Of a stretch of DNA of 50,875 nt, positions 1 through 50,875 are shown piece after piece. Each line of letters starts with the position of its first letter. Positions within the stretch are counted from its first letter, which is position 1. The stretch lies in contig JAGWWP010000011.1 of assembly GCA_018970325.1 (NCBI GenBank), positions 1-50,875 on the forward strand, read 5' to 3'. Source of the stretch: Cyanobacteria bacterium REEB446. GTDB lineage: Bacteria > Cyanobacteriota > Vampirovibrionia > LMEP-6097. A program made the translations under genes and the position numbers. The notes under the pieces are model-generated. The model saw only the letters and a program-made list of their open reading frames with translations, had not been told where the DNA came from and made no database searches.

Positions 1-56
1 GGGATATTTGTGCCTGAAACACTCTCTTTTACTCACTTATCAATAAATTATTAAAT

Positions 57-232
57 CTAATCAGCTGCAAACTCAATACTTGAAGCCTTTTTCATCATTT
101 CTTCTTGGCTCCTTTGTGTGATTTTAATTAAGCAACAGTGCCCTCTATTTGCTCTTCAGATACAGCATTCCCACTAGGCGTTATAATCTCCCCAGCTTCA
201 TTTCGATTAGCTTGAATATTACCAATTAGCAT
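57..232 (-). pseudogene. Possible small gene broken by a 1-nt frameshift
   Basis: I do not recognise it. Reading the minus strand from an ATG at 230-232 gives 34 residues ending in TAA at 128-130. In the -1 frame the reading continues as LIKITQRSQEEMMKKASSIE and on to TAG at 57-59. The combined span is 176 nt, one base short of 59 codons, so one missing base could have split a ~58-residue protein. The second part is amphipathic and helical. No function is suggested, and two chance short ORFs are an alternative. The rest of 1-274 shows nothing else I can support. Confidence 0.25.
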
Positions 233-274
233 CTTAAGATACTCCTAATTTCATTTTAGGATATTTATTTTAAA

Positions 275-880
275 ATGAAGTTAAGAATGCCCACCCCAGA
301 ACGATTAGAAAAAATTACCAATACCTGCAAGCAAAGACGCAAGGGAATTATAGTTCTAGAAGACATACACGACAAACACAATATAGAAGCTGTTTTCAGA
401 AGCTGCGATGCTTTTGGAATTCAAATGCTCTATATAATCTTTGATAAAGAAAGACCATTCGATCCTCGCCTAGTAGGAAAAAACAGCTCTTCTTCAGCGA
501 ATAAATGGATAGATTTTAAAATTTTTTCTAAGACCGAAGATGCTTATGCTGAACTGAAATCACAAGGTTACAAGATCTACGCCACAGCTTTAACTGATGA
601 AGCAGAATCCATTTATGAAACTAATTTTATAGCCCAGGATAAGGTCGCCATTGCTCTTGGTAATGAGAATAGAGGTCTTTCTAAATTTGCTATTGATCAA
701 GCAGATTCTTGCATCATAATCCGTATGCTTGGCATGCTTCAGAGCTTAAATTTATCAGTAACTGCTTCTATCTGCATGTTTGAACTTAATCGTCAGCGAT
801 TAGTTTCTGGTGCTTTAGAAAATTTCCTTTTAGCTGACGAGGACTGTGACTCACTGGTGCAAGATTTTCTAAATCGATAG
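275..880 (+). CDS. trmH: tRNA (guanosine-2'-O-)-methyltransferase TrmH (SpoU family)
   Basis: A SPOUT-class methyltransferase that 2'-O-methylates a guanosine in tRNA (G18 in the TrmH family) using S-adenosylmethionine in the cytoplasm. The three SpoU motifs are in order. Motif 1 is HNIEAVFRSCDAFG (about residues 35-48) with the usual N and R. Motif 2 is ALGNENRGLS, and motif 3 is MLGMLQSLNLSVTAS, which forms the trefoil-knot cofactor site. The N-terminus and length (201 residues) resemble E. coli TrmH without its C-terminal tail. A TATTTA box at 262-267 lies 7 nt before the ATG, consistent with a leaderless start. TrmL or RlmB-like paralogues are less likely because the N-terminal region aligns with TrmH. 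Confidence 0.85.
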   Translation: MKLRMPTPERLEKITNTCKQRRKGIIVLEDIHDKHNIEAVFRSCDAFGIQMLYIIFDKERPFDPRLVGKNSSSSANKWIDFKIFSKTEDAYAELKSQGYKIYATALTDEAESIYETNFIAQDKVAIALGNENRGLSKFAIDQADSCIIIRMLGMLQSLNLSVTASICMFELNRQRLVSGALENFLLADEDCDSLVQDFLNR

Positions 881-927
881 GCACGACTCAGCCTTTGACT
901 TACATACCGAGCAAAAGCATTTAAACA

Positions 928-1719
928 TTAGAACCAAGTACTCGGCATAAAGTTTTGCTTGCTGATGCTCTGCAAAGTCGTATACCAATGCTTACTGTTT
1001 TCTAAGTGGCTTGCAATACTATCTGATTTTCTACTTATATTAGAAATTTGGATTTGGTCTAATTCTACATTTTTCAAATAACCACTCTGATATAAAGAGC
1101 AAATAATTTTATCTAACATAATTTCATCAATGCATTGATCTTTTAAAAAATCTGCTTCAAGCTTAGAAAGCTCTCTCAGCTTAACATTCATAACTTTCCT
1201 TAAATTATAGCTAAGCGAAAGATCGGCTTCTTTAAATTTAGCCAGTAGCTCTTCAGTATACTCTTCACTTTCTAACCATTTCAGAATAGCGTTGCCGATA
1301 ATACGGTGCCTAGACTTATCATTACAGAAAGAGCTTACATACTGCTCAATGTTTCTTTTAAATACTGGGAAATTTAAATTATGCTTTCTACAAAAATTTA
1401 TATTCTCTACAAAACTACTATAAACAATTTCTTTATCAATAAGCCGATAGGCTTCTAATTCAACAACCCTACTGCTAATTCTACAAAGTTCCATAAATTC
1501 ATCAGATTTTGCACTTAATTTTAAATTTATAATGGAGTTTTTTTGATATTTAGAGATTTGGCTTAAGCCATAATTTTCCATAAGTATCTTAATATAGGAT
1601 TTTATATCCAACTGATTAAATTGAGGTTCCTTGCCAATAAATACGATTTTTTTCGCATCTGGAGAGGCTTTGAGATATTCTTTACATTGCCTAATTATTT
1701 CATATTTCTGGTCTTCCAT
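928..1719 (-). CDS. Hypothetical protein, 263 residues, helical
   Basis: Not recognised. It is a soluble, mostly helical, Lys/Glu/Ser-rich protein with no signal peptide, membrane segment or obvious catalytic motif. It is the second gene of a two-gene minus-strand unit: its ATG lies 20 nt inside the end of the preceding ORF (1700-2032), which suggests translational coupling. A long helical stretch lies in the C-terminal half. The pair sits between trmH and trpS without a clear functional link. An alternative is that the two ORFs are one gene split by a frameshift, but the overlap with a proper ATG argues for two genes. Confidence 0.6.
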   Translation of the reverse strand: MEDQKYEIIRQCKEYLKASPDAKKIVFIGKEPQFNQLDIKSYIKILMENYGLSQISKYQKNSIINLKLSAKSDEFMELCRISSRVVELEAYRLIDKEIVYSSFVENINFCRKHNLNFPVFKRNIEQYVSSFCNDKSRHRIIGNAILKWLESEEYTEELLAKFKEADLSLSYNLRKVMNVKLRELSKLEADFLKDQCIDEIMLDKIICSLYQSGYLKNVELDQIQISNISRKSDSIASHLENSKHWYTTLQSISKQNFMPSTWF

Positions 1720-2032
1720 TGTTCAGTTTTCCTTCTTCTTCCAAGAGCCATTTTTCAAGAAAATCTCTATTCAAGGAAAGTTCCTTAAGCGGTAGATTTA
1801 AGTGATTCGATAATTGAAAAGTGCTGAATTCATCTATAATTGCGATATTTTTTCTTTTTTGAATCGCAAATTTAAGTATTGAACTGAAATGCTGATCAAG
1901 TTTTTCTTGATTAGCTATTTGAGCAATAGTGATAATACTGTTTTGAAAATTTTGAAAATGCTGAAAAACCTCTTCTGAAACATAATCCTGAAGAGGGAAC
2001 TGTTGATGAAAATCTATTTTTTTTGAATTCAC
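1700..2032 (-). CDS. Hypothetical protein, 110 residues
   Basis: Not recognised. A small soluble protein beginning at GTG (2030-2032) and rich in Gln, Phe and Leu. It overlaps the start of the downstream 263-residue gene by 20 nt, so the two are probably co-translated. No membrane segment or known motif is visible. Confidence 0.5.
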   Translation of the reverse strand: MNSKKIDFHQQFPLQDYVSEEVFQHFQNFQNSIITIAQIANQEKLDQHFSSILKFAIQKRKNIAIIDEFSTFQLSNHLNLPLKELSLNRDFLEKWLLEEEGKLNNGRPEI

Positions 2033-2099
2033 TATCCTTATCCTTGAGCTTAATTTATAAAGTTAAGATTAAGAAGTTTTTATAGTCTTTTGGAATTAT

Positions 2100-3119
2100 C
2101 TAAACAAACTCAAACATCTTCATTGCTCGTTTCATCTTGCTTAAAGTCGCCTGGCTTACTTCATTTGCTTTAAGAGTACCTTCTTTTAGTATTTTAATTA
2201 TCTGGGCTTTATCTGCAGCTAGCTCTAGTCTTCTTTCTCTAATGCCTTTAAACTTATTATCCAAAACCTCAAAAAGATATTTTTTTATCTTCATGTCACC
2301 AAGACCACCTTGCCTATAGTGATCCTTTAACCTAGCCACTTCTTGTTTATTTTCATCAAAAGCATCTAAATAAGTAAAAACAACATTACCCTCTATCTGA
2401 CCAGGGTCTTCTACTCTTATATGATTGGGATCTGTATACATCTGCTTAACTTGAGTCCACAGCTCATCACTAGTGCTTTTCAGATAAATACAATTCCCCA
2501 AAGATTTACTCATTTTAGCCTTACCATCTATTCCTATAAGCCTAGAGAACTGCTCTGGGACTTTAGCCTTACACTCTTTCAGCGTGCCAGCCCCATACAT
2601 ATCATTAAATTTTCTAACTATAAAATTAGTATCTTCTATCATCGGAATCTGATCTGCACCAACTGGAACGAGATCTGCAAGAAAAGCAGTAATATCTGCG
2701 GCCTGACTTACTGGATAAATTAAAAAACCGACCGGGATTTTGTTCCCAAAATCTTTCTGTTTTATTTCCTCTTTAACTGTAGGGTTTCTTTCTATTTGAT
2801 TCAATGTAAGTAAATTTAAAAAATACATAGTGATCTCTGGGAGTGCAGTTAAGAGAGACTGTACACAAATCGTACTGAGATTAGGATCTATACCTACAGC
2901 TAAATAATCCATAGTTACTTCTAGAATATTTTCCTGCACTTTTAATGGCTCTGAAAAGTGATCAGTCAAAGCCTGAGTATCGGCGATCAGTATATATTGC
3001 TGGTATTCACCTTGATTTTGCAGTATAACCCTATTCTGGAGTGAACCTACATAGTGGCCTAAATGCAAAGGCCCTGTTGGTCTATCTCCTGTAAGAATTC
3101 TTAATTTATTTTCACTCAC
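2100..3119 (-). CDS. trpS: Tryptophanyl-tRNA synthetase
   Basis: Class I aminoacyl-tRNA synthetase charging tRNA-Trp. The N-terminus RILTGDRPTGPLHLGHYVG carries the HIGH-type signature (PLHLGHYVG), and KMSKSLGN is the KMSKS loop binding ATP. Length (339) matches bacterial TrpS (~330-340). Translation starts at GTG (3117-3119). A TATAAAAT box (minus strand, 3126-3133) ends only 6 nt before that GTG, indicating a leaderless transcript. It is transcribed alone, divergent from the small gene at 3341. Confidence 0.95.
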   Translation of the reverse strand: MSENKLRILTGDRPTGPLHLGHYVGSLQNRVILQNQGEYQQYILIADTQALTDHFSEPLKVQENILEVTMDYLAVGIDPNLSTICVQSLLTALPEITMYFLNLLTLNQIERNPTVKEEIKQKDFGNKIPVGFLIYPVSQAADITAFLADLVPVGADQIPMIEDTNFIVRKFNDMYGAGTLKECKAKVPEQFSRLIGIDGKAKMSKSLGNCIYLKSTSDELWTQVKQMYTDPNHIRVEDPGQIEGNVVFTYLDAFDENKQEVARLKDHYRQGGLGDMKIKKYLFEVLDNKFKGIRERRLELAADKAQIIKILKEGTLKANEVSQATLSKMKRAMKMFEFV

Positions 3120-3125
3120 AAAGAT

Positions 3126-3133
3126 ATTTTATA
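3126..3133 (-). promoter_or_regulatory. -10 element of trpS (leaderless)
   Basis: TATAAAAT on the minus strand ends 6 nt before the GTG start of trpS, so transcription would begin at about the start codon. No Shine-Dalgarno sequence lies between. Confidence 0.55.
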
Positions 3134-3340
3134 CTAAACTAGCATTTCCCCCTTTACCACTACCCAGAACTGTGATAAATTCTTATATGGAAGGTTAAGA
3201 AACCTTAACATTATAAAACTTTAACATTGGGATCAGAAATAGTTCCAAGTATTAGTTATATTTAATTTTCAACTATAGACAGTCTTCATTTTCTGCACAA
3301 TACTGTAGTCATTAGGGTACAATCACAAAAGGAGAAAATC

Positions 3341-3652
3341 ATGATCAACCCAAATGGTCAAAAACTGTCAGAAATAATTAAGCAAATCAATTCATTGAAA
3401 GAATTCTATGTAGTTCTGGGAATTGATTCGTTAAATACAATGAATATATTCAATACTGCATTAAGTTATCTTAAAGGTGAGTTAGCTTTTGTTAAAGCTC
3501 AAGAGAATCTGAACTCTTTGGTTATTGAAAATAAACTAGTAACAGAGAGAGAAGTAAATCTTTTGAACTGCCTAGATGAACTTATAAATTCTGTGGAAGA
3601 TACTAGAAATTCTGCTATTAATTCGATATCTCTTTACAGAAATATCGCCTAA
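3341..3652 (+). CDS. Hypothetical small helical protein, 103 residues
   Basis: Not recognised. A soluble, helical protein rich in Asn, Leu and Glu; no signal peptide, cysteines mostly absent, no motif. Unlike most first genes here it has a good Shine-Dalgarno sequence (AAAAGGAG at 3327-3334, 6 nt before the ATG) and a TACAAT -10 at 3318-3323. The upstream gap 3120-3340 contains these signals and the trpS promoter and nothing else I can identify. It stands alone between trpS and the His-rich gene. Confidence 0.6.
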   Translation: MINPNGQKLSEIIKQINSLKEFYVVLGIDSLNTMNIFNTALSYLKGELAFVKAQENLNSLVIENKLVTEREVNLLNCLDELINSVEDTRNSAINSISLYRNIA

Positions 3653-3703
3653 GCTTGCAAGGGGATTTTCATTTTACTAAGGTCTTGATAAAGGAGTCTG
3701 GCC

Positions 3704-3730
3704 ATGTGGAATGAAAAGCTTTGGAAGTAA
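3704..3730 (+). CDS. Candidate 8-residue leader peptide
   Basis: A good Shine-Dalgarno (AAAGGAG, about 3690-3696) precedes ATG TGG AAT GAA AAG CTT TGG AAG TAA, encoding MWNEKLWK with two Trp codons. The ORF lies between the arms of an 8-bp inverted repeat (TGTGGAAT 3705-3712 / ATTCCACA 3731-3738). It is followed by a second strong Shine-Dalgarno (GGAGG at 3742-3746) for the His-rich protein at 3753. The arrangement resembles a translational attenuator, but this is inferred from layout only and could be chance. Confidence 0.3.
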   Translation: MWNEKLWK

Positions 3731-3752
3731 ATTCCACAAACGGAGGAAATCA

Positions 3753-3992
3753 ATGAAAAAACTTAATTTACTTGAATGGATTAAAGGTTCAGTACTAGCT
3801 TTAACTGCTTTAGCAGTAGCTACTGGTGTAACAGTAAGTGCAGTTAATCATGCTAAATCAACTTTAGTTATCGCTGAGGTACAATCTCATGAAGATAAAA
3901 AGAAAGATGAGCATAAAAACTGTGATCACGACAAAAAGAAAGATGAGCATAAAAGCCATGATGATCACAAAGATGGCAAAGATCACAAATAA
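3753..3992 (+). CDS. Small membrane-anchored His/Asp/Lys-rich protein
   Basis: Start chosen at ATG 3753 because GGAGG lies at 3742-3746; an in-frame upstream ATG at 3711 lacks a ribosome site. The 79-residue product has a hydrophobic segment (about residues 8-27, ending near AVNHAK) that could be a signal peptide or anchor. It is followed by a strongly charged tail of repeated KKDEHK / DHDKKKDEHK units with about ten histidines. Such tails bind divalent metals (Ni, Zn, Co, Cu) in other proteins, so an extracytoplasmic metal-binding or buffering role is possible; this is inference. A strong terminator follows at 4021-4057. Confidence 0.6.
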   Translation: MKKLNLLEWIKGSVLALTALAVATGVTVSAVNHAKSTLVIAEVQSHEDKKKDEHKNCDHDKKKDEHKSHDDHKDGKDHK

Positions 3993-4020
3993 AATTTAAT
4001 ATTCTGTAAGAAAAATCTTA

Positions 4021-4057
4021 AAAACCGCCACTCTTAAAAACAGTGGCGGTTTTTTTA
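4021..4057 (+). terminator. Intrinsic terminator after the His-rich gene
   Basis: Perfect 12-bp stem (AAAACCGCCACT 4021-4032 / AGTGGCGGTTTT 4042-4053) with a 9-nt loop, running into a T tract. It is the clearest rho-independent terminator in the window. Confidence 0.9.
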
Positions 4058-4061
4058 TTAG

Positions 4062-4067
4062 TATAAT
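4062..4067 (+). promoter_or_regulatory. -10 element of the gene at 4077
   Basis: TATAAT 9 nt before the GTG start, with no Shine-Dalgarno sequence between; fits the leaderless pattern of this window. Confidence 0.5.
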
Positions 4068-4076
4068 GTTGATTCT

Positions 4077-4553
4077 GTGAAATTAGAAAAATTAAATCTC
4101 GCAAATACTCACCTAGTAAGCATTCTATTCTCTTTAATTTTTATTATATTTTTTTTTAAAGCTATATTTTTAAAATTCCTTTTAACCGCTTTAGTTTTTC
4201 AAATTTACCTCAGGGTTTTAAACTTCTCTTTCGCGTACATTCAAGCATTTTCTCGTAATCTGCATTCACAAAGCATCTCTGATCAAGAACCTGATGGGCG
4301 TGTAGCCGAACAAACAAGTGCAAGCTCAGAGCTGAGACTAGAGAATAGTAACCACACCCAACGTCCTTCTGAAATGATTAACAGTATAGTAACCTTGAAA
4401 ACCATCGGCTCTCTTTCACGAGCAATATTTTCAGCTTTCCTACTTTTTCTCCTCGTAAAATATTTTTCTATAGGTGCAGATGTAATACTCTTAGCGGTAT
4501 CTGGTCTTATTATTAGTTTTATTGCTTATGGTTACATAAGTAGCAGGAAATAG
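4077..4553 (+). CDS. Hypothetical membrane protein, 158 residues, with repeat insertion
   Basis: Not recognised. GTG start. There are hydrophobic segments at about residues 12-50 and two more at about 112-153, with a hydrophilic loop between them. Part of that loop (about residues 74-88, PDGRVAEQTSASSELRL) is encoded by a partial copy of the repeat family described elsewhere (consensus GRVAERTSSRLRR). The element therefore seems to have entered the loop in frame without closing the gene. A second repeat fragment lies just after the stop codon (4559-4581). No function can be assigned. Confidence 0.5.
   Translation: MKLEKLNLANTHLVSILFSLIFIIFFFKAIFLKFLLTALVFQIYLRVLNFSFAYIQAFSRNLHSQSISDQEPDGRVAEQTSASSELRLENSNHTQRPSEMINSIVTLKTIGSLSRAIFSAFLLFLLVKYFSIGADVILLAVSGLIISFIAYGYISSRK
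4296..4336. repeat. Partial palindromic-element copy inside the 4077 gene
   Basis: GGGCGTGTAGCCGAAC followed by diverged ACAAGTNCAAG and CTGAG blocks, matching the end of the copy at 28291-28413 read on the minus strand. Confidence 0.6.
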
Positions 4554-4558
4554 GCGGG

Positions 4559-4581
4559 CGAAAACGCAGAAAATGGAGTTG
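4559..4581. repeat. Fragment of the palindromic element
   Basis: CGAAAACGCAGAAAATGGAG is the reverse complement of the element's conserved AACTCCAATTTCTGCGTTTTCG block with one change. It lies between the stop codon at 4553 and the convergent fliR stop. Confidence 0.6.
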
Positions 4582-4595
4582 TGCAGCAGTCTCTA

Positions 4596-5375
4596 CTAGA
4601 AGAACCTGACGGGACTTGATAACAGATTAATCAAACCTCGAAAATATAGAGGTAAAATCATAATAAAAATAGCAAGGCCAAGCATAGGCTTAATAGTAAA
4701 ACTTATCTGAAATGCATTGATCTGCGGCGATGCTCTTGATATCAGTCCTAATATCAAATCATTTAATAGAATAGTAAGCACTATGGGACTAACTACTATA
4801 AAGCCCATGCTGATTATATCTCCAGTTAAATTGATGACTTTATCCACTTCATAAGTAATGTTCGCGGAATAAAGCGGTAAAGTTTCGAAACTTTTATGAA
4901 GGCCCCTGATTAAATTTTCAGGTCCTTCACAAAAAAAGAAAATAATAATCGCAAGAGATGACATAAATTTACCGAACATCGTCGTTTGCGCTCCAGAAGC
5001 GGGATCAAACATCTGTGCTGAAGAGAAGCCCATCGATGAATCCATCATTTCACCGCCAGCTATAACTATTGCAAACATTAATCTAGTAACATAGCCCATC
5101 ATTAGACCAATAGCGATATTTAAACCTAGAACATATGGCAAATAATAGCCTCCAGCTGGTTCTTGAATATTTGGCAAAATATCATAAAGAATAAATGACA
5201 ATAACAAAGACATTGATATACGAATCATAGTCGTAACACCTTTATCAGAGAATACTGGAGCTAGATGTAAAAAACTGACTACTCTTGCAAAAATCAATGA
5301 TGCTGTTATAACCCATTGAGTCATGCTCATAAGTACTGGATTACCAAAAAATGCTTGATTAAGCTCGGCTAACAT
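4596..5375 (-). CDS. fliR: Flagellar export gate protein FliR
   Basis: Integral inner-membrane component of the FliPQR export gate of the flagellar type III secretion apparatus. The 259 residues (usual ~255-265) contain about six hydrophobic segments and the family-typical pattern: an N-terminal FARVVSFLHLAPVFSD, then the conserved GEMMDSSMGFSSAQMFDP. The ATG directly abuts the stop codon of the extended fliQ upstream, giving the order fliP-fliQ-fliR. No basal-body, hook or flagellin genes are in the window. Confidence 0.93.
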   Translation of the reverse strand: MLAELNQAFFGNPVLMSMTQWVITASLIFARVVSFLHLAPVFSDKGVTTMIRISMSLLLSFILYDILPNIQEPAGGYYLPYVLGLNIAIGLMMGYVTRLMFAIVIAGGEMMDSSMGFSSAQMFDPASGAQTTMFGKFMSSLAIIIFFFCEGPENLIRGLHKSFETLPLYSANITYEVDKVINLTGDIISMGFIVVSPIVLTILLNDLILGLISRASPQINAFQISFTIKPMLGLAIFIMILPLYFRGLINLLSSPVRFF

Positions 5376-6293
5376 CTAAGGCTGGGTATCTCCTTGTTGA
5401 GCATTTTCTTTTAATTTTTCTATAGCACTTGAAAACTGGCTATCTGCTGGAGTCGGGGCTGTGACTGGAACAGTTGTTGGCGTCGCAGTTTGGACTGGAG
5501 CTGCCTGTTGATTAGTATTAGTGTCCACTAGCTCAGGAGTCAATCTAGGTCTGCCACTAGCCTGTCTTTGTTGAACTGGAGTAGTTGGTCTTGTTCCCGC
5601 AGCAGGCGTATTTGGTCTTACCGCCGCAACTGGAGTAGCTGGTCTTGCTCCCGTAGCTGGTGTATTTGGTCTGCCTCCAGTTGCTGGAGTATTACGATTA
5701 TTCGTGATAGCTGGTCTCTGAGCCTGATTATTTGCTGGTGCAGAATTCGCTGGACGTTGCTTATTTCCTATGGATTGATCATTAAGTCCTTGTTTAGGTG
5801 GTGGAACTTGGCTTGGAGGTTTACCCAATGCTGGTATCGTTTTAGATGGAGTGCCTCTCACCGTCTCTGGCCCAGTAGCCATGTCTCTTGCTTTAAGTTT
5901 TGATGGTACCTTCGGTGGAGCAGCTTTAGGCTTTTTCATATCTAATGCTTCAGGTAAGCCTGATAATTTAGAATCTTTTTTATTCACTGGCGTAAAGTAA
6001 TTTTTACGCGGCATAGGATGCGGTTCTAAAGTAGGGATTAACTGAAATGCTCTGACTATGTTTCTTTCTGTATATTTTTTCAAATAAGAAAATATATAGA
6101 ATCCACCAATGATAAGAGCTAAAAAGACTCCCAGAATTTTCACAGCAGAACCTAAGGTCTGCTCTTGAACTTGAGTAGCTGCCTGAAGAATACCCACTAT
6201 TAAACCTAAAGCAGCAGCTAATATAACCAGCGGACCCGAAATGAATATCGCAGTAAGCATTCCTTCTCTAATAATCTCGGGTACCCAATCCAT
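5376..6293 (-). CDS. fliQ: FliQ with a long Pro/Ala/Thr-rich C-terminal extension
   Basis: Residues 1-~90 are a full FliQ: two transmembrane helices around MLTAIFISGPLVILAAALGL and LGVFLALIIGGFYIF, with QVQEQTL between. FliQ is part of the flagellar export gate and is normally ~89 residues. Here the frame continues for ~215 more residues: a basic region (KKPKAAPPKVPSKLKARD), then imperfect repeats of RPNTPATGARP type (about residues 195-245), then a TPTP-rich end. The extension is low-complexity and probably disordered. Its DNA (5400-5980) has no stop codon and no internal start with a ribosome site, so it looks like a genuine fusion rather than a separate gene. Its role is unknown. Confidence 0.85.
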   Translation of the reverse strand: MDWVPEIIREGMLTAIFISGPLVILAAALGLIVGILQAATQVQEQTLGSAVKILGVFLALIIGGFYIFSYLKKYTERNIVRAFQLIPTLEPHPMPRKNYFTPVNKKDSKLSGLPEALDMKKPKAAPPKVPSKLKARDMATGPETVRGTPSKTIPALGKPPSQVPPPKQGLNDQSIGNKQRPANSAPANNQAQRPAITNNRNTPATGGRPNTPATGARPATPVAAVRPNTPAAGTRPTTPVQQRQASGRPRLTPELVDTNTNQQAAPVQTATPTTVPVTAPTPADSQFSSAIEKLKENAQQGDTQP

Positions 6294-6301
6294 AAGCTAT
6301 C

Positions 6302-7012
6302 TCAATTAAAGCTATTCGCCAAACCTTTTATTATAAGCTGCCAGCCATCTATCGCGACAAATATCATAATTTTAAATGGTAATGAAACAATAGTAGGGGA
6401 AAGCATCATCATCCCAAGTGCCAGTAGTATATTCGCTACAATCAAGTCAATAACAAGGAAAGGAATAAATATTAAAAAGCCAATCTGAAAAGCCTTTCTT
6501 AACTCTCCAAGTAAATAAGACACTATCAGTTCTCTTGGGGCTATTTCTTGACTGTTTTTAGGTAAAGGGCTTCTAGCTAGTTCATAAAAGAATTTAATAT
6601 CTTTACTATCTGCATTCCTAAGCATATGCCCTTTCAATGGCTGATAAGCCCTTTCTAGGGCTTCAGGGAGTTTTATTTGTTTATTAGCTAAAGGAATCAA
6701 AGCTTCAGTATTCATTTGATTTAACTCAGGTCCAAGTATATAACCAGTAAGAAAGAGACCAAGACCTACAATAACCATAGTCGGCGGTGAATTTTGTGTA
6801 CCTAAAGCTTGTTTTAAAAGTGACATGACCAGAATAATTCTTAAGAAAGGTGTCATTGACACGACCATAATAGGTAAGAAACTAAGTATAAATAGAAGAC
6901 CAACTATCTGTAAGCTTGGCTCTAGGTCAGGGAGAACATTGCTTAGGGTAGCCAAACTGCTCTGTGAAGTTACTATATTGTTAGCAATTGAATCTACCAT
7001 CGGGTTATTCAA
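6302..7012 (-). CDS. fliP: Flagellar export gate protein FliP
   Basis: First gene of the fliPQR unit. The protein (236 residues, usual ~245) has four hydrophobic segments and the FliP hallmarks: FLPIMVVSMTPFLRIILVMSLLKQALG near residue 45-70, ELRKAFQIGFLIFIPFLVIDL, and the conserved C-terminal MMMLSPTIVSLPFKI. FliP forms the pentameric core of the export gate. It lies 8 nt upstream of fliQ and is divergent from clpB, separated by 40 nt. Confidence 0.95.
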   Translation of the reverse strand: MNNPMVDSIANNIVTSQSSLATLSNVLPDLEPSLQIVGLLFILSFLPIMVVSMTPFLRIILVMSLLKQALGTQNSPPTMVIVGLGLFLTGYILGPELNQMNTEALIPLANKQIKLPEALERAYQPLKGHMLRNADSKDIKFFYELARSPLPKNSQEIAPRELIVSYLLGELRKAFQIGFLIFIPFLVIDLIVANILLALGMMMLSPTIVSLPFKIMIFVAIDGWQLIIKGLANSFN

Positions 7013-7040
7013 TTATTCTAATACGATATTTCTTATTTGT

Positions 7041-7046
7041 TAGAAT
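7041..7046 (+). promoter_or_regulatory. -10 element of clpB (leaderless)
   Basis: TAGAAT 6 nt before the clpB ATG at 7053, without a Shine-Dalgarno sequence. I see no CIRCE element here. Confidence 0.5.
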
Positions 7047-7052
7047 TTAAAT

Positions 7053-9806
7053 ATGGACCTTAGTAAATTCACACAAAACGCTCAAAATGTAATTATGAAC
7101 TGTCGCGGTCTTTTAAAGAAATTAGACCATTCAGTTATAGAACCAGAACATATTATTCACTCATCTTTAAATATTGATAAATTTGAAGAAACTGATCTAG
7201 CGAAGGTTTTAGAGAGTTTAAAAATCAATACAGAATCTTTAAGTCAGATTATCTATGACTATTTAGCTAAAAAACAGAAAGCCAGCCCACTTGCTTTAGC
7301 TAATGAACAATTTTCTATTTCTGGTAAGACCCAGGATTTTTTAAATAATGCCGTGCTTGCAGCTCAAGCGAATCAAGATGATTTCGTCTCACCAGAACAC
7401 CTTTTTTTAGCAGCTTTTAATGAACCAGCCTTTTTAAAACCCACTCTAGAATCATTCAGCCTAAACGAAGATAAGTTTAAAAAAGCTTTAGTAAAAATTA
7501 GAAAAGGTAAAAAAGTAACTAGTGATAATCCTGAAGCTACCAATGATGCACTGAAAAAATTTGGTAAAGACCTGACTCAGATTGCACTTGAGGGTAAATT
7601 AGACCCAGTAATTGGACGAGAAGAAGAAATCAGAAGAGTTATTCAGGTTCTTTCTCGTCGCCGAAAAAATAATCCGATCTTAGTAGGAGCTCCTGGTGTT
7701 GGTAAAACAGCTATTGCAGAAGGCTTAGCGATAAGAATTATTAATAAAGATGTTCCTGAAGGCCTTAAGAATAAAAGAGTTATTGAGCTCGATATGGGAG
7801 CTCTTATCGCAGGTGCTAAATTCAGAGGCGAGTTTGAAGAAAGACTAAAAGCTGTTTTAAAAGAGGTTCAGAACAGTGAAGGGGAAATTATTCTCTTTAT
7901 AGATGAGCTACACACAGTAGTCGGAGCCGGTGCTACAGACGGTGCGATGGATGCAAGTAATCTTCTGAAGCCTGCTTTAGCACGTGGAGAGTTACACTGT
8001 ATCGGAGCTACGACCTACAGTGAATATAGACAGTACATAGAAAAAGATGCTGCCTTAGAGAGAAGATTTCAGCTAGTACAAGTCTCTGAACCTACTGAAA
8101 ATGAGACAGTCTCCATACTCAGGGGCTTAAAAGATAAATATGAAGTACATCATGGCGTTCGCATTAAAGACAATGCTTTAATAGCCGCAGCTAAACTTAG
8201 TAACAGATATATTACAGATCGATTCTTACCAGATAAAGCCATAGACCTAGTAGATGAAGCTGCTGCTAAAGTACGCATGGAGATAGATTCTGCACCACGT
8301 GAACTTGATATTCTTGATCATAAGATAATGCAACATAAAATCGAAAGAGAAGCTCTAAGAGCGGATGAAGATGAAAATAGTAAAACTAGATTAATCAAAG
8401 TCGAAGCTGAACTTAGCGATTTTGAAGCTAAGGCTTCAATACTGCGCGAACAGTGGCAAAGAGAGAAAGCTGCGATTGTAAGTGTTAAAGATATTAAAGA
8501 AAAAATAGATAAGACTAAAGTACAGATAGAAGAAGCTGAGCGAAAAGCTGATTTACAGAAAGCTGCTGAACTTAAATTTGGAACTTTACTAGATTTAGAA
8601 AAACAGCTCAAAGATAAAGAACTTTTACACTCCTCTGTTGATAAAGGAAATCAATTACTTAAAGAAGAAATCGACGAGCATGATATCGCAGATATAGTAT
8701 CGAGCTGGACTGGCATTCCAGTAACTAAGCTTTTAGCAGAAGAGACTGAAAAATTACTACACTTAGAAAATGAGCTACACAAGCGAGTTGTGGGGCAAGA
8801 AGAAGCAGTAACTGTAGTCGCTGAAGCCGTAAAAAGATCTAGGGCTGGGCTATCTAATCCTAAGCGTCCTATCGGTTCTTTTATGTTTCTGGGTCCTACT
8901 GGTGTAGGTAAAACTGAATTAGCTAAGGCTTTAGCTGAGTGCCTTTTCGACGATGAAGATGCGATGATCCGTTTAGATATGTCTGAGTATCAGGAACAAC
9001 ATACGGTAGCTAGGCTGATAGGAGCTCCTCCTGGCTATGTTGGGTTTGAAGAAGGCGGCCAACTTACCGAAGCAGTACGAAGAAAACCTTACTGTATCGT
9101 ACTTCTAGACGAATTTGAAAAAGCCCATTTAGATATCTCTAACGTACTTTTACAGATTTTAGACGAAGGCTCTCTCACTGACGGGAAAGGTAAAAAAGTT
9201 GATTTTAAAAACTGCATAATTATTATGACTAGTAATTTTGGTAGTCATTTAATCATAGAAAAACAGCTGAGCGAGGCTTTACCCGTTTTAGATTCTGAAG
9301 ATGAGTATTTAGATAATGAGCTAAGTAACGCTAATTTAGACAAGCAGGCTAATTCAATGAGTTCTGATTATTTATTCAGCACTTCTAAAACTAGAAATAA
9401 TACTAAAAATGAGCAGCTTAAAGAAGAATTGATGCAAGCTATGAAAGAGTATTTCAGACCAGAATTCTTGAATAGAATTGATGAAATAGTTATATTCTCG
9501 CCACTGAAAATTTCACAAATGAAAGCTATAGTGGAGATTCAACTGTCTGGATTAAAAACTCGCTTAGCAGAAATGAATATAGAACTTGAGTTAACTGACT
9601 ATGCTTTAGAACAGTTAGGAATCATGGGCTATGACCCTGTTTTCGGAGCAAGACCAGTGAAGCGAATCATACAGCAGAAAATAGAAAATAATTTAGCGAA
9701 CCTTATTCTTGGAAAAAAAATAATACCTAACTCCAGGGTAACTATAGACTTTAGTAGTGATGAATTTAAATTCACGGTTCACTATAAGGAAACTGTAAAT
9801 AGCTAA
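7053..9806 (+). CDS. clpB: ATP-dependent disaggregase ClpB
   Basis: Hexameric AAA+ chaperone that rescues aggregated proteins with DnaK. Domains are an N-terminal Clp repeat domain (1-~150), the first AAA+ module with Walker A GAPGVGKT (212-219), the long coiled-coil M domain (about 410-530, rich in Glu/Lys/Leu) that separates ClpB from ClpA/ClpC, the second AAA+ module with GPTGVGKT (614-621), and a D2 C-terminal domain. Length is 917 against ~860 usual. The excess is mainly a ~48-residue Ser/Asn/Asp-rich insertion at about 738-785, between MTSNFGS and [11 protein letters not shown]. The next gene starts immediately after the stop codon. Confidence 0.93.
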
Positions 9807-10466
9807 GTGCAAGAAAATTTATTTGTGCATCAGCCTCTACCAGTAAAAGACGGAGTTCTACCAGATTATTGGTCAGAGGCTTGCATTAAACTAGCTGAAA
9901 CAGATACTCTAATGGCTGATTTAATTAATCAGTATCCTGAAAGCATATTAAGTTCACGAAGAGATCCTTTTTATACCTTACTAAGGGCTATAATCGGCCA
10001 GCAGATTTCAGTCAAATCTGCTGATAGTATGTGGTCACGCTTAGAGAATTTTAATAATTTCAATTTTAGTCCAGAATTTTTTTTAAAAGCAGATTCAGAG
10101 GAACTAAGATCACTAGGACTATCTAGGCAAAAAGTGGAATATATAAAAAATATTTCAAGCTATTTCTATGATAAACAAATAAATGACGATTATTTTAAAA
10201 ACAAATCTAGCAGCGAAATTTCCGCAGAACTAATAAAGATCAAAGGCGTAGGCACTTGGACTATAGAGATGTTTTTAATTTTCTATGCTCTAGAACCAGA
10301 TATATTTCCAGTAAAGGATATAGGGGTAATTAATACCATGAAAAAACTCTACGGCTTTTCTAGTCTTGATGAAATTCTAAAGCACAGTGAAAGATGGCGT
10401 CCTTGGTCTACTGTTGCAGTTTGGTATATATGGCGGAGCTTAGATGATGAGCCTGTTTTATACTAG
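9807..10466 (+). CDS. DNA-3-methyladenine glycosylase (AlkA-like, HhH-GPD)
   Basis: Base-excision repair glycosylase removing alkylated purines. It has a helix-hairpin-helix IKGVGTWTIEMFL (about residues 148-160) and a downstream Asp in FPVKDIGV that is the usual catalytic residue of the HhH-GPD superfamily. Also typical are QQISVKSADSMW and the C-terminal WRPWSTVAVWYIW. The 219 residues match the short AlkA/MAG-type enzymes lacking the extra N-terminal domain of E. coli AlkA. The start is GTG directly after the clpB stop, so it is probably co-transcribed with clpB. Confidence 0.85.
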   Translation: MQENLFVHQPLPVKDGVLPDYWSEACIKLAETDTLMADLINQYPESILSSRRDPFYTLLRAIIGQQISVKSADSMWSRLENFNNFNFSPEFFLKADSEELRSLGLSRQKVEYIKNISSYFYDKQINDDYFKNKSSSEISAELIKIKGVGTWTIEMFLIFYALEPDIFPVKDIGVINTMKKLYGFSSLDEILKHSERWRPWSTVAVWYIWRSLDDEPVLY

Positions 10467-10476
10467 AGACCTCAGC

Positions 10477-10704
10477 TCAACTATAAATAAGAGTGTATAT
10501 AAAAAAAGCCACCAAAGCAAAAAAGAAAACAAAGACAGCTATAAACTTATTTTTATGTGTTCTAAGCTTAAACCAATACAGAAGCAGTTTATTAACTTTA
10601 TACTGAGTTTTATTCTCTTCATTCGCTTTCTGCACAAGACCTATACGGCTAGTAGCTTTAAGCTTCTCTTCTAAATTAGCAAAAAATTCTTCAAAACCAG
10701 ACAT
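10477..10704 (-). CDS. Tiny single-span membrane protein after the ECF sigma gene
   Basis: The 75 residues have a hydrophilic N-terminal ~50 residues (MSGFEEFFANLEEKLK at the start) and one C-terminal transmembrane helix (FIAVFVFFFALVAFFIYTLI). The ATG overlaps the stop codon of the upstream sigma factor by one base (TAATG), so the two are translationally coupled. A sigma-coupled small membrane protein could be an anti-sigma factor, but it lacks the zinc-binding HxxxCxxC of ZAS anti-sigmas. The role is inferred only from position. Confidence 0.55.
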   Translation of the reverse strand: MSGFEEFFANLEEKLKATSRIGLVQKANEENKTQYKVNKLLLYWFKLRTHKNKFIAVFVFFFALVAFFIYTLIYS

Positions 10705-11366
10705 TAAGCAAGTTTACGTTTAGATACTTCAGTATAAATCTCATCACTAAGATGCGGACGAATAAGTTCCTGTAATTTTTCTCTACCTCTTGAAAGCCTT
10801 GATTTAACAGTACCTACGGCACAATTTAGTAAATCAGCGATTTCCTCATATTGAAGATCCTGTAATTCTCTTAGCACTATAACTGTTCTATACTGCTCGG
10901 GAAGATCAGAAATAGCGTTCTGTAAAACAGATTTAAGTTCAGAGTTACTAAAAAGCTCATCTGGTAAATAAGCCTTATCTGTAATTTCAGCTTGGTAAGA
11001 GGATTCCATATCATCTGTTTCAAAAACCTGATCAATACTAACGGTCTTAGAATTTTTAGGACGCTTCTTTAATTCATCGTAAAAAATATTTATAACTATC
11101 TGATTTAGCCATGATTTAAACGCATGCGGACTTTTAAGAGAATGAATCCCTCTAAATATACGTATAAAAACTTCTTGAGAAAGATCATTAATATCGTCCC
11201 ACTCTGGAGCTAATTGGAAAAATAGTGCGTAGACGACTTTTTGATATCTTTTAACAAGCTCTTTAAAAGCGAGCTTATCACCTAACTGGCACAGGGAGAT
11301 GATTTCATAATCACTCACCTTAGCTTCAGCAGACTTTTCTGATTTTTTAAAAAATGTAAATGACAT
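10704..11366 (-). CDS. ECF-type RNA polymerase sigma factor
   Basis: Sigma-70 family, extracytoplasmic-function class. Region 2 is near FKELVKRYQKVVYALFFQL and DINDLSQEVFIRIFRGI (about residues 35-95). Region 4 with its helix-turn-helix is near LPEQYRTVIVLRELQDLQYEEIA and NCAVGTVKSRLSRGREKL (about 155-205). Length 220. The coupled small membrane protein at 10477-10704 is its only operon partner. The resemblance is to the RpoE/SigW type; cyanobacterial SigG-like is a possible closer label. The target regulon cannot be seen from here. Confidence 0.88.
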   Translation of the reverse strand: MSFTFFKKSEKSAEAKVSDYEIISLCQLGDKLAFKELVKRYQKVVYALFFQLAPEWDDINDLSQEVFIRIFRGIHSLKSPHAFKSWLNQIVINIFYDELKKRPKNSKTVSIDQVFETDDMESSYQAEITDKAYLPDELFSNSELKSVLQNAISDLPEQYRTVIVLRELQDLQYEEIADLLNCAVGTVKSRLSRGREKLQELIRPHLSDEIYTEVSKRKLA

Positions 11367-11443
11367 TATAAATAGATAGTATATCCATCTACTACTTTCG
11401 TCAAATTGCCAGAATATCTTATTTTATGCTATTTTATTTGCTT

Positions 11444-12235
11444 ATGACTAAACCTCTAATCATCGCTAACTGGAAACTTAATATGACTCAAAAGCAGTCA
11501 ACTGAATTCATTAAAGATTTCGCAGAAAAAGTTAAAGCTAGCCAAAACCAAGTAGACATAATCCTTTCAGCACCTTTTACTAGCTTAGAAACTGTAGTAA
11601 AAGCACTTAGTAATAACGGCTTAGATAAAGTAAGCGTCGCTAGCCAAAATGTCAGCGAACATGAGAGCGGTGCTTTTACTGGTGAAATTAACACCGAGAT
11701 GCTAAAAGAAATAGGTGTTAAAGCTGTCATAGTGGGACATTCAGAACGTAGAGAAATATTTCATGAAAGTAATGAGACTATTAAATCTAAATCGAAAAAG
11801 GTTTTAGATTCTAACCTGAAACTAATATTTTGCTGTGGTGAGTCTCTAGAAACTAGAGAAAAAGATGAAACTGATAAATGGATAGAAACTCAAATCAGAT
11901 CATCTTTCAATGATTTAGATTTTACTAAAGTAGAAAATGGTCAGATCGTTATAGCTTATGAACCGATCTGGGCTATAGGTACTGGTAAAACTTGTGATTC
12001 AGTGGAAGCAAATAGAGTAATCCAGAATATTAAAGATCTAATTAAAAATATCTTCCCAGCTGCCTTAGCTAACTCCACACGAGTTCTTTACGGTGGTTCC
12101 GTAAAACCTTCTACCATAGAGGAACAGATGGCTCAAACCGCTATAGATGGGGCTTTAGTTGGTGGTGCATCGTTAAAAGCTAATGATTTTGCTGATATAG
12201 TTAATTTTTCAGCGAAAGCCGTATTAGCTGCTTAA
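11444..12235 (+). CDS. tpiA: Triosephosphate isomerase
   Basis: Interconverts dihydroxyacetone phosphate and glyceraldehyde-3-phosphate in glycolysis/gluconeogenesis. N-terminal IIANWKLNMT holds the Asn/Lys catalytic pair. IVGHSERRE carries the catalytic His, and AYEPIWAIGTGKT the catalytic Glu and flexible loop 6. LYGGSVKP is the phosphate-binding loop. I chose ATG 11444 over the upstream in-frame ATG 11426 because MTKPLIIANWKLN is the family start and a TATTTT -10 at 11430-11435 ends 8 nt before it; a start at 11426 would precede that promoter. Confidence 0.93.
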   Translation: MTKPLIIANWKLNMTQKQSTEFIKDFAEKVKASQNQVDIILSAPFTSLETVVKALSNNGLDKVSVASQNVSEHESGAFTGEINTEMLKEIGVKAVIVGHSERREIFHESNETIKSKSKKVLDSNLKLIFCCGESLETREKDETDKWIETQIRSSFNDLDFTKVENGQIVIAYEPIWAIGTGKTCDSVEANRVIQNIKDLIKNIFPAALANSTRVLYGGSVKPSTIEEQMAQTAIDGALVGGASLKANDFADIVNFSAKAVLAA

Positions 12236-12303
12236 GTCTTTAGTCTGCCAAAGCCATTAGCTACTCACCTTGATAGATAGAATAATGTTAAAATCAAATC
12301 CAG

Positions 12304-12669
12304 ATGTTTTTCTTTAGGAATAATAACGATACCACTCCATCCATCAAGACTGATGGTCTTGATTTTCATAAATTCTTCAGTTCAAGAGAAAAAGAAGATA
12401 TCATTATGCTCACTAAAGAGGTCTCAGACTCTGCTAAGACTTTTTTTGAAAGTAGCGTAAGCTCACTTGTAGGTCACGTCCCTAGCGAGCTTGCTGATGT
12501 CTCCATCACGATGAATAAAGATGCTCTCAGTCATTTACTTTTCAGTGCGATGGTAACTGGATATATGACCAAGTCTGTTGAAAATAAACTCGAGCTTGAA
12601 ATGCTTATTAATAAAAATGAAAAAGAAATTGCTGCTGAGAAAACTCTTGATGTAGAAGATTTATTTTAG
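12304..12669 (+). CDS. DUF760 family protein
   Basis: The 121 residues match the DUF760 pattern known mainly from cyanobacteria and plastids: a helical N-terminus, then FFESSVSSLVGHVPSELADV (about 48-67), then LSHLLFSAMVTGYMTKSVENK (about 76-96). The family's biochemical function is not established; plant members act in protein turnover or chloroplast biology. There is no signal peptide, so it is probably cytoplasmic. Its presence is one of the better lineage clues in the window. A TTAAAAT box lies shortly before the ATG. Confidence 0.7.
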   Translation: MFFFRNNNDTTPSIKTDGLDFHKFFSSREKEDIIMLTKEVSDSAKTFFESSVSSLVGHVPSELADVSITMNKDALSHLLFSAMVTGYMTKSVENKLELEMLINKNEKEIAAEKTLDVEDLF

Positions 12670-12782
12670 TAAATTCTCTGCTAGATGAAGCAAGAAAAAC
12701 AGGAGAAATTTTCACTCAAGAAGAAATACATCAATCAGTGAAAGAATACTACGAACAAGGCAAAAACTACAAGCAGAAATAG
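12669..12782 (+). pseudogene. Short coding remnant, antitoxin-like
   Basis: An open frame without a start codon reads VNSLLDEARKTGEIFTQEEI... and ends in KQK at TAG 12780-12782. The first base overlaps the DUF760 stop. The amphipathic, charged composition resembles C-terminal parts of small antitoxins or addiction-module proteins. I cannot name the family, and a chance open frame is possible. Confidence 0.25.
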
Positions 12783-12783
12783 C

Positions 12784-13023
12784 TCACAGGCTAATCTTCC
12801 TAACAACTAAAAACCAAGTTCCATCTTCCACACTACTCAGAGAAACTATTTCATGCCCTTCCTCCGAAAGACTCTTTGGCACGCTATCATAAGCTTCACC
12901 ATCATCAATAAATAATTCTATAACTGTTCCTAGTTCAGAATCATCTAGAGCGATTTTTGCCCTAACGAAATTCAATGGACACTTTACACCTCTTAAATCT
13001 AGCTTCTTGATTAGGTTTGACAT
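12784..13023 (-). CDS. TusA/SirA-like sulfurtransferase
   Basis: Small cytoplasmic sulfur-carrier fold of 79 residues: KLDLRGVKCPLNFVRAKIAL with the active-site Cys at position 15 in a CPLN motif (CPxP in E. coli TusA; CPxN is a common variant). The C-terminal half carries the usual beta-alpha-beta pattern ending in WFLVVRKI. Such proteins relay persulfide sulfur to tRNA thiolation, molybdenum cofactor or sulfur oxidation enzymes; no partner is adjacent, so the pathway is undetermined. It is divergent from fabD. Confidence 0.85.
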   Translation of the reverse strand: MSNLIKKLDLRGVKCPLNFVRAKIALDDSELGTVIELFIDDGEAYDSVPKSLSEEGHEIVSLSSVEDGTWFLVVRKISL

Positions 13024-13040
13024 TCTTTTAAATTATCTCA

Positions 13041-13046
13041 TATAAT
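13041..13046 (+). promoter_or_regulatory. -10 element of fabD (leaderless)
   Basis: TATAAT 8 nt before the fabD ATG at 13055, with no Shine-Dalgarno sequence. Confidence 0.6.
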
Positions 13047-13054
13047 GTTTAGTC

Positions 13055-14026
13055 ATGATAAAAGCTATAGTATTTCCAGGACAAGGCGCACAGTATGCTG
13101 GCATGGGTAAAGATCTTTACTTAGAATTCCCCAAGGTAAAAGAAATTTACGATCAAGCAGACCAAATCTTTAATGACTACTACAAAGGTAGTGAATACAG
13201 CATTAGCAGCCTATCTTTCGGTGAAGATGAAGCAATTTTACAGAACACTGCTTACACTCAGCCAGCTATATTAACTTTAAGCATTGCGGTAGCAGAAACA
13301 CTAAAGCATAAAAATCTTTTAAATTCAGATTCAGTGAAATTCACTGCTGGGCATAGTCTTGGTGAATTTTCGGCTCTGTATTTTTCAGGAGTACTATCTT
13401 TTGAAGACTGCCTAAAACTCGTCATCAAAAGAGGCGATCTAATGTCTAAAGCACCTAAGGGGGCTATGAGTGCAGTAGTAGGACTAAGTGAAAATGATTT
13501 AAACAGCGTAATTAAAGACTTTTCTAATGTCTCAGTAGCTAATTTTAATTCACCAGATCAAATAGTTATAACTGGTTCAGAGAACGAGGTATTAGCTACT
13601 AACCAAGCATTAGAAGCTTATGGAACTGCTAAAGAACTGAAATTAAGAGTAATACCACTTACTGTAGGCGGGGCTTTCCACTCACCACTTATGAGAGAAG
13701 CATCGCTAGAGTTTTCTAACCTTATAGATTCAGTTCAATTTAACCCCCCAAGCATTCCAGTGATTCAGAATATTTCCGCAGAAGCTGTCAGTGACTCAGA
13801 AAGCATAAAAACTAACCTTAAATTACAGATGACTGGCTCAGTTAAATGGACGCAGACTGTTAAAAAATTAATAAATCCAGAAAATCAAATCAGTGAAATT
13901 CTAGAATTAGGTCCAGGAAAGGTCTTAAATGGTTTAATAAAAAAACAAGATCGTAGATTCCCTGTAAAAAGCATACAGTCAGTGGCTGACATCGCGGCAC
14001 TTAATCCTGAGCTTTTAGAAGCTTAG
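13055..14026 (+). CDS. fabD: Malonyl-CoA:ACP transacylase
   Basis: Transfers malonyl from CoA to acyl carrier protein at the entry of type II fatty acid synthesis. FPGQGAQYAGMGKDL at the N-terminus, the nucleophile elbow GHSLGEFSALYFSG (Ser near residue 100), GGAFHSPLM with the catalytic His (near 211), and LELGPGKVLNGLIKK at the C-terminus are all present. Length 323 (usual ~310). It is followed on the same strand by secG after a 126-nt gap with its own -10 box, so it is probably a single-gene unit. Confidence 0.95.
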   Translation: MIKAIVFPGQGAQYAGMGKDLYLEFPKVKEIYDQADQIFNDYYKGSEYSISSLSFGEDEAILQNTAYTQPAILTLSIAVAETLKHKNLLNSDSVKFTAGHSLGEFSALYFSGVLSFEDCLKLVIKRGDLMSKAPKGAMSAVVGLSENDLNSVIKDFSNVSVANFNSPDQIVITGSENEVLATNQALEAYGTAKELKLRVIPLTVGGAFHSPLMREASLEFSNLIDSVQFNPPSIPVIQNISAEAVSDSESIKTNLKLQMTGSVKWTQTVKKLINPENQISEILELGPGKVLNGLIKKQDRRFPVKSIQSVADIAALNPELLEA

Positions 14027-14152
14027 GGAACTTGTTGCGGAGATTCATTTTCTCAGTCTCTTTTGAATGAGCGCGAACCTGTTTCGCTAAAATGTGAAAT
14101 TTTCCTTGAAATACATTTATTAAATAATATTCATGTTATTATTAATAAACTT

Positions 14153-14377
14153 ATGCTTAACTTCATAACAGTTATTCAGATTTTATCTGGCTTGGCCACT
14201 GGCTTTTTAATTTTGGCACATGAACCTAAATCAGAAGGACTTGGTTCTATCGGTGGTTCAGCTCATCATTTTAAAGGCATGCAAAGCAGTGCTGAAGATA
14301 AATTAGACCAGCTTACTTGGGCTTCTTTTATTCTTTTTCTTGGGGCTTCTATTATTCTTGGTTTTAACTTAGTTTAA
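14153..14377 (+). CDS. secG: Preprotein translocase subunit SecG
   Basis: Small two-helix subunit of the SecYEG channel. The start is set at ATG 14153, giving MLNFITVIQILSGLATGFLI as the first transmembrane helix, the conserved Gly/Ser-rich loop LGSIGGSAHHFKG, and the second helix WASFILFLGASIILGF; length 74 (usual ~70-110). An upstream in-frame ATG at 14063 would add a non-homologous leader. TATTAT at 14137-14142 lies 10 nt before the chosen ATG. Confidence 0.85.
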   Translation: MLNFITVIQILSGLATGFLILAHEPKSEGLGSIGGSAHHFKGMQSSAEDKLDQLTWASFILFLGASIILGFNLV

Positions 14378-14402
14378 GCTTAATGGCTTTAGAGAGTCCC
14401 AA

Positions 14403-14423
14403 GCAGTCCGAAATTAGGACTGC
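14403..14423 (+). terminator. Hairpin between convergent secG and thrS
   Basis: Perfect 7-bp stem GCAGTCC / GGACTGC with a 7-nt loop, followed by an A-rich then T-rich stretch. It may end transcription of one or both convergent genes. The T tract is displaced by about ten bases, so confidence is moderate. Confidence 0.45.
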
Positions 14424-14479
14424 GCAATGAAAAACTTTTTCCAGATTAAAATGGTATTTTGCTATAAGTTTCTAAAAAA

Positions 14480-16417
14480 TTAACTTAAAACTTTCGAACT
14501 AATTTCAAGCTTAAGCTTCGCTAAAAACTCATCCTGCGTCATAGAAACCTGATCCTGCGATCTACGATATCTTACATTCACAGAAGCAGTTTCCATTTCT
14601 TTATCACCAACTATCAGCATATAAGGTATTTGATCTTCCTGTGCAGTACGAATCTTGTAGTTCATACGCTCAGAGCTCAAATCAGCCTTCGCTCTAATAT
14701 CATTATCGATTAAATAATCTCTGATACTTAAAGCATAGTCATTATGCTTATCAGTTACTGGAATAATCATTACTTGATCTGGAGCGAGCCACAGAGGGAA
14801 AGCACCAGCGAAATGCTCTATCAGAACCATAGTTATTCTTTCCATAGAACCGAATATCGCTCTATGAATCATTACGGGTCTTTCAGTATTACTATCACTA
14901 CCGATATAATGCAGGTCGAATCTTTCAGGCAAATTAAAATCTAGCTGAATAGTCGCTCCCTGCCAAATTCTGCCAAGGGCATCCTTTAATTTAAAATCTA
15001 TTTTAGGACCATAAAAAGCACCATCCGCTGGATTAATCTCAAACTCAATCCCTAATTCATTTAGAGATTCCATAAGACCCTTTTCAGCAAAATCCCATAA
15101 ATCATTACCACCAATAGCTTTTTCAGGTTTAGTAGAAACTTCTACTTTAAACTCAAGCCCTAGAACCGAATATATTTTATTAATTAATTTAAATACGCCT
15201 TGAATCTCAGATTTAAACTGTTCTTTAGTGCAAAATATATGAGCATCATCCTGAGTAAAACCTCGCACACGTGCAAGCCCATGAACTGCTCCACTAGATT
15301 CATTTCTATAAACTGTACCCATCTCAGCCATACGAATAGGTAATTCACGATAACTATGCTTGCTATTTTTAAAAATAAGTACATGAAAAGGACAGTTCAT
15401 AGGTTTGAGAACATACTCTTCATCATCAACCTTTAAAGAGTACATACTATCCTTGTAAAAAGAATTATGACCAGATATATCCCAAAGCTCTGATTTAGCT
15501 ATATGTGGCGTCACCACAAATTCATAAGCGGCTTTCAAATGTTCTTTTTCCCAGAACCTTTGCAATTCCTGTCTAATAGTCGCAAGCTTTCTGTGCCAGA
15601 AAATCAGACCAGCACCAGCCATCTCATGCGTAGAAAAATAATCGTGCTGTTTAGCGAGTTTTCTATGGTCTCTAGCTTCGCTCTCTTCTTGCTGTTTTAA
15701 ATAGTTTTGGAATTCTTCTTCATCCCACCATACAGTACCATAAACTCTCTGTAACTGATCATTAGCAGTATCACCACGCCAATACGCTCCAGAAACATTA
15801 GTTAATTTAAGGTGTTTAATAAATTTAGTATTCGGCAAATGCGGGCCAGCACAGAGATCTGACCATAATTTCTTTCCATTATTATCCACGAAATAATATT
15901 CAGTTGGCACATTATTTCTATGTTCTTCAAGCAGCTCAGCTTTAAAAATCTCGCCATTCGCTTTATATTCAGCTAACTTAGCATCAACATCTTCCACTAA
16001 AGCTCTCTCTATAGTATGAGCCCCTTCAGCAAAGCGTTTCATTTCTTTTTCTATTTTAAGAAGATCTTCATCGGTAATCTTATGATCCAAAATTTTAAAA
16101 TCATAGAAAAAGCCCCTTTCAGTAGCAGGTCCTACACCGACTTTCGCGGATGGAAACATTTTCTGCACTACCGCTGCAAGTACGTGACTAGTAGTATGCC
16201 TCAAGACATCATAACTACGATTATCACCGACTTTAATGATTTTAACTTTATCGCCATCTTGAATAGGCGCACCTAAATCTTTAAGAACACCATTGATTTC
16301 AAAAGCGATAGCTTTTTTAGCAAGAGAGGTCGATATCGCTTTAGCTAAATCAAGGCCGCTTGCCCCATCCTCAACAGTTTTTGAGCTACCATCTTCTAAA
16401 AATACGGATACCATCAA
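14480..16417 (-). CDS. thrS: Threonyl-tRNA synthetase
   Basis: Class II synthetase charging tRNA-Thr. It has an N-terminal TGS domain (VSVFLEDGSSKTVEDG onward), a tRNA-SAD editing domain with HTTSHVLAAVVQKMFP (HxxxH near residue 73) and CAGPHLPNT (Cys/His of the editing site), a catalytic core with VTPHIAKSELWDISGH, KPMNCPFHVLIF and MIHRAIFGSMERI, and an anticodon-binding domain from about residue 545. At 645 residues it is full length. The leftmost codon is TTG followed at once by ATG (16412-16414), and the ATG is the likelier start. Core-domain wording resembles cyanobacterial ThrRS. Confidence 0.96.
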   Translation of the reverse strand: MMVSVFLEDGSSKTVEDGASGLDLAKAISTSLAKKAIAFEINGVLKDLGAPIQDGDKVKIIKVGDNRSYDVLRHTTSHVLAAVVQKMFPSAKVGVGPATERGFFYDFKILDHKITDEDLLKIEKEMKRFAEGAHTIERALVEDVDAKLAEYKANGEIFKAELLEEHRNNVPTEYYFVDNNGKKLWSDLCAGPHLPNTKFIKHLKLTNVSGAYWRGDTANDQLQRVYGTVWWDEEEFQNYLKQQEESEARDHRKLAKQHDYFSTHEMAGAGLIFWHRKLATIRQELQRFWEKEHLKAAYEFVVTPHIAKSELWDISGHNSFYKDSMYSLKVDDEEYVLKPMNCPFHVLIFKNSKHSYRELPIRMAEMGTVYRNESSGAVHGLARVRGFTQDDAHIFCTKEQFKSEIQGVFKLINKIYSVLGLEFKVEVSTKPEKAIGGNDLWDFAEKGLMESLNELGIEFEINPADGAFYGPKIDFKLKDALGRIWQGATIQLDFNLPERFDLHYIGSDSNTERPVMIHRAIFGSMERITMVLIEHFAGAFPLWLAPDQVMIIPVTDKHNDYALSIRDYLIDNDIRAKADLSSERMNYKIRTAQEDQIPYMLIVGDKEMETASVNVRYRRSQDQVSMTQDEFLAKLKLEISSKVLS

Positions 16418-16434
16418 ATGTAAATAATAGCAGG

Positions 16435-17166
16435 TTAATAGTAAGGATTCTGATTCTGTTGTTGATAAATCACGCCTGGATCTTGAAAAGCCCCAGCAGG
16501 ATAAGTCTGGCTAGGATCAGCATACTGAGGAGCTGGACTCGCTATTCTTAAAACTTGATCTAACACGAAAGGAATCTGAGTACCTTTAGGTAAAACTAAT
16601 TCTTTACCTTTCTGTATAGCTCCACCTACTAAGCCAACGCCACTACCGATAGCAGTGCCAAGTGCAGCACCTTTACCGATTTTACCGCCGCTAATCGCGC
16701 CACCAATCAAGCCACTTAAAGCTCCACCAGCAGCTCCAGCCACAGTAGTCTTAGCAAAATGTTTAGCACGAGCATGATCCTCTGCAACTAAACTAAAACG
16801 ATTCTGATCTATACTAGCTGAAATAGGTATTCTTGCTCCATTAGGAGTGATTAAAGTTTTCAGTCTAAAATCTATTTTACCCGGCTCACCAGCTCTACCA
16901 GCTGGATTTACGCTAATAACCTCAGCTTCCACCACTGAACCAGCAGGCACCACCATTGCTGAACCAGAGTATACTGGTGCCGATAACTGAAGAGCTATAG
17001 TTTCACCAGCTCGTGTAAATTCCGAACTAAGAGTCTCCGTTAAAACGGCTTGGACTGGAGTTCCAGGTGCAACAAAGCTTACTGAACCCTTAAAATTTTC
17101 AGCAGAAACTGCTGAAAATAAAACACTTAAACTAAAAACCAAAAGAAATTTCACACACTTAGACAT
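16435..17166 (-). CDS. Secreted protein with glycine-zipper segment
   Basis: A clear signal peptide (KFLLVFSLSVLFSAVSAEN) precedes a ~120-residue beta-rich domain, then a glycine-zipper region with repeated GGALSGLIGGAISGG and GKGAALGTAIGSGVG (about residues 145-182). A Pro/Gln/Tyr-rich tail ending QNQNPYY follows. Glycine zippers of this kind insert in or associate with membranes; the function of this protein is not known. It lies 18 nt upstream of thrS on the same strand, so the two could be co-transcribed. Confidence 0.65.
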   Translation of the reverse strand: MSKCVKFLLVFSLSVLFSAVSAENFKGSVSFVAPGTPVQAVLTETLSSEFTRAGETIALQLSAPVYSGSAMVVPAGSVVEAEVISVNPAGRAGEPGKIDFRLKTLITPNGARIPISASIDQNRFSLVAEDHARAKHFAKTTVAGAAGGALSGLIGGAISGGKIGKGAALGTAIGSGVGLVGGAIQKGKELVLPKGTQIPFVLDQVLRIASPAPQYADPSQTYPAGAFQDPGVIYQQQNQNPYY

Positions 17167-17213
17167 TTTTGAACTATCCCTTTATTGATATTATTCCCTC
17201 TTTAAGCCTAGAT

Positions 17214-17231
17214 GAGACTGCTCGCAGTTTC
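17214..17231. repeat. Short hairpin related to a repeat-element arm
   Basis: GAGACTGC-TC-GCAGTTTC forms an 8-bp stem (one G-T pair) with a 2-nt loop. Its GACTGCTCGCA core also occurs in the arm of the repeat at 36981-37101. It could be a terminator remnant or an unoccupied target of the element. Confidence 0.35.
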
Positions 17232-17587
17232 TAGACTTTAAGATCATTTACAATAGTATCAAGTTTAATCTGTAAGTCAAAGATATCAGCACTTTCACGA
17301 TACCCTGCAAGTATCAATAAAGACATCGAATTGAATTGATATAGAAAAACTATGCCCTTCTCAACCAAAAATACATTCCTAATTACAGAGTCCTGAGAGC
17401 TTAAAGAGACCTTAAAGCCGTCTTGATACTCCATAAAATTCTGTAAGTTTATCCCGTCTAAGTAATGCTTCGAATGTTCATAAATCACAGTAGAAAATTC
17501 ATCAAAAAAAAGAAAAGAATCTACTTCCCCAAAAGCTTCAAGCTTAGAAAGTCTATCTTTTTGTTTATCTATACCTGAAGAGTACAT
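17231..17587 (-). CDS. Hypothetical protein, possibly Roadblock/LC7-like
   Basis: 118 residues, soluble. Alternating beta strands (VSLSSQDSVIRNVFLVEKGIV, LLILAGYRESADIF) between two helices loosely resemble the Roadblock/LC7 fold found in small bacterial GTPase regulators, but I see no diagnostic motif. A strong Shine-Dalgarno (GGAGGG) precedes the ATG, typical of the operon-internal genes here. It follows the OB-like secreted protein at 17591-18088 with 3 nt between. Confidence 0.45.
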   Translation of the reverse strand: MYSSGIDKQKDRLSKLEAFGEVDSFLFFDEFSTVIYEHSKHYLDGINLQNFMEYQDGFKVSLSSQDSVIRNVFLVEKGIVFLYQFNSMSLLILAGYRESADIFDLQIKLDTIVNDLKV

Positions 17588-17590
17588 GCT

Positions 17591-18088
17591 TTAACCCTCC
17601 TTTTTAGTTACTTTTTTGACCACTTCAATAGAAGTTATATCTAACCAAGGCTCCCCTAAAGCTACTTCGAATACTCTGCCAGAGAGTCTAAGAGTGTCTC
17701 CCTGCTCTAAGTGCAAACGTTCTTCTGCATTTTTAAAAATATCCAGCTTAAGAGCTAACTTCAGTTCAACAAGAGGAATCTGCTTATGATCAGGTCTTGC
17801 AAGTACTATACCAATATAATTTTTAGCTTCTCGCATCGCTGGCGGATAATCTAAAGGCAAAGAAGAGAAGGAATAAAAATCACCAAGAAACTTTACTTTT
17901 TTGCCCTTATAAGCTTTTGGATTAGCCACTATATCTTTAATCTTGAGATATGGACCATCACAGGCTAAGTTTAAATTAAACTCGTTTGTGGAATCTATTG
18001 CATAAGCAAGATTTGATTTTGAATCAGCAAAATAAAGAACTGGTATCAGAAAAATAACAAATAAAACAAACTTTGCTAATCTATTCAT
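17591..18088 (-). CDS. Secreted protein with OB-fold-like domain
   Basis: 165 residues. The N-terminal hydrophobic segment (FVLFVIFLIPVLYFADSKS) is a signal peptide or anchor. The rest is beta-rich with the pattern of a periplasmic OB-like domain: KAYKGKKVKFLGDFYSFSSL, then YIGIVLARPD, then LSGRVFEVALGEPWLDITSIEVV. Binding of a ligand or nucleic acid is possible but unproven. First gene of a two-gene unit; a TACTAT-like -10 lies just before its ATG. Confidence 0.5.
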   Translation of the reverse strand: MNRLAKFVLFVIFLIPVLYFADSKSNLAYAIDSTNEFNLNLACDGPYLKIKDIVANPKAYKGKKVKFLGDFYSFSSLPLDYPPAMREAKNYIGIVLARPDHKQIPLVELKLALKLDIFKNAEERLHLEQGDTLRLSGRVFEVALGEPWLDITSIEVVKKVTKKEG

Positions 18089-18135
18089 ATTAGATAAATA
18101 GTACCAAGATAAGTAAAAGTTTCAAATAAAGATTA

Positions 18136-18864
18136 ATGGGTTTACTTGATGACATCAAAAAATTAAGGGAAAGAGCAGATACCCTTAATAATAGCCTTAA
18201 AAGCCCCCAGGGAAGAATAGAAGATGCTAGCACTAAGCTCTCTAGGACTCAGTTTGAGAATAAATTCAAAGATTATAAAAACAAAGCAACTCCAACAAAA
18301 GAATTCTCTCAAAACTCCCATCCTGCTGATTTCAAAGCCTTTTCAACACCAAAACAAAAAACAAATAAACAAAATCTTCAAAGTAATTTTTTTAAAAAAA
18401 CTTTATCTGAATCTAGTAGTCTGAAAATCAGCAAAGATACTGAACTTAAAGAAAATTTCTACAATAGCTTTAACATAAAAATTCTACTAATAATGTCAGC
18501 CCTCTTGATAGTATTTCTACTTTTTAAAACAGAAGGAAATGTCTTCAATAAACGTAATACGCAGAACAATTCCAAAGCTCAACTCAATAATCTTTCAAGC
18601 AAAACAGTACCTAATGACAATAATGCTTATTATTTAAGCAAAGGCTTAATGATCTGCTCTGGCAGCTATAATTCGCTAGAAGCTGCAGAGCTACAGTTAA
18701 ATAGAATTAAAAAAATTACAGAACAAGATAGCAAAATAATTAGAGTCTCCGATTATTACACAATTCAAATAGGCAATTATTATTTTAACAAAGATGATGC
18801 TTTTTACGTTTTCAGTGAACTCTCGGCTATGGGTATCATGGACATCTCCATCAGATCAAATTAA
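18136..18864 (+). CDS. Single-span membrane protein with C-terminal SPOR-like domain
   Basis: 242 residues. A cytoplasmic N-terminal region (about 1-112, charged, low complexity) is followed by one transmembrane helix (IKILLIMSALLIVFLLF, about 114-130), a linker, and a ~75-residue C-terminal domain. That domain has the SPOR pattern MICSGSYNSLEAAELQLNRI ... YYTIQIGNYYFNKDDAFYVF, two beta-alpha units. SPOR domains bind denuded peptidoglycan glycans at division septa. Together with nearby mreBC this suggests a cell-envelope role; the SPOR call is from pattern, not search. Confidence 0.6.
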   Translation: MGLLDDIKKLRERADTLNNSLKSPQGRIEDASTKLSRTQFENKFKDYKNKATPTKEFSQNSHPADFKAFSTPKQKTNKQNLQSNFFKKTLSESSSLKISKDTELKENFYNSFNIKILLIMSALLIVFLLFKTEGNVFNKRNTQNNSKAQLNNLSSKTVPNDNNAYYLSKGLMICSGSYNSLEAAELQLNRIKKITEQDSKIIRVSDYYTIQIGNYYFNKDDAFYVFSELSAMGIMDISIRSN

Positions 18865-18906
18865 AATCCACTGCAGTACAAAAACTTTTAAATTAGCTTT
18901 TTAGTG

Positions 18907-18912
18907 TAAAAT
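18907..18912 (+). promoter_or_regulatory. -10 element of sdhC (leaderless)
   Basis: TAAAAT 9 nt before the ATG at 18922 with no Shine-Dalgarno sequence. Confidence 0.5.
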
Positions 18913-18921
18913 ATCGATTGT

Positions 18922-19596
18922 ATGTTTAAAAATCTTCAAAGCAATTATTTTTTAAGAAGAATGCACTCTCTAAGTGGAATTTTCCCTATCGGAATTTTCA
19001 TGGTTTTTCATCTTTTTGCTAACAGTGTTTCTATTTTCAGTGCAGATAACTATAATCTGATCATAAACTTTCTAAGATCATTACCATTCGTTGAATTAAT
19101 AGAATGGCTTGGAATATTCCTCCCGATTATATTTCATGCTGCTTATGGAATAATCATCTATACTACAGCGAAGCCAAATCAGCTTCAATACCGCTATTCA
19201 GAGAACTGGCGTTATATTTTCCAAAGACTCACTGGAGTTATAGCCTTGGTCTATATAACTTTCCATATTCTTCAATTTAAAACAGTTCACAACTTAGACT
19301 ACAACTATATCGCCGAGAGCCTTGCTAGCTATCAATATATAGAATTTCTACCAAGTATCCCGGTTTTAAACCCTTTCAGCATTTACTGGTTTTATGTTAT
19401 TGGTCTAATATCTACCATTTATCATTTCTGTAATGGAATCTGGAGCTTCTGCATCACTTGGGGTATTACTGTCGGCAGTAAATCTCAGAATGTAGTGCTT
19501 GCGATATCTTCTGTGTTATTTATTGCGTTAAGTGTTATTAGTATTATCACCCTAAACACTTTACATGCAGTTGGTTTAACGCTAGCAGTTAATTAA
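18922..19596 (+). CDS. sdhC: Succinate dehydrogenase cytochrome b subunit (b558 family)
   Basis: Membrane anchor of succinate:quinone reductase/fumarate reductase of the five-helix, di-haem b558 type. It begins FLRRMHSLSGIFPIGIFMVFHLF (His residues in helix I) and continues with WLGIFLPIIFHAAYGIIIY, RLTGVIALVYITFHILQF and YHFCNGIWSFCITWGITVG, which carry further candidate haem-ligand His residues. 224 residues is normal. The partner flavoprotein and iron-sulfur genes are not in the window, which is unusual because they are commonly adjacent. It overlaps the convergent metF gene by 8 nt. Confidence 0.88.
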   Translation: MFKNLQSNYFLRRMHSLSGIFPIGIFMVFHLFANSVSIFSADNYNLIINFLRSLPFVELIEWLGIFLPIIFHAAYGIIIYTTAKPNQLQYRYSENWRYIFQRLTGVIALVYITFHILQFKTVHNLDYNYIAESLASYQYIEFLPSIPVLNPFSIYWFYVIGLISTIYHFCNGIWSFCITWGITVGSKSQNVVLAISSVLFIALSVISIITLNTLHAVGLTLAVN

Positions 19597-20542
19597 AAGA
19601 CTTAGAACAGAAAGCGCTTTCAGGCATAATCCGTTTAAGAATATCTGCAAGATTAGCTTCTTGACCTATGGCCATAAGATGGATACCTTTAAATCCTAGC
19701 TCTTGAACTCTCTTGCAGATCTGCTGTGAGAACTTTAAACCTATCTCGCGCTGAGCTTCAAGAGATTCAGTAGAATCTGGATCAAGATTACTAACTGCTG
19801 TTAATTCACTAAAAATATAATCAGGCACAGCAACTCCCCAGATATTTTTATGCATAAACTCAGCCTGCTTAAGACTCTTTATTGGTGTTATCCCAAGTAA
19901 AGTCTTAGAAGCAAGTTTTTCACCTATAGTATTTTTAAAAATCTCTAATTGGGATAAATCAAAGCAGATTTGAGTCTGAAAAAACTCAACACCTAAATCA
20001 AGCCTCCGTAGCATAGTTTCACGCTGGCCTAATAAATCTGGGACTCCTGGATGAGCAGCTGAACCAACACAAAAGGAAAAATCACCTAAATGTGGCTTTA
20101 ATTCCTTCGTAGCCAAATCACGGCCTTTTTCAAGCTGCTTTATAACTTGAATGAGCTCCTCCGTATTTAAATCAAAACTAGCCTTAGCATCAGGATAATC
20201 ACCTTGTTTCAATTCATCTCCACGCAGAGGTAGTATATTACTAAGCCCGAAAACCTTAGCTGAGAGTAAATCGGACTGAACCGCTAATCTATTTCGATCA
20301 CGACAAGTAATCTGCCAAATAGGCTCAATATTAAAATCCCTTTTAATTAAATGACTTATAGTCATAGATGAGACTTTCACACTAGCTCCAGAATTATCCG
20401 TTATATTAATGGCTGAGACTAAGCCTTTTAATTTACTCGCGTTCTCTAAAATTTTTCCACACTCAAAACTTTTAGGAGGATTCAGCTCAGCTGTAGCGAT
20501 AAAACTAGTATTACTCAAATCCTCTTTAAAACTCATGTCCAT
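19589..20542 (-). CDS. metF: Methylenetetrahydrofolate reductase
   Basis: FAD-dependent reductase converting 5,10-methylene-THF to 5-methyl-THF for methionine synthesis. TIM-barrel signatures are present: ATAELNPPKSFE with the catalytic Glu near residue 19, NITDNSGASVKVSS, WQITCRDRNRLAVQSDLL, FCVGSAAHPG, and FFQTQICFDLSQL. 317 residues, typical for the short bacterial form without the regulatory domain. It is convergent with sdhC and divergent from mreB. One-carbon metabolism partners are not present here. Confidence 0.9.
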   Translation of the reverse strand: MDMSFKEDLSNTSFIATAELNPPKSFECGKILENASKLKGLVSAINITDNSGASVKVSSMTISHLIKRDFNIEPIWQITCRDRNRLAVQSDLLSAKVFGLSNILPLRGDELKQGDYPDAKASFDLNTEELIQVIKQLEKGRDLATKELKPHLGDFSFCVGSAAHPGVPDLLGQRETMLRRLDLGVEFFQTQICFDLSQLEIFKNTIGEKLASKTLLGITPIKSLKQAEFMHKNIWGVAVPDYIFSELTAVSNLDPDSTESLEAQREIGLKFSQQICKRVQELGFKGIHLMAIGQEANLADILKRIMPESAFCSKSFN

Positions 20543-20592
20543 TAGTGTCCTCTAATTACTATTTTTTTACCACGTTTTCCCAGAGTATCTAT

Positions 20593-20598
20593 TAAAAT
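20593..20598 (+). promoter_or_regulatory. -10 element of mreB (leaderless)
   Basis: TAAAAT 7 nt before the mreB ATG at 20606, without a Shine-Dalgarno sequence. Confidence 0.5.
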
Positions 20599-20605
20599 CA
20601 AGTAT

Positions 20606-21664
20606 ATGGGTTTATTTAGTAAATTTTCGAAGAATATTGGTATCGATCTTGGTACTGCTAACACTTTAGTCTGTTCCGAAGAGGGAATCATTCTCAGGGA
20701 GCCCAGTGTAGTTGCAGTAAATAGTCTAACATCAGAAGTTCTCGCTGTAGGTGAAGAAGCTAAGGCGATGATAGGTAAAACCCCTAGTCACATAGTAGCA
20801 GTAAGACCACTCAGAGACGGTGTCATAGCAGATTTTGGCTATGCTGAAATTATGCTTAGATACTTCCTAGAGAAAGCTAATACGAGTAAAGGTATTTTTA
20901 AACCTATCTCTAAGCCAAGAATCGCAATCGGTGTCCCTAGCGGCATTACAGAGGTGGAAAGAAGAGCAGTAAGAGAGGCCGCAGAAAACGCTGGTGCGGG
21001 TACAGTCTACTTGCTTGATGAACCTATGGCCGCAGCTATTGGAGCAGGGCTTGCAGTAGCAGAGCCTATCGGCAGTATGATAGTTGATATCGGTGGTGGT
21101 ACTACTGAAGTAGCAGTCATTAGTCTTTCAGGAATAGTTATTTCTGAAAGTATCCGTATAGCTGGTGATGAGCTGAATACCTCAATTATCGTCTATATGA
21201 AGAAGGTATATAATTTATCAATCGGTGAAACAACAGCGGAGAATATTAAAATCAAACTAGGCTCTGCTTTTAAAATTTCAGATGAAAGCGATGAAGATCA
21301 AATGGAAGTCAGAGGACTTAATCTTCTGAATGGTCTACCTAGAACAGTCATAGTAAACAGAGCTGAAATTAGAGAGGCTATGGTAGAACCACTTACATCT
21401 ATAGTTGAGTCAGTAAAAAGAACTCTAGAAAGAATTCCTCCAGAATTAGCCGCTGATATTTATGACAGAGGTATAGTTATCGCTGGTGGTGGTGCCCTTC
21501 TTAAAGGTTTAGATGAAATGATTGCTCATGAGACTGAAGTTCCTGTACATATCGCAGATGATCCTCTTTCTTGTGTAGTTTTAGGAGCAGGTAGAATCTT
21601 AACCGATAAAACTCTAAGACGTGTTTTAGAATTAACTACTACTAACCACGCACATCTAGTATAA
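20606..21664 (+). CDS. mreB: Rod-shape actin homologue MreB
   Basis: Actin-fold ATPase that forms membrane-bound filaments guiding lateral peptidoglycan synthesis. Phosphate-1 motif IGIDLGTANTLVC is at residues ~11-23, phosphate-2 is MIVDIGGGTTEVAVIS (~155-170), and the adenosine motif is IVIAGGGALLKGLDE. Length 352. It leads a plus-strand unit mreB-mreC-rsfS, followed by DUF1338 and a membrane glycosyltransferase. The presence of MreBC implies a rod-shaped or elongating cell. Confidence 0.96.
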   Translation: MGLFSKFSKNIGIDLGTANTLVCSEEGIILREPSVVAVNSLTSEVLAVGEEAKAMIGKTPSHIVAVRPLRDGVIADFGYAEIMLRYFLEKANTSKGIFKPISKPRIAIGVPSGITEVERRAVREAAENAGAGTVYLLDEPMAAAIGAGLAVAEPIGSMIVDIGGGTTEVAVISLSGIVISESIRIAGDELNTSIIVYMKKVYNLSIGETTAENIKIKLGSAFKISDESDEDQMEVRGLNLLNGLPRTVIVNRAEIREAMVEPLTSIVESVKRTLERIPPELAADIYDRGIVIAGGGALLKGLDEMIAHETEVPVHIADDPLSCVVLGAGRILTDKTLRRVLELTTTNHAHLV

Positions 21665-21679
21665 GCGTCTAAAGAAAGA

Positions 21680-22471
21680 ATGAATTTTAAAGATCTAAAG
21701 TCTATTTTTCTATCTTTACTGCTAGTAATATTTTTGGCTTGGTTTTTTATTAAACCCATAGCTAACCTTATTTCCTACAGTTATCTCATTACAGGAAAAC
21801 TAATCTATGACTTAGGCTCTGGAGTTAATGAAAGCCAAGGAGAAGTTAAAGATTACATAGACTCACTTCGCACTATTAAGGAATTAAATAAGAAACTTGA
21901 TAAGACGAAGTTAGATAACATCAAACTTCGTGCAGGATTTAAAAAACTAAAACTAGAAAGCCTTAATAAAAGAAAGCAACTAGAAATACCTTTCCCAACC
22001 ATACGCAGTCAAGTTATAGGTAGAAGTCCTGAAAGCTGGCATAAACAGATCATCATTAATAAAGGAAAAAAAGATGGTGTTGAAGTTGGCAGTGGTGTAT
22101 TTTCATTAAATGGTATTGTAGGTCAAATCAATCAGGTTTTTGACCATACTTCTATAGTTAAATTAATTTTCGATAAGAGTTTTCAAATGGGTGCCAAAAT
22201 TGAGAGAACAGAAGAATACGGAGTACTCTCTGGTTCCTATCCTGATTATGCGATGCTTGATTTTATTAGAATTGATTCATCAGTTCAAGTTGGCGATAGG
22301 ATAGTTAGTACAGGCCTGTGTTTAGATGAAACTAATTGCCCATTTCCGACTAATTTTCCAATCGGTAAAGTGGTAAAAATAAAAAAAGATCCTAATACTA
22401 TTGGTCTTATTGTTAAAATAAAATTCTTTGAGACATTAAACACAATTAAGGATTTATACATATTAACTTGA
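21680..22471 (+). CDS. mreC: Rod-shape protein MreC
   Basis: Bitopic periplasmic scaffold of the elongasome: one N-terminal transmembrane helix (FLSLLLVIFLAWFFIKPIANL, about residues 10-30), a coiled coil (about 65-100, LNKKLDKTKLDNIKL), and the two beta-barrel domains with GRSPESWHKQIIINKGKKDG, FSLNGIVGQINQVF and GDRIVSTGLCLDE. 263 residues is normal. No mreD follows; instead rsfS overlaps the mreC stop by 4 nt. Confidence 0.9.
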   Translation: MNFKDLKSIFLSLLLVIFLAWFFIKPIANLISYSYLITGKLIYDLGSGVNESQGEVKDYIDSLRTIKELNKKLDKTKLDNIKLRAGFKKLKLESLNKRKQLEIPFPTIRSQVIGRSPESWHKQIIINKGKKDGVEVGSGVFSLNGIVGQINQVFDHTSIVKLIFDKSFQMGAKIERTEEYGVLSGSYPDYAMLDFIRIDSSVQVGDRIVSTGLCLDETNCPFPTNFPIGKVVKIKKDPNTIGLIVKIKFFETLNTIKDLYILT

Positions 22472-22839
22472 AATCACCTAAGACATTAAATAGTAAAGAA
22501 TTAGCTCTATGCATAGCTAAGCTCTGCGAAGACAAAAAAGGTAGTGATACCGAGCTACTTGATATCAGTGAAATATCTGATTTAGCTGATTATATAATTA
22601 TCAGCTCTGGCGAAAGCTCCTCGCAGCTAAAAGCTATGGCAAGGCACGTAGAAGAATCCTTAACAGAAACAGGTCTAGAACCAAATCTTAAAGAGGGAAA
22701 ATACGGCGATAAATGGTATCTACTCGATTACGGAAATGTCATTGTAAACATTATTCAAAGTGAAGCAAGACTTTACTATAATCTTGAAGAATTATGGCAG
22801 CATGCTCATTTCATTCCAGCAAGTGAGTGGAAGGAATAA
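22468..22839 (+). CDS. rsfS: Ribosomal silencing factor RsfS
   Basis: Binds ribosomal protein uL14 and blocks subunit joining under starvation. Motifs are LLDISEISDLADYIIISSGES (about residues 35-55), QLKAMARHVEE and the C-terminal WYLLDYGNVIVNIIQSEAR and YYNLEELWQHA. 123 residues. It starts at TTG within the mreC stop (TTGA overlap), implying translational coupling. The YNLE.LW.HA ending resembles cyanobacterial RsfS. Confidence 0.92.
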   Translation: MKSPKTLNSKELALCIAKLCEDKKGSDTELLDISEISDLADYIIISSGESSSQLKAMARHVEESLTETGLEPNLKEGKYGDKWYLLDYGNVIVNIIQSEARLYYNLEELWQHAHFIPASEWKE

Positions 22840-22861
22840 TTTTATAAATAGATAATTTTGT

Positions 22862-24253
22862 ATGGGTGCGGTTCAAGAATTTTATGATCCAAATAGCATA
22901 AGGATATTATTCACAAGTGCAATGTCTGAGATGTATAGGAAGGAAGTACCTCTATACCAAAATCTCCTAGAAACCGTAACTGAGGTAAATGAAGAAACTT
23001 TAAACAGTAAAGATTTTATTGCAGATGAAATCCTCGATTTATCTAGAATAGAAGGAGAAAAGCACGGTGCTATAAGATTAGGCAGCAAAAATGAACTCTA
23101 TAACATGAGGCGCTTATTTGCTGTCATGGGAATGAAGCCTGTCGGTTATTATGATTTAAGCATCGCAGATCTTCCAGTTCACTCAACAGTATTTAGACCT
23201 GTTTCGAGAGAAGATTTAAATAAATCTCCATTTCGAGTTTTCACCTCACTACTTCGACTAGAGCTTCTTCCAGAGGATATCAGGAATAGCGTTGAAGAGA
23301 TTTTAAGTAAACGACAGATTTTCACGAGTAAGTGCTTAAATTTAATTGAGACTCATGAAAAACAAGGTGGACTTTCTGAAGCAGAGGCTAAAGACTTTAT
23401 AGTCGAAGCACTTGAGACATTTAGATGGCATAACCAAGCCACTGTAGAAAAGGATTTTTATAAAGAATTACTCTGCATTAACTCACTTATCGCAGATATA
23501 GTAAGTTTTAAAGGTCCCCATATTAATCATCTTACGCCACGCGTCCTTGACATAGACCTGCTTTACGCAAGAATGCAAGAAAAAAATATTCAAATGACCC
23601 CAACTATTCAAGGACCTCCTAGAAGAAAAATACCTATATTACTCAGACAAACCTCATTTAGAGCGTTAAGTGAAGAAATTTTATTTCCGAATCAAGATGG
23701 CAAAGGCATACAAGGGACTCATAGAGCTAGATTTGGGGAAATAGAAACCAGAGGAGCTGCTCTTACTAAAGCTGGCATGGAATTATACGACGAACTTTTA
23801 AATGAAACCCTCTCACAAACTAAGCAGGATGATAAAAATTATCAAGAAATACTAGAACAAAGTTTTTCAAAATTTCCAGATACGATAAATGAGCTTTTCG
23901 ATAAAAATTTAGTACATTTTAATTTCTCCATAAATGAAAATTTTCCAAATCAAAAAATGGCTAGCGAAAAAGATTTCAAAGAATTTAATCTTCAAAAATT
24001 AATCCAAGAACAGATTATTAAAATTACTCCCATGACCTATGAAGATTTCTTACCTGTAAGTGCTGCTGGTATATTTAAATCAAATATAGTTGAAGGTGGC
24101 TTTACTAAAGCAGAAGCTGATTTACAGCTCAGTAGTCAAAACGATATAGAAACAGCATTAGGTAACAAGATTATAGACCCTCAAGCTATTTATCAAGAAG
24201 AAAGTATAAAAAGTCTAAACCAATCTTTAGAAAAATTAGGTATCAGTGCCTAA
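22862..24253 (+). CDS. DUF1338 protein, HglS/YdcJ-like 2-oxoadipate dioxygenase family
   Basis: DUF1338 enzymes are Fe(II)-dependent; the characterised HglS of Pseudomonas putida converts 2-oxoadipate to D-2-hydroxyglutarate in lysine catabolism. Seen here: HGAIRLGSKNELYNMRRLF with the metal-ligand His (about residue 68), MKPVGYYDLSIADLPVHST, PHINHLTPRVLDIDLL with a second candidate His ligand, and the GTHRARFGEIETRGAALT region. 463 residues matches the family. No other lysine-degradation gene is adjacent; the neighbour is rsfS 22 nt upstream. Substrate is unproven. Confidence 0.8.
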   Translation: MGAVQEFYDPNSIRILFTSAMSEMYRKEVPLYQNLLETVTEVNEETLNSKDFIADEILDLSRIEGEKHGAIRLGSKNELYNMRRLFAVMGMKPVGYYDLSIADLPVHSTVFRPVSREDLNKSPFRVFTSLLRLELLPEDIRNSVEEILSKRQIFTSKCLNLIETHEKQGGLSEAEAKDFIVEALETFRWHNQATVEKDFYKELLCINSLIADIVSFKGPHINHLTPRVLDIDLLYARMQEKNIQMTPTIQGPPRRKIPILLRQTSFRALSEEILFPNQDGKGIQGTHRARFGEIETRGAALTKAGMELYDELLNETLSQTKQDDKNYQEILEQSFSKFPDTINELFDKNLVHFNFSINENFPNQKMASEKDFKEFNLQKLIQEQIIKITPMTYEDFLPVSAAGIFKSNIVEGGFTKAEADLQLSSQNDIETALGNKIIDPQAIYQEESIKSLNQSLEKLGISA

Positions 24254-24265
24254 TTTTAGAGAATC

Positions 24266-25678
24266 ATGCTGCGATATAAAAAAATTAACCCGCATTTTTT
24301 ATTATTCGCCGCATATGTGCTTAGTTACTTCATCCTAAGAATTACAGCTAGTCCTTTCCTTGATTGGGACGAAGCCGAACAGTATATTAATTCCAGAAAC
24401 TTCAACCTTGGAGATACTCAACAACCACCCCTCTACAGTTGGATCACAAGAATCCTCAGTATCATCACGAATGATTCAATCTACGCCTTAATTAGCGTAC
24501 GATATATTTGCCTTTATATATTTATAATCTTTCTATACCTCTCTATTCGGCAGTTTTTCACGAGTAAAAAATCTCTAATCTTAACTCTACTCATACTAGC
24601 TTTGATTCCAGCTTATGCTTACACCATTAATTTTAAATTAACCCACTCTGTGTTAGTCTTTGCGATGTCATCTATGACTTTTTATTTTTATATTAAAGTA
24701 TTAAAGAAAAACTCCCTTCTTAATTTTCTACTTTTAGGTATTTCTGTAGGATTAGGGCTTATCTCAAAATATAATTTTTCATTTTTATTATCTGCGCTAA
24801 TTTTAGCTAGCTTATGTTCTAAAGCAGCTAGAAAAGCTTTTCTTAGACCACAGATAGTAATAAGTATTTTCAGTAGCCTCGCGATAGCTCTTCCACATTA
24901 CCTTTGGCTATATAAAAATTCAGAATCAGCTGGAAACTATCTTAAAGAAAGGGGGGCGTTTAAATTAGCAGTTAACACCGATTATAACTATCTATTAAAT
25001 TTCTTTAGTCTTTCGTTTAGTGCTTTTAGTCAAATGCTGATATTTACAGCTTTTCTACTATCTCTTTATTTTATTGGTAAATTTAAAAAAATCGGCACAC
25101 TAAGTACAAAGTCAACTTATTCCGAAAGTAAACTTAGGCTACTTAGCTATATTAGTTTATTTTCCTATCTCATCCCTGTAATAATTTTCCTATTATGTAA
25201 AAGTAATAAACTACTCAGTGGCTGGCTTTCAGTCAGTCATTTCGTCACAGCGATTCTAATGTACATGCTATTCCATAAATTTAGCCACCTGAGATTCTAT
25301 AAACTCTCTTACAGAATAGCTTTGGCTTCGATTATTGTTCTATTCTTTATCAAATATCTCTGGATTTTTCATCCTAATATTTTCAGTAAAGTAAACACTA
25401 TAAACATTAATTACACAGCCGTTATCAATAAACTTGAAAAATTAAACTTAGAGGATAAAGAAATCATATGTGATAATCAAATGATTTATGCAAATCTCAA
25501 AATCCTAAAACCAGAATGGAGTTTAAGCTATTTTAAAAATAAACAAGAGAGAGCCAAAACAAAAAAACAAATATCTGATTTAAAAAAGCAAGAAATCAAA
25601 GCACCATATCTTCACAACAAGTCTCATCAAAATAAAAACACCACTATATTATTTTTTCTTCATAATAAGCTTAAATAG
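24266..25678 (+). CDS. GT39/ArnT-like membrane glycosyltransferase
   Basis: Polytopic protein (470 residues, about ten hydrophobic segments) with the first periplasmic loop FLDWDEAEQYINSR (acidic pair about residues 33-36) and QQPPLYSWITRI, the hallmark of the GT39/PMT/ArnT superfamily, which uses lipid-linked sugars on the outer face of the inner membrane. The C-terminal ~90 residues are soluble and Lys-rich. It follows DUF1338 by 12 nt and precedes a GH15-like gene. Acceptor and sugar are unknown. Confidence 0.75.
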   Translation: MLRYKKINPHFLLFAAYVLSYFILRITASPFLDWDEAEQYINSRNFNLGDTQQPPLYSWITRILSIITNDSIYALISVRYICLYIFIIFLYLSIRQFFTSKKSLILTLLILALIPAYAYTINFKLTHSVLVFAMSSMTFYFYIKVLKKNSLLNFLLLGISVGLGLISKYNFSFLLSALILASLCSKAARKAFLRPQIVISIFSSLAIALPHYLWLYKNSESAGNYLKERGAFKLAVNTDYNYLLNFFSLSFSAFSQMLIFTAFLLSLYFIGKFKKIGTLSTKSTYSESKLRLLSYISLFSYLIPVIIFLLCKSNKLLSGWLSVSHFVTAILMYMLFHKFSHLRFYKLSYRIALASIIVLFFIKYLWIFHPNIFSKVNTININYTAVINKLEKLNLEDKEIICDNQMIYANLKILKPEWSLSYFKNKQERAKTKKQISDLKKQEIKAPYLHNKSHQNKNTTILFFLHNKLK

Positions 25679-25743
25679 TAAGATTTTGGGTAAATATCTG
25701 AAGAAGAGGTTGAAAGACACACACCAGCAAACTCAGCTCCTAT

Positions 25744-26793
25744 ATGTCAGCAATAATTCAAGATAAAGAAAGTATAGTCAAACAAATTTGCCTAGAGTTA
25801 GAAGAAATTCTAAACGAAAAATCTTTGCTTCTTGATAATAAAAAACAAAGCACTTTTACTAAAGTTAAATATTTATACGGTTTTACTGGTCAATATCCTT
25901 TCAAATGTGAGATTAACAACATAAAAATTGATGATCTTTTGTCTATTGAGTCATTAAATAAACTTGAACCCGCAGACCGGAATAAACTTATAGATAGTCT
26001 TATGAGAAGCCTACTAGCTAGATTATTTGCTACAGAATTTAAAGCTGAAGAACTTACCTTAGACCTAAAAAACTATAGCTTTCACTATAATGTTTTCAAT
26101 GATTTTTTTAAAGACCCGAAACCCTATTACGCGATTTTTGACATAGAAGAGCTAATAAATGATCTCAATGAAAAAAAAATATTTGATTTTAAAACTAATC
26201 CTCAAACAGGATTAATAGAAACCTCTAATACTATTAACTTAAATATGCAGTGGCAGTGGATTACCGATAGCTGTATGGCTGGATTGTGGCAAAAAGAAAA
26301 TGATCCTTTCAGTTGGCGCAAAAGTATGATTATTAATGCTGCTGTAGTAACTACCAATGAAACAAACATTGCTATAGAACACATCTCCAAAGATCCAGAT
26401 TGGTATAGAAAAGCTCAAGAAGATAAAGAAAGCTTAGATAGAGGTATTTATCATATATTCAATCCTCATTCCATTAAAATCAGTGCTCTAGGCTCACCAA
26501 TACTTAAAAATATAGAACTCGGTAAATGGATACACCCACGTCGTGTAGAGTCTCAAGCCCTACTCTTATTAAATATTCTTGAAACCATAGAAGCAGGTAT
26601 TCATCATGAAGAATGGGGCTTTGCCTACAGTGAGGATTTCAATGAGCAAAATAGAGAAATCATTTTCAAAGCCATCTATAACTTACTAACCTTTCTAATG
26701 AGTGTAAACTGGAACTCCAAGCACAATATGTATGATGCCAATGCTCCAACTAGCAGCTCTTGGGAAGAAATAATCTTTTGGGAAGGAGCCTAG
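25744..26793 (+). pseudogene. GH15-like glycosidase, N-terminal part (frameshifted)
   Basis: First 349 residues of what looks like one ~680-residue protein. Blocks such as MQWQWITDSCMAGLWQKEND, GKWIHPRRVESQALLLLNIL and NAPTSSSWEEI resemble the (alpha/alpha)6-barrel of glucoamylase-type GH15 enzymes, where a WEE motif supplies the catalytic acid. The frame ends at TAG (26791-26793) right after this motif, while the -1 frame continues with WEGSLDSAYTYLALDKF. Two TTGGGAAG copies (26759-26766 and 26780-26787) flank the suspected site. It may be a true pseudogene, a sequencing error or, less likely, programmed frameshifting. Confidence 0.55.
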
Positions 26794-27791
26794 ACTCAGC
26801 TTATACTTACCTAGCCTTAGATAAATTCTGTAAATTAGTTTTCAGTGAGAATTATAGTAAAACTAAGGCTATCACTGATTTGAAAAATACTTTAAATGCT
26901 TCAGTAAATAGCGATAATGCTTATGCCGACTGCCTTAATGAATCACAAGTAAGAATGTTAATGCAGGCTTGTAATAGTAAAATTTATGAATGGATAGTTA
27001 AACCGATTCTTTACGACAGAACTCAACCGATTCATAGTCCCGAAAATAAAATAGACACATCTTTAGTACTTTTAGCAGCTTCTAATTATAGATTTTCAGA
27101 AGATGTTATGTTGGATACAGAAATACGCAAGAACATAGTAGACCTCTGTGATAATCTACTGGCTGATGATTATGGAATGCGCAGATATAATAAATTCACC
27201 CGCGAAGACATAGTCTCTGGCACCTATGTAAAGATTTTTGATAGTTATTTGAATATTAATAGCCAAATAGTACATGAACTCACTCCTATAGCTCAAATAA
27301 TGCTTGGACAGAAAGCGGATCCTATTCAATTAGTACCAAAACATGCATCAACAACGGAATTTCTTAAAAGACAAAAAATAGCTAAAGCTGATTTCTCAGC
27401 ACAGTGGAGCATTGGTACCACTGCCTCGTTACAGGCTTTAGCTAAAAGTAAAATAAACCTAATCAATCACAGCAAAATCATTAAGTATCTATCACCACAA
27501 GCAGAAAGCTTAATTAAAGAAATAGACATAAAAATCGCTCATTACATTAATAAAACCCTCTCTCTAATAGCTGGTTTTAAAGACCAAGATATAATCCGTG
27601 CAGATGGTAGTAAACTAACTGGGTCTTACTCTATCTTAGAAGCTTATCAAGCCATTACAGATCTTACGGGGAAAACTAAATGGCTTCCCGGTGCTCATAC
27701 CTTGTCTTGGAGTGCAGCACAATTTTATTCTGGTTTAAAGCTTGCCCTGAAAGCCGAGCATGAGTTAAGATCTTTTAATAATCCTAGTTAA
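26760..27791 (+). pseudogene. GH15-like glycosidase, C-terminal part (frameshifted)
   Basis: Continuation of the preceding frame: from about 26788 it reads SLDSAYTYLALDKFCKLVF and runs to TAA at 27791. The nominal TTG start at 26760 is an artefact of the overlapping frame. The C-terminal TGSYSILEAYQAI and WLPGAHTLSWSAAQFYSGL are typical of the closing helices of an alpha/alpha-toroid glycosidase. With the upstream half it forms one interrupted gene; the preceding membrane glycosyltransferase suggests glycan metabolism. Confidence 0.5.
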
Positions 27792-27800
27792 AAGATTTTT

Positions 27801-28301
27801 ATGAAGAACATTAAGCTTTATATTACTTCCCTAATCGTTTTAAGTTTTTTTAATTTAGCTGTTTTAAAAGCTGCTGACCCAGCTGAGGAGTTAAAAAATA
27901 CAAGAAAGCTCTTTAAAAATGCTAGTTACTCATTAAAGCATTTAAATGCATTCACAGATTCCGCTCTAGCACTTGATTATGAGTGTTATGCTAAAGCATA
28001 CAACGCTGCTGGAACCATGATAGGTGCTAAATTTGAAGGTAATCCTTTTAAAAAAATAAAATACTTCTCGAATGGTAAAAATGCCCTAGAAGAGGTAATC
28101 AGAGCGAATCCTGAGAATCCAGAATTTAGATTTATTAGATTAGCTGTACAGTTAAATATTCCTAAAATGCTGAGTTACAAGGATAATATTAAGGAAGATA
28201 CTACTTTAATAAAAGTCTTTCTAAATGCAGATAAACACGAAGATGAAGATTTAGCTACAATGCTTAAGGCTTTTTTAGAGCTTTATAGTTTGGGCATGTA
28301 G
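27801..28301 (+). CDS. Secreted helical (TPR-like) hypothetical protein
   Basis: 166 residues with a signal peptide (LYITSLIVLSFFNLAVLKAAD) and then alpha-helical, Leu/Asn/Lys-rich sequence with TPR-like spacing (ALEEVIRANPENPEFRFIRL). It follows the GH15-like gene by 9 nt. The last codons and stop (GGGCATGTAG) lie inside the left arm of the palindromic repeat 28291-28413, so the original C-terminus may have been altered. No function is assignable. Confidence 0.6.
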   Translation: MKNIKLYITSLIVLSFFNLAVLKAADPAEELKNTRKLFKNASYSLKHLNAFTDSALALDYECYAKAYNAAGTMIGAKFEGNPFKKIKYFSNGKNALEEVIRANPENPEFRFIRLAVQLNIPKMLSYKDNIKEDTTLIKVFLNADKHEDEDLATMLKAFLELYSLGM

Positions 28302-28413
28302 CGGAACTTCAATTTCTGCGTTTTCGTCGTCCTCATAATCCTCATGTACCTTAAGTACACTGCGGTCATTCGTCCTCCTCAGCCTTGAACTTGTTCGTTC
28401 GGCTACACGCCCA
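28291..28413. repeat. Palindromic repeat element, copy 1 (intergenic)
   Basis: Arms 28291-28307 and 28397-28413 pair over 17 positions with 2 mismatches (TGGGCATGTAGCGGAAC / GTTCGGCTACACGCCCA). The ~90-nt core, read on the minus strand, is open in the frame giving SSRLRRTNDRSVLKVHEDYE and then DDENAEIEV. The arms contain the ends of both convergent genes: the stop of the 27801 gene and that of the lycopene cyclase gene. Confidence 0.85.
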
Positions 28414-29107
28414 GTTTGTAAGGAGAGCAGTCACGAGCAGTTCCAAAATACTCTACTAAAAACACATTCCAAATTAACATTACTCCACCATAAATAAAAT
28501 CCTCCACGGGAATCGTAAATGCTCTTATCGAAAGATTCTCAGCATTATTATAAAAGACTACTGGCTCATCAAAAGCAATCCCAGTAAGTAAACCATTCAC
28601 TATGAAAAATGGTATTAGAGTAACCAAATACATCAAATAAAAATTAGGCAAAAAAGATGATTTACGCAAAAATATTAAACTAATTGCCATAAATATACTG
28701 GTATAAAATGTATAAGCCCTATCATGGAAAATATAAGCTAAGGCAAATAGAAAGAGAGCTAGCCCAATATTCAAATAGCTAAAATTAAATCCCTCAAAAG
28801 GTTTCGGAAAATAATACTTCAAAACCTCGTAAGTAAATATACAAGCATAAGGAACACAGATAAAAAATAAAACCTCTTCTAAAGGCAGATTTAAAAATTT
28901 AATCCCACAAAGATATTTTTCCGTAAAACCCCAAACACCGAGGTAAGTGAAAATACTGTCCCAAACAACGAAAACTGTAAGAACTATGGCTACAGCCTTA
29001 AATATAAAAGGAAATAATTTATATAACTTAATCTTAGTCTCAAAGCTCAAACAAACTGGTACAAGCACGCTAAAAAAATTTATTAATAAGTAGGTAAAAG
29101 ACAGCAT
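28403..29107 (-). CDS. Lycopene cyclase (CrtY-type, lycopene cyclase domain)
   Basis: Seven-helix membrane enzyme cyclising lycopene ends to beta-ionone rings. The 234 residues carry the two repeated domain signatures: FVVWDSIFTYLGVWGF, LPLEEVLFFICVPYACIFTYE, and in the second half AFDEPVVFYNNAE and IPVEDFIYGGVML. This architecture (fused CrtYc/CrtYd, CarR-like) is common in Bacteroidota and actinobacteria/archaea and differs from plant/cyanobacterial CrtL. It lies downstream of the beta-carotene hydroxylase on the same strand, so the pair would give beta-carotene then zeaxanthin. Its final codons lie in the repeat element arm. Confidence 0.88.
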   Translation of the reverse strand: MLSFTYLLINFFSVLVPVCLSFETKIKLYKLFPFIFKAVAIVLTVFVVWDSIFTYLGVWGFTEKYLCGIKFLNLPLEEVLFFICVPYACIFTYEVLKYYFPKPFEGFNFSYLNIGLALFLFALAYIFHDRAYTFYTSIFMAISLIFLRKSSFLPNFYLMYLVTLIPFFIVNGLLTGIAFDEPVVFYNNAENLSIRAFTIPVEDFIYGGVMLIWNVFLVEYFGTARDCSPYKLGV

Positions 29108-29162
29108 CTTAATTCTGAATCATAGCTCTTAAACTTGTACGCTTGCGAGCAATCCCCTTACT

Positions 29163-29636
29163 CTAAATAGCACAAGAAACACTGTCCTTAAACTGCTTGG
29201 AGTAATATTTTAGTGGCACCCATAACATACCAAAATTTTCACCATCTTCTTTATAGATATGACTATGATGGTCTTTATGAGCTCGTCTTAGCCCATCAAG
29301 GTATGGGTGAGAGAAATTATCTAAAAATTTAAAACGCCTGTGAATATAAACATCATGAACTAAAAAATAACAGAGTCCATAGATAGTAATCCCCAAGCCT
29401 AAAGCATAAGCATATAAATTAGAGAAGAAGAAACCTCCCATAATCAGTAACATAGAAGGCAGAGCAAAAATCACAAAAAAGACATCATTCTTTTCAAAAA
29501 AACCAATATCCTTCTGATGATGATCTTCATGAAAATTCCACATAGAACCGTGCATCACATAGCGGTGCATCACATTAGCGACTAGCTCCATGCAAAGAAA
29601 AGTACAGATGATAATGCTTAGGTATAAAATAAACAT
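29163..29636 (-). CDS. crtZ: Beta-carotene hydroxylase (CrtZ-like, fatty acid hydroxylase superfamily)
   Basis: Di-iron membrane hydroxylase adding 3-hydroxyl groups to beta-carotene rings. The His clusters are all present: HRYVMHG (about residue 25), HEDHH (about 37), HDVYIHRR (about 94) and RAHKDHHSH (about 115). Four hydrophobic segments; 157 residues matches CrtZ. Upstream carotenoid genes (crtE, crtB, crtI) are not in the window. Confidence 0.88.
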   Translation of the reverse strand: MFILYLSIIICTFLCMELVANVMHRYVMHGSMWNFHEDHHQKDIGFFEKNDVFFVIFALPSMLLIMGGFFFSNLYAYALGLGITIYGLCYFLVHDVYIHRRFKFLDNFSHPYLDGLRRAHKDHHSHIYKEDGENFGMLWVPLKYYSKQFKDSVSCAI

Positions 29637-29637
29637 T

Positions 29638-29901
29638 CTAAGATAATTCTAGCAAAGGGCTATGCAGAGTTCGAGGTAATTTCTTACTGTCTTCTAGCCA
29701 CTGTTGCCGAACTTCAATTTCTGCGTTTTCGTCGTCCTCATGATCCTCATATAAGCTTGATAAATCAAGCTTGTATTTCCGCTTGCTCGCATATGACATT
29801 AATGTCGCATGCTCGGCATCGCTGGAAATTACCCGTACACTGCGGTCATTCGTCCTCCTCAACCTTGAACTTGTTCGTTCCGCAACAGTAGGTTTAGGCA
29901 A
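29638..29901 (-). CDS. Doubtful 87-residue ORF made largely of the repeat element
   Basis: Starts at TTG and ends 1 nt before the crtZ start. Residues ~8-66 are encoded by the repeat copy 29700-29889 (VAERTSSRLRRTNDRSV ... EDHEDDENAEIEV). Only the first ~6 residues and the last ~21 (QWLEDSKKLPRTLHSPLLEL) are outside it. It may be the remnant of a small gene upstream of crtZ into which the element inserted in frame, or simply an untranslated leader. I would not count it as a functional protein. Confidence 0.3.
   Translation of the reverse strand: MPKPTVAERTSSRLRRTNDRSVRVISSDAEHATLMSYASKRKYKLDLSSLYEDHEDDENAEIEVRQQWLEDSKKLPRTLHSPLLELS
29700..29889. repeat. Palindromic repeat element, copy 2 (long form)
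   Basis: Arms ACTGTTGCCGAAC (29700-29712) and GTTCCGCAACAGT (29877-29889) pair 12 of 13. The core matches copy 1 but carries about 80 extra nt (roughly 29750-29835), containing AAGCTTGataaatCAAGCTT, itself palindromic. The frame stays open through the extra segment. This looks like one element nested in another. Confidence 0.85.
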
Positions 29902-29942
29902 AATAAAGATACAAAGTTAGAGTTTCTTATCTTTATAGATAT

Positions 29943-31406
29943 ATGTCTTCAATAATGGATTCTAAACACTCTATTAGTAATATATTAGATTTTTATAAAA
30001 AATCTATAAAGATTCCAGAATCATTGGTGCCTATGATTTCAGAAAATATAAAAATAATTGATACAAATGGCGATAATTTTATAAGCTACAGCGAGCTTAA
30101 TCAATACAAACCAAGAAATAATGGTGAAAATGAAAAAAAATGGTTACTTGACACTTGGAATTATTTATCTCCCTCGGACGAATCTAATGGACTAAAGCAA
30201 CTCCCTGTAAATACTTGCCCTATAAATCACCCTGATAAGGAGGACCAATCTAAAAGGATTGTATTAATTATAGATACTGCTTTAAGATTAAATCGTCAAT
30301 TCGAAATTAACAATAATGACAAAGTTGATCCAGGTGAAATCACAACAAGCCACGCTAGCCTCCATGAAATGGCAATTAAACTTGATAGCCCATGTATCAA
30401 AACTGAACACCTTAACCAGTTTGGTCCTTTACCAGATAATATAGTAAGCCGAATAAAACAAGTTTCAGAAGAGAATCCAGACAAGCCTATTATAGTTTCT
30501 TCTTCCGTTGCTTCTTATGCCCTCTTAATAAAAGAGAATGATTTAAAATCTTTATTACCAGAAGATTTTGAATCAAAAAACAATTTAAGCCCTTCTTCTA
30601 TTAATGCTTCTAATTACTTTAAAGAGCCTTATCGTTCAGCCATTCTAGAGGAATTTAAACGCAAACTTGTGACTGGTGATAAAAATCTAATTGAAGCAGG
30701 AATAGAACTAGTTGAAGCTTTAGCCATAGTCGATATTCTTAATGCACACCCCTCTGGAGGAAAATACGTGACTTCAGTCGGTAACAATGATGACGAAGTT
30801 AACCTTATAAGGCTTGCTGGAGTAAAAACCATTGGCTCCCAAGGTGAGGATGGTAAATTAAAAGACTACAATAGTCGAATCTCTGCTACCGCAGAGTATA
30901 AAGCCCCAGATGAAGTAAGAATTAGTGCGGAGAGACATAATAATCAGATTAATTATGTTATATACACAAATAATGATCCTAAGAATTTAAACAAGGTGAA
31001 AGTTCCAGTAGTAGATACTAAGCTTGGTAATTCCTTTATAGGACGTGATTTTAACTCTGTACCAAAAGCTAGCGAATCTGATCTCACAACATTGATCGAA
31101 TTACAAAAATTACTAAAGGAACAGACATCAACACAGACAGAATTAACTTTAGAAGATTTAAAAATCCGTAATGAAATAAGTAGAAAATATTCAACAGTAA
31201 AAAGCAAACTCTTTGTGGGTCCAAGTAATGAGTTACAGAGTTATGAAATACATTATGACGACAGTACACAAAAATATGAAGCTGTTATTAAAAACTACAG
31301 GATAGATAAACAGGGGCAGCTATACCAGTATTACGAGGGAAGTTCTTTTGCTAAGCCTATGGATCAGATTTTCAATGATTTAGAAGCTCAAAAAACCGTA
31401 AAATAA
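29943..31406 (+). CDS. EF-hand-containing hypothetical protein, 487 residues
   Basis: Not recognised overall. A canonical EF-hand loop DTNGDNFISYSEL lies at about residues 35-47 and an EF-like acidic stretch EINNNDKVDPGEI at about 120-132, so calcium binding is plausible. No signal peptide is evident. The middle (about 145-260) is helical and the C-terminal third beta-rich with many Lys/Asp. It is plus-strand, divergent from the carotenoid genes and convergent with the Sua5 gene. Confidence 0.55.
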   Translation: MSSIMDSKHSISNILDFYKKSIKIPESLVPMISENIKIIDTNGDNFISYSELNQYKPRNNGENEKKWLLDTWNYLSPSDESNGLKQLPVNTCPINHPDKEDQSKRIVLIIDTALRLNRQFEINNNDKVDPGEITTSHASLHEMAIKLDSPCIKTEHLNQFGPLPDNIVSRIKQVSEENPDKPIIVSSSVASYALLIKENDLKSLLPEDFESKNNLSPSSINASNYFKEPYRSAILEEFKRKLVTGDKNLIEAGIELVEALAIVDILNAHPSGGKYVTSVGNNDDEVNLIRLAGVKTIGSQGEDGKLKDYNSRISATAEYKAPDEVRISAERHNNQINYVIYTNNDPKNLNKVKVPVVDTKLGNSFIGRDFNSVPKASESDLTTLIELQKLLKEQTSTQTELTLEDLKIRNEISRKYSTVKSKLFVGPSNELQSYEIHYDDSTQKYEAVIKNYRIDKQGQLYQYYEGSSFAKPMDQIFNDLEAQKTVK

Positions 31407-31417
31407 TTTATCAATTA

Positions 31418-32515
31418 TCATAAATCTTTAGTACCCTCAGCAGCACGTAAAAGCCGATCATTAATGGCTTTACCCACAGAATCATAGGGAATAGGCATCA
31501 CGGCTATGCTATCTACGCCTAAACCCTCTAATTCATGCAAACTAGAAAAAAGCTTCGAGGCAGCTTCATCTAAATCAGCACTAGGACTAATATTTATAAT
31601 CTTTTGAAATGAAAATTTTAAATCACTTTCAGTAAGCTTACTTTGACTCTGAGTCAAAGATTCTGAAATAGACCCAAAAGCTATCAGAGCTTCATTCTCA
31701 CGAGGCTGATCATTAAAACTATAGTTTAAACGTAATTTACATTTAGGTGCATAATGCTTTAAAAGCATACCTGGAGACCTAATACTCTCATCCTGCTCTG
31801 GCAGAGCTATTTCACCAAGAATATTCTTTAATTCCATCACAGACACACTGCCATAGCGAAGTAATTTAGGTAAAGAACTACTTAAATCTAAAACAGTAGA
31901 CTCTAAGCCGCATTCGCAGTTACCACCATCCACTATCCACTCAAGACAGTGTCGTGGAACTTCAATTTCGGCGTTAATGCCTTTATAAAATGTTGATGAA
32001 ACTCCAATTTCTGCGTTTTCATCGTCCTCATGATCCTGAAAAAGCTTAGCCACATGAGCAGCAGAGCTAGGACTTAGTCTCCCAGAGGGATTCGCACTAG
32101 GCGCTGCTACAGGAGCAGCGAACTGCCTTAGTAATTCAAGCGTAAAAGGATGTCGTGGAATCCTTACTCCAGCAGTATTTAAACCAGCACAGACTATTTT
32201 AGAGATTCTAGAGTTTTTAGTTTTATTTAAAATTATAGTAAGCGGACCTGGCCAAAAGCTTTCAGCAAGCTTAATTACACGCTCATCATAAATTACATCT
32301 TTAAAAATCTCATCTAAATTAGCATAATGAGAAATTATAGGATTAAAGCTAGGTCTACCCTTGATTTTAAAAACTTTTTCCACGGCTTTAGTACTAGCGG
32401 CTGAAGCCGCTAAACCATAGACGGTTTCAGTCGGAATAGCGACTACGTCTTCTGAGTTTAAAAGCTCTAATGCTTTATTTAAGCTGTTTTGGCTGGTGTC
32501 TAGGATTTTTGGCAT
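31418..32515 (-). CDS. Threonylcarbamoyl-AMP synthase (Sua5/YwlC) with repeat-encoded insertion
   Basis: Makes threonylcarbamoyl-adenylate for t6A37 tRNA modification. The TsaC/YrdC domain shows DVVAIPTETVYGLAA, VFKIKGRPSFNPIISH, PGPLTIILNKTKN, RIPRHPFTLELLRQF and AAPSANPSGRLSPSSA. After the linker there is a Sua5 C-terminal domain (RSPGMLLKHYAPKC). Between the two halves of the YrdC domain, about residues 160-187 are encoded by a repeat-element copy (DHEDDENAEIGV and NAEIEV), just before IVDGGNCECGLESTVLDL. Removing it restores the usual spacing. Frame is intact, so the protein is probably made. Length 365. Confidence 0.88.
   Translation of the reverse strand: MPKILDTSQNSLNKALELLNSEDVVAIPTETVYGLAASAASTKAVEKVFKIKGRPSFNPIISHYANLDEIFKDVIYDERVIKLAESFWPGPLTIILNKTKNSRISKIVCAGLNTAGVRIPRHPFTLELLRQFAAPVAAPSANPSGRLSPSSAAHVAKLFQDHEDDENAEIGVSSTFYKGINAEIEVPRHCLEWIVDGGNCECGLESTVLDLSSSLPKLLRYGSVSVMELKNILGEIALPEQDESIRSPGMLLKHYAPKCKLRLNYSFNDQPRENEALIAFGSISESLTQSQSKLTESDLKFSFQKIINISPSADLDEAASKLFSSLHELEGLGVDSIAVMPIPYDSVGKAINDRLLRAAEGTKDL
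31954..32036. repeat. Palindromic repeat element, copy 4 (two half-copies inside the Sua5 gene)
   Basis: GTGGAACTTCAATTTCGGCG (about 31955-31974) and AACTCCAATTTCTGCG with following TCATCGTCCTCATGATCCT (about 32000-32036) are two tandem fragments of the same conserved block, giving NAEIEV and DHEDDENAEIGV on the minus strand. No convincing terminal palindrome remains. Confidence 0.75.
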
Positions 32516-32570
32516 GAGTTTGAAAATTCTTTTTTTCTTTCGATTAAAAGCATCATTTACATTGTGCCAT
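32504..32570. repeat. 67-bp direct repeat, copy A
   Basis: Covers the Sua5 start codon and its upstream region. It matches 34378-34444 at about 60 of 67 positions (for example CATCATTTACATTRTGCCAT in both). The alpha/beta-hydrolase gene lies exactly between the two copies. Confidence 0.8.
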
Positions 32571-32581
32571 TCACCGCAGTG

Positions 32582-34306
32582 TTAGAATCTTTTAATTAGG
32601 CGACTGTATTCCCTATCTCTATTTAATGGTTTAGGTTTAGATTTAGGCGTAACGAATTCCAGCTTAGTATCATTTGCACAGCTGGCATCAATAGTATCTT
32701 TTTGCAAGTTGGTGAAAAAATCCTGAACGATTTTTAATCCACAATCATTATCAACCGTGACCGAATGGAAACCTTGCGGAAACTCAATAAGACGAGAATT
32801 GCTTAGTTGAGAATTCAATTTGCGAGCATCTTCTAATGGTGTCACGTGATCGAGAACACCTTGAACAATCAGTGTAGGGGTCTGGGAATTTATAGCTTTA
32901 TAGTAATCATTTCCTAAATTCTTGTAAGGCACATATTTACATAAATCATCAAAAGAAGTAAGTTTTAAAAACTTTTGCCACTCTAGAGGTATAGTCAGTT
33001 GATCACTTTCAGCCCTTTCAAAATCATCTAGAGAATAGTTGTCACTACAGACCGTTGAAAAGTACATGAGTCCTTCCTTATCTCTCTTGCCAGAGCTATT
33101 TGACTTAAGTTTATTATTTTTTGCTTTATAAATAGCCTTTGGAATAATCTCAACAGAAGATTTAGCATAAAGCATTTCAAAAATTTCAGTCCATAATTGT
33201 TTAGAAAGCTTATTTCCTGGCTTTAATACTCTGTTTAGCTCATTTTCCAGATCCGGATAGGTCGAATCACATTCTTTATCAGCTTTACATAGATTGAGAA
33301 CGTTAAGCAATGAATCACTAATTGACTTATTAATATCCAATATATAAGAATCTCCAGGAAGAGCTATGGCACTCAATAAAGAAGCCTCAATAATTTGAGA
33401 ATGTCTTCTCATTAACTCTAAACCCAAACGAGAACCGTAAGATGCTCCAAATATAACAGCTTTATCGTAATCATAAGCCCTTACAATATCCGCAACATCA
33501 TCAGCATTCTCTTGAGTATTATACGAAGACAAGTCCAGTTTAGAAGACCATTTATCTATGCAAGCCTGAGCCTGAACATAGTCTTTATTTTCTACGGGAG
33601 GGAAACATTCAGGGATCGGAGAAGATGCCCCGACTCCTCTTTGATCTATCATAATTATGCTTCTACCAGCAGAAAAACCCTCTTTCACAAAACCAAGATA
33701 ACCAGCTATATCAAACTCACCGCCCGGTCCTCCCTCTAAAATAACTACTGGAGCCAGCTCAGGCTTAGTACCTATTAGTTTTGCAGTATGTATAACTATC
33801 CCTCTAGTTCCCAAAACTGAACGATTTTCAGGAACAATTACATCCCCACAAACAATGTCATCTGGCTCTAACAAATTTAATTTCTTCAGATCTGCCTTAC
33901 AAGAGCTACTGAAAAATTTCCCAAACTCACCCCAAAATAAATCTCTTTCATTTTTATAAGCCGTCTTCGGATCAATCAGAGTAATTCTTAAATCATCAAT
34001 ATTGCTGATATCAAGTCCAGAAATATCGACATTGACCTCAACAATATTCTTGCCTAATGAAATGAATCTCTCTGGGATTAATTCTGGGTGATTCGACTTA
34101 AGAAATATTCTATCTAAAGCTTGGTTACGCCTTTTGATGCGAAAATTTATAGAGGAATTTTGCTTGAGTGTATCAATATTATGATTAATAAATGGAGTTT
34201 CAACTACAAAACTAGGCTCTATTGATGCAAAAGCATCTAGGGGAAAGGCAATTAGACCTAATATAAATAATAAACAAGCGAAAGGATAGAACAACATTCT
34301 AGACAT
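32582..34306 (-). CDS. Secreted alpha/beta hydrolase, tripeptidyl aminopeptidase (TAP)-like
   Basis: A signal peptide (FACLLFILGLIAFPLDAFAS) precedes an S33-type hydrolase. Oxyanion HGGPGG-like ILEGGPGGEFD is followed by MIDQRGVGASSP, the nucleophile elbow VIFGASYGSRLGLEL (Ser), and the TAP-like C-terminal domain with TPTLIVQGVLDHVTP (Asp) and FPQGFHSVTVDNDC (His). ~574 residues. The leftmost TTG (34312) is less likely than ATG 34306. It probably removes N-terminal residues or peptides outside the cytoplasm. The gene is flanked by direct repeats A and B, suggesting insertion into the Sua5 upstream region. Confidence 0.8.
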   Translation of the reverse strand: MSRMLFYPFACLLFILGLIAFPLDAFASIEPSFVVETPFINHNIDTLKQNSSINFRIKRRNQALDRIFLKSNHPELIPERFISLGKNIVEVNVDISGLDISNIDDLRITLIDPKTAYKNERDLFWGEFGKFFSSSCKADLKKLNLLEPDDIVCGDVIVPENRSVLGTRGIVIHTAKLIGTKPELAPVVILEGGPGGEFDIAGYLGFVKEGFSAGRSIIMIDQRGVGASSPIPECFPPVENKDYVQAQACIDKWSSKLDLSSYNTQENADDVADIVRAYDYDKAVIFGASYGSRLGLELMRRHSQIIEASLLSAIALPGDSYILDINKSISDSLLNVLNLCKADKECDSTYPDLENELNRVLKPGNKLSKQLWTEIFEMLYAKSSVEIIPKAIYKAKNNKLKSNSSGKRDKEGLMYFSTVCSDNYSLDDFERAESDQLTIPLEWQKFLKLTSFDDLCKYVPYKNLGNDYYKAINSQTPTLIVQGVLDHVTPLEDARKLNSQLSNSRLIEFPQGFHSVTVDNDCGLKIVQDFFTNLQKDTIDASCANDTKLEFVTPKSKPKPLNRDREYSRLIKRF

Positions 34307-34377
34307 AAGCAAAATAGCAAAAATAGTGCAAATGATATCAGTAAAAAATCAAATTGTCAACTCTAAGCCATTACGCA

Positions 34378-34444
34378 GATTTTTGGCATAGAGTTTGAAA
34401 AAAATTTTTTCTTTCGATCAAAAACATCATTTACATTATGCCAT
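34378..34444. repeat. 67-bp direct repeat, copy B (duplicated Sua5 5' region)
   Basis: Near-copy of 32504-32570. On the minus strand it retains the Sua5 upstream sequence and an ATGCCAAAAATC start, but the frame stops after eight codons. Copy B is therefore a dead fragment. Confidence 0.8.
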
Positions 34445-34478
34445 GAAATTTCGGTGGCAAGCACCGAAATTTCATGGC
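34440..34478. repeat. Perfect 17-bp inverted repeat
   Basis: GCCATGAAATTTCGGTG (34440-34456) and its exact complement (34462-34478) around a GCAAG loop, beginning inside the last bases of direct repeat B. There is no T tract, so a terminator role is doubtful; it may be a miniature palindromic element. Confidence 0.7.
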
Positions 34479-34505
34479 GAAAATAACAATTTGGCTTTTT
34501 GCTAG

Positions 34506-34700
34506 CAGCAAAGAGATCATGAATACGATAAAACTACTTTATCTTTGATTCCAGAATCCAATAAATATCAGTATCTTAAAACAGATTGTCATCCAAACTT
34601 GAGCAATATTGATCTTTCTAGTTATGTTGGCATAGGGAAAGGTATAAAGCTTGCACAAGCTTGTGACGCAATTATTACTATTCCTAAATTAGCAGCATAA
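34506..34700 (+). pseudogene. Unidentified gene remnant
   Basis: An open frame lacking a proper start reads HEYDKTTLSLIPESNKYQYL, then KTDCHPNLSNIDLSSYVGIG, then KGIKLAQACDAIITIPKLAA, ending in TAA. The amino-acid mix is like real protein, but I do not recognise the family. It sits in the 522-nt gap 34313-34834, which otherwise holds repeat B, two hairpins and a mini copy of the palindromic element. Confidence 0.35.
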
Positions 34701-34702
34701 GC

Positions 34703-34750
34703 TGACACTGTTACTAAACTCCAATTTCTGCGCTTTCGGTAACAGTATCA
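34703..34750. repeat. Palindromic repeat element, minimal copy
   Basis: Arms TGACACTGTTAC (34703-34714) and GTAACAGTATCA (34739-34750) pair 11 of 12. The 24-nt loop is the conserved block AACTCCAATTTCTGCG with following CTTTCG. It is the shortest copy and defines the minimal core. Confidence 0.75.
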
Positions 34751-34763
34751 AGTCATAACTCAC

Positions 34764-34812
34764 CTGAAGTGCTACTGCATATTATACTCATAAATATGCA
34801 GTAGTACTTCAG
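34764..34812. promoter_or_regulatory. 19-bp inverted repeat upstream of the ATPase gene
   Basis: CTGAAGTGCTACTGCATAT (34764-34782) and ATATGCAGTAGTACTTCAG (34794-34812) pair at 18 of 19 positions plus one G-T, with an 11-nt loop. The right arm ends 10 nt before the TATAAT box (34823-34828) and covers the expected -35 position, so it could be an operator or an RNA hairpin. Confidence 0.5.
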
Positions 34813-34822
34813 ATTTAAAGGG

Positions 34823-34828
34823 TATAAT
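34823..34828 (+). promoter_or_regulatory. -10 element of the DUF4143 ATPase gene
   Basis: TATAAT 6 nt before the ATG at 34835; leaderless configuration. Confidence 0.55.
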
Positions 34829-34834
34829 AAGCCC

Positions 34835-36013
34835 ATGGAATATATAAGCAGATCTATTAAAATTCCTAAGAAAATCAGTTTTCTACTTTTCGGCCCTAGA
34901 CAGATTGGGAAAAGCACTTTATTAAAACATAAATTCCCAGAAGATGAAACACTGAAGTATGATCTGCTGGATTTCAGCCTTTTACGAAAACTCGAAAGAG
35001 ACCCTAGTATATTTTTTGATGAAATTAAGTCTAGAAACAAAAAAATAAAATATATTCTAGTCGATGAAGTCCAAAAACTACCATGGATACTAGATGAAGT
35101 TCATAGAGTAATAGAAAATCTTAAAAATCCCCCTTATTTTATTCTCACTGGCTCTAGTTCACGTAAATTAAAAAAATCACAAGGTAATCTATTAGCCGGA
35201 AGAGCGATAGGGAGAACTCTATACCCTTTTATCTATGAAGAAATAGTTGATAATGAAAATATTATATTTAATCTAAATGACGTTCTTAGTTATGGCTCCC
35301 TGCCCAGTGTCTACCTGCATCATGACAATGAGATAAAATACGAAATCCTTAGAACCTACACTAATACTTATATCAAAGAAGAAATTAAGGAAGAAGCTTT
35401 GGTGAGGAATCTAAACGCTTTTAATGAATTTCTTTTCTTGGCTTCTGAGGAAAATGGGAATTTAATTAATTATAGTAATATCGCTCAGGATACTGGTGTT
35501 AGCCTGAATACAATAAAAGAATATTATCAAATACTGATAGATACTTTAATGGGCTTTATGTTAATGCCTATAAAAAGGTCTATCAGACAGCAGATCGCTA
35601 AAAGCCCTAAATTTTATTTCTTTGATACTGGCGTACAGAGAGCGCTTGTAAATAAATTACAGGTACCACTGATGAAAAAAACAAAAGAATACGGAAAATC
35701 TTTTGAACACTGGCTTATAAAGGAAATTATTTATAAATCTAAATATAAAAATAATGATTATAAATTCTCATTTTATCGAGTAAATGAAGAGACTGAAGTA
35801 AATTTAGTTATAGAAAAGCCAGACAAAAGCATTATAGCTATTGAAATTAAAGCTAGTAATAATCCTCACAAAGAAAAACTAAAAGGCTTAGAATCTTTCG
35901 CAAAAGTATTTCCTAGAGCTGAACTACTCTGTGCTTCACTTACAAATAAACCTAATAAATTAGAAAATGGCATCCAAATTCTGCCGTGGGAAGATGTTTT
36001 AGAAATGATCTAA
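34835..36013 (+). CDS. AAA ATPase with C-terminal DUF4143 domain
   Basis: 392 residues. N-terminal P-loop LLFGPRQIGKSTLLKHKF (GPRQIGKST at residues 20-28), Walker B YILVDEVQKLP (about 72-82), and sensor FILTGSSSRKLKKS. The C-terminal half is the DUF4143 domain with a winged-helix-like section (NIAQDTGVSLNTIKEYYQIL) and a nuclease-like end (EVNLVIEKPDKSIIAIEIKAS). Such stand-alone ATPases are abundant, patchily distributed and often in mobile or defence neighbourhoods. Their function is not established. Here it follows a remnant-rich gap. Confidence 0.85.
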   Translation: MEYISRSIKIPKKISFLLFGPRQIGKSTLLKHKFPEDETLKYDLLDFSLLRKLERDPSIFFDEIKSRNKKIKYILVDEVQKLPWILDEVHRVIENLKNPPYFILTGSSSRKLKKSQGNLLAGRAIGRTLYPFIYEEIVDNENIIFNLNDVLSYGSLPSVYLHHDNEIKYEILRTYTNTYIKEEIKEEALVRNLNAFNEFLFLASEENGNLINYSNIAQDTGVSLNTIKEYYQILIDTLMGFMLMPIKRSIRQQIAKSPKFYFFDTGVQRALVNKLQVPLMKKTKEYGKSFEHWLIKEIIYKSKYKNNDYKFSFYRVNEETEVNLVIEKPDKSIIAIEIKASNNPHKEKLKGLESFAKVFPRAELLCASLTNKPNKLENGIQILPWEDVLEMI

Positions 36014-36040
36014 AAAGCACTTCCCAAGCTAGGTCTACTT

Positions 36041-36397
36041 TTAAACCGCTGAAAAATACCCCATTCTCGCCACTGAAACCTCAGAAACGAACATTACACC
36101 AGACTTCTCTTCAAATAAAGTTTTCATTCCTTTAGCTACAGAGTTAATCACTGACTGTGGTGCTACAGTCATTATCATTATTAAGCTTGCCATATCATTA
36201 AAGAGAAGTCTCCCTTCATGAAAGCCATCATGGCCATATCCAGAGACATTCGGGATTATGGTATAGCCAGTAACACCAGCTTTCTGAATCATCTCTGTCA
36301 CCATAGCCTCATGCTCACCTGAAACTATAATCTCGAGCTTAAGCATTTTGCTTAACTCTATGCTAGCGCTTCCCTCATCGTAATGTGAATCTATCAT
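36041..36397 (-). CDS. PII-like protein of the DAB carbon operon
   Basis: 118 residues with the ferredoxin-like PII fold pattern: MLKLEIIVSGEHEAMVTEMIQ, a T-loop-like segment GYTIIPNVSGYGHDGFHEGR, and a C-terminal FEEKSGVMFVSEVSVARMGYF. Related PII-like proteins next to inorganic-carbon transporters bind adenine nucleotides and/or bicarbonate and are thought to regulate transport. The ATG is 2 nt after the dabA stop and preceded by AGGAG, so it is the third gene of dabB-dabA-PII. Confidence 0.8.
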   Translation of the reverse strand: MIDSHYDEGSASIELSKMLKLEIIVSGEHEAMVTEMIQKAGVTGYTIIPNVSGYGHDGFHEGRLLFNDMASLIMIMTVAPQSVINSVAKGMKTLFEEKSGVMFVSEVSVARMGYFSAV

Positions 36398-36399
36398 TT

Positions 36400-39381
36400 C
36401 TACTCAACTCCTATTGTATTATCGCTTTTAAATATTTTCCAGTGACCTTCACTAATAAGGCTAGAAAGCTCATTAGTATTCGGATCTAAAACCACTAGCC
36501 TTATCCATTCATTATAGAAAAGGTTCTGTAAAACAGTGTTTTTAGAAATAATTTTCTTTACTCTATCTATCGGTGAAAAGATAAAGACTCTTAGCCTTAA
36601 AGGTCTATGATAAAGCTCATCATCAGCACTCATTACTGACTGCAACGCTAGTCCCGTGTAAAGATCACTAGCATTACCTTGCATAACCCCAAAGTTTCCA
36701 ACTATATTATGCGTAATTTTACTGCCACTACCGAAATTAACATTATCTACAGTAGAGAAGTAGTACTGGCTATTGATCCACTGAGTAACTACCATTGGTG
36801 CAGTCATAATAGTTTCTAAAAGTAAACCATTAGAGTCTTGGGTCCAGTCATAAGAGTGCATGAAAGCACGATTAGATAGATCGAGTCCTTTACTTAAATA
36901 ACGAGGACCGATAATAAAACAGGTGTTTCCAGCGAGTCCCCACTCTGGTCTTACTTCAGACCAATCCATAGACCTTCTCAGGGACTGCTCGCAAACTCCA
37001 ATTTCTGCGTTTTCGTCGTCCTCATGATCCTCATGTACGTTAAGTACACTGCGGTCATTCGTCCTCCTCAGCCTTGAACTTGCACCTTTGTGAGCAGTCC
37101 CCTCAACAGTGCCATTATCAGATTTAATTTCTACATCCTGATTAATATTACTCTCTAATTCTCTTGAAGAAAGGAAACTAAGCTGTCTAATAGCATTATT
37201 CTCTTTCTTAGCCTGCACTAATGATTCTTGTAAATCAGCTAGAAGCTTTCTTTGCTCACTTGTCTTAAGCTCATAATCATAAAACTCAAAATCATCAGTA
37301 GTCGTATTGTGCTCAGCGCCTATAAATAATGTAGAATCTGGAATATTAATTCCTCTTTTAGCAAGCTCTGATCTGATCTCTTGCTTATTTAAAATCTTCG
37401 CTAAAGCTTTAGCATTAACGCCTCCATGATTACCAGCACAGGCGCCACAGTCTAAAGCAGAAGCATAAGGATTATTCTCAGTAGTACTTCCATGACCTGA
37501 GAAGACCACTAATGGAGCAAAATTCTGCGTTAGACCCATTAACCTTAAAGCCATTTCAGAGAACAGTAACTGTTCTTTTTTAGCTAAACCTGTAAAAATA
37601 TGCTTCACTTCAGTACCACTAAGGTCTTCATCAGGAGTGCTCGCAGCATTTATTACTGTATCTTTTACATCAAGCATAGGCTCAAAGAAGATTTTAGGTT
37701 TAATCGCAGCTGAGATCCTGCTTAATAAAGCATTTAGAGAAGGGGTTAAAGTCCTAATCATCATACTAAGCATATAGAGTGGTCCAGAAGCTTCAGCGAA
37801 TATAAACGCAGATGCGATATTAGCTTTTAAAGCCTTATAGACATTAAAAATCGTTTTCAGTAATGAATTAGAATATTCATGCTGCTCAAGCTTATGTGAG
37901 CAAGAACTGTGTACTTGCTCATCAATAAAGTGTTTAGGCTTAATTAATACCGGGCAAGCATCTTTAAATTCAGCAGAACCATGCTCTTTGTAGCTTATCG
38001 GCAAGCCGAAAAAGCCAGCAAACCCTAATGTCTCAATTCTAGAATCAGCTTCAATACAGCGTCTTATCCCCTCTGATCTAACATCTATACAAAAAACCAT
38101 TTGAGCAAGCTGTTTAGAGTTTAATGAATTTAAAAAAAGTACTGAAGAATTATTAGAGGTAGATTTATCACCCACTAAAGATTTTCTGTAATTCCTATAA
38201 ATATCATCAACAATAGGCTTCTGAAAACTGTCTTCCCAAGCGGAAAGCCATATCATCGCCTCCCTTTCTAGAAAAATGTTTAGTGGAGCCCTGATTAAAG
38301 TTAACTCTTCATCAGTAAGTAAGGAGAAGTCAGCATAATAAAGGTTAGCAAGTGTGGTTTTTAATTTTTCATCTGTAAATAAATATCTTTCACGTTCTAA
38401 TTCCTCTGGAGACTTGAAATTTTTAGTTAAAACCTGCTTCGCTAAAAGCCTTTCTAATTCCTCAAAACAAGTCAACTGAATATTATTAACTCTAAAATAA
38501 TCAAACAAGAAAATAGCTTCAACACAAAGTCTAACAGCTAAATACTCCAATTTAGAAGCTGGATACTTTTTATATTCTGGAATATGAGCATATAGATGAC
38601 GCCATTTTATAAATGAAGCCCAGCCAGGAAGAGCTGCTAAACTAGCTTTTAAATACTCTTCCCAATCTTCTCTCTTGATACCAAGCGAATCAAGTAAAAC
38701 TATTAAAGCCCTTTCAGGGCAATCTGGAAGCTGTTCAAACCATTCACGTAAATGCTTATCTAGCTTTAAATCAGAATCATACAGTGCTAAAGCCTTCCAT
38801 GCAGCATAAAACCCTTTCTCTCTATTAGGCATCTGCCAAACAGATATGCCTTCATCAAAAAAATGATTAAAGATTTTAATCATATAATTATTAACATCAC
38901 CTAACAGATCACCACTCTCAACTCTTCTACTATGTGGGTAAACAGAAGGATTCGCTAAATTTTTAAACTCTAATTCCCTAGAAAAAAAGATCTCCCAAAG
39001 AAGTTTTTTTAAATTTATATCTTTATTTAAAACTTTTACATCTAATTCTATATCCTCTATCGCCTTCTCGAAATATTCATTCAAAGCAGCTAAGGATATT
39101 TCCTCTCTATCGTAGAGTTCTAAATATTTAGATTTTTTTAAAAAGCAATTAGCTGAAAAATATTTCTTAGCTTGCTTCGCTGCCTGAAGAAAATGCTTAT
39201 CTTCAAAGCCTTTCAAAGGATTTACAGCAATGAAAGTTTTTAAAGACCAGTAAGGAGCAATAATTTCAGAGGCATTCGAAATAAGTGCCTGCACCATAGC
39301 TGAATTGAATTTTTCAGATTCGAAATTATCTACGACTTCTTTTAATTTATTACTTAGATTATATTCGCTAAAAATATCCAT
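36400..39381 (-). CDS. dabA: DabA inorganic-carbon accumulation protein (DUF2309) with repeat insertion
   Basis: Cytoplasmic beta-carbonic-anhydrase-like subunit of the DAB complex, thought to hydrate CO2 unidirectionally using a cation gradient via DabB. All four zinc/active-site residues are visible: C431 and D433 (FCIDVRSEGIRR), H630 (VVFSGHGSTTENNP) and C645 (DCGACAGNHGG). The spacings of 2 and 15 are as in Halothiobacillus DabA2 (C351/D353/H524/C539). 993 residues, longer than usual, partly because about residues 760-800 are encoded by the palindromic repeat. The normal sequence resumes at MDWSEVRPEWGLAGNTCFI. The frame is intact. Second gene of the operon; GAGGA precedes the ATG. Confidence 0.93.
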   Translation of the reverse strand: MDIFSEYNLSNKLKEVVDNFESEKFNSAMVQALISNASEIIAPYWSLKTFIAVNPLKGFEDKHFLQAAKQAKKYFSANCFLKKSKYLELYDREEISLAALNEYFEKAIEDIELDVKVLNKDINLKKLLWEIFFSRELEFKNLANPSVYPHSRRVESGDLLGDVNNYMIKIFNHFFDEGISVWQMPNREKGFYAAWKALALYDSDLKLDKHLREWFEQLPDCPERALIVLLDSLGIKREDWEEYLKASLAALPGWASFIKWRHLYAHIPEYKKYPASKLEYLAVRLCVEAIFLFDYFRVNNIQLTCFEELERLLAKQVLTKNFKSPEELERERYLFTDEKLKTTLANLYYADFSLLTDEELTLIRAPLNIFLEREAMIWLSAWEDSFQKPIVDDIYRNYRKSLVGDKSTSNNSSVLFLNSLNSKQLAQMVFCIDVRSEGIRRCIEADSRIETLGFAGFFGLPISYKEHGSAEFKDACPVLIKPKHFIDEQVHSSCSHKLEQHEYSNSLLKTIFNVYKALKANIASAFIFAEASGPLYMLSMMIRTLTPSLNALLSRISAAIKPKIFFEPMLDVKDTVINAASTPDEDLSGTEVKHIFTGLAKKEQLLFSEMALRLMGLTQNFAPLVVFSGHGSTTENNPYASALDCGACAGNHGGVNAKALAKILNKQEIRSELAKRGINIPDSTLFIGAEHNTTTDDFEFYDYELKTSEQRKLLADLQESLVQAKKENNAIRQLSFLSSRELESNINQDVEIKSDNGTVEGTAHKGASSRLRRTNDRSVLNVHEDHEDDENAEIGVCEQSLRRSMDWSEVRPEWGLAGNTCFIIGPRYLSKGLDLSNRAFMHSYDWTQDSNGLLLETIMTAPMVVTQWINSQYYFSTVDNVNFGSGSKITHNIVGNFGVMQGNASDLYTGLALQSVMSADDELYHRPLRLRVFIFSPIDRVKKIISKNTVLQNLFYNEWIRLVVLDPNTNELSSLISEGHWKIFKSDNTIGVE
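36981..37101. repeat. Palindromic repeat element, copy 3 (inside dabA)
   Basis: Arms GGGACTGCTCGCAAA (36981-36995) and TTTGTGAGCAGTCCC (37087-37101) pair 14 of 15. The core is nearly identical to copy 1. It is in frame with dabA and contributes ASSRLRRTNDRSVLNVHEDH then EDDENAEIGVCEQS. Confidence 0.9.
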
Positions 39382-39394
39382 ATGTAAATTTTCC

Positions 39395-40804
39395 TCAATG
39401 ATAGAGATGATTAGTCTCCTTTAAATAAGCATAATCCCCCCTTGAAGAAGTATAAGTAGAAGCTTTCGCTCTCGATGAGTTCATTAAAAACGCATACAGA
39501 GGCAGTCTTAAGTTCATCGGCAGTAAACTTAAAAGATCTTTTTTAAAGTGCATAAGAGTCCAAAGCGTTATAAATACTGAACTTACAAAATAATGTAAAG
39601 CTGTAAGCCTATAAGTCTCACTGACTACAGAAGAAGCTAAAAGCTGCTCAAAGAAATGCAAGAAAGATCCATAAATAATAGCCACCACAGAAGAGCTAAG
39701 CAGTGCTAAGAAAAAAGTCAAATAAAGATTTATCGTTTTCTGAGCTTCTTTAATAATGTTAAAAGAAAGCTCTGTCAGTGCCATAGCAATAAAAATCAGA
39801 AGAATAAAACTGCTGTCTTCAAAATTAATTGAAATATGTGAAGCACCAGAAAACAAGTAAAGAGCCACAGAGGCTATGCTTAAAGATATCAAAAAATTAA
39901 TACCAACGGAAACCTGCTTCATATCCTTATTTAAAGCAAGTTTTAAAATTTTCAGCTCTGAGAAAGCTGAGCCTGCTGAAAGGAAATGAAAAGCTTTAAA
40001 AAAACCGTGCATACAGAGATGACTAATAGCAGCAGGATAAAGTCCTAGACCTATCTGCATAAACATAAAGCCCATCTGTGAAATAGTAGAAGAGACTAGA
40101 ACCCCTTTAACAGAGCTCTTCACGAACAGCCACAGCATAGCAGTAAAAGCAGACATTGAGCCGATAATAAATATTAAAGGCAAGCTCGCTGATTGAGTTT
40201 CTAAAGCCATAGCAAATTTAATGAGTAAATATCCTCCGCCATTCACTAAACCAGCGTGCATTAAAGCAGAGACCGGAGTCGGAGTATTGATAGACGACAT
40301 TAACCAGCCATGAAAAGGCAGTTGAGCAGACTGAGTCATAGCCGTAATTATTAATAAAGCTAATAGAACACACTGGAAAAATGGATCTAGATTCGCAAAA
40401 GCAAGCAGAGTTTCTGAAATAGAAAAAGTCTTAGTTAAACTAAAACTTAATCCTATAAATAAAAGAAGACTTATAATCCCCACAGTAAAATTTTTCGCTG
40501 CTAGAATACCAGACTCTAGAGCCTGCTTCCAAAAAGCCTTATGAACTATCATCATAACAAGAATTAAATTACTAAAAGCCCATAGAGCAGCAAAAAGTAA
40601 AAGATTATCTGCATTAAACATACAGATAAGTGAAGTTATTAAAATACTTAGTCTTATAAAAAAGCCTTTATATTCAGCATCGCCACTCATATACCTCACT
40701 GAATATGCAGTAACTACCAAGCCTACTATGATTACAAGACAGCTCATAACCAAACTAAGTGCATCTATCCGAAATAAATTTTGGCTTATAAGCATCTCTT
40801 CCAT
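39395..40804 (-). CDS. dabB: DabB, NuoL-like membrane subunit of the DAB transporter
   Basis: Polytopic member of the NADH-quinone oxidoreductase chain L/antiporter family: about 13 hydrophobic segments, with the ion-channel signature QLPFHGWLMSSINTPTPVSALMHAGLVNGGGYLL (starts near residue 160) and SQMGFMFMQIGLGLYPAAI. 469 residues, shorter than NuoL (~600), as in DabB. It is paired with dabA 13 nt downstream; energy coupling (H+ or Na+) is presumed. ATG 40804 is preferred to the TTG immediately before it. No other complex I genes are present, which excludes nuoL. Confidence 0.9.
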   Translation of the reverse strand: MEEMLISQNLFRIDALSLVMSCLVIIVGLVVTAYSVRYMSGDAEYKGFFIRLSILITSLICMFNADNLLLFAALWAFSNLILVMMIVHKAFWKQALESGILAAKNFTVGIISLLLFIGLSFSLTKTFSISETLLAFANLDPFFQCVLLALLIITAMTQSAQLPFHGWLMSSINTPTPVSALMHAGLVNGGGYLLIKFAMALETQSASLPLIFIIGSMSAFTAMLWLFVKSSVKGVLVSSTISQMGFMFMQIGLGLYPAAISHLCMHGFFKAFHFLSAGSAFSELKILKLALNKDMKQVSVGINFLISLSIASVALYLFSGASHISINFEDSSFILLIFIAMALTELSFNIIKEAQKTINLYLTFFLALLSSSVVAIIYGSFLHFFEQLLASSVVSETYRLTALHYFVSSVFITLWTLMHFKKDLLSLLPMNLRLPLYAFLMNSSRAKASTYTSSRGDYAYLKETNHLYH

Positions 40805-40863
40805 CAATGACCATAATAGTTAAAGTTTATTTATTAGTAAAGTTAAAGTATTTTATCGGGGCT

Positions 40864-40878
40864 ATTAGTTTCACTAAT
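40864..40878. promoter_or_regulatory. LysR-type operator between dabB and lysR
   Basis: ATTAGT-TTC-ACTAAT, a perfect 6-bp inverted repeat containing a T-N11-A motif, in the 97-nt divergent gap. A half-site ATTAGT recurs at 40833-40838 nearer dabB. It overlaps the lysR promoter region, as expected for autoregulation plus activation of the divergent operon. Confidence 0.65.
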
Positions 40879-40885
40879 GATCGAT

Positions 40886-40891
40886 TATAAT
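40886..40891 (+). promoter_or_regulatory. -10 element of the lysR gene
   Basis: TATAAT 10 nt before the ATG at 40902. The following TTAATATAATGAAT is shared with the fic start region. Confidence 0.5.
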
Positions 40892-40901
40892 AATTAATAT
40901 A

Positions 40902-41753
40902 ATGAATAATCTGGAGATTTCTAGTTTACAGTGCTTTATCGCTTTAGCCGAGCATACGAGCTTTACTCAAGCGGCGAATCGAATTAATATAACTCAATCA
41001 GCCATCTCTCAACAGATCGCTAAATTAGAAAAACAGCTTAAAACTCAGCTTTTCCACAGAGGACGCACAAATACTTTAACTCACTCTGGAGAAATACTTC
41101 TCACTTACGCAAAAGAGATTCTAAGACTAGAGCAGGAAGCTATAGATTATTTTAAAGAACCAGAATTAGAAGGTGAGATAAGATTCGGCTTGCCAGAGGA
41201 TTTCGCCACAGTATTTTTACACAAAGTTCTTTCTGATTTTTCAGCTAGTCACCCACGTATCTCCGTTAGTGTAGAATGTGACCTCACCCTTAATCTCCTA
41301 AATAGCTTTAAAAAGAAACAGTTCGACCTAGTTCTAGTGAAGCTCTATGATCAAAATGACTTTCCTAATGGTGTCGAAATATGGAGCGAAAAACTAGTCT
41401 GGGTAGCAGCTCATAACTATACGCATAAAAATAAAGCTGGAGCTAAACTTCCTTTAGTCTTATCACCTAAACCCTGCGTCTACAGAGCAAGGGCCATAGA
41501 AGCCTTAGACAAGGCTAACACTCCATGGAAAATCGTTTACTCCAGCCCAAGCTTCGCCGGGGCAACAGCCGCAGTTAAAGCAGGCATGGGTATTACAGTA
41601 CTGCCTTTAAATATGGTTCCTAGTGGGCTTGATATATATAGAGATAAATCTCTGCCCGACTTAGAGGATACCCATATTACTTTGCTTAGTAAAGAGAATG
41701 CTAAGAAATCAGTAAAGTCTTTTGCTGATTATGTTTTGAAGCAGTTGCATTAG
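40902..41753 (+). CDS. LysR-type regulator, CbbR/CmpR-like position
   Basis: 283 residues: N-terminal winged helix-turn-helix (SSLQCFIALAEHTSFTQAANRINITQSAISQQIAKLEK..., about 5-65) and a periplasmic-binding-protein-like effector domain (IRFGLPEDFATVFLHKVLSDF onward). Divergent from dabB with a LysR-type palindrome between, so it very likely controls the DAB operon, by analogy with CbbR/CcmR regulators of carbon-concentrating genes. The effector ligand is unknown. The 3' end abuts a hicB remnant. Confidence 0.88.
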   Translation: MNNLEISSLQCFIALAEHTSFTQAANRINITQSAISQQIAKLEKQLKTQLFHRGRTNTLTHSGEILLTYAKEILRLEQEAIDYFKEPELEGEIRFGLPEDFATVFLHKVLSDFSASHPRISVSVECDLTLNLLNSFKKKQFDLVLVKLYDQNDFPNGVEIWSEKLVWVAAHNYTHKNKAGAKLPLVLSPKPCVYRARAIEALDKANTPWKIVYSSPSFAGATAAVKAGMGITVLPLNMVPSGLDIYRDKSLPDLEDTHITLLSKENAKKSVKSFADYVLKQLH

Positions 41754-41959
41754 GAAAAGCCTTTCACGAAGCAGTAGACGATTATTTAGAAATCTGCGAA
41801 GCTCAAGGACGTAAGCCCGAAAAAATATTTAAAGGCTCTTTTAATATAAGAATAAAACCTGAAATTCATCGCCAAATCAGCATTATGGCGGCAGAAAAAG
41901 ATATTAATGTTAACAAATTTATTTCAGATATTTTGGAAGCATCTGTTAAAAGTATTTAA
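41741..41959 (+). pseudogene. 5'-truncated HicB-family antitoxin
   Basis: An open frame without a start codon, overlapping the lysR end, reads GKAFHEAVDDYLEICEAQGR, then KPEKIFKGSFNIRIKPEIHR, then QISIMAAEKDINVNKFISDI to TAA at 41957-41959. This is the C-terminal part of HicB-type antitoxins (the partially degraded RNase fold end and the ribbon-helix-helix/HTH tail). The N-terminal half and any hicA toxin are missing. It overlaps the convergent fic gene end by 14 nt. Confidence 0.7.
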
Positions 41960-43436
41960 TTTCCGAAATAATAAACTCCGTAAAATAACCAATATCATCC
42001 TCTAACTGAGATCTTTCCAGAGCTTTAAAATAATCATTACGCCTCTCACTTTTGATAGTGAGCCAATTATAACTATCATTAATAAAAGCAATATTCATTA
42101 AAAAACGTGAAATGCGTCCATTGCCGTCTGAATGCGGATGTATACTGACATAAAAGTAATGCAAGAATATACCTAAAAGAAAACCATCATCAAGATCTTT
42201 GGTATATTTAAAAAGCTCATTTAACAAAAAAGGAATTTTCTCATAATTGGGTGGAACATACATAGAGCCTTTGATACTAACTAAATGCTTACGATAAACA
42301 TCCCTTTCTACATCTATAACTTTTGCATTTAGACTAGGCTTCCACAATTCTTCAAACAATTTTCGCGCTAAAGTCTCACTAACAGTAAATTTCGCATCAT
42401 TTAACTTTTTAATATAATCTAAAGTATTCATAAAACCTTTAGCAGCCAACTGATCCTTTAAAGTCGCTTCATATTTATGACTAGGCTCATGCGTCTCTAA
42501 AAAACGAATTAGAGATTGAGTTACAGTGTAACCTTCTATAGTTAAACTATGATAAGTATCTTCTACTGAGACTCCATCTATATCTTTAGCTGTAAGTTTC
42601 TTTTTTAACTTCACTGGCTTTTTAATAGCCTGAAGATATTTAATAGCCTTTAATAAAGATATTTCAAAGCGGTTTATATAAGCTGGTCTTTCAAGCGATA
42701 GGGGCAGAAGGTAATCTTCAAAAGGATTTTTAACTGGCACTGTGACTTTATAAATTTTATAAAGCTCCTCTAATTCTAAGCGAATAGTAAAATCCCCTAG
42801 AGCCCTCAGAGCGCCTATCAGCCTTGCAAGCAAGACATCTGATCTCTGTTTTTTAAAATAGTTTAATATATACTCCTCATCACGGTCAGAATCACGGATA
42901 AAAGAAATTAATTCATTTTTATAATTTTTATAATCACTTAAAGTCGCATGAATAATAAGATACTCGGGTCTAAGTAAGAAAACTGGCTTTAATAATAAGG
43001 CTTTTTTAATTAGAGGTTTTTCTGTAAAGTTTTTATCATAACTAGCGTAAATTTCGAAATCCTCAGTAAGCTTGATAATACGATTTGATTTAGCTTGAGT
43101 ACTAATACTGATCTGCTTTAGATTTATACTAAAATCCTCTAATAATAATTTATAAGCATAGGCACCAGTACAGTACCAACCTTCAGGAAAAGCTATATTT
43201 AAAAACTCTACTACTATAAGCCAAAAATTAGCTTTCAGTGCTTTAGACTCCATGTCTTCACTGTGTTTCAGAAATATATACTGTTTATTAATTTCACCGA
43301 TAAATTTCTGAGAATAGAGATATGAAATTATTTCTGTATCTATATCACTTTTTTTATGAACTAATTTAGCCTTTTTAAGATTTAACTTTAGCCATTCAAG
43401 AGCTTTCTTTTCAATATTAACTAGAGATTCATTCAT
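41946..43436 (-). CDS. Fic-domain protein (probable AMPylator) with N-terminal regulatory region
   Basis: 496 residues. The Fic active-site loop HPHSDGNGRISR is at 433-444. His433 and the GNGR anion-binding part are intact, with His in place of the usual Phe in HPFxDGNGR. The preceding region (about 280-430) has the usual Fic helices (TYHSLTIEGYTVTQSLI is the N-terminal inhibitory-helix-like/flap area). Residues 1-~230 form a separate domain of unknown type with similarity in style to AbiEi-like antitoxin domains (WCTGAYAYKLLLEDF). TATAAT lies 7 nt before the ATG, hence leaderless. Confidence 0.82.
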   Translation of the reverse strand: MNESLVNIEKKALEWLKLNLKKAKLVHKKSDIDTEIISYLYSQKFIGEINKQYIFLKHSEDMESKALKANFWLIVVEFLNIAFPEGWYCTGAYAYKLLLEDFSINLKQISISTQAKSNRIIKLTEDFEIYASYDKNFTEKPLIKKALLLKPVFLLRPEYLIIHATLSDYKNYKNELISFIRDSDRDEEYILNYFKKQRSDVLLARLIGALRALGDFTIRLELEELYKIYKVTVPVKNPFEDYLLPLSLERPAYINRFEISLLKAIKYLQAIKKPVKLKKKLTAKDIDGVSVEDTYHSLTIEGYTVTQSLIRFLETHEPSHKYEATLKDQLAAKGFMNTLDYIKKLNDAKFTVSETLARKLFEELWKPSLNAKVIDVERDVYRKHLVSIKGSMYVPPNYEKIPFLLNELFKYTKDLDDGFLLGIFLHYFYVSIHPHSDGNGRISRFLMNIAFINDSYNWLTIKSERRNDYFKALERSQLEDDIGYFTEFIISEIKYF

Positions 43437-43443
43437 TATATTA

Positions 43444-43449
43444 ATTATA
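43444..43449 (-). promoter_or_regulatory. -10 element of the fic gene
   Basis: TATAAT on the minus strand, 7 nt before the ATG. The TTAATATAATGAAT around the start matches that of lysR at 40902. Confidence 0.5.
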
Positions 43450-43573
43450 GTGGAAGTGTTATATTTTTTTTAGTTAATCCCTTATATTATTTTTAGCACA
43501 TTCATTATATTATTCCCAGTTAAATCTTGCCTTAAGAATTTCCACATCCAAAAAGTGCCTAAATTTATGAATA

Positions 43574-43623
43574 ATTCACTAAAAAATAAATTCCCGTTAC
43601 TTCATTAAGAAAATTTAGTGAAT
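43574..43623. repeat. 10-bp inverted repeat in the gap 43437-43726
   Basis: ATTCACTAAA (43574-43583) and TTTAGTGAAT (43614-43623), perfect, 30 nt apart. It lies upstream of the His-rich operon and could be a regulator binding site such as a Fur/Zur-family operator pair. The rest of this 290-nt gap is A+T-rich without a recognisable gene. Confidence 0.4.
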
Positions 43624-43726
43624 AAATTGCATTACGTAATAATATGATAACATCGTTAATGTAATCTTATAACAATAGTGAGATTCAACAAGACCTAAAA
43701 AGCCCCAGACCTTTTAACTAGCCTTC

Positions 43727-44875
43727 ATGCTAAACGCCACTCTTAGCTCAAATAATCACGCAGCTTTAGATACTTACATTAAGACTCTAAGCGGAAAGAG
43801 AATATCTGATTTAGAACAGAATCCAGAGCTGAGAGATTTCGTAAAAGAATATCAGTCTAAATATGGCTTTCACCTACATCTTAAGAATGGAGATGAGCTA
43901 GATCCCTGTGATGGTGATCATCATCATAGGCCTAGTACAGATACACTTAAATCTTTACATGAAGAGGATAAGCATAGTCATAATCATGGCGCATCAAAAA
44001 CCCAAGAACCTAAACACGATATACAGCACACTCACGCCCACGAAGCCCATAATCACACAGAGCATCATAGCCATAATCACGCCCACGATAAAGAAAAAAA
44101 AGGATTTCTAGAAAAGTTAATAAGTAACATTTCTGAAAATGAATCTATCCCTAAAGCATTAAAGCCTATACTCGCTAGAGCCACTATAAATACTGCAAAT
44201 ATTTTCCTAGCCCAAGGACTCAGTCTGCCACTGCATCATATACATAGTCCTAACGAAATTACGAATGGCTCTGCAGTCGCTGCCATGCATTTACTAAATT
44301 ATGGCACTCAAAAATGGGAAAGCCTAGCAAAAAATTTACTTACCATAATACCCTTCGTAGCTTTACACAGAGTAGTAAAAGTCCCTAGCTTCGTAATGAG
44401 ATCAGCTCTAGGACTAGCGATCAGCCTAAGCGAGCAGCTCACTCAAGGTGATAAAAGTAAAAATACTCTAGATAAAATTAAAGAGACCTTTACTAAAGAT
44501 GCTTCTAAATTCTTAGTTAAACTAGCACAGATGGAAAGCATGTTAAATACGGCGATCCCATTAGGGCAGACTATCGCTAAAAATGTCCCGAATAAAGCTT
44601 TAGCTTTTATTAGCCAAAACCTAGTAATGGCTGGGGCTTTCACTCTTATCCCCGAGTTATTTAAAGCATTTAAGAAAGATACCGATAAATCTCATCCTGA
44701 CCTAAATCACGCTGCCCTCAGTGCTGAACTTCTAGAATGTCCAGTATGCGGTGAAGCACATGCCGCAAATGTACACCTAGCCGAAATTTCAGAAGGGGTC
44801 AGTATCGCAGGAGCTAACAATGCTAGCGAGCAGGATAATTTACACTCTTTAGTGCATCACGGAGGGCTTCACTAA
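43727..44875 (+). CDS. His-rich putative metal-binding protein with hydrophobic core
   Basis: 382 residues, family not recognised. Residues ~62-125 are extremely His-rich (DHHHRPSTD, HTHAHEAHNHTEHHSHNHAH), as in Zn/Ni/Co transporters and chaperones. The middle (about 140-310) is helical with several hydrophobic stretches (NIFLAQGLSLPLHHIH, LLTIIPFVALHRVV, FVMRSALGLAISL). The C-terminal part has a CPVCGEAHAANVHLAE motif that could bind zinc. It is followed with no gap by a 623-residue gene and then a Fur-family regulator, suggesting a metal-responsive operon. Confidence 0.6.
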   Translation: MLNATLSSNNHAALDTYIKTLSGKRISDLEQNPELRDFVKEYQSKYGFHLHLKNGDELDPCDGDHHHRPSTDTLKSLHEEDKHSHNHGASKTQEPKHDIQHTHAHEAHNHTEHHSHNHAHDKEKKGFLEKLISNISENESIPKALKPILARATINTANIFLAQGLSLPLHHIHSPNEITNGSAVAAMHLLNYGTQKWESLAKNLLTIIPFVALHRVVKVPSFVMRSALGLAISLSEQLTQGDKSKNTLDKIKETFTKDASKFLVKLAQMESMLNTAIPLGQTIAKNVPNKALAFISQNLVMAGAFTLIPELFKAFKKDTDKSHPDLNHAALSAELLECPVCGEAHAANVHLAEISEGVSIAGANNASEQDNLHSLVHHGGLH

Positions 44876-46747
44876 ATGGTTTTAGGTCTACTAAAGAATC
44901 TACCAATTTTAAATTCCTTTTTAGCTAAGCCTGCTAGTACTAAAGAAAGCCTAGAAACTGAAGCCTCAGCGAAAGCTAACGAAAAAGCTATAGCACAGGA
45001 AGGCTTAAAGCCTTTATTTATAGTAGTCTTACCAGCAGAAGGTGATTTTTCAGAATTAAAAGCTAAGCTTAAGGAAAAGTTTAATGGTAGAGATCTGCGT
45101 TTCGAGCTAGATCCAGAGTTGAAAAAGCCGAAGCTCTATATTCTAAAGCCAAATGCTTTAGCTAAAAGAAATTTAGAGATAGCTTTAGATAAAGCTTTTA
45201 TTAAGAATAATTATAAAAGTATAGAACTTAGTGGAGATGCAAATAAGCTCGGGGAGAGCTTAGTCAAGACTATGAGTAGTGAGCTTATTTCTTTAAAGGG
45301 GGCTGAGCGAAAGATAGAGTATGCGCAGAAAGAGGCAGAGAAAGCTAATTCACGTCAGACTTTAGAGAAATTGAGTCAAATGGGAGTGCATGTTTGTTCG
45401 GCAGAGTGTGAAGAGCACAAGCAGATACTTTCAGAAAAACAGATAAAGAGTGTTAGGGATGCTCTTAGTGGTGCGAGTAATTCCAAGCCTAAAACATCAG
45501 TAAATCCTTCACGCAACACAACACAAGTTCAAGCAGGACAAAAAAGAAAAGAAGACCTAAAAGCTTTTTTTACAAAATCACAAAAATTCGAAGATAATCA
45601 TCTTGATCATAATGAACTTATTCAAGCAAGTAATTCCATTTATCTGATTCGTAATCATAATCCAGATAAGAACATTGACCTAGCGAAGATAGAGCTTACT
45701 TTCGCCCACAGAGATAATACTACTGATAATTTCACAATACGGCGATTACCTCTTATGGATTTTCTAGATGGTCTAGAATTACCAGCTAGCTCAGAGGAAA
45801 TTAATAATAAAAATTTCCACTCCAATGAATTCCATAAGAAGATAGACCCTCAAAGTTCATTATCACTACTTGACGCGATAGAACAGAAAAATTCCTCACA
45901 AGTAGAAACTGCCATTCAGGAATCTAAAAAGAAAGAAGAAGAACAATTAAAAAGCCAAATAGAACAACAACTTAAAAGCATTGCTAGGCAAATAAGAACA
46001 TATATTAAAAAAACCGAACAAAAAAGTGTAACGCCACTCATAAAGCTCAATAGTTTTAGTACAGGACTCCAGCAGCAGGTAGAAGAATTTAGAGTTAAAA
46101 ACTTGGCAACAAATATAAAAAATTTATTTCAAGTAATTTCATCTCCAACAAATCAAGAGCAATTTAAAAATCTTGATGGGAAAATCGCACAAGAATATAG
46201 AGATACTAGAATTAGAATCGCTAAAGAGCTTGATGTAGATGAACTACTCGGTGCTAGCATTACAGATAAAGATAGTCCTGAAGCAAAAACAGAGAAAGAA
46301 AGCATATTAGGACAGCTAGAACAATCCGATCCAATAAGCCAAAAAATCAATCGTGAGTTAGCTCAACGAGATGATTTTAAAAACTCAAAAGACCCTAAAA
46401 CCGGAAAAGAAGAACACGACAAACAAGTAGGCGGAATCGCTCTCACTGGACAGCTTTCATTTATAGATCGAAAAGATTTTCATGAAAGAAATCAAACCTA
46501 TAAAGACTTTCCAGAATTACCAGAGAGCTGGAAGACAGAACCTGATTCACCTAAAACTACTACTCAAGAGACCCAGACAAATCACAATCCAGTAAGCAAT
46601 ACTCCACAAACTACAGCACAGGAGCCTACTAAAACCAGTACAGAGACTATCAATCACCATACAGAAGCAGCTACTAGTCACCCAAGTGAGCTAGTGAACC
46701 CAGCAGCAGAAGAGAACCTAGATAGAGAAAATAAAACGCAGTTATAA
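44876..46747 (+). CDS. Hypothetical 623-residue protein of the His-rich/Zur operon
   Basis: Not recognised. The ATG directly follows the upstream stop. Residues 1-~200 are an alpha/beta region with strongly biased Ala/Lys/Glu/Leu content; near residue 172 is HVCSAECEEHKQ, a possible Cys/His metal site. The rest is hydrophilic, Gln/Asn/Lys-rich and largely coiled coil (about 330-390), ending in a Thr/Gln/Asn/Pro-rich low-complexity tail. No transmembrane helix or signal peptide is evident. Codon and base use shifts toward more A around 45480, so it may be a two-part fusion. Role inferred only from position: metal-linked. Confidence 0.5.
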   Translation: MVLGLLKNLPILNSFLAKPASTKESLETEASAKANEKAIAQEGLKPLFIVVLPAEGDFSELKAKLKEKFNGRDLRFELDPELKKPKLYILKPNALAKRNLEIALDKAFIKNNYKSIELSGDANKLGESLVKTMSSELISLKGAERKIEYAQKEAEKANSRQTLEKLSQMGVHVCSAECEEHKQILSEKQIKSVRDALSGASNSKPKTSVNPSRNTTQVQAGQKRKEDLKAFFTKSQKFEDNHLDHNELIQASNSIYLIRNHNPDKNIDLAKIELTFAHRDNTTDNFTIRRLPLMDFLDGLELPASSEEINNKNFHSNEFHKKIDPQSSLSLLDAIEQKNSSQVETAIQESKKKEEEQLKSQIEQQLKSIARQIRTYIKKTEQKSVTPLIKLNSFSTGLQQQVEEFRVKNLATNIKNLFQVISSPTNQEQFKNLDGKIAQEYRDTRIRIAKELDVDELLGASITDKDSPEAKTEKESILGQLEQSDPISQKINRELAQRDDFKNSKDPKTGKEEHDKQVGGIALTGQLSFIDRKDFHERNQTYKDFPELPESWKTEPDSPKTTTQETQTNHNPVSNTPQTTAQEPTKTSTETINHHTEAATSHPSELVNPAAEENLDRENKTQL

Positions 46748-46764
46748 TACAGGAAGAAAGCCTC

Positions 46765-47190
46765 ATGCCCCATCTACACCCACACCAAGAAAACTTCATC
46801 GAAAAAGCCCTAGAGAAACTAAAGCAGCATGCCTTTAAATCCACTAGGGCACGCAATGATATTTTAGAAGCTATCGCCAAATACGATAAAGCCCTCTCTG
46901 CATACGAGCTTCAGGATTTACTAAAAAATGAAGGGAAAAATTATTCAGCGATCACTATATATCGGGTCATAGAGACGCTTTTAGAATTAGATATAGTGCA
47001 TAAAGTTCATTCGATAAATAGTTTTATGAAATGCTGTGAGCATAAGAATCACCTACATCGCCTACTAGTCTGTAAAAGCTGCCATAGCGTGAAGCCCGTA
47101 GAGAGAGCAGCTACAGAGCTTCATATAAATGGCTTTGCGCAGATAGAAGTTATTGATGAAGTTTTAGGTCTCTGCGAGAAGTGCCATTAA
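46765..47190 (+). CDS. Fur-family metalloregulator, Zur-like
   Basis: 141 residues: winged helix (STRARNDILEAIAKYDKALSAYELQDLL, YSAITIYRVIETLLELDIVH, about 26-80) followed by the dimerisation/metal domain. The structural zinc site is C103-x2-C106 and C137-x2-C140. Regulatory-site candidates include the CCEHKNHLHRLLVCKSCH histidines and cysteines. Among Fur, Zur, PerR and Mur, Zur is favoured by the His/Cys-rich sensing loop and the upstream His-rich gene. It is 17 nt downstream of the 623-residue gene, so probably in the same operon and perhaps autoregulated. Confidence 0.8.
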   Translation: MPHLHPHQENFIEKALEKLKQHAFKSTRARNDILEAIAKYDKALSAYELQDLLKNEGKNYSAITIYRVIETLLELDIVHKVHSINSFMKCCEHKNHLHRLLVCKSCHSVKPVERAATELHINGFAQIEVIDEVLGLCEKCH

Positions 47191-47203
47191 GAAAAACCCT
47201 GAT

Positions 47204-47245
47204 AACCATGTAAATCAAACACTGGTGTTTCTAAAATGCATGGTT
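47204..47245. repeat. Nested hairpin after the Fur-family gene
   Basis: Outer stem AACCATG / CATGGTT (47204-47210, 47239-47245) encloses an inner AAACAC-TG-GTGTTT palindrome (47217-47230). It could act as a terminator or a protein-binding site; there is no long T tract. Confidence 0.4.
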
Positions 47246-47399
47246 GTTTAAGCAGAAGATTAGAAGGAAAGTTAGAAAAAAGCCTTAGCGCTCACCTGTA
47301 GTGGCTATATTAGGACCTAGGCGATGTGATAAACCGACATTGGCTAAATCTTAGCTTTACATTCGAGATAGTGGCTTATTTCATAATTTAATTAAGGTT

Positions 47400-47447
47400 G
47401 ATAATTTTGCAAGCCTGCTTGCCCACCCTAGAACCCTGAAAATTATC
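47400..47447. ncRNA. Structured intergenic element, nature unknown
   Basis: GATAATTTT (47400-47408) and AAAATTATC (47439-47447) form a perfect 9-bp outer stem. Directly inside, GCAAGC-CT-GCTTGC (47409-47422) is a perfect 6-bp hairpin. It lies in the 282-nt gap 47191-47472 just after the hsdR stop (minus strand). It may be an RNA structure or a terminator-like element; no RNA family is recognised and no tRNA is present. Confidence 0.35.
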
Positions 47448-47472
47448 CAAAGATCTATAGATAAAACACAAG

Positions 47473-50400
47473 CTAAACTCCTGCACTCCACTCATCAGCT
47501 AAAACCTCTGCCTGACTAAGAATCAAGCTTACTGCATCTTCTGCTTTATCTGGCGGATAACCGTATTTCTGAAGAGTTCTTCTAACTATGATTCTCAAAC
47601 TCGCTCTAATACTCTCTCTTTTCTGCCAGTCTACAGTAGTGGATTTCCTAAGCTTTTCAGTAATTTCTTTAGCTATCATTTTTAGAGTCTCATCACCTAA
47701 ATCTTTAGCACTAGAATTATTATTTAAGGCATCAAAAAAAGCGAGTTCATCACTACTAAGCCCCATAGATTCAGCATAAGCAGCATCTTCAGAGCATTCT
47801 TTAGCCATATTTAAGAGTTCTTGCAAGGCTTTTAAATTAGTAATAAAACCTTGATGATATCTTAAAAGGGTCTCTTTGAGCCTATCAGCATATTTCTTCT
47901 CTTTAATTAGATTAGTCTTAAATTTAGCTTTAATATGATCTGCTAGAAGTCTTTCTAATAGCTCTAAAGCTAAATTTTTATGCGGCATCTCTGCGACTTC
48001 TTTTAGAAACTCTGGCTCTAAAAGGCTAATATCTGGTCTATCAATACCACATAATGAATACAAGTCTGTGACTTCATCTGCGACTATAGCATTATCTAAA
48101 ATCTGTTTCAGGGTAGAATCTTTAGTTCTTGCTTTGCGTTTTTTATCTACATTAGTGAGTTTACTAATAAAGACTTTTACTGTATTTAAAAATGCTATTT
48201 CTTCTTCATATTCGAAAGCCTCTTCCATAGTAGAACATAAAGAATTAGCGATATTAAGAGCGAGAATTAAATCAAAGAACCTTCGTTTACCATCCTCTAA
48301 GCCAATAATATAATCTGCGGCAGGAACTAATAATTCTTTAGCTTTAGTTTTATAAGCTGAATAATCAAAGCCGCTAGATCTAGGAGTTTTTTTAAATAGT
48401 GTTCTAATTAAATCTAGTTTTTCTTTTAGTATAGTGAAAGCTGCATTTAAATCTTGAGTAGGCTGTCCTTTACCAGATGAGTCAGTATAAGTCTTATAAG
48501 CCTCTTTCAGGTTATTAAATATCCCTATATAATCTACGATTAAGCCACTAGGCTTATCTTTAAAGACTCTATTTACTCTAGCTATAGCCTGCATTAGATT
48601 ATGTCCTTTCATCGGCTTATCTACATACATAGTCGTACAGCAAGGCACATCAAAGCCAGTTAGCCACATATCTCTAACTATGACTAATTTAAGTGGATCA
48701 CTCGGATCTTTAAAACGTTTCTCTAAATCTTTTCTAGTGCTTTTATTATACACATGCTTAGAAATATGCGGAGCATCTGAAGGAGAACCAGTCATGATGA
48801 TCTTTATAGCTCCTTTATTAGGATTATCATCATGCCATTCTGCTTTTAATTTAATAATTTCATCATACAGGCTTACACAGATCTCTCTAGACATAGTGAC
48901 TATCATAGCCTTGCCACTCAGCTTAGATTCTCGTTCATCATAGTGTGAGATTAGATCTTGAGCTATTTTCTCTAATCTATTTTTAGCTCCTACTAATTTT
49001 TCTAATTTACTCCATTTGATTTTAGCCTTTTCCTGAAACTCTAAATCCTCCTCATTTTCAGGGACATCTTCTAACTCAGCAGAAAGATTATTAATTTCAT
49101 CATTATTAAGATCCAGTCTAGTTAAGCGTGGTTGATAGTATATAGGCACTGTAGCCTCGTCATCTACAGCATCTTTAATATCATAGATAGAGATATAATC
49201 TCCGAATACCGCTCTAGTATCTTTATCTCTTAATGATATAGGCGTGCCAGTAAAGCCGATGAATGTAGCATTAGGAATGGCATCCCGTAAATGCCTAGCG
49301 TAACCATATTTATAAATACCTCGCTTATGGTCTAATTGAGCATTTAAGCCGTATTGGCTGCGATGTGCTTCATCTGAAATAACCACTATATTATCTCTAG
49401 AGTTTAAAACTGGGTGCCTTTCTTCATCTCCAGAAAGAGTGAATTTATGGACAGTAGTAAATATAATCCCGCCTACATCCCTTGCAGCTAAAGCTTCTCT
49501 AAGCTCTAGTCTATTTTCAGCTTGAATCGGCTCCTGCCCGAATAACTCTTTAGTGTTACAGAAAGTGCCGTATAACTGCCCGTCTAAATCATTTCTATCA
49601 GTAACTACTAATATAGTCGGGTTTTTCAGGGCTGCTAATTTAATTAATTTAGCTACATAACAGCACATAGAGATACTTTTTCCAGATCCCTGTGTATGCC
49701 AGATCACACCTGCTTTTTTACTATTTACTTCGACTTTCGCTCTTAAGACTAAAGCTGTAGAATTACTAGCTTCTTTTAAAATCGCTCCAGAAGCGATTAA
49801 TGTAGCTTTCACAGCCTCTCTTACTGCATGGAATTGATGATAAGCTGCAATTTTTTTAATAATTTTAGATTCTTCATTAGTCTCAAAGATAATAAAATAG
49901 CGAATGTAATCTAATAACATTTCCAAATTAAAGAATCCTCGAACTAAAGTCTCTAACTGCCATTCATGCTTAGGCTTATCAAGCTCATTTTTAATAGCCT
50001 TCCATGGAGTAAATCTTTCTTCATTAGCAGTAAGTGAGCCTAAGCGTGCTGTCACTCCATCACTAATTACTAAAGCCTCATTAAAAATAAATAAGTCAGT
50101 AATTTCTTCTTTATAGACCTGTAATTGATTAAAAGCATTCCAAATATCAGCATCTTCTCTACTAGGGCTTTTCAGCTCAATTACGAATAAAGGCAAACCA
50201 TTAATAAAACATACTATATCTGGTCTTCTTAGCTGTTTAGAACCTTTTATCGTAAACTGGTTTACAGCTTTAAAAGAATTTACTTTATTATCAAAGTCCT
50301 CAAAGTCAATCAGGAAAAGCTTATCATCGACCAGCTCCCCATCTATTTTATACTTCACATCAATTCCATCTAAAAGTAATTTATGAAAAGCCTTATTATT

Positions 50401-50649
50401 AATGATTAAATCTAAAGAATCTGGTCTTGCAAGCCTAGTAATGGTCTCAGTGATAGTCTCTAAAGGGATTTGTGGATTAATCCTCTCAAGAGCAGTGCTT
50501 AAAGTCTTTTTCAGAAGCACTTCAGTATAGCTGTCACGCTCTGGATTAGCACTATCTGGAGCTATATCTATTTCGTGAATGACATCCCAGCCGAGAGATT
50601 GAAACCATGGCAAGCAGTATTTTTCTTCTAATTCAGTTTCGGTGATCAT
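47473..50649 (-). CDS. hsdR: Type I restriction enzyme R subunit
   Basis: Motor and nuclease subunit of a type I restriction-modification system. PD-(D/E)xK nuclease: RRPDIVCFINGLPLFVIELK with D144, E158 and K160. Superfamily 2 translocase: Walker A HTQGSGKS (318-325), DEAH at 426-429, FIGFTGTP motif III, and motifs IV-VI through QAIARVNRVF. C-terminal helical region from ~770. 1058 residues is normal and the frame is complete. hsdM and hsdS are absent from the window. The gene upstream on this strand is only a RhuM fragment whose TGA overlaps the hsdR ATG by two bases. Confidence 0.94.
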   Translation of the reverse strand: MITETELEEKYCLPWFQSLGWDVIHEIDIAPDSANPERDSYTEVLLKKTLSTALERINPQIPLETITETITRLARPDSLDLIINNKAFHKLLLDGIDVKYKIDGELVDDKLFLIDFEDFDNKVNSFKAVNQFTIKGSKQLRRPDIVCFINGLPLFVIELKSPSREDADIWNAFNQLQVYKEEITDLFIFNEALVISDGVTARLGSLTANEERFTPWKAIKNELDKPKHEWQLETLVRGFFNLEMLLDYIRYFIIFETNEESKIIKKIAAYHQFHAVREAVKATLIASGAILKEASNSTALVLRAKVEVNSKKAGVIWHTQGSGKSISMCCYVAKLIKLAALKNPTILVVTDRNDLDGQLYGTFCNTKELFGQEPIQAENRLELREALAARDVGGIIFTTVHKFTLSGDEERHPVLNSRDNIVVISDEAHRSQYGLNAQLDHKRGIYKYGYARHLRDAIPNATFIGFTGTPISLRDKDTRAVFGDYISIYDIKDAVDDEATVPIYYQPRLTRLDLNNDEINNLSAELEDVPENEEDLEFQEKAKIKWSKLEKLVGAKNRLEKIAQDLISHYDERESKLSGKAMIVTMSREICVSLYDEIIKLKAEWHDDNPNKGAIKIIMTGSPSDAPHISKHVYNKSTRKDLEKRFKDPSDPLKLVIVRDMWLTGFDVPCCTTMYVDKPMKGHNLMQAIARVNRVFKDKPSGLIVDYIGIFNNLKEAYKTYTDSSGKGQPTQDLNAAFTILKEKLDLIRTLFKKTPRSSGFDYSAYKTKAKELLVPAADYIIGLEDGKRRFFDLILALNIANSLCSTMEEAFEYEEEIAFLNTVKVFISKLTNVDKKRKARTKDSTLKQILDNAIVADEVTDLYSLCGIDRPDISLLEPEFLKEVAEMPHKNLALELLERLLADHIKAKFKTNLIKEKKYADRLKETLLRYHQGFITNLKALQELLNMAKECSEDAAYAESMGLSSDELAFFDALNNNSSAKDLGDETLKMIAKEITEKLRKSTTVDWQKRESIRASLRIIVRRTLQKYGYPPDKAEDAVSLILSQAEVLADEWSAGV

Positions 50650-50750
50650 GGGTTATTGTTTTGGTGAATTGATTTTTTCAGCACATTATCGAAATCACTT
50701 TCTAATAGTTTATCTTGAAGAATGCGATATTTTTCCAGGGCTGTCTCATT
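50646..50750 (-). pseudogene. C-terminal remnant of a RhuM-family protein
   Basis: The frame ETALEKYRILQDKLLESDFD continues to NNNP and ends at TGA (50646-50648) overlapping the hsdR start. RhuM-family proteins end in a very similar EKYRIxQDxLxxSDFD motif and are often encoded inside type I restriction operons. Upstream in this frame there is a TAG at 50751-50753, and the sequence beyond is unrelated, so only ~34 residues remain. Confidence 0.55.
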
Positions 50751-50756
50751 CTAAAA

Positions 50757-50875
50757 TATTTCAAGAATCCATACAGACGTAAGTCTGGCCAAATCTGTAA
50801 AGTCATGTCTCAATAGAGGAATGGTAAAAGAGATAGAGGATATAGGAATAGTCGAATGTTTTGAGGATTTGGAAG
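50757..50875 (+). other. Possible partial ORF running off the window end
   Basis: The plus-strand frame reads NISRIHTDVSLAKSVKSCLN then RGMVKEIEDIGIVECFEDLE with no stop to the window end. It has no visible start codon nearby; the composition is protein-like, but the family is unknown. Confidence 0.2.

Follow-up and report, generated by a model that had tools for sequence, protein, structure and literature searches.

The repeat described here is a mobile palindrome of the MITE type that resembles the Rickettsia palindromic elements (RPEs), and its presence in Vampirovibrionia, a class of cyanobacterial relatives that do not photosynthesize, is well supported. It was analysed in a window of 50,875 nucleotides, which is one entire contig of a 2.25-Mb draft genome (93% complete). 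The best explanation, which we regard as quite likely, is a non-autonomous MITE-like element that would be driven by an insertion sequence (IS), is tolerated in frame within genes and holds a hairpin module conserved across phyla. Protein-coding palindromes at such a scale were previously known from Rickettsia and Wolbachia and are now found in another phylum. Target duplications can be seen here, and a site empty in a congener and a candidate transposase are at hand as well, so that the mobility of such elements and the reason for their survival within proteins, both long open to question, become testable.

One repeat is common to all seven places for which the preliminary description had claimed a shared core, and it was found there as three full-length copies and four remnants, of unequal completeness. 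The features of the window are the following (R1 and R2 are the covariance models given below):

1-142, minus strand: end of a multi-copy IS, the candidate autonomous partner, with an IS terminal inverted repeat (TIR) GGCACTGTTGC equal to the outer 11 nt of TIR type B
4295-4323, plus strand: left-end remnant, type A, in frame in an unnamed ORF (4077-4553, plus strand), recognized by its inverted repeat
4559-4590, plus strand: right-end remnant, type D-like (another TIR type than that of 4295-4323), recognized by inverted repeats
28287-28291: AGTTT, left copy of the 5-bp target-site duplication, identical to 28413-28417
28292-28412, minus strand: 121-nt full-length element, TIR type A (GGGCGTGTAGCCGAAC), R1 145.2 bits, R2 match at 28308-28395 (E=1.2e-13)
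28413-28417: AGTTT, right copy of the 5-bp target-site duplication, identical to 28287-28291
29697-29892, minus strand: long-subfamily copy of 196 nt, TIR type B, whose apical loop holds an extra hairpin, R1 108.6 bits
31418-32515, minus strand: host gene Sua5/YrdC/TsaC (threonylcarbamoyl-AMP synthase; Pfam PF01300 and PF03481, TIGR00057)
31954-32036, minus strand: element remnants (right-end pieces) within the Sua5/YrdC gene, R2 match at 31961-32040 (E=0.028)
34704-34749, minus strand: internal-deletion derivative of 46 nt with both TIRs and right-end sequence, recognized by its sequence
36400-39381, minus strand: host gene of DabA, an inorganic carbon transporter subunit of 993 aa (Pfam PF10070, E=1e-236)
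36981-37101, minus strand: 121-nt full-length element, TIR type C (GGGACTGCTCGCAAAC), in frame within DabA, R1 136 bits, R2 E=1.2e-14

The copies at 28292-28412 and 29697-29892 are intergenic or at gene ends and the one in DabA is in frame, in agreement with the earlier claim that the repeat is found both between genes and in frame inside them. Derivatives of the 46-nt type recur outside the window (for example at L316). The long subfamily (189-202 nt), in which a second hairpin of about 75 nt is carried in the apical loop, was seen in all three congeners and, besides 29697-29892 of the window, at C20:38825-39023, C42:11990-12189, C48:18885-19075 and C68:1973-2162 of the window genome.

Blastn of the repeat against the whole window genome returned 50 matches (best E=2e-59), and 65 copies were recognized there by the covariance model R1, so that the repeat is not a product of chance; R1 also recognized 71 and 42 copies in two congeners (Vampirovibrionia), respectively, and the copies, about 65 genome-wide, are not confined to the window. 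From the outside inwards, the element is made up of a 16-bp TIR, CAAGTTCAAGGC loosely paired with AACGCAGAAATTG, a middle stem, ACCGCAG opposite TGAGGAT, and an apical stem with its loop. Four kinds of TIR are found on one core in one genome, namely type A (GGGCGTGTAGCCGAAC), type B (GGCACTGTTGCCGAAC), type C (GGGACTGCTCGCAAAC) and type D (GAGACCGCTGCACAAC). Both TIR arms covary within each kind (for type A, 12 double compensated versus 4 single broken changes), and the cores of type A copies differ by only about 7%. The core forms a hairpin in which two internal loops (CAAGGC/AACGCAG and ACCGSAG/TGAGGAT) are conserved and lie between covarying stems. As an observation apart, the middle stem of the consensus core in the window genus shows a single Watson-Crick pair at every third base with GA/AG mismatches between (NGA repeats), which is unusual in a palindrome. 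The element was also noticed to form tandem arrays that repeat every 126 nt (G001:C12:213143-213424, and C60:10515-10761 in the window genome). Many insertions stand directly behind the right end (..ENAEIGVCEQSS) of an older remnant, as if entering beside old copies; examples among the coding copies of the window genome are C41:8268, C22:31814 and C59:18918. Palindromes of TIRs lacking the core were looked at in the window genome as well, and the short ones inspected retain the right end of the element and are thus deletion derivatives.

Exact 5-bp target duplications flank 15 of the 53 full-length copies, with 0.83 expected from shuffled flanks, and among the same copies one 4-bp duplication and no 6-bp duplication was counted. 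An empty site is also at hand: the palindrome at C33:17956-18076 of the window genome is bordered by a duplicated CTCAG, and the congener G001 has TTATCTCAGGGTTATG, with a single CTCAG and the palindrome absent. The element has several properties of MITEs, being 121 nt long, free of transposase, bounded by 16-bp TIRs and accompanied by a duplication of fixed length (5 bp). In the window genus it is a non-autonomous MITE-like unit that duplicates 5 bp of the target on entering a new site. Correia/NEMIS, RUP and Coxiella QMITE1/2 are likewise small, transposase-free and provided with TIRs and a target duplication, and QMITE2, too, can lie in frame at the end of a gene (PMC5896051); in those IS-derived MITEs the TIRs are fixed, whereas here one conserved core is common to MITEs with unrelated TIRs across phyla. 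The REP/RAYT elements (GTAG or CGTC tagged) differ in being hairpins of 20-40 bp without target duplication, against 121 nt and 5-bp duplications here. No catalogued IS or MITE family matching the element was found, ISfinder lying outside the comparison.

An IS often forms the end of contigs of the window genome, and one stands at the start of the window (1-142). The other end of this IS, together with a transposase, was found in L244, and in the congener G001 both IS ends are on one element of about 1.15 kb with matches to DUF772 and DDE_Tnp_1 (IS1182/IS5-like), which is the only assembled copy seen and has a frameshifted transposase. The IS ends (GGCACTGTTGC and GAGACTGTTGC) coincide with the outer 11 bp of the TIRs at 11/11 positions for type B and 9/11 for type D, an agreement between MITE and IS that is limited to these outer ~11 bp. 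A 5-mer common to the right-end and the left-end flank of the IS was present in two of five right-end cases, and the IS that has the outer 11 bp of the element probably also makes a 5-bp duplication. With moderate confidence, the resident ~1.15-kb IS1182/IS5-like DDE transposase is proposed from these sequence matches as the probable mover of the element in trans.

The element and its duplication together amount to 126 nt (121+5), that is 42 codons. The phase of each gene was judged on the joined DNA from which the element and one duplication had been taken out. All copies well inside genes (30/30) have one and the same orientation and phase out of six possible, and the other copies are intergenic or lie no more than about 15 codons from a gene end; the reverse frame is open in many copies too, and is used by one copy only, near a gene end (frame +0 versus -0, p=6e-7). 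The frame kept open in the coding copies, +0, is the one in which the preliminary description had read the core as SSRLRRTNDRSV...HEDHEDDENAEIGV. Because of this single orientation and phase in 30/30 copies, the gene-internal copies are, as judged from their sequence, translated inserts, as with the RPEs of Rickettsia. The host genes include GuaA, GltX, GlyS, ValS, RadA, RibD, PurH, PdxA, TsaE, LepB, GltD, CysN, ArgJ and DabA. Across the insert in DabA the reading frame is open through 773 and 192 flanking codons, and residues ~733-799 are missing from the homologues of other genera (those of G004, G006 and G008 align to ~732-740 and resume near 787-803); at the identical place, DabA of the congener G001 has a shorter in-frame deletion remnant.

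Since the unit has a length of 126 nt and frame +0 is stop-free, one class of insertion lengthens the protein instead of killing the gene. An insertion in that one of the six combinations of orientation and phase would add 42 highly charged residues with survival of the gene, and selection would purge the gene-breaking insertions, leaving within genes only the tolerated class, as for the RPEs. Protein-level constraint on the insert peptide was not seen (14 synonymous and 63 nonsynonymous changes, with 50 and 180 possible, respectively). Tolerance is the simplest reading of the protein-internal copies, with one phase adding a charged loop. Alternatively, the insert might be skipped by RNA splicing or translational bypassing, by which its tolerance in normally essential genes, and the stability of the hairpin, would be accommodated; removal at the level of RNA or ribosome would not require a phase, and the 30/30 internal copies are in phase and stop-free and in-frame deletion remnants persist, so skipping is hardly probable at all.

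The RPEs are palindromes in frame within housekeeping genes and also in RNA genes (PMC2229807, PMC10969869). Compared by description, they and the coding palindromes of Wolbachia are like the present element in size (~100-150 bp) and in both kinds of location, and the presence of a palindrome of this size in frame in unrelated conserved genes (30/30 copies; GuaA, GltX, ValS and others) is a trait shared with them. The element differs in belonging to another phylum and in having clear 5-bp duplications and a candidate IS partner; for RPEs the target duplication was given as unknown (PMC2229807). A true RPE family, homologous to the Rickettsia elements and gained by transfer, would account for the size class, the palindromic form, the in-frame location in housekeeping genes and the copy of a sister genus in an RNA gene (a TPP riboswitch, see below), but among the core-bearing loci listed (80, considered next) none has a record title of Rickettsiales, and such homology is held to be very improbable. 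PARCEL repeats are also palindromic and protein-encoding (PMC2996958), and are unlike the element in forming a tandem amphipathic repeat domain rather than a dispersed insert.

The core was present in all nine genomes examined of the family of the window and in only 6 of the 185 other genomes sampled in the class. A pattern taken from the cores of the relatives (AACCGSAGT-loop-ATGAGGATT-CGNAG) was scanned over GTDB genomes, by which at least 117 stretches with the core were obtained. According to the record titles, the 80 loci listed belong to Chlorobiota, Bacteroidota, Pseudomonadota (including Legionella feeleii and Marinobacterium), Desulfobacterota, Campylobacterota, Acidobacteriota, Deferribacterota, Bdellovibrionota, a Troglogloeales bacterium and Vampirovibrionia. 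Because the pattern preselects loop b and CGNAG, their conservation in these loci does not count as independent evidence, which is provided only by CAAGGC and the stems: CAAGGC is upstream in 36/71 of the pattern-scan copies versus 1.6% of control stretches, and the apical pairing of these copies is 97% versus 78% after shuffling. For 49 aligned copies, 95.3% of the cells were paired versus 74.5% when shuffled and 23-43% when slid, and 13 base pairs showed double changes. These 49 sequences, none of them from the window genome or a close relative of it, served to build the covariance model R2; the model matched the window copies with E=1.2e-14 and 1.2e-13 and found 48 copies in the window genome, 54 in Chlorobium ferrooxidans, 24 in Legionella feeleii and 59 in Vampirovibrio (sp. 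isolate DET50b). It is well supported that the hairpin core is common to at least nine phyla and is not lineage-specific. The RPE-like, in-frame palindromic family that the preliminary description had seen in a Cyanobacteriota-related genome is thus supported, and it is not confined to that lineage, with the core in at least nine phyla and overlapping Rfam sX9. Blastn of a plasmid collection with the repeat gave no match, none of the viral contigs contained the core pattern, and a full-text search of the literature for the letters of the core or the TIRs gave no relevant paper; a text match of GTACATGAGGATT in a protocol for an RNA-protein device was probably a similar-looking MS2 hairpin and a coincidence.

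ERIC is a palindrome of 127 bp that encodes a 42-aa peptide and is found in genes (PMC2759123), and ERIC/IRU/RU-1 are like the present element in these respects. A small but real chance is given to the element being a member of the ERIC family or the ancestor of ERIC, to which the alignment of R2 to one E. coli ERIC would point, whole-length and in register (AAGGCG, GGAG..TAC..GTA..TGA, ACGCA), though weak (13.9 bits, E=0.0017 at that locus) and not significant at genome scale. Under default filters R2 had no match at E<=5, the sequence profile had none, and ERIC, which is a repeat of enterobacteria and vibrios, terminates in TA and has a TIR of 7 bp (PMC2229807), whereas the element has a 5-bp duplication and no fixed TA at termini or target.

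On the opposite strand, the apical hairpin of the element and one of its arms are covered by the Rfam family RF02228 (Xanthomonas sRNA sX9). The gathering score of sX9 was reached on the Marinobacterium element at L070 (44.1 versus 44), and five other loci with the element scored 31-35 bits; in the whole window no Rfam family, sX9 included, matched at the gathering threshold. Matches of RF02228 were located at L070 2992-3068, L100 5739-5813 and L049 3154-3224. A structured RNA, either an sRNA or a cis-regulatory hairpin, that is retained for regulation and multiplied only passively would agree with this overlap, the strong covariation and the fixed internal loops, but the copies duplicate their targets, have the ends of mobile elements, occupy unrelated genes and are missing from orthologous sites, and the window copies are below the sX9 gathering score; this reading is quite unlikely. 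A survey lists sX9 as one of the most prevalent bacterial sRNAs (PMC9029176), a prevalence that a mobile element would explain, and the literature found describes it as an sRNA with mobility unmentioned. From the extent of the overlap, the sX9 family appears to be the antisense of the 5' half of the mobile hairpin. The shared core suggests that an abundant Rfam 'sRNA' belongs to a mobile element, which bears on sRNA annotation in many genomes.

Outside the window genus the core is within other terminal repeats. With GGGCACCTC ends (Chlorobi and gammaproteobacteria), a duplication of exactly 4 bp was found in 10/15, so the duplication length follows the TIR type (5 bp in the window genus versus 4 bp with GGGCACCTC), as is expected if different transposases move the elements. 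In the genera g5 (G006) and g2 (G003/G007/G008), the cores are near-identical, every copy has an outermost stem of its own and a duplication is mostly not visible; in 12 copy pairs of G006, the cores are >90% identical and the outer 20 nt only 38% identical, each outer stem being self-complementary. Slow divergence of the outer stems is contradicted by these near-identical cores with unrelated stems. The core might instead enter the loops of pre-existing hairpins (e.g. terminators), and the outer stem would then differ from copy to copy, as the 12 pairs of G006 would suggest. This is contradicted at the one readable empty orthologue: an element of G003 (L348 635-871, G003:C29) splits a TPP riboswitch aptamer, and the orthologous riboswitch (L381 1513-1620, G008:C63) is intact and free of the outer-stem hairpin, so the outer stem came along with the insert. 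Two further orthologous sites match contiguously, with no room for a hairpin, and a low probability is given to entry into pre-existing hairpins. The copy-specific outer stems of G006 and G003/G007/G008 are not accounted for by a MITE with fixed TIRs.

Beyond the probably IS-driven MITE-like element of the window genus, the hairpin module would have long been carried as a passenger by many IS-derived MITEs and would persist because its folded single strand (RNA, or a DNA hairpin) would be recognised or tolerated. A wider reading is offered tentatively and may well be wrong: one structured hairpin module in at least nine phyla would be the exchangeable heart of unrelated IS-derived MITEs, with ends and duplication length varying with the transposase and internal loops fixed by a conserved factor that reads the folded strand; part of the module would have been misread as sX9, and in Vampirovibrionia the module would have turned into a protein-coding insert. 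Finally, a second dispersed palindromic repeat (CGTCATTGCGAGGAGCCGCAGGCGACGTGGCAATCTC) was noticed in the sister genus g2, in which it is abundant, being present in the left flank of L342 (G007:C44) and at many places in G003/G007/G008.

Follow-up and report, generated by a model that had tools for sequence, protein, structure and literature searches.

The window, the whole stretch of DNA analysed here (50,875 nucleotides), is an entire contig of a draft genome (2.25 Mb, 97 contigs). Three plus-strand genes near its end, here called A, B and the regulator gene, lie between a divergent Fic-domain gene upstream and a convergent hsdR gene (type I restriction) downstream. The features considered are as follows:

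43574..43583 / 43614..43623, unstranded: 10-bp inverted repeat with exact arms, probably not the operator
43643..43648, plus strand: putative -10 element TATGAT, conserved in three genomes, absent from the consensus-scan output
43660..43674, unstranded: predicted Zur box TGTAATCTTATAACA, a 7-1-7 palindrome before A
43727..44875, plus strand: gene A, His-rich protein of 382 aa with a predicted helical core and a C-terminal CPVCGEAH
43919..44086, plus strand: His-rich stretch of A (residues 65-120), without confident predicted structure
44738..44761, plus strand: CPVCGEAH of A (residues 338-345), with a conserved Cys pair
44876..46747, plus strand: gene B, fast-evolving partner of 623 aa, without family
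45389..45409, plus strand: HVCSAEC of B, from residue 172, its HxCxxxC pattern kept in three genomes
46765..47190, plus strand: regulator gene, Zur-like FUR-family protein of 141 aa
about 47201..47248, plus strand: nested hairpin after the regulator gene, without a T run, possible transcript end

Organization and conservation of the locus

An earlier note on this DNA, made from sequence alone, had described the three genes as abutting on the plus strand. The strand is as stated and A and B abut exactly, the TAA of A being followed directly by the ATG of B; the regulator gene starts 17 bases past the stop of B. The abutting frames suggest that synthesis of A and B may be coupled. The nested hairpin reported in the same note is present (-14.4 kcal/mol, z -2.33; 5 of 200 shuffles equally good) and might mark the end of the transcript.

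Gene order and strand are the same in three genomes, all from a single Melainabacteria family: G000 (the window genome), G001 (same genus as the window) and G006 (another genus). The co-occurrence of the trio in relatives, proposed earlier as a check, was thus confirmed. Identities to the G001 proteins (A 73%, B 50%, regulator 96%) and dN/dS values against that genome (0.15, 0.35 and 0.05, respectively) indicate that these are real genes; all three are coding and under constraint, and A and above all B evolve fast. In G001, a ZigA-type GTPase gene lies 3′ of the regulator gene and convergent to it; its product scores as a ZigA equivalog (617.7 bits, cut-off 600). The zigA copy of G000 is broken and unlinked to the trio. 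In G006, folE, a gene for a small mercury-transport-like membrane protein and a GTPase gene are divergent from A, and in G004 two regulators and a GTPase are encoded on a 4.4 kb contig.

Two proteins outside the family libraries

Protein A contains 34 histidines, not the approximately 25 given in the earlier note. They amount to 8.9% of its residues, the highest proportion among the 46 window ORFs of at least 100 aa (mean 2.2%), and 17 of them fall within one 55-residue stretch. The CPVCGEAH site announced for the C-terminus was found, starting at residue 338. Its Cys pair is common to the window's family (f1) and to a second family (f6): in a 17-row alignment C341 is invariant and C338 present in at least 90% of the rows, and both residues are invariant in a 16-row alignment. 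A second, divergent A-like gene of G023 (452 aa, L035:12356-13714) is part of the A4 alignment and stands outside A5 and the box test described below. CPVCGEAH is the form seen in the trio; elsewhere the motif mostly reads CACCGAPVC or CGCCGxPVC. The N-terminal part of the family is variable and rich in His and Cys, and the helix core is conserved, with M187, G193 and R225 (window numbering) invariant.

A five-member profile located A in 15 of the 382 genomes of the class, 7 in f1 and 8 in f6; a 16-member profile located it in 8 of 386 phylum genomes, all within the same two families. When f6 proteins served as queries, they returned six named relatives, each designated Candidatus Melainabacteria, with groundwater in the title of one. 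B is present in 3 of the 382 class genomes, exactly those carrying the trio, with no match in G004; because its occurrence is limited to these three, B looks like a lineage-specific addition.

Profile searches agree with the earlier view that A and B lie outside known families: neither has a match above cut-off in Pfam or NCBIfam, GTPase families included, or in PHROGs at E up to 0.01. Judged by these comparisons, A belongs to an undescribed family. It has three weak Pfam matches. One of these, to the ZIP transporters (PF02535; residues 79-126, E 0.29; score 10.7 bits, cut-off 35.1), spans the His stretch only, and the assignment was rejected. A phage or plasmid origin was also rejected: A is unmatched in 72,556 plasmid records, B in 50,697 phage records, and the A family (f6 alignment) in viral contigs. 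As for B, its profile has no counterpart among solved structures at E ≤ 1. The HVCSAEC motif mentioned in the earlier note is there, and such a site might allow B to bind metal.

Structure prediction sets apart the N-terminal ~62 residues of A, fairly confidently, as a separate small domain; a search of 2350 distinct ORFs from the loci compared found it in the three trio members, with two further matches at E 0.06 and 0.19. The model of the window protein (5 sequences) was poor, with a mean pLDDT of 52.6; a second prediction, with the shorter G018 relative as query (16 sequences), reached 69.4 and a pTM of 0.63. It is thus in the relative, not in the window protein, that a core of about seven helices is predicted with moderate confidence. 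None of 240 Foldseek rows obtained with this core has E ≤ 0.001, the best VIA match (Z 8.9 over 94 residues) is within the chance range for helix arrangements, and the best match of the A profile to solved structures has E 0.52. No structural match lends support to a function, and absence of a fold match for the core does not constitute evidence for a new fold. A signal sequence is not evident by eye.

A Zur-like regulator and its predicted box

The regulator has a FUR domain (PF01475, 6.3e-14, 52.6 bits against a cut-off of 23.1) and the two CxxC pairs that had been ascribed to it (C103/C106 and C137/C140). Two structural pairs of this kind are common to many Fur proteins. Its best NCBIfam match is Zur (NF008646), as is that of the G006 and G023 regulators; since the score, 67.5 bits, is short of the equivalog cut-off of 167, the protein is classed as Zur-like and not as a member of the Zur equivalog, in keeping with the wording of the earlier note. 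Among solved structures it comes closest to 7dh7, from the Fur family, and to 4mtd, which is E. coli Zur. His79, Cys90 and His96 align with the sensory His/Cys/His of E. coli Zur, and the Glu (E113) lies two residues on. The Zur sensory site comprises His, Cys, His and Glu according to PMC6103462.

The segment 43574-43623 had been put forward as the regulator's target. The 10-bp repeat is exact, as described, but it is weak: when the 290-base upstream region was simulated 2000 times with a first-order Markov model, 189 of the sequences held a perfect repeat of at least 10 bp with arms no more than 60 apart, and the G001 sequence differs in one arm. A repeat so frequent by chance, and altered in the nearest relative, was therefore rejected as the best operator candidate. 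A much better candidate is the conserved box predicted at 43660-43674, a 7-1-7 palindrome (TGYAAYANTRTTRCA-like) just 3′ of the conserved -10 element before A. In the window it begins 11 bases past TATGAT, and the pair formed by box and -10 is aligned in G000, G001 and G006. According to PMC6103462, a Zur box can be a 7-1-7 palindrome, and few computed boxes have been confirmed experimentally.

Boxes of this type occur upstream of A in six genomes (G000, G001, G006, G023, G053 and G028), upstream of zigA in G000, G001 (where the box, TGTAATACTATTACA, is perfect) and G004, upstream of folE in G006, and upstream of outer-membrane protein genes in G006 (exact) and G028; the outer-membrane protein gene of G000 has no box. 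The A-proximal site of G006 is TGTAATTTTGTAACA. In G023 and G053 the box before A takes the f6 form TGCAATAnTATTGCA, each time with a second, looser copy, and A of G028 has two looser TGCAA-type boxes. A similar box precedes the Fur-family gene itself in G055. In a neighbourhood survey of 16 A genes (both copies of G004 counted), the same six genomes have a Fur-family gene near A, in the order A-B-regulator in G000, G001 and G006 and regulator then A in G023, G053 and G028; the other 10 A genes are without a linked Fur gene.

In leave-one-genome-out scoring, seven of the eight training sites outscore every one of the 201,279 background windows, the remaining site all but 3 of them, counts that, like those of the genome scan, are partly circular because the box was first spotted by inspecting these upstream regions. 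A model trained on zigA and folE sites, without A sites, is a fairer test, even if its 5 training sites come from A-bearing genomes. It gave the six regulator-linked A genes scores of 14.3, 12.4, 15.9, 11.8, 11.8 and 6.1, the lowest being that of G028 and the one for G006 being due to the trained folE site in the intergenic region shared with A. Thus, five of six linked genes score at least 11.8, whereas none of the 10 unlinked genes reaches 10 (maximum 9.1). Among control genes 6 of 215 score at least 10, the three highest sharing zigA or A sites as divergent neighbours. At a threshold of 5 the discriminating power is lost (linked 6/6, unlinked 3/10, controls 54/215). Genome-wide, the one-mismatch pattern shows no excess over its reversed control (G000 16/15, G001 16/15, G004 19/16; the G006 count is inflated by the repeated TGTAATGGAATTACA), so that single sites mean little. 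Taken together, the predicted box and its association with a linked regulator gene make a good case for regulation.

Zinc supply and the proposed role of the operon

ZnuA (PF01297) and ZnuB (PF00950) were recognisable in none of the 8 A-bearing genomes searched (out of 15; drafts may miss genes), against 11 and 13, respectively, of 14 control genomes in the same searches. A ZIP protein (PF02535) was found in two of the eight, G000 and G001. Other neighbours of A point beyond zinc. CsoR-type repressors adjoin it in G018, G023 and G041 (PF02583 in one; homologues in three), and Czc-type efflux genes, assigned by eye from translations, lie beside it in G018, G041 and G028. In 6 of the 16 cases (G018, G023, G053, G045, G003 and G008) the gene after A encodes an outer-membrane protein (PF13557 in the one tested), and a gene for a small Cys-rich protein that appears to be secreted lies nearby in G023, G053, G041 and, weakly, G057. 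Association with CsoR and Czc-type genes suggests that members of the A family probably bind metals in general and have come under several regulators, with a role also when other metals are in excess. Several independent lines of evidence support metal handling; they do not support zinc starvation alone.

We favour, with a probability of about 0.55, the view that the trio is an autoregulated zinc-deficiency operon in which A, together with B, would bind zinc and share it out when it is scarce. As long as the supply is adequate, the regulator, loaded with zinc, would sit on 43660-43674, 3′ of the -10 element, and repress A, B and its own gene. A fall in zinc would lift repression, so that A, B and more regulator are made together. 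The same response would include the unlinked GTPase metallochaperone ZigA, which its family name presents as a GTP-driven distributor, and in some relatives folE and the outer-membrane protein. A, through its His-rich arm, helical core and Cys/His tail, would capture or buffer scarce zinc on the cytoplasmic side before handing it off, B serving as a lineage-specific partner or scaffold with an HxCxxxC site of its own. The many exchangeable His sites of A and its Cys/His tail fit zinc capture and hand-off, and linked zigA and folE together with the common boxes argue for zinc rather than nickel or iron. Displacement of the sensory Glu, the 10 unlinked A genes, the CsoR-type and Czc-type neighbours of A elsewhere and the boxless outer-membrane protein gene of G000 count against this explanation. 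The metal-handling operon of the earlier note thus stands as regards its regulator, its conserved trio and its unfamiliar proteins, but not as regards its operator.

The metal sensed might instead be iron, manganese, nickel or copper, and the regulator of Fur, PerR or Nur type. The CsoR-type and Czc-type neighbours in some relatives and the wide occurrence of paired CxxC motifs among Fur proteins fit such a reading; we consider it unlikely given that Zur is the best NCBIfam match for three regulators (window, G006 and G023), that the His/Cys/His positions match those of E. coli Zur and that the co-boxed gene is zigA. Absence of ZnuA and ZnuB from all eight genomes, a core of about seven predicted helices, the membrane proteins among several Foldseek and VIA rows and the outer-membrane protein gene after A would also suit an inner-membrane zinc carrier replacing ZnuABC, with B as its cytoplasmic partner. 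This we hold to be quite improbable. The hydropathy of A is lower than in the membrane proteins of the window, with 1.5 as its best 19-residue value, where the six top segments of an antiporter-like protein reach 2.1-2.7; no 19-residue sum of the window protein lies below a loose insertion limit; the structural matches are without significance; and G000 and G001 do have a ZIP family protein.

That A and B have nothing to do with metal use as such, forming a surface or stress pair with a His-rich linker under a Zur-like regulator, seems very improbable. Fast evolution of B, which matches no metal family, would agree with it, and His-rich stretches can act as low-complexity linkers; yet A is boxed in six genomes, lies beside CsoR and metal-efflux genes in G018 and G041, and keeps its C-terminal Cys pair in both families. 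A bolder proposal, and a quite improbable one, is that the A family is a new type of zinc-acquisition component in the cell which, with an outer-membrane protein and ZigA, does the work of ZnuABC in these Melainabacteria, and that its scaffold serves different metals by being controlled by Zur, by CsoR or by no regulator encoded nearby.

Zur regulons, His-rich zinc proteins and ZigA are already known kinds. For the A and B families and their architecture, no description was found in the family libraries searched or in the portions consulted of the literature on Zur, zinc starvation and Melainabacteria. The same portions yielded no study of zinc homeostasis in this non-photosynthetic sister group of cyanobacteria, a subject that seems little examined. 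A Zur-type regulon built around an undescribed His-rich helical family is a testable candidate for zinc acquisition or rationing without recognisable ZnuA and ZnuB, and the predicted box offers a means to list the remaining regulon.

Among known systems, PA4063 of Pseudomonas aeruginosa, a Zur-regulated protein, resembles A in its His-rich disordered parts and in the expression expected upon zinc deficiency; it is periplasmic with a ferredoxin-like fold, whereas A has a predicted helical core, a Cys tail and no evident signal sequence (PMC8561739). With ZIP transporters A has only a His-rich loop in common. The ZigA/COG0523 zinc metallochaperones, as portrayed in PMC2770081, are neighbours and co-boxed partners of A in relatives; A and B differ from them in matching no GTPase family. 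The window regulator shares the FUR fold and two CxxC pairs with E. coli Zur (4mtd) and other Zur proteins, and its predicted box has the 7-1-7 layout given for some of them in PMC6103462. It departs from them in scoring under the curated Zur cut-off, in a sensory Glu displaced by two residues, and in being linked with A and B instead of ZnuABC.

Interval between the regulator gene and zigA

In G001, a genome of the same genus, about 100 bases separate the regulator gene from zigA, the gene for the GTPase zinc metallochaperone ZigA. The corresponding features of the window's own genome (G000) lie on two contigs:

Window, within 47190-50875: hsdR, 3′ of the regulator gene
C50 (L151:1-13200), beside zigA: hsdM; DUF3644 gene; Schlafen/AlbA gene; hsdS-nucleotidyltransferase fusion; ThsB-like TIR gene; RhuM genes; transposase
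C50:12231-13184 (L072, L151): zigA, broken

By comparison with G001, a defence island was probably inserted between the regulator gene and zigA of G000, where these genes lie on two unjoined contigs (the window and C50). The G000 zigA is broken: set against its G001 counterpart, it lacks two internal segments, of about 216 and 65 bases, and is left with three frames. The predicted Zur site (box) of the gene is retained despite the damage, which reflects either decay or an assembly fault.

Probable inorganic-carbon transporter locus

Window 36400-41753: DabA (PF10070) and antiporter-like subunit genes, with a divergent LysR gene

This locus, likely to specify an inorganic-carbon transporter, is kept in G001.

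Additional loci in other genomes

L035:12356-13714 (G023): second A-like protein, longer (452 aa)
L036:8987-10160 (G051) and L021:1939-2925 (G034): boxes TGCAGTATTATTGCA / TGCAATTTTATTGCA upstream of a small gene

The 452-aa protein of G023, a genome with a regulator-linked A gene, has an altered C-terminal motif, and its gene is flanked on both sides by outer-membrane protein genes. Many copies of a near palindrome, TGTAATGGAATTACA, occur across G006, a trio-bearing genome of another genus (e.g., C29:8838-8852); the sequence is absent from the sites listed for G000, G001 and G004.

In G051 and G034, the boxes and small gene are followed by an RNA-recognition-motif gene, with a Fur-family gene nearby. 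A Pfam search of one example of the small gene yielded no match; by eye, its product looks like Hfq.
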